Shown here: positions 1 through 32,011 of the stretch, one piece after another
Layout of the letters: each line of letters starts with the position of its first letter
Position numbering within the stretch: position 1 is the first letter of the stretch
Virus record (IMG/VR): IMGVR_UViG_3300007276_000173
Location: 1 to 32,011 of that record
DNA from: a virus
Length of the DNA stretch: 32,011 bases
Strand: one strand, 5' to 3'
Made by a program: the position numbers and the translations under genes
The notes under the pieces: model-generated
The model's database searches: none
The model's input: the letters and a program-made list of their open reading frames with translations, nothing else
What the model was told of the DNA's origin: nothing

Positions 1-273
1 CAAAATTACAAAGATGCACTTGCTTCTGTTTCTAAGAAAGAAATGGAACAAAGAAAAACTATTAAAAGACTATTGCAAGAAAAAGAAGAACTAAAAAAGC
101 AATTAGCTTTATACGGTGTTAGCGGTAATACTTTACTTCCTGATAAATTGAAGGTGTATGTATGTACTGACTGCCAAGAAATAAATGTAAAAAAAGACAA
201 TAGGAAAATAACCGTTGGTTTCTGTGATAACTGCGAACATCCTTTATGGAATGATGATGTAGCGAATAAATGA
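1..273 (+). CDS. Small coiled-coil / zinc-ribbon protein, 5' end outside window
   Basis: The frame is open from the first base, so the gene probably starts upstream; the first internal ATG is at 43. From that ATG the product is 76 residues: a charged helix rich in Lys, Glu and Leu, then a zinc-ribbon-like part with CTDC near residue 41 and CDNC near residue 61 (CxxC...CxxC). I infer a small zinc-binding protein; its function is not recognised. The helical part and the Cys part meet at a 24-bp sequence (108-131) that recurs inside the gene at 1144, so the gene may be a mosaic of two older pieces. Confidence 0.6.
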   Translation, partial: QNYKDALASVSKKEMEQRKTIKRLLQEKEELKKQLALYGVSGNTLLPDKLKVYVCTDCQEINVKKDNRKITVGFCDNCEHPLWNDDVANK

Positions 274-327
274 AATATAAGCTTTGTTAGCGTTTGTTTT
301 TACGTTGACACAAAACAAAATTAAACT

Positions 328-552
328 ATGGTAGCACATTACGACCCCTACCCAAGCGAATACGAACAAAGCCCATTTTGCGGAACGCCTGACACAGAGA
401 ACACTGTTACGAGTAACAACTGGAATTATGTTAGTTGCAAGAGGTGTTTAAAAGCAAAAGCAAAAGCTGATAAATTCGTAAAAGAAACCGAAAATATAAT
501 ACTAAACCAAATGCAAGGGTTTGTAGATCTTAACAATAAACGCTCGTTTTAA
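328..552 (+). CDS. Small Cys-containing accessory protein
   Basis: A 74-residue product with an FCG segment near residue 18 and a CKRC pair near residues 37-40, followed by a Lys/Ala-rich helix. Small proteins with the pattern CG...VxCxxCL are common among phage accessory genes and probably bind one metal ion, but no function is established here. The ATG follows an A/T-rich leader and no ribosome binding site is visible, as is normal in Bacteroidota. A terminator begins directly after the stop codon, so this is the last gene of a transcription unit. Confidence 0.6.
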   Translation: MVAHYDPYPSEYEQSPFCGTPDTENTVTSNNWNYVSCKRCLKAKAKADKFVKETENIILNQMQGFVDLNNKRSF

Positions 553-553
553 T

Positions 554-585
554 GGGGGTTTATACAGTGTTAGACCCCGTTTTTT
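554..585 (+). terminator. Intrinsic terminator after the first small-gene unit
   Basis: GGGGTTT (555-561) can pair with AGACCCC (572-578), using one G-U pair, and a T run follows (580-585). It starts two bases after the stop at 552. The loop side contains TTTATACAGTGTTAG, also found inside two coding regions. Confidence 0.75.
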
Positions 586-614
586 AAATTATTTTACATT
601 TTTTTGTATTTTTA

Positions 615-646
615 TTTGGTTGGTATTACATTATTTTGTATATTTG
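615..646 (+). promoter_or_regulatory. Bacteroidota-type promoter
   Basis: TTTG (615-618), 20-bp spacer, TATATTTG (639-646). This matches the known -33 TTTG / -7 TAnnTTTG promoter of Bacteroidota exactly. It lies between the terminator at 554 and the start codon at 671, so it should drive the small genes from 671 onward. Confidence 0.8.
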
Positions 647-670
647 CCTATATAATTAGAACCTAATATA

Positions 671-967
671 ATGGAATTACCTAAAAAAAGAACGGATTTA
701 TCAAAAATATTCGGAATTAAAAAAAGTATATTTAATTACGATAATGCTACTAAAGATGGTTGTTTATTCGGATATAGTATTTGTGCTACTTACATAAAAT
801 CTAAAAAAGATTTGTTTAATATGTTTTCAGAAATAGAGGAATTAGCATCTAAAAAAGGTTATAAAATTAAAATAGACACTTCTTTTGGTAAAAATGGTTT
901 TTCTTTTACGAAAGGTTGGCAATATGGAAGAAGTGAATATACAATATATTTTAGAGATGAAAAGTAA
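671..967 (+). CDS. Hypothetical 98-residue protein
   Basis: A Lys- and aromatic-rich 98-residue protein without signal peptide, membrane segment or recognised motif. The start codon lies 25 nt after a consensus Bacteroidota promoter, with the leader ending in AATATAATG, and this decides the start. It is the first gene of its transcript. Its last 11 nt overlap the start of the next gene (ATG at 957), which suggests translational coupling. Function not recognised. Confidence 0.6.
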   Translation: MELPKKRTDLSKIFGIKKSIFNYDNATKDGCLFGYSICATYIKSKKDLFNMFSEIEELASKKGYKIKIDTSFGKNGFSFTKGWQYGRSEYTIYFRDEK

Positions 968-1118
968 AGACTTAATAAATTGGAAGCAAATAAGTATAGA
1001 GTTGTCAGGAAGCAATAACTCTATACGTAAAAACCAAATTCCAAAAAAATACAAAGCAAAAATTGACAGGCTTTTGAAGTTACTGGAACTTTGGCAGAAG
1101 TGGTCAAATGGGGTATAA
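957..1118 (+). CDS. Small basic protein, helical
   Basis: I chose the ATG at 957, giving 53 residues (MKSKDLINWKQIS...), rather than the upstream in-frame ATG at 885. The later start leaves only a short overlap with the preceding gene (ATGAAAAGTAA) and keeps the part that looks like a family. The protein has an N-terminal NWKxIS segment, then SGSNNSIRKNQIPKKY and a C-terminal amphipathic helix. Small proteins of this appearance occur in Bacteroidota phages, but their function is unknown to me. Confidence 0.55.
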   Translation: MKSKDLINWKQISIELSGSNNSIRKNQIPKKYKAKIDRLLKLLELWQKWSNGV

Positions 1119-1143
1119 CGGCAAAGTATAAAAACAGTTTATT

Positions 1144-1383
1144 ATGAGAAGTAAAACAGCAAAACAGATATTAGACGAAACTCCGAAAGAAGTAAAAGAC
1201 AAAGTGCAAGACTATGCTAATAGATTGATTTTATACAATGTTAGCGGTAGTACGTGTAAAGAACAATTATTGTTACATAGTGTTGTTGTGCCGAAGGGAA
1301 CGTTAAAAACATTTGAAGATTTACCAGAAGAAACTAAAGAATACAGAAAGTCTGGTGATGCAATAATTTGGAAAAATAAATAG
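1144..1383 (+). CDS. Hypothetical 79-residue protein
   Basis: Residues 1-27 form a charged helix (AKQILDETPKEVKDKVQ). After about residue 28 the sequence changes character, with LYNVSGST encoded by the same 24-bp DNA found at 108-131 in an otherwise unrelated gene (21 of 24 bases shared). The C-terminal part is rich in Glu and Lys. No function is recognised. The shared DNA at the point where the protein changes suggests recombination between small genes. Confidence 0.5.
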   Translation: MRSKTAKQILDETPKEVKDKVQDYANRLILYNVSGSTCKEQLLLHSVVVPKGTLKTFEDLPEETKEYRKSGDAIIWKNK

Positions 1384-1388
1384 AAATA

Positions 1389-1622
1389 ATGACATCAGAA
1401 AGAATCAAAGAAATCCAAGAACAAACGGCTTACCCTGAAAGTGTAAGTGTGCAACAAGCCTTACTACAAGTTTGGAATGAATGCGAACAAGAGCAATTAG
1501 CTATACAACGTGTTAGCCAACGCAGTGAACTGTTAAATGGTTTTCGGGATTGGTTAATAGATGAGCGTAAAAATATACACTTTTACAGACACTTAATAGA
1601 TGATTACTTAAAAACCATTTAA
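1389..1622 (+). CDS. Hypothetical 77-residue protein
   Basis: A mostly helical, soluble 77-residue protein beginning MTSERIKEIQEQTAYP and containing VSVQQALLQVWNECEQE. No catalytic or binding motif is seen. It follows the previous stop by 5 nt, so the two are co-transcribed. The coding DNA contains another GTGTTAGC (from about 1510), a short sequence that recurs in this accessory block. Role unknown. Confidence 0.55.
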   Translation: MTSERIKEIQEQTAYPESVSVQQALLQVWNECEQEQLAIQRVSQRSELLNGFRDWLIDERKNIHFYRHLIDDYLKTI

Positions 1623-1630
1623 TTGTGTCT

Positions 1631-1673
1631 AACGTTTATGTTGTATGGATAGTTGCGGAGTTAAGAACTTAAA
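1631..1673 (+). repeat. Accessory-block spacer repeat, copy 1
   Basis: The intergenic sequence AACGTTTATGTTGTATGG, then ATAGTTGCG and further on ACTTAAA, resembles the spacer at 2243-2289 in order and spacing. Both lie between a stop codon and the next start (1686 and 2300). It is probably a conserved linker or leader rather than coding DNA. Confidence 0.45.
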
Positions 1674-1685
1674 AACCAAATAAAG

Positions 1686-1916
1686 ATGAAATTATACAAA
1701 AAATTATTAAAAAGGATTGAAAATGGCGAGCCAATATATTGCAATGAAACATTTGCTAAAGATTTAGAAGCCATAGCAAATAAACACTTTGAGCAATTAA
1801 TTTTACCCGTTGTTGTAAAGCAAAGCGAACTGTTTGAATGCCGAAACGTAGCTTGTAATAAAATGGTGAAAAGAAATAGTGGAACTGTATTTTGTAAAAA
1901 ACACAGAAATTTGTAG
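1686..1916 (+). CDS. Small protein with C-terminal metal-binding-like Cys/His cluster
   Basis: 76 residues. The first 50 are helical. The tail reads FECRNVACNKMV...VFCKKH, giving C-x4-C-x13-C-x2-H, a plausible single zinc site made from three Cys and one His. It lies after the spacer repeat at 1631. It could be a small nucleic-acid-binding or regulatory protein, but the sequence does not show which. Confidence 0.55.
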   Translation: MKLYKKLLKRIENGEPIYCNETFAKDLEAIANKHFEQLILPVVVKQSELFECRNVACNKMVKRNSGTVFCKKHRNL

Positions 1917-1937
1917 GCATTTAAAACTAAAAATATT

Positions 1938-2234
1938 ATGGATACTGAAAAGCAAATAATTGAACGAATGGAGCAATACGGATATAATAGATTAGATGCT
2001 ATTGCTTCACTCAATTTAGGTGAAAGAAGCATGGCTGCTGAAAGAGCTTCAAGAAATAGAGCAAGAAGAAAAGAATTAATGGAGTACGATATGGATTTTG
2101 AAACTGCTTGCCTAGTTGTAAACAAAGAGAATGAACGAGCGTTCATTTGCGATGCCGAAGAAAAAGGTGGTAGCAGATGCGAAACTCAATGTTTGGGATG
2201 TGATGGTTTTCAAAGAATGGATGAAGCAAATTAA
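1938..2234 (+). CDS. Small Cys-rich accessory protein
   Basis: 98 residues. The N-terminal half is helical and contains the basic run RASRNRARRKE near residues 37-47. The C-terminal part has a dense Cys cluster, CDAEEKGGSRCETQCLGC, near residues 71-88, which suggests a bound metal. The basic helix plus metal site hints at nucleic-acid binding, as inference. It is followed by the second copy of the AACGTTT spacer repeat. Confidence 0.55.
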   Translation: MDTEKQIIERMEQYGYNRLDAIASLNLGERSMAAERASRNRARRKELMEYDMDFETACLVVNKENERAFICDAEEKGGSRCETQCLGCDGFQRMDEAN

Positions 2235-2242
2235 TGTTTTAC

Positions 2243-2289
2243 AACGTTTTAGGCTATGATTAGTAGCGTGAAAATAGAAATAACTTAAA
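2243..2289 (+). repeat. Accessory-block spacer repeat, copy 2
   Basis: AACGTTTTAGGCTATGAT followed by TAGTAGCGTG and then AACTTAAA, upstream of the ATG at 2300. It is the counterpart of 1631-1673: the shared parts are AACGTTT, TATG, TAGT, GCG and ACTTAAA in the same order. Confidence 0.45.
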
Positions 2290-2299
2290 TAAAAAAACG

Positions 2300-2587
2300 A
2301 TGACAAAAGCAGAAGAAATACTAAATAAGCACCTTAAAATAATGGATGCAGAAACTATGATAGGTAAGCACGGAAGAACACATAAAGCTGTTATAAATGC
2401 AATAAATGAAGCTATTAATTATAGCCAGTGTTGTACGGAGTTAAAGGATGAACACCCACAAACTTTTGAGGAATGGTACGTAAGTGAAGGCTATGAAAAT
2501 AAGTGGACAGGATTTTGGAGAGAAGGAAAAAGCGTTACGTATTGGACTGTAAAAAATAGATACAACACATATAGGAAAAACCTTTAA
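2300..2587 (+). CDS. Hypothetical 95-residue protein
   Basis: An N-terminal helical half (AEEILNKHLKIMDAETM... INAINEAINYSQ) is followed by a Trp/Tyr-rich part with TFEEWYVSEGYENKWTGFWREGK. The second half resembles short phage or host accessory proteins with an EEWY...W.W pattern, but I cannot name the family. It is the last gene of the first accessory block. Confidence 0.55.
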   Translation: MTKAEEILNKHLKIMDAETMIGKHGRTHKAVINAINEAINYSQCCTELKDEHPQTFEEWYVSEGYENKWTGFWREGKSVTYWTVKNRYNTYRKNL

Positions 2588-2697
2588 TTACTTACAACAA
2601 TTGTATATAGTTACTAAATGTATTACAATCCCTGAATAAGTATACTAAAATAAAGACTTTAAGGATTACAGAAACTCAACACAATACGTTGGTAAAA

Positions 2698-2835
2698 ATG
2701 AAATCATACAAAATAGATGTTTCTGAATTTTGTAGACAAGCCATAAAAGAAAAAATAAAAAGGGACTATGAAGAATTATTACCTAAACCAAAAATAGAAT
2801 ATTGTCCTTTTAGTAATAACACAATTAAATTATGA
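2698..2835 (+). CDS. 45-residue small protein
   Basis: MKSYKIDVSEFCRQAIKEKI... is a short Lys/Glu-rich helical protein ending in KIEYCPFSNNTIKL. Its TGA overlaps the ATG of the next gene (ATGA at 2832-2835), a typical translational coupling junction, which supports it as real. The ~110 nt before it (2588-2697) hold no clear promoter box that I can support. Confidence 0.5.
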   Translation: MKSYKIDVSEFCRQAIKEKIKRDYEELLPKPKIEYCPFSNNTIKL

Positions 2836-3386
2836 AAAAATTAGACAAAACTTACTGGATGATGGCTTTAGCTTTTTTAATGTTCATCATAACAATTTTG
2901 ACCGCTTCGGCTCAGGATAAAAGGTTCACAGGTTATTTATACACTGAACCTCAGCACTATCTACTCAGTAACAATGAGAACGCTCTTGTTCACTTTAAAA
3001 AATCCGAAGAGAAAATCAATTTTGGATTCGGAGTAGAATATCAAATGACCTTAGTGTATTTTAATGCCGAAGTATATTTGTTTCCAGATCTAAACAATTT
3101 GGACTATGCTCACATACAAGGAACCGTATTAGGATTTAATTTACATTCTAAATTCGATGAATGGAGATATTACCTAGGAGCAATTAGGTTAGGATTAATT
3201 TCAAGAGAAAGTGGATTTCTTTACCCTATGTTCGGAAGCAATATAGGAATAGAAAGATATTTCGAAGGCATTTACTTTGGAATTTCTACAGGATATGATT
3301 GGAAATCAGACGACAAAGCTTGGGATCCTAAAGGAACAGGACACGGAGTCTGGCAAGCAGGAATAAAAATAGGAATAGTGTTATAA
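2832..3386 (+). CDS. Secreted, outer-membrane beta-barrel-like protein
   Basis: 184 residues. It has an N-terminal signal peptide: a positive start (MKKLDK), a hydrophobic core over about residues 9-24, and a cleavage-site-like ASA|QD after residue 27. The mature part alternates polar and hydrophobic/aromatic residues in short strands (INFGFGVEYQMTLVYFNAEVYLF; YFGISTGYD) and ends in a strand with a hydrophobic end (GIKIGIVL). This pattern suggests a small outer-membrane beta-barrel. In a phage, possible roles are altering the host surface or blocking superinfection; this is inference. It is coupled to the 45-residue gene before it and lies 19 nt ahead of the thioredoxin-like gene. Confidence 0.6.
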   Translation: MKKLDKTYWMMALAFLMFIITILTASAQDKRFTGYLYTEPQHYLLSNNENALVHFKKSEEKINFGFGVEYQMTLVYFNAEVYLFPDLNNLDYAHIQGTVLGFNLHSKFDEWRYYLGAIRLGLISRESGFLYPMFGSNIGIERYFEGIYFGISTGYDWKSDDKAWDPKGTGHGVWQAGIKIGIVL

Positions 3387-3405
3387 ATAAAAAAAAAGGA
3401 AAAAG

Positions 3406-3702
3406 ATGAGAACATTCGGAGAATTAATAGTCGTAGACATACCTGTATTGATGATTTTCTATACGGAAGGGAATGAAGAATCTAACAATATGCATCCAGT
3501 GATGAGAGACGTATCTGCTCATTTTGGAAATTTGGCACGGGTTGTTAAGATAGACATAGACAAGAACCAAGAATTGACAGAGGCCATGAGAGTAAAAAGT
3601 CTCCCTACCTTGATGATCTATAAAGACGGAGAACAGGTGTGGAGACATACAGGGATAAAATCCTATAAGGAATTAGTGGAACTAATAAAACGGTATGAGT
3701 AG
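3406..3702 (+). CDS. Thioredoxin-fold protein without redox cysteines
   Basis: 98 residues with the thioredoxin layout: strand VLMIFYT (residues 14-20), helix, strand ARVVKIDIDKN (44-54), helix, the conserved SLPT cis-proline loop (65-68), strand LMIYKDGEQV and a C-terminal helix. The position of the WCGPC active site reads FYTEGNEES, and the protein has no cysteine at all, so disulfide exchange is excluded. A structural or binding role is inferred, by analogy with T7 DNA polymerase, which uses thioredoxin as a processivity partner. The next gene starts inside it (overlap 3695-3702), indicating an operon. Confidence 0.75.
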   Translation: MRTFGELIVVDIPVLMIFYTEGNEESNNMHPVMRDVSAHFGNLARVVKIDIDKNQELTEAMRVKSLPTLMIYKDGEQVWRHTGIKSYKELVELIKRYE

Positions 3703-4003
3703 TTTTTCTTGTTATTCGAAGCAAGAGGGGATGGGAAAATGTAAAGGGGAATGTGAATTTTGTAAAGATCATTTCAAAAGACCCGAAACAAAAAAACCTA
3801 TTAAGAACTACAAGGATTATAGAAACGGATCTAAAGATACCGTGAACGTAGACGTCAGGATCCCTAAGGAGACGTATACTAAGTTAGAAATCTTATGTAA
3901 GTTAGATGACCGGAAAATGAACAACTTAATCGTCACGATGATATTAAATGAATTTGAAGACATAAATTATGAATTTAACAAACATATAAAAAATGAAAAT
4001 TAA
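3695..4003 (+). CDS. Cys-cluster plus ribbon-helix-helix-like protein, possible regulator
   Basis: 102 residues. Cys at 6, 16, 20 and 23 form a possible metal site near the N-terminus, followed by a basic linker. Residues 49-88 (TVNVDVRIPKETYTKLEILC, then KLDDRKMNNLIVTMILNEFE) look like a ribbon-helix-helix fold: an alternating beta strand, helix, turn, and a hydrophobic second helix containing NNLIVTMI. Such proteins dimerise and bind palindromic DNA, as Arc and CopG do. The gene overlaps its neighbours on both sides, in an operon that ends at the first copy of the repeated operator at 4273. I infer, without proof, that it may bind that operator. Confidence 0.6.
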   Translation: MSSFSCYSKQEGMGKCKGECEFCKDHFKRPETKKPIKNYKDYRNGSKDTVNVDVRIPKETYTKLEILCKLDDRKMNNLIVTMILNEFEDINYEFNKHIKNEN

Positions 4004-4286
4004 AAAACTTTATTTCAGAGGACCTAAAGGAGAATTGAGAAACCTAACTAAAACTTCTAAACCTATGTACGACTTCCTGGAAGATTATTTTTTCAATCGC
4101 AGGGGAAATTTAAAGTACGACGAATTGAATAAGGATATAAAATCTCGGAGGGAGATAAAACCTCTTCCTATAGAAGTACCTAAAGATCTCGGGAAAGAAT
4201 TCCTAAAACTCACGAAGGGAACATCGATTGTGATCTATTTTAATAGCAGTTGGAGAGCTTGTGCTAAACTAAGTATGAAACTTTAA
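3993..4286 (+). CDS. Hypothetical protein ending in the repeated element
   Basis: 97 residues, starting inside the previous gene (overlap 3993-4003). The N-terminal 60 residues are basic and helical. Near the end, IVIYFNSSWRACAKLS resembles the first strand and active-site start of a thioredoxin-like fold, but the protein then stops. The last four residues, SMKL, and the stop codon are encoded by the left end of the repeat element (AGTATGAAACTTTAA). One reading is that insertion or recombination of the repeat truncated a longer gene. Function unknown. Confidence 0.5.
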   Translation: MKIKKLYFRGPKGELRNLTKTSKPMYDFLEDYFFNRRGNLKYDELNKDIKSRREIKPLPIEVPKDLGKEFLKLTKGTSIVIYFNSSWRACAKLSMKL

Positions 4287-4355
4287 CGGTTTTTATTTTC
4301 ATACTGTATGAATGTTTCGTAAATTTACCTCATAATAATTAAAACAAGCAATATT
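4273..4355 (+). promoter_or_regulatory. Repeated operator-promoter element, copy 1
   Basis: GTATGAAA at 4273, a perfect 15-bp palindrome TTCATACTGTATGAA at 4298-4312, a 7-bp gap, then the -7-like box TAAATTTA (4320-4327) and the leader AATAATTAAAACAAGCAATATT ending at the ATG at 4356. The half-site geometry (25 nt between first half-site and palindrome) is the same in the other full copies. The first 14 bases lie inside the preceding gene and supply its stop codon. Confidence 0.75.
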
Positions 4356-4496
4356 ATGGAAAATCATTTAAAAACAGTAAGAGATTTAAGAATCAAAATA
4401 GAGAAAAGCAATGGCCCTTATGTCATGAGCAATCAAGAATGGGAATCTCTTGAATATGTAAACAAAAACGGATTAAACAGAATAGAAAATTTTTAA
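4356..4496 (+). CDS. 46-residue protein under repeat copy 1
   Basis: MENHLKTVRDLRIKIEKSNG is followed by PYVMSNQEWESLEYVNKNGL and a short tail. It is a short soluble helical protein with no recognised motif. The start directly follows the conserved leader of the repeat element, in the same position as the starts at 8025, 10037, 10462 and 11040. The next gene begins after a similar short leader (4495-4517). Confidence 0.55.
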   Translation: MENHLKTVRDLRIKIEKSNGPYVMSNQEWESLEYVNKNGLNRIENF

Positions 4497-4517
4497 TAAT
4501 TAAAACAAAACAACATC

Positions 4518-4958
4518 ATGAGAGAAGCAGAAATAATGTATTTAGGGATGAGGGAATTCAAGGGAGATTTTTCACACAAATTCATAGAAATAGATGAAGA
4601 CAATTCCCCCGGTAAAGTTTGGTCCTTTAGCTCTAAACTATTCAGCAAAGGAACCATAGGAGCGGTATACACTTGTAAATTGGAAGGGGACAATATTTCC
4701 TACAGCAAGAAAACTTGTCCGAGATATGTTCTTCAGGTGTCTGAAGGTCACGGAAAAGGCACTAGTATTTTGTTCCCTAAGCTCATAAGTGATTCAGAAA
4801 TTCTGAACGATCAAGCCTTAGTTGTAAAAAGAAACGGGACTAAGACCAAATCTTCTTTGGACAAGAACATAGAGGAAATAAGAGAGAATTATAAAGAACT
4901 ATCAAGTCAAAAACAATCCAGATTTATAGCTGATCTGGTATATAAAATAACAAGATAA
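4518..4958 (+). CDS. Hypothetical 146-residue accessory protein
   Basis: A soluble protein with a beta-rich first two-thirds (KVWSFSSKLFSKGTIGAVYT, then CKLEGDNISYSKKTCPRYVL) and a basic, helical C-terminus (SLDKNIEEIRENYKELSSQK). Three Cys are present without a metal-site spacing. The leader AATAATTAAAACAAAACAAC before its ATG closely matches the leader of repeat copies 1 and 3, though no palindrome precedes it, so it probably shares the transcript starting at copy 1. Function not recognised. Confidence 0.6.
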   Translation: MREAEIMYLGMREFKGDFSHKFIEIDEDNSPGKVWSFSSKLFSKGTIGAVYTCKLEGDNISYSKKTCPRYVLQVSEGHGKGTSILFPKLISDSEILNDQALVVKRNGTKTKSSLDKNIEEIRENYKELSSQKQSRFIADLVYKITR

Positions 4959-4980
4959 TGAGGACTAAATTATTTAAGGA

Positions 4981-5103
4981 ATGATACACATTAAGATCAA
5001 AAAGGGAGAATTAATCGAGGTTAAAACCGATCGGAGTTTTTCCTACGACTTAGAAGAGAAGAATTTTATAAAGGAGGTAATATTGACGAGTATGAAACTT
5101 TAA
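4981..5103 (+). CDS. 40-residue protein ending in the repeat element
   Basis: MIHIKIKKGELIEVKTDRSF followed by SYDLEEKNFIKEVILTSMKL. It is short and charged, probably a two-strand plus helix unit. Like the gene ending at 4286, its last residues SMKL and stop are encoded by a copy of the repeat's left end (GTATGAAACTTTAACG at 5090). It could be a fragment cut off by the repeat. Confidence 0.4.
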   Translation: MIHIKIKKGELIEVKTDRSFSYDLEEKNFIKEVILTSMKL

Positions 5104-5120
5104 CGCATAAAAATATTATA
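5090..5120 (+). promoter_or_regulatory. Truncated copy of the repeated element (copy 2)
   Basis: GTATGAAACTTTAACG (5090-5105) is identical to the left end of the other copies. The palindrome and -7 box are missing, and the DNA goes directly to an A/T leader and the ATG at 5121. It carries only one half-site, so it is probably not a functional promoter. Confidence 0.6.
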
Positions 5121-5216
5121 ATGGAAGAAGAATTCGAATGCGACGTCTGTGGCAAACCTATTGAAAAGGCCGGACTATGTGGATCAAAACCATGTTTGGA
5201 AGCAGACATGATGTAA
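5121..5216 (+). CDS. 31-residue zinc-finger-like microprotein
   Basis: Four cysteines (7, 10, 20, 25) in the pattern CDVCGKPI...LCGSKPC, consistent with one small treble-clef or knuckle zinc site. The start lies at the end of truncated repeat copy 2. The stop codon (5214-5216) lies within the first GTAAACA repeat of the following non-coding region. Its role is unknown; the Cys pattern is the main support for it being real. Confidence 0.5.
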   Translation: MEEEFECDVCGKPIEKAGLCGSKPCLEADMM

Positions 5217-5489
5217 ACAAAGTAAACAATAAATAAACAATCATTGTTTACACGGTTTGACCAATGGTAGTATATGATTGGCTAAGGTGTAAACAATGTA
5301 AACAATAAAACACATAAACTTTTGAAAGTATATGTAATATACTGAATATAGGAGTAATACACACTATAAACACGTTACGTAGGATTACAAAAGTTTCTCG
5401 CTTTTATTGTTTACATTGTTTACACCTTAGGGAAACGTAAGCAGGCATTGCAATAATTGAGAAACAATACATTGTTTACTTTGTTTACA
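5212..5489. repeat. Nested inverted repeats of GTAAACA units (origin, packaging or control region)
   Basis: A non-coding region immediately before the packaging genes. The outer pair TGTAAACAAAGTAAACAAT (5212-5230) is the exact reverse complement of 5471-5489. The inner pair is a perfect 29-bp inverted repeat (5282-5310 against 5402-5430), each arm holding two GTAAACA units. TAAACAAT-C-ATTGTTTA (5234-5250) is a further palindrome, and AGTATAT-GTA-ATATACT (5327-5343) another of different sequence. CCAAT/ATTGG at 5261 and 5277 also pair. Repeated units in both orientations suggest a protein-binding array, such as a replication origin, a cos/pac site or a control region. No coding sequence is seen in 5217-5512. 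Confidence 0.8.
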
Positions 5490-5508
5490 AAATAAATTCG
5501 TAGATTTG
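5480..5508 (+). promoter_or_regulatory. Bacteroidota-type promoter at the end of the repeat region
   Basis: TTTG (5480-5483), 17-bp spacer, TAGATTTG (5501-5508). The -33 element lies within the right outer inverted repeat, so any protein bound there could control it. The ATG of the next gene starts at 5513, where transcription is also expected to begin, so the mRNA may be leaderless. Confidence 0.75.
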
Positions 5509-5512
5509 TCCT

Positions 5513-5746
5513 ATGACACTGAAACAAATATCAATAGAAATTATAAGACCTTTTGTAGTTTTCTTCGGGAAGAGGAAATCTCGCAATAGACGAAAAACAA
5601 AAGAGGTCATAGAAGACTATGAAAAACTCATAGCTGAGTTCAAATTGATTCAAAATAAAGAATCCAAATTGTCTTCTACTCAAAGGAAAATGGTACGTGC
5701 AAGGATCGTACATTTAGTAGGTAAAGGACACATAAAAGTATCATAA
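5513..5746 (+). CDS. Small basic protein upstream of terS
   Basis: 77 residues: a hydrophobic/basic N-terminus (IIRPFVVFFGKRKSRNRRK), then a helix (EDYEKLIAEFKLIQNKESKL) and SSTQRKMVRARIVHLVGKGHIKV. Small proteins with a similar ending (KxSxxxR..V..RV..L...GHI) occur near the packaging genes of Bacteroidota phages as I recall them, but the function is not established. It is separated from terS by only 2 nt, so it is probably co-expressed with it and possibly involved in packaging. Confidence 0.6.
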   Translation: MTLKQISIEIIRPFVVFFGKRKSRNRRKTKEVIEDYEKLIAEFKLIQNKESKLSSTQRKMVRARIVHLVGKGHIKVS

Positions 5747-5748
5747 GT

Positions 5749-6282
5749 ATGACTGTAAATAAATTGACTCCGAAACAAGAAGCCTTCGCTCAAGCATACT
5801 TGAGAACAGGTAATTTAACTGCATCGTATAAAGAAGCATACAATGCATCCAATATGAAAGAGATGACTATAGCAGTGAGAGCATCCAAGTTATCACGTGA
5901 GTATAAAGTCGGTAATAGAATTCAAGAATTACGGAATGAAATGCAAGAACGCAACAGAGTCGATCTCGATGATCTCATACAAGAACTCTCGAACATGGTC
6001 AGATTTGATCCTGCAGATATGTATGATGAGAACGGGAACATGAAGAAAATGAATGATATGCCTAAACCCGTTCGTCAGATGATAGCAGGACTAGAAACCC
6101 AAGAAATGAAAGTACACATGGACGGGGAATCATTCACAGTAGGACACTTAAAGAAAGTAAAGCTCATGGACAAACTAGGAGCGATAGAGAAGCTTATTAA
6201 ATATTTCGACGGGTATAATAAGCACAATAAGTCTAAGACCGGAGACGTAGTCATATACCAACTACCTGATAATAAAAGATAA
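5749..6282 (+). CDS. terS: Terminase small subunit
   Basis: 177 residues. The N-terminus, LTPKQEAFAQAYLRTGNLTA followed by SYKEAYN, is the hallmark of the terminase small-subunit family (Terminase_2), with the helix-turn-helix that binds packaging-site DNA. The middle (VDLDDLIQELSNMVRFDPAD) and the KLGAIEKLIKYF segment also fit the family. The protein forms a ring that recognises viral DNA and regulates the large subunit. It is followed 93 bp later by terL and preceded by a repeat-rich region that could hold its recognition site. Confidence 0.88.
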   Translation: MTVNKLTPKQEAFAQAYLRTGNLTASYKEAYNASNMKEMTIAVRASKLSREYKVGNRIQELRNEMQERNRVDLDDLIQELSNMVRFDPADMYDENGNMKKMNDMPKPVRQMIAGLETQEMKVHMDGESFTVGHLKKVKLMDKLGAIEKLIKYFDGYNKHNKSKTGDVVIYQLPDNKR

Positions 6283-6283
6283 A

Positions 6284-6334
6284 ATGTCGAGGTCTTTTAA
6301 AGATAAACGAAGAGGCACCGGGGTCTTGTAAAGA
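6284..6334 (+). other. terS-terL spacer with direct repeat and tiny open frame
   Basis: GGTCTTTTAAAGA (6291-6303) and GGTCTTGTAAAGA (6322-6334) differ at one base and flank a GC-rich patch, GAGGCACCGGGG, unusual in this AT-rich genome. The patch could be a packaging or cos feature. The same DNA could encode a 15-residue basic peptide (ATG 6284, stop 6331), for which there is no other support. Confidence 0.3.
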
Positions 6335-6337
6335 ACA

Positions 6338-6371
6338 TTTAGTTTTTATTTCTAAAAAATAGGTATATTTG
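6338..6371 (+). promoter_or_regulatory. Promoter of terL, giving a near-leaderless transcript
   Basis: A consensus -7 box TATATTTG at 6364-6371, with a weak -33 candidate TTTAG at 6338-6342. The terL ATG is at 6376, only 4 bases after the box, where transcription is expected to start. A leaderless mRNA is therefore likely if this promoter is used. Confidence 0.6.
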
Positions 6372-6375
6372 CTAA

Positions 6376-7941
6376 ATGCAAGAGCCTAAAATTATAAAAC
6401 CTCAACCCGGGTTTCAAGAAAAATTCCTTTCCTCCCCAGCAGACATTGTGATTGGGGGTTCAGCTGCTGGAGTTGGAAAGACTTATGGATTACTTCTAGA
6501 ATATTTAAGGAACAAAGATGTAAAAGGATTCGGGGGAGTGATCTTCAGGAGAACTTCTCCTCAGATAAGACTGGAGGGAGGACTATGGGATACGTCTATG
6601 GCCATATATCCTTTTGTAGGAGCAACACCAAGGGAAAGTTCTTTAGAGTGGAATTTTGGTCCAAGTAAGCTTAAATTTGCACACTTAGAATACGAAAAGA
6701 ATAAACTTGACTACCAGGGAGCTCAAATTCCTCTCATAGGATTCGATGAGCTCACCCATTTTTCTGAAACTATGTTCTTTTATTTGCTCACAAGGAATAG
6801 ATCTACTTGTGGAGTGAAGCCTTACGTGAGGGCAACATGTAATCCTGATCCAGAAAGTTGGGTAGCTAAACTGATCGAGTGGTGGATCGATCAAGACACA
6901 GGCTATCCTATCCCTGAGAGAGACGGAGTTGTACGATATTTCATTAGGTATGGTAGCAATTACATTTGGGGAGATAACAAACAAGAAGTGATTGACAAAG
7001 CTCAATTTGTAATAACTGAGATGCTTGAAAAATCCAGAAAAGCAGCAGAGGAACAAGGAATAGAGAATTCCATAACAGCAGAGGACTTCGTTAAATCCAT
7101 CACATTCATATCAGGATCCATATACCAAAATCAAGAGCTTCTTAAAATAAATCCTGCATATTTAGCTAACCTTTTATCTCAGGATGAAGCTACCAGAAGA
7201 TCATTGCTTGACAGTAACTGGAAGTTTGTTCAATCGGATGCTGACATATATGATTATGAGTCGTTCAAAGGAATGTTTGAAAATGTATTCGAAGTGAAGG
7301 AGGCAAACAGAAAAAGGATAGTTGCCGATATTGCTTTAAAAGGATCCAATAAGTTCATCGTAAGTTATTTTGAAGGTAGATCTCTAGAAGATATGACCAT
7401 AATGGAAAAATCTGACGGAAAAGAAGTGTTGGATGCGATAGTGAATATGGCCATAAAGCATGGAGTTGCCAATAAGGACATATTGTTCGATGCTGACGGA
7501 GTAGGAGGATACATTGATGGTTTTCTTAAAGGATCTAAATCTTTTCACGGAGGAGCAAGGCCTATGAAGGTCTATAATCCTGTAACAGGTAAAAACGAGG
7601 ACGAGAATTATTTCAACTTGAAGACTCAATTGATATACAGAGCAGGAGATGCGGTCAACAGGAATAAATACGTTGTTTCCGACTATGTACAGAACATGAG
7701 GTTCGATAAATCTATGACGGTTAAGCAAAGAATGATTTTTGAACGAAAGGCTTTTAAACGGGACAAGATTGACCATGACGGGAAGCTTAAGGTCATAGGC
7801 AAAGATGAAATGAAAGCCATGCTTCAAAATGAGTCTCCGGATGTACTTGATACCCTATTCATGAACGAGCTATTCGAAATCAAAAGACAACCGTCAAGAC
7901 ACGCTATCTCTGAATCCCAAGCTAAGACTCTTTACTATTAA
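6376..7941 (+). CDS. terL: Terminase large subunit (packaging ATPase/nuclease)
   Basis: 521 residues, a full-length two-domain terminase. The ATPase domain has Walker A GGSAAGVGKT (27-36), Walker B LIGFDE (120-125) and a motif-III-like RATCNPD (152-158). The C-terminal RNase-H-like nuclease shows VADIA with Asp 318 and FDADGVGG with Asp 372 and Asp 374, the expected metal-binding acids. It drives DNA into the procapsid through the portal and cuts the concatemer. It has its own promoter in the terS-terL gap. Its stop codon abuts repeat copy 3, so read-through would enter the accessory gene at 8025 rather than portal. Confidence 0.93.
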   Translation: MQEPKIIKPQPGFQEKFLSSPADIVIGGSAAGVGKTYGLLLEYLRNKDVKGFGGVIFRRTSPQIRLEGGLWDTSMAIYPFVGATPRESSLEWNFGPSKLKFAHLEYEKNKLDYQGAQIPLIGFDELTHFSETMFFYLLTRNRSTCGVKPYVRATCNPDPESWVAKLIEWWIDQDTGYPIPERDGVVRYFIRYGSNYIWGDNKQEVIDKAQFVITEMLEKSRKAAEEQGIENSITAEDFVKSITFISGSIYQNQELLKINPAYLANLLSQDEATRRSLLDSNWKFVQSDADIYDYESFKGMFENVFEVKEANRKRIVADIALKGSNKFIVSYFEGRSLEDMTIMEKSDGKEVLDAIVNMAIKHGVANKDILFDADGVGGYIDGFLKGSKSFHGGARPMKVYNPVTGKNEDENYFNLKTQLIYRAGDAVNRNKYVVSDYVQNMRFDKSMTVKQRMIFERKAFKRDKIDHDGKLKVIGKDEMKAMLQNESPDVLDTLFMNELFEIKRQPSRHAISESQAKTLYY

Positions 7942-8024
7942 GTATGAAACTTTAATGGTTTATATTTCCATACTGTATGAATAATACGTAGATTGGCTGT
8001 ATAATAATTAAAACAAGCAATATT
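7942..8024 (+). promoter_or_regulatory. Repeated operator-promoter element, copy 3
   Basis: GTATGAAA at 7942; palindrome TCCATACTGTATGAA at 7967-7981 (one mismatch in the left arm); 7-bp gap; -7-like box TAGATTGG (7989-7996); leader AATAATTAAAACAAGCAATATT; ATG at 8025. The leader matches copy 1 closely. It begins at the base after the terL stop codon. Confidence 0.75.
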
Positions 8025-8351
8025 ATGACAACAGAAGAAATTAATCTATTAGTAAGAGAACTCAGAGAATTAGGGTTCAGAATGACAAGAAAAGCATCGG
8101 AGAGGGAAGAGCTATCTTGTATCAATGTAAAAGTCTTACCTAAGACCATAGTGAGTAAGATTATGACTTTAGACGTAAGAGAAATAGACCTGGAGATGGA
8201 AACTAAAGGACTATTTAAGGCCGTATTCTCGGAAGATGTACACGAATTAGTTATATTTAAGACTACTTATAAAGGAATAGAAAGAATGATATTGGGAGAC
8301 AACCAAGGATACGATTATTGCAGATATGCTATAGAAATAGTAGGAGTATAA
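8025..8351 (+). CDS. Accessory (moron) protein between terL and portal, 108 residues
   Basis: Starts with a helix (TTEEINLLVRELRELGFRMT), then strands (SCINVKVLPKTI; EIDLEMETKGLFKAVFSED; HELVIFKTTYKGI). No membrane segment, signal peptide or catalytic motif is seen. It sits between two essential head genes but has its own promoter (copy 3) and a strong terminator. That is the definition of a moron: a gene carried by the phage with autonomous expression. It could act on the host or on competing phages; that is inference from its arrangement. Confidence 0.65.
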   Translation: MTTEEINLLVRELRELGFRMTRKASEREELSCINVKVLPKTIVSKIMTLDVREIDLEMETKGLFKAVFSEDVHELVIFKTTYKGIERMILGDNQGYDYCRYAIEIVGV

Positions 8352-8372
8352 CCTCATCTAAAAGTAAAAATA

Positions 8373-8405
8373 AAAAGGACATTTATAAATAATGTCCTTT
8401 TTTTA
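8373..8405 (+). terminator. Strong intrinsic terminator after the 8025 gene
   Basis: The stem AAGGACATT/AATGTCCTT (GGACATT 8377-8383 with AATGTCC 8391-8397, extended by A-T pairs), a 7-nt loop and a run of seven T. It isolates portal from upstream transcription. Confidence 0.9.
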
Positions 8406-8406
8406 T

Positions 8407-8414
8407 TACATTTG
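8407..8414 (+). promoter_or_regulatory. -7 box of the portal promoter
   Basis: TACATTTG (8407-8414) fits TAnnTTTG and follows the terminator directly. The ATG of portal is at 8437. No clear -33 TTTG is visible because the terminator hairpin occupies that region. Confidence 0.6.
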
Positions 8415-8436
8415 GGACTTACTAAAGGACTAAATA

Positions 8437-9864
8437 ATGGATGAAGAACTGAAACGATTAATGGATCTATTGAAATCGGATCCTGAAAAAGCAATAGCCG
8501 AGATCCGAAAGACTTCTAAAGACGTTGATGCGATTGCTAATTATATAAAGGAATACAGGGAGGAAGACAGATCTCAAAGAGACGGACAAGTAGGAGTCAT
8601 TCAAAGGGATAAATCTTTAGCCGGAAATAAGATTCAAAAAATGGTTAAGATCTACATTAACCATGCACAGAACATAGTTGAGACCTTGTCTGCTTTCATT
8701 ATAGGCAAACCTGTTACACTTATTCCTTCAGAAGATAATAATCTATCGGAATTAGTTAAACAGATATGGAGGGTGAATAGGATTGATTCTAAAATCCTTA
8801 AATCCACCATAGTTAAACTTTCTCAGACTCAGGTAGCTATGAATTTTTATATAAACGACATAGAACCTAATTCCATACTAAATAAAATACTGGTAAGTCT
8901 TAAGCTGAAAGCTCAAGCCAAAGAGATCAAAGTAAAGGTGTTAGACAACACGACGGGCGTTATGACTCCTTACTTTGATTCCGCCGGTAACATGATTCTA
9001 TTCATGTGGCAATACAGTACCTCATCAGACGGCCAAACCATAAACCATGTAGAGATATGGGACGAGACTACTAAATTCTATTTGAATGATGAATCTTCGA
9101 AAATGATCATCATAGAATCTCCCCCTCACGGTTTTGATAGAATCCCTATGGTGTACGACGACCAGAGAGACCCTCAGTGGTATCCAGTAAAATCTCCTGT
9201 AGACAGACACGAAGTGGCTTTGTCTAAACTAGGAGATGCTAATGATTATTCGGGTCATCCTATCCTAATTACAGAAGGAGAGGTAGTAGGAATGCCTACT
9301 AAAGACGAAAGTGGTAAGCATTTCAATATCCCTATAAAATATGATGATGAAGGAAATGAGATAAAAGGAAAAGTAAGTTTCTTAGAAGCTAAAACTGCTC
9401 CAGAATCTAATAAATTAGAGATAGAAAAACTAGAAGATATAATTTCTTACGGATCCAGTGTTCCTAATCTTTCTTTAAATAAACTTAAGGATTTAGGAAA
9501 CGTTGCTGAGAAAACAGTAAAGCTTATGTTCTTAGGAACGGAATTAAAAGCTGAGCTAATGCGATCCAACACTAGAACTTTTATAGAAAGGTGTCTGAAT
9601 GTATTGATTTCAGGAATAACTAAGACCACAAACACTTCTTTGGCCACAGAGGGACAAACTCTCTATTATGACATCCATTTTAATTCCATACTCCCGAGTG
9701 ATATTGCTGAGAGAGTAGAAACTGTTACTAAAGCAGTAGATTCAGGCCTGATGAGCAAAGAGACCGGGATTGGATTAATAGACTTAGTGGAAGACATAAA
9801 AGATGAGATGGATAAAATAGCCTTGGAAACTAAAATTAAAGATCCTGTAGAACCTATTGAATAA
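8437..9864 (+). CDS. Portal protein
   Basis: 475 residues, usual size for an SPP1 gp6-like portal, the ring at the capsid vertex through which DNA enters and leaves. Family-like parts are the N-terminal region with NYIKEYREEDRSQRDGQVGV, the KIQKMVKIYINHAQNIVETLSAFIIGKP region near residues 67-94, the HGFDRIPMVYD segment and the C-terminal helices before SDIAERVETVTKAVDSGLMS. It has its own promoter after the moron terminator, and is followed by a non-coding unit and terminator. Confidence 0.88.
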   Translation: MDEELKRLMDLLKSDPEKAIAEIRKTSKDVDAIANYIKEYREEDRSQRDGQVGVIQRDKSLAGNKIQKMVKIYINHAQNIVETLSAFIIGKPVTLIPSEDNNLSELVKQIWRVNRIDSKILKSTIVKLSQTQVAMNFYINDIEPNSILNKILVSLKLKAQAKEIKVKVLDNTTGVMTPYFDSAGNMILFMWQYSTSSDGQTINHVEIWDETTKFYLNDESSKMIIIESPPHGFDRIPMVYDDQRDPQWYPVKSPVDRHEVALSKLGDANDYSGHPILITEGEVVGMPTKDESGKHFNIPIKYDDEGNEIKGKVSFLEAKTAPESNKLEIEKLEDIISYGSSVPNLSLNKLKDLGNVAEKTVKLMFLGTELKAELMRSNTRTFIERCLNVLISGITKTTNTSLATEGQTLYYDIHFNSILPSDIAERVETVTKAVDSGLMSKETGIGLIDLVEDIKDEMDKIALETKIKDPVEPIE

Positions 9865-9880
9865 TTTAGTACATTAGCAA

Positions 9881-9953
9881 TTCAAAGGATTTTTCCATTT
9901 TGTTACGTTTTGATTAATAGCTAAGCCTATCCTCTCTCAGGGATAGGCTTTTA
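9881..9953 (+). ncRNA. Candidate small non-coding RNA after portal
   Basis: TTTAGTACATTAGC (9865-9878), containing the -7-like TACATTAG (9870-9877), stands just after the portal stop. No ATG follows it. TTTTGATTAATAGC (9908-9921) and a strong terminator (9923-9953) come next. The same three parts in the same order occur at 11330-11410. The RNA ends are inferred from the box and terminator; there may instead be only a conserved 3' untranslated region. Confidence 0.35.
9923..9953 (+). terminator. Intrinsic terminator after portal
   Basis: Perfect 10-bp stem AAGCCTATCC (9923-9932) with GGATAGGCTT (9941-9950), 8-nt loop, then a short T run. Confidence 0.85.
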
Positions 9954-9956
9954 CTT

Positions 9957-10036
9957 GTATGAAACTTTAACGGCTTATATTTTCATACTATATGAATAAT
10001 ATGGATATTAGCACTATAATCAAAACAATTAATATT
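9957..10036 (+). promoter_or_regulatory. Repeated operator-promoter element, copy 4
   Basis: GTATGAAA at 9957; palindrome TTCATACTATATGAA at 9982-9996 (one mismatch in the right arm); 7-bp gap; -7-like box GATATTAG (10004-10011); leader CACTATAATCAAAACAATTA...; ATG at 10037. It follows a terminator, so transcription of the next cassette probably starts here. Confidence 0.75.
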
Positions 10037-10240
10037 ATGAGAAAAACAACAGAAACAGAGAAAGAAGTATTTTCTTTCCTTAACGACCTTCGAGATTCCG
10101 GAGCAACTAATATGTTTGGAGCAACTCCTTTCATAATGGATGAATTCAATTTGGATCAAGCAACTTCTAAAAGGTTATTGTCTACATGGATGAATAACTT
10201 CAACAAAGAAGGTAATTACGAAGAGGTAAAAGATGCCTAA
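10037..10240 (+). CDS. Small phage protein with TNMFGA motif
   Basis: I place the start at 10037 (67 residues) because the in-frame ATG at 9992 lies inside the operator palindrome, upstream of the expected transcription start. The sequence VFSFLNDLRDSGATNMFGAT, PFIMDEFNLDQATSKRLLSTW, MNNFNKEG resembles a widespread short phage family with LNxLRxSGxTNMFGAxPyI and a winged-helix-like ending; its function is unknown to me. The next gene starts inside its 3' end (10233), so the two are translationally coupled. Confidence 0.7.
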   Translation: MRKTTETEKEVFSFLNDLRDSGATNMFGATPFIMDEFNLDQATSKRLLSTWMNNFNKEGNYEEVKDA

Positions 10241-10349
10241 ATTCAAATTCTGTAAGAAATGCCTAACAATGACTCCTCACAAAGAGGTTAAGATCCCAGG
10301 CAAAAAGTGGCCAAAAATAGTTTGCACCATCTGTAAAAGAGAATCTTAA
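10233..10349 (+). CDS. 38-residue zinc-ribbon microprotein
   Basis: MPKFKFCKKCLTMTPHKEVK is followed by IPGKKWPKIVCTICKRES. Two CxxC pairs (residues 7-10 and 31-34) form a classic zinc-ribbon layout. It overlaps the end of the preceding TNMFGA gene by 8 nt, as in a two-gene operon, and a UUCG-loop terminator follows its stop. Basic residues suggest nucleic-acid binding, as inference. Confidence 0.7.
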   Translation: MPKFKFCKKCLTMTPHKEVKIPGKKWPKIVCTICKRES

Positions 10350-10356
10350 ACCAACT

Positions 10357-10379
10357 AAGCTCCTTCGGGAGCTTTTTTA
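10357..10379 (+). terminator. Intrinsic terminator with UUCG loop
   Basis: Stem AAGCTCC (10357-10363) with GGAGCTT (10368-10374), stable TTCG loop, then T run. It closes the second cassette. Confidence 0.9.
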
Positions 10380-10382
10380 CTT

Positions 10383-10461
10383 GTATGAAACTTTAACGGT
10401 TTATATTTTCATACTGTATGAATAATATGTATATTAGCACTATAATTAAAAACATAAAATC
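10383..10461 (+). promoter_or_regulatory. Repeated operator-promoter element, copy 5
   Basis: GTATGAAA at 10383; perfect palindrome TTCATACTGTATGAA at 10408-10422; 7-bp gap; -7-like box TATATTAG (10430-10437); leader CACTATAATTAAAAACATAA...; ATG at 10462. It is almost identical to copy 6, including the first bases of the gene (ATGGAAACTTTAA). Confidence 0.8.
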
Positions 10462-10926
10462 ATGGAAACTTTAAAAATCACAAAAAAAATTACTTTCGAA
10501 CAATTCATCAGCCAAGGGTATTCTCAGAAATTAGCAGAAAACTTCGGAATGGAACACATCAAAAAAGAACAAGAAACAAGATGGGGAAAATACAATCCTG
10601 AAGTTTACATCTGTGAAGGAACAAAATCCAAGACCTACGGGTTAGGGTTCATCGTAATGCTAAGATATAAAGCTGATGGATTAAATTTCCTTAAAAGAAT
10701 TACTTCCTATGGATCTTCTTCTATTACCTCTCAAGGATTATGCTACGCATATTCAGGGGCATTCGGAGTAAGTCCAGAAATTACAGAAGAGATAATAGGA
10801 AAACTAAGAGAAGCAGGTCAAGATACGGACACATTCACTACAATAAGATTCGGAAAAGAATATTTCGACAAAGGGGAATCAAATAGAAAAATATGGAGAC
10901 AACAATCTTGGATCACATTATTCTAA
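10462..10926 (+). CDS. Accessory (moron) protein, 154 residues
   Basis: A soluble alpha/beta protein with a basic helical N-terminus (ITKKITFEQFISQGYSQKLA), a glycine/serine-rich centre (TYGLGFIVMLRYKADGLNFL; ITSYGSSSITSQGLCYAYSG) and an acidic helix (SPEITEEIIGKLREAGQDTD). No known motif is recognised. It is the only gene of its own promoter-terminator cassette. The first four codons (METL) match the 11040 gene because the repeat extends into the coding sequence. Confidence 0.65.
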   Translation: METLKITKKITFEQFISQGYSQKLAENFGMEHIKKEQETRWGKYNPEVYICEGTKSKTYGLGFIVMLRYKADGLNFLKRITSYGSSSITSQGLCYAYSGAFGVSPEITEEIIGKLREAGQDTDTFTTIRFGKEYFDKGESNRKIWRQQSWITLF

Positions 10927-10934
10927 AAACGATT

Positions 10935-10957
10935 AAGCTCCTCCGGGAGCTTTTTTA
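10935..10957 (+). terminator. Intrinsic terminator after the 10462 gene
   Basis: Stem AAGCTCC (10935-10941) with GGAGCTT (10946-10952), 4-nt loop TCCG, then T run. Its stem is identical to that of the terminator at 10357. Confidence 0.9.
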
Positions 10958-10960
10958 TTT

Positions 10961-11039
10961 GTATGAAACTTTAACGGTTTATATTTTCATACTGTATGAA
11001 TAATAGGTATATTAGCACTATAATTAAAAACATAAAATC
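10961..11039 (+). promoter_or_regulatory. Repeated operator-promoter element, copy 6
   Basis: GTATGAAA at 10961; perfect palindrome TTCATACTGTATGAA at 10986-11000; 7-bp gap; -7-like box TATATTAG (11008-11015); leader identical in type to copy 5; ATG at 11040. Confidence 0.8.
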
Positions 11040-11324
11040 ATGGAAACTTTAAGAACAGGAACAATCACAATCGAGTACAACGGGACAACAATCGAACGTA
11101 TAAAAACAGTTCAGTTTGTTACCGTTACAATAGTAAATCCTCAAGGAAAAACTATAAATAAACACGATGCTAAAATTTTCATACCTGGTACACATGAACA
11201 GAACGGGCAAGTATTTGAGCACAGATATAAATTCGCCTTGGTTTCTTTTGCTAAAAGAATAAAATCTCAATTTAGCACTACCCTCGAGGGGGAAATTTAC
11301 AACCTTCAATTCTCAGGACTTTAA
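11040..11324 (+). CDS. Accessory (moron) protein, 94 residues, beta-rich
   Basis: Short strands dominate (GTITIEYNGTTIERIKTVQF, VTVTIVNPQGKTINKHDAKI, FIPGTHEQNGQVFEHRYKFA). This suggests a small all-beta domain, with a short C-terminal strand (EGEIYNLQFSGL). No signal peptide, no cysteine, and no recognised family. It is the last of the repeat-driven cassettes and is followed by a conserved non-coding unit and terminator. Confidence 0.65.
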   Translation: METLRTGTITIEYNGTTIERIKTVQFVTVTIVNPQGKTINKHDAKIFIPGTHEQNGQVFEHRYKFALVSFAKRIKSQFSTTLEGEIYNLQFSGL

Positions 11325-11345
11325 ACTTTTTTAGTACATTAGCTA

Positions 11346-11410
11346 AGTTCTAACTACAAATTTTGATTGATAGCCATTTTTAAAAGCTCCTGTAAAAAGG
11401 GAGCTTTTTT
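11346..11410 (+). ncRNA. Candidate small non-coding RNA after the 11040 gene
   Basis: The upstream TTTAGTACATTAGC (11330-11343) is identical to 9865-9878 and contains TACATTAG. TTTTGATTGATAGC (11361-11374) differs by one base from 9908-9921, and a terminator follows. No start codon is available in the segment. The paired conservation is seen directly; RNA identity is inferred. Confidence 0.35.
11382..11410 (+). terminator. Intrinsic terminator before the scaffold gene
   Basis: Stem AAAAGCTCC (11382-11390) with GGAGCTTTT (11400-11408), loop of 9 nt, then T run. It isolates scaffold and capsid from the accessory cassettes. Confidence 0.88.
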
Positions 11411-11419
11411 GTTGCGATC

Positions 11420-11499
11420 ATATAAACTTTCATTGTTTTATGCAATAGATTGAAAATATGTTGTTAGATTTGTAACCACATTAAATATAATTTCAACAC
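11420..11499 (+). promoter_or_regulatory. Promoter of the capsid operon, decayed relative of the repeat element
   Basis: ATATAAACTTTCATTGTTTTA and later TGAAAATATG resemble the full copies (AAACTTT, GTTT, TGAA-AATATGT), but neither GTATGAA half-site nor palindrome is intact. The box TAGATTTG (11465-11472) is a consensus -7 element, better than those of the full copies. Capsid genes may thus have escaped the control acting on the cassettes. Confidence 0.5.
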
Positions 11500-12162
11500 A
11501 TGGCAGTAGAAAAAAGTAAAGTGATTGCAAGACTTAAGGCATTATTCCCTAAGGCTAACCTATCACAAAAAAGGATGGACTCAATAGCGGACAGACTTTG
11601 CACTCAACCAGAAGATGATGCTGACGATTCAGCAATCGATGAGGTGATTAATGAGTTCAATGAATTCTTAAGCATCGAGCAAATTGCAAGGAACGACGAT
11701 CGAGATCGAAAAGCAGCGGCAGACAAGAACAAACGTAAGCCAAAGCTCAAAACTGAAACTGAAGACGATGAGGAAGACGAGGAAGAAGAAATTTCCGGAG
11801 ATGTTCCTGAATACGTGAAGCTTATACTTAAGCAGAACAAACAAATCGCAAAAGAATTAGAAGAGATCAAATCTGGTAAAGTTACGGACTCTAAAAGACA
11901 ACAGGCTAAAGCAGCTTTTGAGGGATCAGAAATATTGAAGGGAATGAAACCGGAGATAAAAGAAAAATGGATGGACAGAATAGATTTAGATTCTGAGACA
12001 TCTTTTGAAGATCAAGCAAAAGAGTTAGAGACTGAATTTTCTGAATTGACCCAATCTTCGGCAGACCAAAGTAACTATGGAGGTCCTGCAGGAAAAGGGA
12101 AGACAAACGGAGAACTTAAAAAAGAAGACGTAGATAAAGTCATTGACCGAATGAATATTTAG
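11500..12162 (+). CDS. Capsid scaffolding protein
   Basis: 220 residues, highly charged, with a long acidic run (EDDEEDEEEEI, residues 88-98) and coiled-coil-like stretches (VKLILKQNKQIAKELEEIKS). The C-terminus is short and basic/acidic (KKEDVDKVIDRMNI), of the type that contacts the coat protein. Size, charge, predicted helicity and position directly before decoration and major capsid genes all fit an internal scaffold that shapes the procapsid and then leaves. No protease motif is seen, so cleavage would need another protein. Confidence 0.7.
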   Translation: MAVEKSKVIARLKALFPKANLSQKRMDSIADRLCTQPEDDADDSAIDEVINEFNEFLSIEQIARNDDRDRKAAADKNKRKPKLKTETEDDEEDEEEEISGDVPEYVKLILKQNKQIAKELEEIKSGKVTDSKRQQAKAAFEGSEILKGMKPEIKEKWMDRIDLDSETSFEDQAKELETEFSELTQSSADQSNYGGPAGKGKTNGELKKEDVDKVIDRMNI

Positions 12163-12195
12163 CAAAAAGAATATTAACCTTAAAAATTTAAAATT

Positions 12196-12594
12196 ATGGC
12201 GGGAACTACTGCTAATTTGAATAATACAGGTGACAACTTTAATTTAGGAGGGCAAGGAATTGTCATTGTTAAGAATTTGGAAGTGATTCCAGGAGGGAAA
12301 ACATTAGACACTACCGGATTTACCCCTGCTACTATAGAAGAAGGTCATCTGTTGATTGAGGAAACGGCCACTGGAGTTATTAAACCTATGCCGATTTCCG
12401 GAACAGCTTACGCTGCTTTACCTGCGAGTCACACTTATTTCGGCGTTGTCGTATCAAGTGTACGCACAAGTAAGCCATTCGTATCTGTATTACTACGAGG
12501 ATCTGTAAACCATGTTGCTGCGGTTTACAATGCAACAGCTATTTTAGCTGCCGTGAAAGCAGCTCTTCCACTAATTAGATTTATACAAGACTAA
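12196..12594 (+). CDS. Head decoration-like protein
   Basis: 132 residues, beta-rich and low in charge. Residues around 48-86 (EEGHLLIEETATGVIKPMPI, then SGTAYAALPASHTYFGVVVS) resemble small capsid-stabilising proteins coded just before major capsid genes; the next stretch, VRTSKPFVSVLLRGSVNH, also fits. It probably binds the outer capsid surface after expansion. It is separated from the capsid gene by only 3 nt, so the two are made together. The assignment rests on position and general appearance. Confidence 0.6.
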   Translation: MAGTTANLNNTGDNFNLGGQGIVIVKNLEVIPGGKTLDTTGFTPATIEEGHLLIEETATGVIKPMPISGTAYAALPASHTYFGVVVSSVRTSKPFVSVLLRGSVNHVAAVYNATAILAAVKAALPLIRFIQD

Positions 12595-12597
12595 GCC

Positions 12598-13902
12598 ATG
12601 AACGAATCATTTTTCGTCCAGTTTAAAGACTGGTTTAATCAAATCGCTAAAACCATTGAAGAGAGAGTAAATGGAAAAAAGACAGCGTTGACTTACATGT
12701 ATAAAGACATGTTAACAGAAGAACTAAGTGCAGACCTTAAATGGAACACATTGACCATCGACTCTAGTATAGTTGCTGCTGATGTTGTATCATTAGACTC
12801 AAGTTTACCATTGAAAAAGAGAGACTCATTCGGAACAGCATCTGGAGATGTACCTAAGTTAGGTATGAAAATGCAGATGACAGAGAAGAACATGTCTGAT
12901 ATCGATGTACTAAAAGCAAGAAACGTAGAAACTTCTGTCTTAATCGACAAAATTTTTGCTGATCAGGTTAAAGTCACAATGGGTATTCACGAGAAATTAG
13001 AATATATGCTTTTGCAAAGTTTATCTTCCGGAGTTACAATCATCGATGATGATAACAATGTAGGGACGGGTATACGTATAGACTTTGGATATAAAGCTTC
13101 TAATAAATTTGGAGTTACCACAGTTTGGTCTGATGTTTCAAATGCCAAACCTATAGATGACATTAAACGTGTAATAAAAGAAGCGAAAGCTACTGGAGAC
13201 GTCCCTCGAGTTATAATGATGGATGAATCCACGTTTGATAATTTAGCAGCTAACCAACAAACGAGAGAGCAATATGCCTTCTCTCAGAATTTCGTTGGAA
13301 CTCAAATTCCTATTCCTGATCTTGATCAAGTCAATGCTTTATTCCAAAAACGATTCAAATTATTAATCGTGATTGTGGATAGAACAGTGACTGTTGAAAG
13401 AGACGGAAGCAGAACGGTTCTAACTCCTTGGGAAGCTAACAAAGTCATCTTATTGGAATCTACTAAAGTAGGTAAATTAGTATACGGTATTCTTGCAGAA
13501 GAAACTCGTAAGACTAAAACCGCTTTATATGAGAAATCTGGATCTTTCATATTATTGAAAAAATGGAGTTCGGATGAGCCTTTTGCGGAATTTACTTCCT
13601 CTCAAGCTCTTGCGATCCCGGTGATCAATAATGTGGATTCGATTTATTCCATAGATACGGAAGAAGCAGAATCGTTAGAAGATGCAGGCGCACAAACGGA
13701 AGCAGATGGATTCTTTATCTATAAGACCGTATCTTACACATTGGCTTCAGTAGTTGCTGGTATTAATGCAGCGAGAGCTGTTGATACTACTATAGCAGCT
13801 GCAACAGTTAATCAGTTAGACACAACCCTATCTAAGAAAATTGATAGCTTATCAGAAGAAGGAATCGCATTATTTGAAGCTGAACTAGTAGCAGGACCAT
13901 AA
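12598..13902 (+). CDS. Major capsid protein
   Basis: 434 residues, the expected size of an HK97-fold coat protein. It has an N-terminal helical arm, a spine-helix region with DIDVLKARNVETSVLIDKIF, a central domain (IDDIKRVIKEAKATGDVPRV followed by IMMDESTFDNLA), and a late segment FAEFTSSQALAIPVINNVDS close to the usual domain ending. About 80 further residues follow (from EEAESLEDAGAQTEADGFF), probably a C-terminal extension on the capsid surface. Position after scaffold and decoration genes confirms the call. Confidence 0.85.
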   Translation: MNESFFVQFKDWFNQIAKTIEERVNGKKTALTYMYKDMLTEELSADLKWNTLTIDSSIVAADVVSLDSSLPLKKRDSFGTASGDVPKLGMKMQMTEKNMSDIDVLKARNVETSVLIDKIFADQVKVTMGIHEKLEYMLLQSLSSGVTIIDDDNNVGTGIRIDFGYKASNKFGVTTVWSDVSNAKPIDDIKRVIKEAKATGDVPRVIMMDESTFDNLAANQQTREQYAFSQNFVGTQIPIPDLDQVNALFQKRFKLLIVIVDRTVTVERDGSRTVLTPWEANKVILLESTKVGKLVYGILAEETRKTKTALYEKSGSFILLKKWSSDEPFAEFTSSQALAIPVINNVDSIYSIDTEEAESLEDAGAQTEADGFFIYKTVSYTLASVVAGINAARAVDTTIAAATVNQLDTTLSKKIDSLSEEGIALFEAELVAGP

Positions 13903-13903
13903 T

Positions 13904-14482
13904 ATGTACGACGCTAACTCTATAACGGAATTATCTACCTTAATTGGATTCGGGGACTCTATAAAAGGAGATACCACCGTAGATGCTGCTAATAAAGTGG
14001 GAACATCTCTAATGGTATTCAAGAGCTTCCACAATTTAGTTGAGGTGGACAATTTGTTATCTTCCTTTGCTTCAGAAATATCTTCAGTTCCAGCCGATGT
14101 AAATATCGAACTGACTAGGATACGTACAGACTCAGCTAAGAGAGTTTTAGCAGACATATTGGATCAACACATAGATTATGATGACGAAACAGATTACAGT
14201 GAGCTAATACTCACTAAAATGAATCTATTCAGTAAGCCTTTCGGTTTCGCTGTATGTATATCGTGTCTTGAGTTGATGATGTCTTCAGGGAGATTTAATG
14301 TAGAGCAAAGATCTATAAGGGAATCTTATGCAACTTTAAAATTAGAACTAGAAGGAGCAAAAAGTGACCAAGGAAAAACCTTGTCTTATGGTATAATTAG
14401 CAAATACAACTATTCAGTGAAGCAATGTCAGAAAGTCATTTTTCAGATTAAGCCCACTGTGGACAACAAAAGCAACTGGTAA
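13904..14482 (+). CDS. Head completion / head-tail adaptor protein (probable)
   Basis: 192 residues, mostly helical. It begins one base after the capsid stop codon and its own stop overlaps the next start (TAATG at 14480). Genes in this position normally encode the protein that docks under the portal. No distinct motif is visible; the paired Cys (CISC, about residues 119-122) is not in a metal-site pattern. The call is inferred from order. Confidence 0.5.
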   Translation: MYDANSITELSTLIGFGDSIKGDTTVDAANKVGTSLMVFKSFHNLVEVDNLLSSFASEISSVPADVNIELTRIRTDSAKRVLADILDQHIDYDDETDYSELILTKMNLFSKPFGFAVCISCLELMMSSGRFNVEQRSIRESYATLKLELEGAKSDQGKTLSYGIISKYNYSVKQCQKVIFQIKPTVDNKSNW

Positions 14483-15009
14483 TGAACAACACTATAAATA
14501 CTCCTGTAACAGCAGACATAGTAATTCAAAAACTACAAACTTATCTTTTTGATAATTTGGGTTGGAGTCCTATAGAAGTTTATGGGAGAGTTTATAAAAA
14601 TAAAATAGACTCAGGAACAGTTCCCCAATCCTACAAAGGGGAAGGGGACTATGTTCCGGACGTCTTTTTCACCGACAAAGGTCAAAATAAAGGAAATATA
14701 TTTTTCATACTGGATGATAAACATAAATCGATTAACGTTAAGGATATGAAAGTCCAAACCAAGATAGTTTTTATGCTAAATCTTAAACTGATTTTCAACG
14801 ATGATTCCCAAAGGCAAGATGCTAAAGCTCAACAAGAAGCTTGGAATCTTATAAAAAAGAAAAATCAATTCACTTTAAAAGGAATAGAAACAGGGATGGA
14901 AACTGTATTAAAAGGATTTAATCTTTCTGAAATACAAAAGGCAGACATAGAACCTTTACACATTTTCGCCATAGTCGGAGATTTAAAATACACAATTAAT
15001 AAATGTTAA
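14482..15009 (+). CDS. Neck or tail-completion protein (probable)
   Basis: 175 residues with an alpha/beta pattern (TADIVIQKLQTYLFDNLGW; GNIFFILDDKHKSINVKDMK; TKIVFMLNLKLIFND), an overall shape seen in tail terminator proteins that cap the tail tube. It lies between the adaptor candidate and the major tail protein, as expected. There is no motif that would prove it. It shares a TAATG stop-start junction with the preceding gene. Confidence 0.5.
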   Translation: MNNTINTPVTADIVIQKLQTYLFDNLGWSPIEVYGRVYKNKIDSGTVPQSYKGEGDYVPDVFFTDKGQNKGNIFFILDDKHKSINVKDMKVQTKIVFMLNLKLIFNDDSQRQDAKAQQEAWNLIKKKNQFTLKGIETGMETVLKGFNLSEIQKADIEPLHIFAIVGDLKYTINKC

Positions 15010-15021
15010 AAAAATAATCTT

Positions 15022-15903
15022 ATGATTTACATTGATATTTGCGGCGGTACTAAAGTCGTTAAGAATACGGGAGCAAACGAACAATGTTTGTATTCTCCTA
15101 CTGTAGGTTATGCTTTAGCAACGGAAGACTTCGCATTTGCAAGTATTGCAGCATTCAAAACCAAAGTGGCATGGGATGCAGCCAAACTAGCAAAAAGTAT
15201 TGCAGTCATGTTCTCGGTGGAAGCCTCAGAACTTTCTAATACGGAAGCTTCATTTTATGAAAGCAGAACAGTTAAATACAGAAACAAAAGAGCACGTAAA
15301 GGAATTTCTTTTACTCATCACTTAGGACTATGTTCTCATAGTGCTTTAGAATCCTACGAAGGTAGTGCATATTCTAGAGTGTTTGAATTCACCGCAGATG
15401 GAAACATCAAAGGAGTTCTACAGAGTGACGGAACTGTAAAAGGTCAAAAATTATCTGACTTTACAGTTGGTCAAATTGAAGAGCCAGTTATTGAGGGAGA
15501 TCCTCAAAAAACAGTTGTTCAATTAGCTTATAAGAACTACAAAGAGTTCCAAGACAACGGAGCTATTGTTGAACCCGATTTTGATGTTGAAGACTATACT
15601 GGAGTATTCGGTGTAACTTTAACCGTTGTTGGAACCCCTACTGCTACTGAGTTAGTTCTTAGAGCAACCGCTGGATGTAGCGGAGACATTCCTGTAGAAG
15701 GATTAGTCATCGGAGATTTTGCAGCTATAAAAGATTCAGACGGAACAGACAATACGCCTGACAGTGTAACTCCTGGAGCAGGAGCAGATGCTAACTTGTA
15801 TACTTTTGTAGATACTGATTTAGTATCAGGATCTATCTCAGTTGCACCAGTTGCTCAAGGAGATGTAGTTTATGAAGCTGAATCGGTTTCATTTACAGTA
15901 TAA
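15022..15903 (+). CDS. Major tail (tube) protein
   Basis: 293 residues. The first half has a mixed strand/helix pattern with a basic loop (ESRTVKYRNKRARKGISFTHH). The second half (about residues 195-293) is a Thr/Val/Gly-rich, Ig-like segment (GVFGVTLTVVGTPTATELVL), typical of extra surface domains on tail tubes. Position between neck genes and the chaperone/tape-measure pair supports the tube role. No sheath gene accompanies it, so a flexible, non-contractile tail is inferred. Confidence 0.7.
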   Translation: MIYIDICGGTKVVKNTGANEQCLYSPTVGYALATEDFAFASIAAFKTKVAWDAAKLAKSIAVMFSVEASELSNTEASFYESRTVKYRNKRARKGISFTHHLGLCSHSALESYEGSAYSRVFEFTADGNIKGVLQSDGTVKGQKLSDFTVGQIEEPVIEGDPQKTVVQLAYKNYKEFQDNGAIVEPDFDVEDYTGVFGVTLTVVGTPTATELVLRATAGCSGDIPVEGLVIGDFAAIKDSDGTDNTPDSVTPGAGADANLYTFVDTDLVSGSISVAPVAQGDVVYEAESVSFTV

Positions 15904-15922
15904 TCTTTAACAAACTGAAATT

Positions 15923-16159
15923 ATGTCAGACAATAAAAAATTTAAGAACACGTCTTTTAAAAAAGGGTACAATCCTACTTTTGGAGAGTTTAAAAAATCC
16001 CATTCTAGTATTTTTACTGAGAATGAGATCGAGGAAGCTTACAATGCATGTGTAGGGAATACACCAGAAAAGGAAGCTCCTAAAAAGGAAACTCCGAAAA
16101 AAGAATCCCCTGAAAAGGATTTTTCTGGAAAAGGATCCTCTAAAAAAGACAAATCTTAA
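15923..16159 (+). CDS. Short protein with Lys/Pro/Glu-rich repeats
   Basis: 78 residues. The first half is ordered-looking (KKFKNTSFKKGYNPTFGEFK). The tail is a low-complexity repeat with PEKEAPKKETPKKESPEKDF units, probably disordered. It stands directly after the major tail gene. It could be a tail-associated linker or small chaperone; the sequence does not decide. Confidence 0.5.
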   Translation: MSDNKKFKNTSFKKGYNPTFGEFKKSHSSIFTENEIEEAYNACVGNTPEKEAPKKETPKKESPEKDFSGKGSSKKDKS

Positions 16160-16165
16160 ATAGGC

Positions 16166-16642
16166 ATGGGAAAACTAGAAACTCAGCTCCAGAGAGCTGA
16201 GTCTCTAAGCCCATCAGCGATTACAACCGCCTTATTTGCGTATTTGAATTCAATTGAATCATACGTAGTAGGTTTAAACAGAGAGCAATTATTCGAATCA
16301 AGTGTAGATATATTCGGGAATCCCCTCGGATATTACTCAAAATCTTCAGAGTACATAACTACAAACGATGCTCTTTTAGGAAAGAATGTAAGAATAAAGA
16401 AAGAAGGAGATCCTTACGACTTCTTGCAAACTGGAACTTTTTTAGACGGACTTTTTGCTAAGGCTTCAGGGACTCATTTGTCTTTCGGTTCAACAGATCC
16501 TAAATTGGATGAAATTTTATCCAATGTTAGATTACTCAGTAAGTCATTTTTTGGACTTACAGAAGATAATAAAATAAAACTCATTTCAGAAAAACTAACT
16601 CCATTTTTAATATCCTATTCTAGAAAAGCACTCAATATATGA
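16166..16642 (+). CDS. Conserved-looking tail-region protein
   Basis: 158 residues with NREQLFESSVDIFGNPLGYY, then a GDPYDFLQTGTFLDGLFAKA segment and SFGSTDPKLDEIL...FFGLTEDNKI. I recall this combination (NREQL...GNPLGYYS...GDPYD.Y.TG.F...FGLT) from hypothetical proteins in Bacteroidota phage tail modules, but its role is unknown. Its stop overlaps the next start (ATGA at 16639-16642). Confidence 0.6.
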   Translation: MGKLETQLQRAESLSPSAITTALFAYLNSIESYVVGLNREQLFESSVDIFGNPLGYYSKSSEYITTNDALLGKNVRIKKEGDPYDFLQTGTFLDGLFAKASGTHLSFGSTDPKLDEILSNVRLLSKSFFGLTEDNKIKLISEKLTPFLISYSRKALNI

Positions 16643-17223
16643 CTTACACTTCCTTAGATACTATCCCTTTAAAACTCTATTTAGAAATACTAAAGACAGG
16701 GAATCTAACTTTATTAACGGATGACAAAGAATATTTGGATAAACTATCAGGAATATGGGCCAAACTAAAAGAGGATTTCAGAACTATTGATCCTGATGAT
16801 TCTTTTGAGAAGACTTTAAAAAGCATGATAAAAGTAGAGATGTACACAGCAAAATATAATTTTTTAGAATTTGCAGTACATTGTCTAAAATTCGACAGAG
16901 ATGAAGAACTTGAGAACATGATAAGAGAGATGAATTATAAACTTACGGAAGATAATTTTAAAAGGGATCTGAACTTAGTAGATTCTTACAGAAAAGGGAT
17001 ACTAATACTGATAGAAAAGCATTCAGCTAAACTTCCCTCTACTGAAGGAAGAAAACCTACTAACATAGATGAGGTTATTTTAGGATATTGCTCTATTCTC
17101 AGTTTTAGTTTCGACACGAATTCTGTAACAGTAACCCAATTCTATGCTATGAAAAAAGTATTTGACTCTAAATTAAAAGTTGCAAGAGAAGAACAGGCCA
17201 GAATTAAAAACAAAAAGAAATAA
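16639..17223 (+). CDS. Tail assembly chaperone (probable)
   Basis: 194 residues, almost entirely helical and soluble, ending in a Lys-rich tail. It lies directly before the tape-measure gene, with a TAATG stop-start junction at 17221-17225. Tail assembly chaperones hold the tape measure during tail building and normally occupy this position. I see no obvious programmed frameshift slippery site or second frame; the call rests on order and composition. Confidence 0.5.
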   Translation: MTYTSLDTIPLKLYLEILKTGNLTLLTDDKEYLDKLSGIWAKLKEDFRTIDPDDSFEKTLKSMIKVEMYTAKYNFLEFAVHCLKFDRDEELENMIREMNYKLTEDNFKRDLNLVDSYRKGILILIEKHSAKLPSTEGRKPTNIDEVILGYCSILSFSFDTNSVTVTQFYAMKKVFDSKLKVAREEQARIKNKKK

Positions 17224-20200
17224 TGGCAGAAGGACTAATCACCAGACAGGACATCATTACGGACAGTGCTCTTGAATTCGGGAAAGAATATAAAGAGAAC
17301 ATTGAAATAATTCTTGAGGCTAATAAACAGATAAAAGAGTCAGCTAAAGAAGTTTTTGAAATCTATAAAGGTTTTGATAAAATATCTACTCAAGAACAAT
17401 TCATAGAAGCCAAAAGGAAAGAGACTCTTGCCACTCTAGAAGCAAAAAATGCTATCAAACTACAAGAAGAAGCTTTAAAGTCCGCAGAGAAAATAAAAAG
17501 AGAAGTTCTAAAAACAGATCAAGCTACTGTAAAAAGCCAACAAAATATAGCCGATCAGGCTAGAAAGACATCAACTGCCTGGAAAGAACAAGATCAAGCT
17601 GAAAAAAGTCTAATTAGTACTAAAAGAAAAAATGAACTTGCTTCTGAGTCTACAAATAGAGCACTAATAAAGGAAAGGGAAGAACTAAGAAAACAGAATT
17701 TAGAGATAAAAAGAAGCTTAACCTTCGTAGGCCAACTTACTTCTAAAAGAGACCAAGCTAGAAAATCTATACAAGAATATCAAGCAAAATTAGCTTTAGG
17801 TAAAAAATTAAGTGACCAAGAACAAAGAGAATTAAGGGAATCAACTGTAGAATTTAAAAAATACAATAAAGCCATAAAAATCATTAAAGAGTCTACAGGA
17901 CAATTTCAAGAAAATGTAGGGAATTATCCTAAGCTTTTTAAGTCCCTCGGATCTGGTTTACGTCAATTACTCCCGGTTCTTGGAGTAGCTGGATCTCTAA
18001 GACTTGTGTTCGGGGCGATTAAAGATGCTACTGATATCATTAGAGATTTCGACAGGCAAATGATTGCAGTTCAAAAAACTACAGGACTTACGGATGGCGA
18101 AATGTTCAAACTGAGGAAAGAAGTAATATCCTTAGGAGTAGAACTTAAAGGGGTATCCATACAAGGATTATCCGAAGCTGCAGAAGTAGCGGGGCAATTA
18201 GGGGTAAAAGGAACTAAAAACATACTAGGCTTTGCTAAAGCTATTGAGATATTAAAAGTTTCTGCTAAAGGGATTAGTGAGGAGACCGTTGCTGATTTTG
18301 CCAAATTCATAGAAGTTTCTAAAGATAGTGCTGAAAATGCGGACAGATTAAGCTCTGTCATTACTACGTTAGGAAATAACTTTGCTACAACCGAGAAGGA
18401 AGTAATTAAATCAGCTACAGAGATTCAAAAAGGGGTTCAAATATATAAAGTATCAGCTGAGCAGGTTTTAGGGCTTGCTGGAGCAACTTCTGCATTAGGG
18501 ATCCAAGATGCCGCAGCAAGAACCTCTATAAGAAAAACTTACGGGGTAATCCAACAAGCGATATTTACAGGGAAAAACTTAAAGGAGGTATTAGAACTCA
18601 CAGGGCTTACCGAGAAAGAATTAGCAGAGCAATTCGAAAAAGATGCTACAGGAACATTTATTAAGTTTCTTAAAGGGCTTAATGAAATGACAGAAGGGGG
18701 AGAAAATACCCAGCTAATTTTAGAGAAAATGAAACTAGCAGGAGACAGAGTCGCACCTACTTTATTATCTTTATCTTCTAAAAATGAACTCGTTGCTGAT
18801 GCGGTTAATAGGTCTACTGAAGAGTACATAACAAACACTGCGGCATTACAAGAAGCAGAATTAGCAGCAAAAAGTTTAGATTCTTTGTTGGGGGATTTAA
18901 AAGATTCCTGGAGTGGATTAATACTAGGTTTAGAAGATGGAGATAATGCTTTAGGAAGACTTGCAAAAACAACTCTTAGAGGACTATCGGAAGGGATAGA
19001 TAAATTCTCTTTTGCCTTAAGAGATGATGTAGATGTACTAGATAAATGGAAAATAGCAGCAAATAATTCAACCCGAGTATTTTCAGTTTTACTCCCTTGG
19101 GTAGAAAACGGAACAGGATTATTCCAAGAAAGCACAGATAAATTAATAGCAGACACTAAGGCAAGAGATAATAATGCTAAAGCTATCCAGGATCAAGTAG
19201 ATGGATTTATTGAACTATATGGGTCAATAGGGCCACTACTGAAAAACAAAGAAAATCCTTTTGACTTTTTAAATGCTCCTACAGAAGCAACAGATGATAG
19301 TAGTGACGCAATCACCAGGAATGTAGCTTTCCTAAGGGAACAAATAAAAGCTCAAAAAGATCTACTGGAGTTGACTACTACAAAGGAAGAAGCTCAAGTG
19401 ATCCAAGCTAGTATAGATGGATACAATAAAGAATTAGAAGCAATCTTAGGCGTTAAAAGAGCTAAGGAAAAACAGAGTAAAGTTGAAGAAGATGCTTACA
19501 ACCTAAGCAAAGAAATACTTCAACAAAGAATAGAAGACGAAAAAGAAATTCTAAAAAATAAAGAGGAGTCTGCAGGAGAAAGGCTTTCTGCTAATCTGGA
19601 TCTATTTATACAATCTAAAAATCTACTCGATCTCGAAAAAGAGCAAGCTATAAATAATGCTAAAGGCAGAGTCGACGAGATCAAAAGAATAGAACTTAGA
19701 TACAGTAGTGACCTAGAAGCACTGGAGAAACAACGCTCAGACAACTCTAATGGAGTTCTAGAGGATGAATTTAGTAAAGTAAAAGTAAGACTTGAGAATA
19801 AAAAAAGAATTGAACAGGAAGCTTTAGACGCTGAAACAGGGGATCTACAAGAGCAACTTCTAAGAAAAGAAATTACTGTAAAAGAGTATGAAGATCGTAT
19901 TACAAAAATAAAACGTGATGCTGCTGTTAAAATTCTTGAAGACCAAATTGGTTTTTATGAAGAGGAACTAAAAAATCCTTTGTTGGATCCTGAACAGAGG
20001 ATCCTATTAGAGCAAGCGTTGGCTGGGACTAAAATCTCTTTGTCTAATTTAGTAACGGATAACTTTATTGCAGACGCTAAAGCTCAAGAGGAAGCTGAAA
20101 AGAAACTACAAGAATTTAGGAAACAAGCCATAAGCGACACTTCCGATGTGATTGCAGAAGCTTTAGGTTTAGACAGTTCCAATATAGAACGTTTTTTAAC

Positions 20201-21047
20201 GGGAATAACAGAAGGATTTGAAAATGCTTTTGAAGCTATTCAAGCTTCTGTTTCGGTTGCAGGAGAACTTATAGGATCCTTATTTGATGCTAAAGCTCAA
20301 AGATACGAAGAAGACATACAACGTAACAGTGATTACTATACAGCTCTACTAGACAATCAAGAACTTAGCGAAGAGCAAAGGAGTGCTTTAGAAGCCGAAA
20401 AAGATCAGAAAGAAGCAGAAATAGAGAAAAAGAAACGCGAGTCTGAACGTAAAGCTGCTATATTCAGTAAAGCTGCTAATATAGTAGAGGTAGGAATAGA
20501 CACAGCTAGAAAAGTTGCAGCTATTAAAACCCAAGCGGCAGTTTTAGCATCAAATCCTTTTACTCTTCCGGCAGTTCCTTTAGCCTTAGCTCAAATCCCT
20601 TTAGTTTTAGGTTTTGGAGCTTTAGCCATCGCAGCAATTGCAGCTAAACCTATTCCTAAATATTTCAAAGGAACAGAAAATCATCCTGGGGGACTTGCAG
20701 AAGTAGCAGAGTATAGACCAGAAGTAATACACGAACCAGGGAAAGATCCATATCTTCAAAAGAAAAGAGGAGTTTTAGATTTACCTGAAGGAACTAAAGT
20801 ATACCCTAGCTTAGATGATTATGTAAATATGGAAATGGCTCAACTAGAATCCTCGTTCGGTATCCAGAACAAGAATTTAGTATCTTATGGAAATTTAGTC
20901 TCTGTATATTTCAATACCGATGAACTAGTAGGAGAAATGAGAGAGAACACTAAAGCAACAAAAAATTTAAAATTGTCAGTTAGTACACACAGAGCTCCGG
21001 ACATCTCTCACTTACTTTACAAGAGAGATCAAATAAATTGGAAATAA
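17223..21047 (+). CDS. Tape measure protein
   Basis: 1274 residues, the longest tail-module gene before the fibre. The first ~230 residues are coiled coil. The conserved TMP core follows at about residues 270-490 (FDRQMIAVQKTTGLTDGEMF; GLSEAAEVAGQLGVKGTKN; VIQQAIFTGKNLKEVLELTG). More coiled coil leads to a hydrophobic segment near residues 1111-1143 (FTLPAVPLALAQIPLVLGF), which may insert in the host membrane. The end (KGTENHPGGLAEVAEYRPEV) is typical of TMPs in Bacteroidota phages. At about 0.15 nm per residue the tail would be near 190 nm. Confidence 0.9.
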   Translation: MAEGLITRQDIITDSALEFGKEYKENIEIILEANKQIKESAKEVFEIYKGFDKISTQEQFIEAKRKETLATLEAKNAIKLQEEALKSAEKIKREVLKTDQATVKSQQNIADQARKTSTAWKEQDQAEKSLISTKRKNELASESTNRALIKEREELRKQNLEIKRSLTFVGQLTSKRDQARKSIQEYQAKLALGKKLSDQEQRELRESTVEFKKYNKAIKIIKESTGQFQENVGNYPKLFKSLGSGLRQLLPVLGVAGSLRLVFGAIKDATDIIRDFDRQMIAVQKTTGLTDGEMFKLRKEVISLGVELKGVSIQGLSEAAEVAGQLGVKGTKNILGFAKAIEILKVSAKGISEETVADFAKFIEVSKDSAENADRLSSVITTLGNNFATTEKEVIKSATEIQKGVQIYKVSAEQVLGLAGATSALGIQDAAARTSIRKTYGVIQQAIFTGKNLKEVLELTGLTEKELAEQFEKDATGTFIKFLKGLNEMTEGGENTQLILEKMKLAGDRVAPTLLSLSSKNELVADAVNRSTEEYITNTAALQEAELAAKSLDSLLGDLKDSWSGLILGLEDGDNALGRLAKTTLRGLSEGIDKFSFALRDDVDVLDKWKIAANNSTRVFSVLLPWVENGTGLFQESTDKLIADTKARDNNAKAIQDQVDGFIELYGSIGPLLKNKENPFDFLNAPTEATDDSSDAITRNVAFLREQIKAQKDLLELTTTKEEAQVIQASIDGYNKELEAILGVKRAKEKQSKVEEDAYNLSKEILQQRIEDEKEILKNKEESAGERLSANLDLFIQSKNLLDLEKEQAINNAKGRVDEIKRIELRYSSDLEALEKQRSDNSNGVLEDEFSKVKVRLENKKRIEQEALDAETGDLQEQLLRKEITVKEYEDRITKIKRDAAVKILEDQIGFYEEELKNPLLDPEQRILLEQALAGTKISLSNLVTDNFIADAKAQEEAEKKLQEFRKQAISDTSDVIAEALGLDSSNIERFLTGITEGFENAFEAIQASVSVAGELIGSLFDAKAQRYEEDIQRNSDYYTALLDNQELSEEQRSALEAEKDQKEAEIEKKKRESERKAAIFSKAANIVEVGIDTARKVAAIKTQAAVLASNPFTLPAVPLALAQIPLVLGFGALAIAAIAAKPIPKYFKGTENHPGGLAEVAEYRPEVIHEPGKDPYLQKKRGVLDLPEGTKVYPSLDDYVNMEMAQLESSFGIQNKNLVSYGNLVSVYFNTDELVGEMRENTKATKNLKLSVSTHRAPDISHLLYKRDQINWK

Positions 21048-23231
21048 ATGAGTAATATTAATACAGCATATAATGACAGAGTTTTCTACCAATTGCAACA
21101 TGCAAGCGGAAACCATACTGTTGCTCATTCAGACATAATAGGCTGGCAAGACGATGAAAAAGAATTAGCTAGAAATTTAGAACATGAAGGAATATTCTCT
21201 AAATTTTCTAACAAACTTAAATTTAAGGGGGAAGCTCTAATATTCATAAACACTGTAAAATACATATATGGACCTAATGCTAAAATAAGATTGATTAAAG
21301 ACGTTAAAGATAACAACCTCGTATGGAAAAGAGAATATACAGGATTCTTAAGCATGAAGACGTGGGAAGAGGAAAACAACCAAATTTCATTAAAATTTCA
21401 TTCTGGCGGATTAGAGACTCAACTTAAATCTAGAAGAAACGATAAGATAGAAATTGAAAGATTGAAAAGTCTTTCGGGGAAGAGCATTCCGGAACTAGAA
21501 TTGTCTCAGCTATTTTTACCAGGGAGAAAAATATTTCTGACTAGTAAACTTAAAGGGTCTGAAACAGAAAGTGGGGGATTCACAAACACTCAAGCTTTTC
21601 GTAGTCCTATTATGCAAGTTCTATCCGACAATGATGTTCGGATCCAATCCGTCATAGAAGACTTTATTCCTTATACGATTGATGGAAGCTTTCAATGGAC
21701 GGATTTAAACCCCGGAGTAGCTAATCTTTTCTATTTAAACAATGATCGGGACAAAACTTTAAAAATAAAAGGATCCTATAGAGTACGTAATTTCCCTTCA
21801 GGGACTGCCAATAACAGTATAGACGTGGCAATAGTAAAGACAGATGAGAATGAAAATGTAATAGAAGGAAACTATGTATTTCAATCAGGGGATACTTTTG
21901 ATACCTGGATGGATATCGATTTTGAATATGATCAAGAATTAGGAGAGGGGGAAGGATTAATGATAGTATTTGTATCTCAGATATTCAATTCAGGGTCTTC
22001 TAATACTTATCATTCTCTTAAGTACGAGAAACAAGAACTAACAGTAGAGGAAGAAAGCTTCTTTGAATCCTCTATAACAAAAGGAATTTTGGCTTACGAA
22101 CTGTTGGAGCGCTTAGTTGAGATAATAACAGGAGACAAAAATAACTTCAAATCAGACTATTTCGGAAGGATTGACAGAGGGTATGCTGTTGATGGACCAG
22201 GAGCTTACATATTCTTTTCACACGGTCACTGGATCCGACAATTCGGAAAAGGAGATGATCTGTATAAACCCTTTGTGACTTCATGGGAAGAAGCTATAGA
22301 AGCACTAATTGTACTAGAAAATATAGGATTAGGAATCACAAGAATAGGTTTGTCAGAGCAAATAATAGTTGAGGATTCTAAATTTTTCAACAACAACAAC
22401 GTTCTCATCCGGTTAGGAAAAGAAATAGACGGAGAATTCGTTTATACTCAAGTAAACGATGTGAAAAGAAGCAACTATGAAGATCAACTGTATTCCTCCA
22501 TAGAAATAGGATCTGAAAAAGGGGGAGAGTATGAAGAGATCATGGGGCTAGAAGAAACAAACACTAGATCTAACTACACTTCTCCTATAGAAGATGGGGA
22601 GGAATATAAACGCATAATGAAGTATCGCACAGACACTAACGGAGAAGAAATAATAAGAAGATTAAATAAGTTTGTAGCTGCAACTACTGATACTGACGGA
22701 GATTTAGACATATTTGCTCATGACGTTAAACCTAGTGAGTCAGAGATATGGCAATTAAAAAACTGGGAAGACGTATTAGCAGTGGCTCCTGTTAACTACT
22801 TTGATCCGGATTCAGGATATAATTTCCTTTGGTCTCCTACTCAACTGTTGATAAGAAAACACGGTTGGAAAATAAATGCTTCTTTACAATATTACCCTAC
22901 TCAAGAGATACAGTTTGGGAGTTCAAAGGGAAAAAGTAACGTAACTATACAAGCGATAGGCGAGTCTGCTCATACAGAAAATGAAAATATAGCTATTTCG
23001 TTACTAGAAAGACCGAGAAGTATACCGGAAAAGATTACATTTAATTTTCCTGTAGACACAGAGTTGAATCAATACATTAACGGTTACACTTTGTTAGGGG
23101 GTGTAAACATCCCTAATATATACGGTTTAGTAGAATTTAAAAACGAGAAAGGTATACTAGAGAAAGGAAGAATAAGATCCATAAAACCTAACAAAAAAGG
23201 AGACTGGGAACTTGAAAAATATAATAAATAA
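21048..23231 (+). CDS. Distal tail / tail-tip protein
   Basis: 727 residues, beginning directly after the tape-measure stop. Mixed beta content is seen, with a DWRYT-like pattern near the N-terminus (LVWKREYTGFLSMKTWEEEN), as expected for a distal tail protein, and long strand-rich regions later (TGDKNNFKSDYFGRIDRGYA). It ends NIYGLVEFKNEKGILEKGRI. Genes in this position form the tail tip or hub that contacts the fibre. The overlap with the next start (TAATG at 23229) argues for coupled synthesis. A finer assignment needs structure comparison. Confidence 0.6.
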   Translation: MSNINTAYNDRVFYQLQHASGNHTVAHSDIIGWQDDEKELARNLEHEGIFSKFSNKLKFKGEALIFINTVKYIYGPNAKIRLIKDVKDNNLVWKREYTGFLSMKTWEEENNQISLKFHSGGLETQLKSRRNDKIEIERLKSLSGKSIPELELSQLFLPGRKIFLTSKLKGSETESGGFTNTQAFRSPIMQVLSDNDVRIQSVIEDFIPYTIDGSFQWTDLNPGVANLFYLNNDRDKTLKIKGSYRVRNFPSGTANNSIDVAIVKTDENENVIEGNYVFQSGDTFDTWMDIDFEYDQELGEGEGLMIVFVSQIFNSGSSNTYHSLKYEKQELTVEEESFFESSITKGILAYELLERLVEIITGDKNNFKSDYFGRIDRGYAVDGPGAYIFFSHGHWIRQFGKGDDLYKPFVTSWEEAIEALIVLENIGLGITRIGLSEQIIVEDSKFFNNNNVLIRLGKEIDGEFVYTQVNDVKRSNYEDQLYSSIEIGSEKGGEYEEIMGLEETNTRSNYTSPIEDGEEYKRIMKYRTDTNGEEIIRRLNKFVAATTDTDGDLDIFAHDVKPSESEIWQLKNWEDVLAVAPVNYFDPDSGYNFLWSPTQLLIRKHGWKINASLQYYPTQEIQFGSSKGKSNVTIQAIGESAHTENENIAISLLERPRSIPEKITFNFPVDTELNQYINGYTLLGGVNIPNIYGLVEFKNEKGILEKGRIRSIKPNKKGDWELEKYNK

Positions 23232-25261
23232 TGACGTATTCAGAGTTTACATTAACATTCGATGACGATTTAGTCATAGGGGAGAGAGTAACATTTAAGA
23301 TAACAGACCTATCCGATGTGTTGATTGCCGTACATAAAGAATATTGGGTAAACTTCCGTAGTCAGTCTTACCAAGTGACTACAGGCTCTCCTACATTAAT
23401 CCCCGGAGAAAGAAGTGCCATAAATTACATTGTTGCCTTCCAATTGGATTTCAATAGTCTGGATATCTATGAGTTGTCTAGAGTTTTAAATGTAGTCACT
23501 GTAAAATGTAAACTACCAACTATTAAATTTGATCAGCCCGATATTCCTAATGCAGCTAATGCAATCATTGTTATAAATAACACTGACGGAGCAGGATTAT
23601 TAACCATAGATAGTGTCACCTTTTCGGAGTCTACGGCTAATCCTGTTTGTACTCACTATAAGGTTACAGTTACAACCAGCGTTTTAGCTACTAATTTGAT
23701 TTCTCCTGTAGAAGATGATTCTAATACAGAAAATCCTTTCACTTTTGAACTGTTGAGAAATCAAGGATTCTTTCTAAGTTGTACTTCAGAAAGTGGACAG
23801 CTTGCTGGGACTTCGAGATCTACAAATGAGGTTCCGGGAACTTTCGTAATATCCGAAATAAATATTTTAAATTCCCCGGCGGGAGCAACTGTAACCGTTT
23901 CAATATTGAATACAGGGATCAATACGTTTGAATATTCTTTGGACGACTCTTCTTGGCAATCTTCTAATGTGTTCAGTGGCCTAGCAGAAGGTAACTACAC
24001 AGTATATGTCAGAGATAATTATGGATGCAAAATAACTCAAGTCTTCACAGTTGACGAAGATGGGATAAGTGTTCCTTTTTCCTATATAAGTAAATCTAAT
24101 TCTATTCTTTTTGCGGAAAGAGTTACTTACGCGGACTGTGGGCCTTATAAGACGGATGAAAACACTCTCAGCAATGAGGCATTTGCTTTTGATCCTGAGC
24201 TAGCTTACTCAGAGTATGTTCCTTTTCAGACTTGTGACTCTCCTGAGAATCAAATATTGTCTAATTATGAAAATATTGCGGTCAAAGTCCTAAAGGGAGA
24301 TGGAACTTTTGATTCTATCCCGGTAGTTAAATTGACAGACAACATAGGAAGAAAAGATGCAAGAGATGCTATAAAGTACGATTTAGGAGCAGGTAAAACA
24401 GGGATATACTTCTTGACAGGGAACTTATATGACTATGATACAGATGCAGACACAGGAAATGATTATACCCTCAATGGGTTTTTACCTGAATGGGCTAAGA
24501 TAGGAAACTACCTAAGTATAGGAGGTACATTTTATGAAATAGAAAACATATATTTTGATCCTGATCTAAACTATGAAGTTATAGTGATAGACAGTGTGTA
24601 TGTAGGGATTTCTCCGGATCTATTAATAGTTAAAAGCGTGTATAACAGACAAAAATTTGAAGTACACGAATTTGTAGTTCCTATGTCAGGATACGAAGGA
24701 GAAAACATTCAAATCACAATAAATGAAACTGACTCTAAATTTGATGATAAAAATTGGATTTCGGAAAAAATATGCGTAAAAACACGTCATGAAAATACAG
24801 TTGAAATTGAATCTCACAGTCCGGACAATGATGATGTAGTCTATAATTTTGGGCTAAAACATAAAATAAGAGTTATATTAAACAACTGGTTTGGTGATCA
24901 CGAAGATGAATCAGAGTTAAATAAAGGAGATGATGAATCTAGCCTAATATACTCAGACTTGTATGAATTAGAAATATTTGAATTCGGACCCGTAAGTAAA
25001 AATAGATATCGTCAACTAGTGAGACTCCTGTCTAAAAAAATAGTGAGAATAGACGGAGTGTACATGGCTAAAAACGGGAAGATAGAAAAAGAAGGCCCTT
25101 TGGAGGAGAGCAATATGCACCTAGTCAAAGCGACAATGATAAGAACGAATGCAGATCCAAACAACGGAGTAATAACAACCGATGAAATAATAGGTACTAA
25201 TGAAAGCTTAGAAGTTCCTAATTTAATAATAACAGGAAACGATGAATTCATCTCCCAATAA
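23231..25261 (+). CDS. Tail-tip protein with SprB-like repeat domain
   Basis: 676 residues. Residues ~205-275 contain TFEYSLDDSSWQSSNVFSGL, then AEGNYTVYVRDNYGCK. This closely follows the SprB repeat of flavobacterial cell-surface adhesins (YSLD....WQSS..FSGL..G.YTV.VRD.xGC). The rest is strand-rich, with a middle region (KTGIYFLTGNLYDYDTDADT) and a C-terminal part with DELRVILNNWFGDH-like charge. It is probably part of the tail tip or baseplate. The domain may have been taken from a host adhesin and could mediate surface contact. Confidence 0.6.
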   Translation: MTYSEFTLTFDDDLVIGERVTFKITDLSDVLIAVHKEYWVNFRSQSYQVTTGSPTLIPGERSAINYIVAFQLDFNSLDIYELSRVLNVVTVKCKLPTIKFDQPDIPNAANAIIVINNTDGAGLLTIDSVTFSESTANPVCTHYKVTVTTSVLATNLISPVEDDSNTENPFTFELLRNQGFFLSCTSESGQLAGTSRSTNEVPGTFVISEINILNSPAGATVTVSILNTGINTFEYSLDDSSWQSSNVFSGLAEGNYTVYVRDNYGCKITQVFTVDEDGISVPFSYISKSNSILFAERVTYADCGPYKTDENTLSNEAFAFDPELAYSEYVPFQTCDSPENQILSNYENIAVKVLKGDGTFDSIPVVKLTDNIGRKDARDAIKYDLGAGKTGIYFLTGNLYDYDTDADTGNDYTLNGFLPEWAKIGNYLSIGGTFYEIENIYFDPDLNYEVIVIDSVYVGISPDLLIVKSVYNRQKFEVHEFVVPMSGYEGENIQITINETDSKFDDKNWISEKICVKTRHENTVEIESHSPDNDDVVYNFGLKHKIRVILNNWFGDHEDESELNKGDDESSLIYSDLYELEIFEFGPVSKNRYRQLVRLLSKKIVRIDGVYMAKNGKIEKEGPLEESNMHLVKATMIRTNADPNNGVITTDEIIGTNESLEVPNLIITGNDEFISQ

Positions 25262-25273
25262 AAATATGAAAAT

Positions 25274-25669
25274 ATGAGCTGGCAAACACAAATAATAGCA
25301 CAACTAACAACTATCCAAAACTGGATAAATAGCACTAACTCTAATAAAAAGCAGATAAACGAGTTAGATGAAACCACCATAGCTTCTACAACAGATGAAA
25401 TAGTGATAGATCAAGGACTAGGAGCTAAAAGAATATCAGTATCTAATTTTTTAGGAACAGCGAAAGGACCAGTGTGGTCAGATACTGAACAATGTTACAT
25501 ATCTAAAGAGCCGGGGAACATAAATCTAGATCTCATAGAAGCGCTCGACATAGTTTACGAAAAAGATGTTACTCATAGTGGAATAATTGTTACATTGCGA
25601 GGGTGGAGATACGATTCAGGGGATAGATCCTTAAGAACGAGTTATACTAAAATAAAATCTTACATATAA
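25274..25669 (+). CDS. Small tail-fibre-associated protein
   Basis: 131 residues: a helical N-terminus (SWQTQIIAQLTTIQNWINST), then ELDETTIASTTDEIVIDQGL and GAKRISVSNFLG, a short strand pair common in phage tail-tip or fibre N-termini, then a beta-rich end. The stop overlaps the fibre ATG (TAATG at 25667), so it may be a fibre chaperone or connector. Not recognised beyond this. Confidence 0.5.
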   Translation: MSWQTQIIAQLTTIQNWINSTNSNKKQINELDETTIASTTDEIVIDQGLGAKRISVSNFLGTAKGPVWSDTEQCYISKEPGNINLDLIEALDIVYEKDVTHSGIIVTLRGWRYDSGDRSLRTSYTKIKSYI

Positions 25670-28600
25670 TGAAAAAACTAATATTTTTAATAGCATTATT
25701 TTTTGTTTCCCTCAGCTCGATCGAAGCTCAAAATCCGGATTTCCATTTTAACGGAGTAGTAATAGGGACTTTTGCTTCTGACCCTACAGGAGTAGAACAA
25801 GGTCAAATATATTGGAACAGTACGGATGTAAAATTTAGAGTTTACAACGGAACTGTTTGGAGTGATTTAATCGGTGCGGGTTCAGGAGATATGATTCTTG
25901 CGTCTGTTCAAACAAATACAGGTGCAAAAACTTTTGAAAGCGGAACTTTACTACTTAGAAACGTAGGCGACACTTTTAATGGGTCTTTTACAAATACTAA
26001 TACAGCAGATAGGGTTTATACTTTACAAGACGCTGATGGTACACTTGCATTTACAACTGACATAATTGACTACTCGGCAGACGATACTGTTTATGGTATT
26101 AGTTGGGATGCCAATACAGATGCAGCGACTAAAAATGCTATCTACGACAAAATAGAAAGTTTAGTTGGAGGTGGTGCTACACAACTATCTGAACTAAGTG
26201 ATGTTACTTCGGCAACTCAAACATCGGGTTTTGCTATTATAAGTGATGGAGGGAACTACTCTGGAAGATTATTAACAGAAGCAGACATAAGTGATTTAGG
26301 AACATATTTAATTACTGAGGTTGATGGCTCAACTACTAATGAATTAAATACTAGCGTTACAATGACTGCAGGCTCTTTAGGAGTTGTAGATGCTGGAGGA
26401 ACTCAATCTACTAGTTTAATATCAACTGATGGAGGAAACACAATAACAGCAGGAGCAGATGGCAAATTATATTCTGCAGCTGGAGCAGGAGAAAGCACAA
26501 CGGTTTCAGATACGGCAACAGTTGATTTAACGCTTACAGGCTCAGATATAACTGCCGACGTAATAGAAAATGCGTTGACACTTACTGAAAGTCAAATAAG
26601 CGACCTGACACATAATGGACATACTATACAAGATGAAACAACACCTTTAACTCAAAGAAGTAATTTAGATTTTCAAGGAGGCGGTGTTACTGTTACAGAT
26701 AATGCTGGGGGAGATAAAACCATAGTTACAATAACAGGTACTGAGATAGCTGTTACTAGTCTTTCAGGTTGGGCGGATTATACAGATACTACCTATACTA
26801 CAGGTAGCCCTTTTACACTCACAACTGCCGCTGGAAGCGTTGAACTCCCAAATAATGCAGGAACTATAAGAGATACTGAAAAACCTTCGGATATGACCTC
26901 GTTTTATGATGGTACTACAATAACAGGAGTCAATGGAGATGCTTATAGTATAGATATAGAATTTAAAGTTAGACCGACTAGCCCTAGTGCAGATGTTAGA
27001 CTAAATGTACTTATAGATATAGGGGGAGTTGTTGGTGAGATATATCCTAGAGATTTTAGTTTAACAAAAGGTAATGGTATAGAGCATTATTATTTGAGTT
27101 CTTTTCTTTACTATACCTTAGATACTTGGGAAACAAATGGTGGTACGGTAAAGGTTCAAGCGTTTAATAGTGACGTTGAGATATATGATATTAGATACGT
27201 ATTTGTAAGAGAACATAAATCTGGGAATGAATTTATTACAAGTAATGCAATGACATCAGACCATTATGAAGCTATTATAAATTCTACAGGAGCTACAGCT
27301 TTAAACCCTTTCGCTACAATATCGGATTTACCTACAGACGACCAAACAGCAGTTGAAGTACCGATAACTGATGCTGGAGGACTTATCACAGCTACCGAAG
27401 TAGAAAACGCTTTACAAGAAAACAGAACAGCTATTAATCTAAATACTGCTAAAGTAACCAACACCGATGCACAAGGATTAACTTGGGTTGACGGTACAAA
27501 CACTATGGAAATTAGCGGAGGTACAAACGCTATTATAACTGGCTTTTTAGAAACCGCAGATATTAGCGGATTAGTACCTTATACTGGAGCTAATAATGAT
27601 GTTAATATAGGTTTGAACGAAATGTATGCTTCATCTTTAAGAGCTGATGGACAATCTGGTTCTACTGGAGGGTCTTTAAACCTTAGAATGGAAAGCGGTT
27701 TTTCTTCTCCAAGTGGATATTTTAATTTAGCATCTCCTTCGGCTAATAGATTACAATTTAACTACGGTAATAAGAATTTTCAATTCGACATTAGTTCAAT
27801 AGGTGACTTTCAAAATAGAGTTATAACGATTCCAGATAAAGCTGGAACAATGGCTTTAACAAATGATTTAACTGGATTTGCTACCCAATTATCAGATTTA
27901 ACAGACGTGAATACTTCTACACCAACAAACAGAAACGTACTAGTAGCTGATGGAGTAGATTTTGAAAGTCGTGCATTAGTTGAAGCGGATATAAGTGATT
28001 TAGGAACTTATGGTGATGTATTTAAAACAGGAACTCCGCTAGTGAATCAAGTGGCAACATGGATTGACGGCTCAACTATTAAAGGAACAGACGGATTTAC
28101 ATTTCAAGATTTAACGACTTACCATACAGTAGATATTGGAGTTGATGATACTGAAGATGGATGGTTAAGAATATACGGGAATAACGGGAGTACTGGAGGG
28201 ATATTAGATATTTATAATGGTTCTAGTTCTGATACGGAAGTTGATTTATGGAGGCTATACGCCAATACAAACGGAGACCTTAGATTAGGTGTTGCTGGAG
28301 GAGCGTCTTTACAAATAGATGCGACAACTCTAGCTCTTTTTGCACCTTCTACCACAAACGCTAATATAACAACACTAGGAGCTAAAGCATTAATCACAAA
28401 GGAATACGGTGATGCTAACTATGTTGGTGGTTCTGGAACAGTTACAAGTGTTGCTGTTTCTGGAACAGATGGAATTGAAGTAGATAGTGGCTCACCAATT
28501 ACGACAAGTGGAACAATTCAATTAGGATTGTCTGCGTCTACATTAACCTCTTTAGGTTTGGCAGATACAGCTCTACAATCCGAAATAGACGGCTCAACTA

Positions 28601-31600
28601 CAAATGAATTAAATACTAGCGTTACAATGACTGCAGGCTCTTTAGGAGTTGTAGATGCTGGAGGAACTCAGTCTACTAGTTTAATATCAGCTGATGGAGG
28701 AAACACAATAACAGCAGGAGCAGATGGCAAATTATATTCTGCAGCTGGAGCAGGAGAAAGCACAACGGTTTCAGATACGGCTGAGATAGACCTAACACTT
28801 ACAGGTAGTGATATAACCGCTGATATTATAACAGGTAGTATAGATGTATTAAAACTCGATTCAGGCGTACAGACGTCTTTAGGATTAGCTGATACAGCTT
28901 TACAAAGTGAAGTTGATGGTTCAATAACTAATGAGATTCAAAATTTATCAAACGCTAACACTGGTGTTGACCATACGTTATCTATAAGTAGCGGAGTTGG
29001 AACTCTTAAACTTGCAGAAGGAACAAATATAAATTTAGTAACATCAGGAACAGCCCAAGATGCAGTTGTAACAATAAACTCAACAGCAAGCGGTGCTGAT
29101 GGTCTTGGTTCGGATGGTGACAAAGGAGATATTACAGTAGGTGGAACAGGAACAACTTTAACAATAGATGCCGATGCTGTCACTTATGCTAAGATGCAAA
29201 ATTCAAGTGTTGGATTTACGGTACTTGGAAAGACTGCAACGGGTTCAGGAGATTTTGCCGAGATTGTAGCAGGAACAGATGGAGTGCTTAGAAGAAGTGG
29301 AACTGGTAACTTAGGGTTCGGTTCTTTAGTAACAAATAACTACGGAAACAATACTGTGTCTTTAGGTAAGATGTCCACAGTAGCTACACAAACGTTCTTA
29401 GGACGTAATACAGCCGCAACAGGGAACGTCGAGGCTTTGTCAACTGCAACAGCTAAAACAATGTTAAACTTATCAGGAACTAACTCAGGGGATAACGCCG
29501 TTAACACTCTTTACAGCGGTCTAGTTTCAAATGCAACTCATACGGGAGAAGTTACGGGAGCAACAGCTTTAACGATAGCGTCTGGTGTAGTTGATAGCGA
29601 TAATATCACAAACGGAACTATTGATGAATTAGATTTAGATGTTTCTGTAAATGCTAGTTTAGACTTAGCAGATACTTCATTACAGTCAGAAGTGGATGGT
29701 TCTATAACAAATGAACTTCAAACAATAGCCAATACTTCTGATGCTACAACCCACACAGCAACGCTTTCAGATAGTGGCGGTAGTTTACAATTAATCGAGG
29801 GTTCGGGGATAACTTTAACTACTGGCGGAACAGGATTAAACGGAACTGTTACAATAGCTTCATCTGGTGGAGGTGGGGATGTTTCAAAAGTCGGAACACC
29901 TGTAGATGACCAAGTAGGAGTATGGACAGGAGACGGTACTCTTGAGGGCACTTCAAATTTTCAATACTCAAATAGCACAGGCGTATTAATCCTACAGAAA
30001 GTAGGAGCAGCTATGGCTATAGAATCAACCGGCGTTGAAGTACTTAGGTATGATACTGACCTTTCTTTTTATGACGATGCTGTTACTGTTTCAATAGCTG
30101 GAGACATGACAGCAAACTCATTTATAAAATCAGGAGGTACAGCATCGCAATTTTTAAAAGCGAATGGTTCGGTAGATTCAAGCACATACTTGACAAGCGT
30201 AGGGATTGCAAATTTGACTGCTACTGGAACGCCAAGCGCAACGACATACCTAAGAGGAGATAACACTTGGGCGACAATTGCAGCAGGCGGAGGTACAATA
30301 GGTGGTTCAATAACAGATAATCAAGTAGCAGTTGGAGCAACAACGGCAAACAATATTGAGGGTTCATCTTCTTTAACTTTTATTGACCAAGGAGTATATT
30401 CTGAATTATCTACATCAGATGATGCACTTAGATTAAAAGCAGCAGCAGGGAGTACATACTTAGAAGTAGATGAGGGTAACGGATATGTTAATATTGTGGG
30501 CGACATTAATAACCCTTCTGGAACTATTACAACAGGTTTTGTAGATGCAGAAGTATTTACAGATACTAACGGAACAGCATCACTAACGGGAACAGTTTTA
30601 AATTTAAGTGATAATATTACTGGTAAGATTTACAACGAAGCTACACCAAGCACATCTACAACCTTTACAACAACCGGTTTAAAAACAGGGGGATTTGCCG
30701 TTACTTATATTAATGTAGCAAGTGAGCCAACAGTTAATGGAAGCGCAGTTGAAAGTGGAGGTTCAGTTTTTGAGGTTAGCACTGTAATGAAGTTAGTCGC
30801 TTACTCTCCCGACGGCACAACCGTAGAGCATTTCTTTATAAGTTTAGGAACGCCATCAGGAGGCGCAAGCCCTTTAACAACTAAAGGAGATATTTACTCT
30901 TACTCAACTGTGGACGCTCGTCTCGGAGTGGGGTCAAACGGTCAAATATTAACCGCCGACAGCACCGAGCCGACAGGTTTAAAATGGGCTACTGCATCAG
31001 GTGGAGGTAATCTATCGACATCAGGAACTATAACCACAGGAGCAATACCAGTTTTTGATACAGCTACATCTGTAATAGGAACGACAGGACTTTTATTAAC
31101 AGACACAGGAACAACCACTCAAATAACAACTGACGACAATAGGCTGACTTTTTGGGCTGGAGGTTATGGGGCTGGGAGTACTTATTTAAGAATAGACGAA
31201 TCGGCGGGAACTTTCCGAATGAGCGGAGACGTTACTGTCGATAATATTATTAGAAACGCTGGTGTATCTACTGAATTTCTTAAAGCAGATGGAAGTGTAG
31301 ATTCAAACACCTACTTAACAAAAGCAACCAACGAAAAAACAAAAGCTATTACTATTGAAAGCCCGACCAGCTCGGAAGACATCTCTTTATTTTTTACAAA
31401 TAAAGCGATAACTATTACAGAGATTAGAGCTGTAGTAAGAGGCTCGTCTCCGAGCGTCACTTGGACGGTAAGACATGGAACGGACAGGAGCGGGGCGGGA
31501 GCTCAAGTTGTGACGGGAGGGACTGCGACGACAAGCCAAACCACAGGCTCAGACGTTGTCAGTTTTAATGACGCTACAATAGTGACCGACTCTTTCGTAT

Positions 31601-31671
31601 GGTTAGAGACAACGGCTCAGAGCGGAACGGTTGACGAGTTAAATATTACAATAATTTATACTGAGGACTAA
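25669..31671 (+). CDS. Giant tail fibre with signal-peptide-like start and modular repeats
   Basis: 2000 residues. The start is fixed by a TAATG overlap with the preceding gene. Residues 1-20 look like a Sec signal peptide (MKKLIFLIALFFVSLSSIEA), followed by a small domain (GVEQGQIYWNSTDVKFRVYN). The rest is Ser/Thr/Gly-rich, strand-repeating fibre with recurring units: LADTALQSEIDG-like three times (near residues 963, 1073, 1333); GTPLVNQVATW / GTPVDDQVGVW; FLKANGSVDSSTYL near 1494 and FLKADGSVDSNTYL near 1869. A compact C-terminal domain (SEDISLFFTNKAITITEIRA, ending VDELNITIIYTED) is of a type found at the tips of many phage fibres. It probably binds the host receptor. Confidence 0.8.
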   Translation: MKKLIFLIALFFVSLSSIEAQNPDFHFNGVVIGTFASDPTGVEQGQIYWNSTDVKFRVYNGTVWSDLIGAGSGDMILASVQTNTGAKTFESGTLLLRNVGDTFNGSFTNTNTADRVYTLQDADGTLAFTTDIIDYSADDTVYGISWDANTDAATKNAIYDKIESLVGGGATQLSELSDVTSATQTSGFAIISDGGNYSGRLLTEADISDLGTYLITEVDGSTTNELNTSVTMTAGSLGVVDAGGTQSTSLISTDGGNTITAGADGKLYSAAGAGESTTVSDTATVDLTLTGSDITADVIENALTLTESQISDLTHNGHTIQDETTPLTQRSNLDFQGGGVTVTDNAGGDKTIVTITGTEIAVTSLSGWADYTDTTYTTGSPFTLTTAAGSVELPNNAGTIRDTEKPSDMTSFYDGTTITGVNGDAYSIDIEFKVRPTSPSADVRLNVLIDIGGVVGEIYPRDFSLTKGNGIEHYYLSSFLYYTLDTWETNGGTVKVQAFNSDVEIYDIRYVFVREHKSGNEFITSNAMTSDHYEAIINSTGATALNPFATISDLPTDDQTAVEVPITDAGGLITATEVENALQENRTAINLNTAKVTNTDAQGLTWVDGTNTMEISGGTNAIITGFLETADISGLVPYTGANNDVNIGLNEMYASSLRADGQSGSTGGSLNLRMESGFSSPSGYFNLASPSANRLQFNYGNKNFQFDISSIGDFQNRVITIPDKAGTMALTNDLTGFATQLSDLTDVNTSTPTNRNVLVADGVDFESRALVEADISDLGTYGDVFKTGTPLVNQVATWIDGSTIKGTDGFTFQDLTTYHTVDIGVDDTEDGWLRIYGNNGSTGGILDIYNGSSSDTEVDLWRLYANTNGDLRLGVAGGASLQIDATTLALFAPSTTNANITTLGAKALITKEYGDANYVGGSGTVTSVAVSGTDGIEVDSGSPITTSGTIQLGLSASTLTSLGLADTALQSEIDGSTTNELNTSVTMTAGSLGVVDAGGTQSTSLISADGGNTITAGADGKLYSAAGAGESTTVSDTAEIDLTLTGSDITADIITGSIDVLKLDSGVQTSLGLADTALQSEVDGSITNEIQNLSNANTGVDHTLSISSGVGTLKLAEGTNINLVTSGTAQDAVVTINSTASGADGLGSDGDKGDITVGGTGTTLTIDADAVTYAKMQNSSVGFTVLGKTATGSGDFAEIVAGTDGVLRRSGTGNLGFGSLVTNNYGNNTVSLGKMSTVATQTFLGRNTAATGNVEALSTATAKTMLNLSGTNSGDNAVNTLYSGLVSNATHTGEVTGATALTIASGVVDSDNITNGTIDELDLDVSVNASLDLADTSLQSEVDGSITNELQTIANTSDATTHTATLSDSGGSLQLIEGSGITLTTGGTGLNGTVTIASSGGGGDVSKVGTPVDDQVGVWTGDGTLEGTSNFQYSNSTGVLILQKVGAAMAIESTGVEVLRYDTDLSFYDDAVTVSIAGDMTANSFIKSGGTASQFLKANGSVDSSTYLTSVGIANLTATGTPSATTYLRGDNTWATIAAGGGTIGGSITDNQVAVGATTANNIEGSSSLTFIDQGVYSELSTSDDALRLKAAAGSTYLEVDEGNGYVNIVGDINNPSGTITTGFVDAEVFTDTNGTASLTGTVLNLSDNITGKIYNEATPSTSTTFTTTGLKTGGFAVTYINVASEPTVNGSAVESGGSVFEVSTVMKLVAYSPDGTTVEHFFISLGTPSGGASPLTTKGDIYSYSTVDARLGVGSNGQILTADSTEPTGLKWATASGGGNLSTSGTITTGAIPVFDTATSVIGTTGLLLTDTGTTTQITTDDNRLTFWAGGYGAGSTYLRIDESAGTFRMSGDVTVDNIIRNAGVSTEFLKADGSVDSNTYLTKATNEKTKAITIESPTSSEDISLFFTNKAITITEIRAVVRGSSPSVTWTVRHGTDRSGAGAQVVTGGTATTSQTTGSDVVSFNDATIVTDSFVWLETTAQSGTVDELNITIIYTED
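26326..26516 (+). repeat. 191-bp direct repeat in the fibre gene, left copy
   Basis: Starts GGCTCAACTAC and ends TCAGATACGGC. It differs from 28591-28781 at only three positions that I can see, and both copies are in the same reading frame. Confidence 0.9.
28591..28781 (+). repeat. 191-bp direct repeat in the fibre gene, right copy
   Basis: Second copy, 2265 bp downstream of the first, encoding the same TNELNTSVTMTAGSLGVVDA segment. Near-identity at the DNA level indicates recent duplication or ongoing gene conversion. Confidence 0.9.
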
Positions 31672-32011
31672 TGAGACAGATATTTTTTACACTAAGTTTA
31701 TTGATTTCTTTTTTTAGTTACGGTCAGCAGTACGGACGCCCGATTTCAGACATAACCACAACAGGAGTTGGAGGAGGAACTTTTGCAAGTATTGATGAAA
31801 CCACAGCAAGCGACTCAGATTTTGTTTGGACAAATGATAATACAGCGGCAGTTTACGAGGTTTTATTAACAACTTTAACAGACCCAAACACAGACTCTGG
31901 GCACATACTAAGATACAGAGTTTCAAAAGCAGATGGAGGTGTGCCAAATAACAACTCTGGAAGTGTTGTTACGCTTAACGTTGAATTATACCAAGGAGCA
32001 ACTCAAATACA
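31671..32011 (+). CDS. Secreted-looking fibre or surface protein, 3' end outside window
   Basis: Starts at ATG 31671, overlapping the fibre stop codon (TAATG), and runs off the window after about 113 codons. The N-terminus (MRQIFFTLSLLISFFSYGQQ) is hydrophobic and Gln-ended, like a signal peptide. The following sequence has ASIDETTASDSDFVWTNDNT and GHILRYRVSKADGGVPNNNS, the pattern of a small beta-sandwich domain that is frequent in phage fibre and surface proteins (IDE..ASDSDYI...LRYR). It probably belongs to the same adsorption module as the giant fibre. Confidence 0.65.
   Translation, partial: MRQIFFTLSLLISFFSYGQQYGRPISDITTTGVGGGTFASIDETTASDSDFVWTNDNTAAVYEVLLTTLTDPNTDSGHILRYRVSKADGGVPNNNSGSVVTLNVELYQGATQI

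Follow-up and report, generated by a model that had tools for sequence, protein, structure and literature searches.

Scattered among the packaging and head genes of the window, i.e., the whole stretch of 32,011 nt of viral DNA that was analysed, are small accessory genes preceded by one repeated element, and the question is whether this element is an operator, a promoter or both. The original prediction, a promoter-type element repeated ahead of dispersed accessory genes within the packaging/head region, is borne out, and its occurrence in other phages indicates more than chance. The five copies lie at the positions that it gave (Table 1), each with a GTATGAA half-site, a palindrome starting 25 nt later and a box 7 nt further on. 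Most probably, though with moderate confidence, the element is a mobile phage promoter at the head of moron-like cassettes: a complete promoter of the class found in the phages MA9V-1 and MA9V-2, resembling the PeSL cassettes of T4-type phages.

Table 1. Predicted features of the repeated element, its cassettes and the candidate regulator; bit scores of the copies refer to the weight matrix trained on MA9V-1.
Feature	Position	Strand	Details
Candidate Arc-like ribbon-helix-helix protein	3695..4003	+	Adjoins copy 1; PHROG 582, E=2e-5
Copy 1	4273..4355	+	GTATGAAAC, block 4282-4303, 16-nt spacer, -7 box TAAATTTA 4320-4327, leader; 35.6 bits
Accessory ORF, 46 aa	4356..4496	+	Behind copy 1
Second ORF of cassette 1, 146 aa	4518-4958	+	After the 46-aa ORF
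Truncated sixth copy GTATGAAACTTTAACG	5090..5105	+	Ahead of ORF 5121-5216; block-only score 10.3
Copy 2	7942..8024	+	Block 7951-7972, -7 box TAGATTGG 7989-7996; 19.9 bits
Accessory ORF, 108 aa	8025..8351	+	Between terL and portal
Terminator-like hairpin	8372..8402		End of cassette 2
Terminator	9923..9950	+	Immediately upstream of copy 3
Copy 3	9957..10036	+	Block 9966-9987, -7 box GATATTAG 10004-10011; 20.8 bits
Accessory ORFs 10037-10240 (67 aa) and 10233-10349 (38 aa)	10037..10349	+	Behind copy 3
Terminator	10357..10374	+	Immediately upstream of copy 4
Copy 4	10383..10461	+	Block 10392-10413, palindrome 10408-10422, -7 box TATATTAG 10430-10437; 29.9 bits
Accessory ORF, 154 aa	10462..10926	+	Behind copy 4
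Terminator	10935..10952	+	Immediately upstream of copy 5
Copy 5	10961..11039	+	Block 10970-10991, -7 box TATATTAG 11008-11015; 28.0 bits
Accessory ORF, 94 aa	11040..11324	+	Behind copy 5

The copies are not an assembly artefact, as a separately assembled second record, L013, carries all five (8 differences in 6,989 b). No mismatch is seen in the palindromes at 4298, 10408 and 10986, and a single one in each of those at 7967 and 9982; 16 palindrome-like matches were counted, where 1.9 would be expected and 100 shuffles gave at most 6. A box is indeed present in every copy, although the predicted form, TATATTAG, is matched by only two. All the -7 boxes are imperfect, a point against the promoter reading, and those of copies 2-5 differ by 1-2 bases from a TAHATTT[GA]-like form; copy 3 reads TATATTAG in L013 vs GATATTAG in the window. 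With copy 4 as query, blastn recovers the other four copies, the partial copy at 5090, which consists of GTATGAAACTTTAACG without the palindrome, and also, at 14697, a weak match inside coding sequence. The conserved unit includes the half-sites but is wider, a 40-bp block, part of which is common to other phages. Between copies 1 and 4 this block differs at 1 of 40 positions, against 11 of 26 in the core promoter and start region (Fisher p = 6e-5). Copy 2 begins directly after the terL stop codon and has the same leader as copy 1.

The main evidence for a promoter comes from the Chryseobacterium jumbo phages MA9V-1 and MA9V-2 (OR050627, OR513085). When compared by blastn with 2.3 Gb of phage DNA, copy 4 matches intergenic DNA of MA9V-1 (E=2e-5), and it does so at 13 places in that genome. 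About 35-37 promoters of this class are predicted in each of the two phages, nearly all on one strand (in MA9V-2 36 copies, all on the + strand, with 0 in the control). What they have in common is TTTAACGnTTTAwATTTTCATA, followed after exactly 16 nt by a -7 box of the Bacteroidota type, the 16-nt spacer being found in 13/13 of the best MA9V-1 copies and in 5/5 window copies. The window copies carry the TTTAACG...ATTTTCATA block and have the upstream box, the ATTTTCATA box, the type of -7 box and the leader ACTATAATTAAAAAC in common with MA9V-1 and MA9V-2; a stable hairpin is often present upstream in both. Trained solely on MA9V-1, a weight matrix recovers precisely these five sites in the window (19.9-35.6 bits, copy 1 scoring highest), the next best site reaching 2.1 on the + strand, the best one on the - strand 13.2 and the best of 100 simulations 12.4. 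In the annotated stretches examined, the MA9V-1 copies lie 50-100 nt upstream of CDS starts, and the genes behind them include a DNA ligase, GyrB and a sigma-like gene. Sequence identity, fixed spacing, strand bias, position and conservation of the class are direct observations, as are its absence from the sampled hosts and that of the accessory genes from relatives, from which promoter activity of its sites is predicted. The class appears to be rare, since it was not found in the five other Bacteroidota phages tested (pT24, Nekkels_1, 6H, RAP44 and P12002S). That such an arrangement has not been described before in Bacteroidota phages is plausible: within the literature covered, which is incomplete, two MA9V papers do not mention promoters.

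The MA9V copies differ from those of the window in other respects. Their block continues as TTTTCAYATGTC, the sequence upstream is mostly TTGCC rather than TTTAACG, and GTATGAA half-sites and the window palindrome are absent; some carry another inverted repeat, TTCCCAAAYG-TTTTCA-CRTTTGGGAA. These differences bear on the suggestion that the palindrome stands in for a missing -33 element. The left arm corresponds in sequence to the -33-region box of the class, with TTTC exactly at -33. The right arm and the upstream GTATGAA, absent from MA9V, appear to be additions of the window phage, so that replacement of the -33 contact is not supported; moreover, the best-matching MA9V-1 copies keep the 16-nt spacing without such a palindrome. 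It is correct that no good TTTG is present, but this proves little, because the -33 motif is weak genome-wide in Flavobacterium johnsoniae (PMC6847099).

The symmetric site is nevertheless found in every window copy, while it is not conserved across the promoter class. Both the right arm (-27 to -20) and the GTATGAA upstream persist in each of the five, one base differing in copy 3, and a bare promoter would not explain this conservation; a repressor or activator site overlaid on the promoter is possible. One possibility, though not a likely one, is that TTCATAC-T-GTATGAA together with the upstream GTATGAA forms the operator of a dimeric phage repressor, perhaps the Arc-like product of 3695-4003, which would cover the -33/-7 spacer and keep the accessory genes off as one regulon. 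The fixed register of the three half-sites in 5/5 copies, the position of the palindrome from -34 to -20, the much better conservation of the 40-bp block than of the core promoter between diverged copies and the location of the Arc-like gene next to copy 1 are consistent with this, and related phages show an excess of strong palindromes ahead of their -7 boxes (score>=8: 21% vs 2% in shuffles). The ribbon-helix-helix protein NikR reads GTATGA-N16-TCATAC (PMC7055735), which is a resemblance only, as the window spacing is N20 for the outer and N1 for the inner pair. Against a repressor speak the absence of the palindrome from the class in MA9V-1/-2 and the TTTC at the -33 position. The Arc-like gene itself is only a lead: its product has weaker matches to three more Arc-like PHROGs, but it has no relative in IMG/VR or INPHARED, no autoregulatory site was found there and its structure model is unusable (pLDDT 35). 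Exact-word scans of IMG/VR for the palindrome, the 17-mer and the pattern of three half-sites gave only L013 and chance matches, of which those checked were mostly coding.

Alternatively, a phage protein might bind the block and bring polymerase to a core promoter that is weak by itself, in the manner of MotA at T4 middle promoters, where likewise a phage-specific box lies in the -30 region and the -10/-7 box is of host type. This is rather doubtful. In its favour, the upstream block is conserved whereas the -7 boxes drift, and an unrelated repeated element in record G001 behaves similarly (copy a vs c: 0/39 differences in the block, 8/14 in the spacer, 7/13 in the core); the sampled hosts, moreover, lack the block. 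Homology between the block and this G001 element was considered and is not significant (p 0.03-0.56). However, the cores are not unusually weak, as boxes of the TAnnTTAG type are found at ordinary head operons, too, in records G015 and G016, and a common phage-encoded activator is not supported because the window and MA9V-1 have no protein in common. No MotA-like protein was identified for the window element, and we know of no T4 counterpart of the upstream TTTAACG box. The extended upstream sequence would equally fit an UP-like element read by the host polymerase alone. It is improbable that the class needs a factor made only by MA9V-type jumbo phages, the cassette genes staying silent until such a superinfection; if true, the accessory genes of a small phage would be wired to sense the transcription programme of a competitor.

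Could the site belong to the host? Capture of the binding site of a host regulator by the phage is very unlikely. The palindrome does have a 7-1-7 form, and capture happens, since relatives carry a host Fur-type box at the head-operon promoter. However, TTCATACNGTATGAA is no more frequent than chance in 395 Bacteroidia genomes (8 vs 8 in the control) and hence not a widespread operator of hosts, and the block is found in 1 of 247 host genomes vs 2 for the control. On these class-wide counts with reversed controls, a host operator was rejected for both palindrome and block, the latter being absent from the sampled hosts. The Fur boxes are an observation in their own right: about a dozen flavobacterial relatives of the phage have them at the promoter of the head operon, and they may be more important than the promoter described here. 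Other candidates were rejected as well. The geometry would allow an N4-type hairpin promoter (TTCATA-CTG-TATGAA), but copy 2 has a broken stem and a matching polymerase was not seen; an integron attC-like element lacks a matching partner sequence, and known RNA families gave no match.

The arrangement of the cassettes agrees with a promoter that moves. The accessory genes, which relatives lack, separate packaging/head genes that adjoin one another there: the terL-portal gap is 495 nt in the window vs 38 in G001, and the portal-scaffold gap 1,635 nt vs about 240 in G015/G016. ORFs 4356..4496 and 11040..11324 have no relative in 16 related records, and ORFs 8025..8351 and 10462..10926 none in IMG/VR except L013; Pfam and PHROG gave no match for ORFs 4356..4496, 10462..10926 and 11040..11324, and PADLOC gave a single weak match (E=0.006), to the 46-aa ORF. 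Terminators stand immediately upstream of copies 3-5 and are lacking ahead of copies 1 and 2, and a separate -7-like box, TACATTTG, follows the hairpin of cassette 2 at 8407, ahead of portal. By sequence, a promoter and a terminator of their own are predicted for most cassettes. Lambdoid morons are units of promoter, gene and terminator that interrupt gene pairs adjoining each other in relatives; in the window, by contrast, several morons have one promoter element in common. Copies 4 and 5 are 94% identical over 134 nt, spanning terminator, promoter and first codons, around unrelated genes. These common flanks, together with the truncated copy, would also fit a recombination hot-spot repeat without any promoter role. 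This is quite improbable, given that the 16-nt spacing to the -7 box is fixed in 18/18 copies, which have one orientation and lie 50-100 nt upstream of start codons. A duplicated flank around the three-cassette block is not significant (13/500 shuffles).

In T4-type phages, PeSL serve as mobile regulatory cassettes (Arbiol 2010, cited in PMC3950731/PMC4177764). PeSL and the HGTV-1 motif combine a stem-loop and a promoter, repeated between genes and swapped among genes and phages. An intergenic promoter is likewise repeated here and would move in a similar way; the window element differs in its Bacteroidota promoter type, in having the stem-loop in only 3/5 copies and in the location of the accessory genes inside the head region. 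The SAS/ESAS of Cluster K phages (PMC3203893) are also repeats with inverted repeats ahead of a subset of genes, varying in sequence by phage group. However, SAS, a 13-bp repeat, adjoins the start codon, whereas the conserved block of the window lies about 50-90 nt upstream of the ATG, as part of a promoter in the structural half.

In the preferred reading, a mobile promoter of the MA9V class, each copy would comprise a TTTAACG upstream box at about -50 to -44, the ATTTTCATA box in the -33 region, exactly 16 nt and a Bacteroidota -7 box, with a predicted start 4-5 nt downstream of the latter (near 10442 for copy 4). Host sigma-ABfr RNA polymerase would read the -7/-33 part, and the upstream box may add strength or may be bound by alpha or a phage factor; expression would be early or middle, and the palindrome at most an extra control on top of the promoter. 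Each cassette would consist of this promoter, one or two small genes and mostly a terminator, its own promoter allowing the accessory genes to be transcribed apart from the late operons. Promoter and neighbouring terminator would spread by recombination, independently of the gene behind them.

A phage promoter class with a testable consensus and spacing would be of particular value in Bacteroidota, which have unusual promoters and for which few phage regulatory sequences are known. For some 70 genes of MA9V-1 and MA9V-2 it allows transcription starts to be predicted, and it might find use as an expression tool in Flavobacteriia. Common to two otherwise unrelated phage groups, it would represent a mobile unit through which accessory genes reach the structural region.

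The five copies of the repeated promoter element were borne out in the window sequence, a 32,011-b virus record, with the layout originally described: an upstream GTATGAA, a palindrome, a -7-like box and a leader to the ATG. The 15-nt palindrome, over -34 to -20, is exact in three copies and carries one mismatch in the other two, while the -7-like boxes differ (TAAATTTA, TAGATTGG, GATATTAG and, twice, TATATTAG); a truncated sixth copy is present as well. All five copies recur in L013, an independent 7-kb record with 8 differences from the window in 6,989 b, two of them in copy 3. Between copies 1 and 4, the most diverged pair, 1/40 positions differ in the first 40 bp and 11/26 in the next 26 (p = 6e-5), so the upstream block is more tightly constrained than the core promoter. 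A different three-copy element in the close relative G001 has a like pattern (0/39 vs 8/14 and 7/13 differences); sequence comparison gave no significant homology between the two elements.

With copy 4 as blastn query against 50,697 phage records, a match was obtained to an intergenic site in the Chryseobacterium jumbo phage MA9V-1 (OR050627; E=2e-5), a lytic phage (PMC10537231). Its 213-kb genome contains 13 matching places, in which TTTAACGNTTTAWATTTTCATA is followed, after exactly 16 nt, by TAHATTT[GA]. This spacer length is kept in all 13 best MA9V-1 copies and in 5/5 window copies, and several copies from both phages have the leader ACTATAATTAAAAAC in common. A weight matrix trained on the 13 MA9V-1 copies alone, without those of the window, scored the five copies at 19.9-35.6, against 2.1 for the next plus-strand site, 13.2 for the best minus-strand site and at most 12.4 in 100 simulated windows. 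Genome-wide, the count for MA9V-1 varies with the cut-off between about 35 and 43 sites, nearly all on the plus strand, and its fellow jumbo phage MA9V-2 (OR513085) has 36-37, all plus. In the annotated stretches examined, the MA9V-1 sites lie roughly 50-100 nt 5′ of CDS starts; among the genes behind them are those for DNA ligase and GyrB, as well as one whose sigma-like product contains Sigma70 region 2. The class is absent from pT24, Nekkels_1, 6H, RAP44 and P12002S, as is the promoter block from Bacteroidia genomes (1/247 vs control 2). No mention of promoters was found in two MA9V phage papers, nor, in the literature searched, any earlier description of this class or of its occurrence in both a small phage and a jumbo phage whose head genes are unrelated.

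A protein bound at the palindrome had been proposed either to replace the contact at a missing -33 element or to block polymerase. For F. johnsoniae, a -7 consensus of TAHHTTTG at -12 to -5 is reported, together with a faint -33 motif (PMC6847099). By this numbering, TTTTCATA occupies -36 to -29, with TTTC at -35 to -32, the expected place of TTTG. The left arm is therefore itself part of a -33-region box, and the replacement reading is not supported. Two parts, the palindrome's right arm at -27 to -20 and the upstream GTATGAA, are found in this phage only; because 5/5 copies retain them, they may form an operator that overlaps the promoter. In host (Bacteroidia) genomes the palindrome occurs at chance level (8/395 vs control 8). 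Identity of the element with the SAS/ESAS repeats of cluster K phages (PMC3203893) or with a NikR site (PMC7055735) was rejected. In a few jumbo-phage copies, the -33-region box lies at the centre of an inverted repeat, TTCCCAAAYG-TTTTCA-CRTTTGGGAA; this repeat might act as an operator, or as a terminator that overlaps the promoter.

The Arc-like protein is the only DNA-binding candidate adjoining a copy; no relatives were found in IMG/VR or INPHARED, and its structure model was unusable. A separate ribbon-helix-helix-like frame has 66% identity to Flavobacterium phage 6H gp46 (PHROG 25647, E 7e-32). As it lacks an ATG, GTG or TTG start, it probably has an alternative start codon or is a decayed gene.

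The head genes of the window recur in its close relatives G001/G002, with 72% in TerL and capsid, and likewise in G015, G016 and L028. The genes behind the five copies are carried by 0/16 related records compared. The terL-portal gap is 495 nt vs 38 nt in G001, and the interval between portal and the head gene that follows measures 1,635 nt vs about 240 nt in G015/G016. Terminators lie directly 5′ of copies 3, 4 and 5. Copies 4 and 5 have 134 nt in common (terminator, promoter and first codons), and the proteins behind them are unrelated. Judged from sequence, this is the anatomy of morons, i.e., promoter-gene-terminator inserts, with one promoter in common, and the cassettes would work likewise. 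They would also work in the manner of the PeSL cassettes of T4-type phages, in which a promoter plus stem-loop is shuffled among genes (as cited in PMC3950731).

Other repeats and short units were observed in the window and in other records. At two places in the window a -7-like box, TACATTAG, is followed about 50 nt further on by a terminator; a similar short unit with conserved ATGATTGAACCTCCCAATTT lies in the portal-scaffold interval of G015 and G016, and these units are possibly a small RNA or tiny ORF. Just 5′ of the packaging operon, direct (period 9) and inverted TGTTTAC/GTAAACA repeats form a cluster that is a candidate region for packaging (pac/cos) or for terminase binding; in G001, TGTTTCC/GGAAACA repeats are arranged likewise. 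In the record L030, 137-bp imperfect inverted repeats, starting with TAACGG and ending near GTTA, surround small genes. These and the TAACG/GTTAGCGGT motifs between small genes of the window resemble integron attC-type cassettes.

Coordinates of the features discussed (window positions unless another record is named)
Feature	Position	Remark
Element copies 1-5	4273, 7942, 9957, 10383, 10961	plus strand
Truncated sixth copy	5090	
TAACG/GTTAGCGGT motifs	1-2600	
Ribbon-helix-helix-like frame	about 2629-2835	
Arc-like protein	3695-4003	
TGTTTAC/GTAAACA cluster	5205-5510	
TGTTTCC/GGAAACA cluster	G001 about 21690-22110	
terS	5749	Pfam Terminase_2
terL	6376	
Portal	8437	
Box-terminator short units	9868-9955, 11333-11412	
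Gene called scaffold	11500	between portal and capsid; name by position only
Capsid protein E	12598	
137-bp inverted repeats	L030 1282-1418, 3718-3855	
TTATTTAGAATNATTCTAAATAA sites	G013 28991, G012 60497, L034 9176, L037 6381, L101 8859, L103 8864, L105 8888, L106 8887, L108 8872, L121 1626, L123 410	
Boxes similar to TTATTTAGAATNATTCTAAATAA	G011 7982, G013 43450	before a second gene
Promoter copies with MA9V inverted repeat	MA9V-1 22307, 85260, 177588; MA9V-2 68, 125787, 218480	

Among 223 promoter-like sites of related records, 21% have a strong palindrome within 40 nt 5′ of the -7 box, vs 2% in shuffles. In L021, L022, L025, L034, L040, L114 and L131, palindromes in tandem directly adjoin the -7 box (AACATATTTTGTT, TAATATAATTTATTA, GAATATAATTTATTC, TTGTAAAATTTACAA, GTAACATAATATGTTAC); each phage has them at two or three of its late promoters (those of the ParB-methylase operon, tRNA-Met and tail). 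Their sequences differ from phage to phage, and they are candidate late-gene operators. In about a dozen related flavobacterial phages, TTATTTAGAATNATTCTAAATAA lies about 14 nt 5′ of the -7 box at the promoter of the head (scaffold) operon. Its core occurs in 69/295 Bacteroidia genomes, against no match for the control, and the host sites precede genes for Fe-S assembly and TonB receptors as well as those for HemA and heme oxygenase. By this gene context, TTATTTAGAATNATTCTAAATAA is a host Fur box.

For the window element, the -7 and -33 parts would be read by host sigma-ABfr polymerase, and the TTTAACG box would add strength or bind a factor. Cassette expression would be separate from the late operons, and the promoter-terminator unit would move among genes and phages. 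In the related phages, since TTATTTAGAATNATTCTAAATAA is a host Fur box, the head genes may be under control of host iron status.
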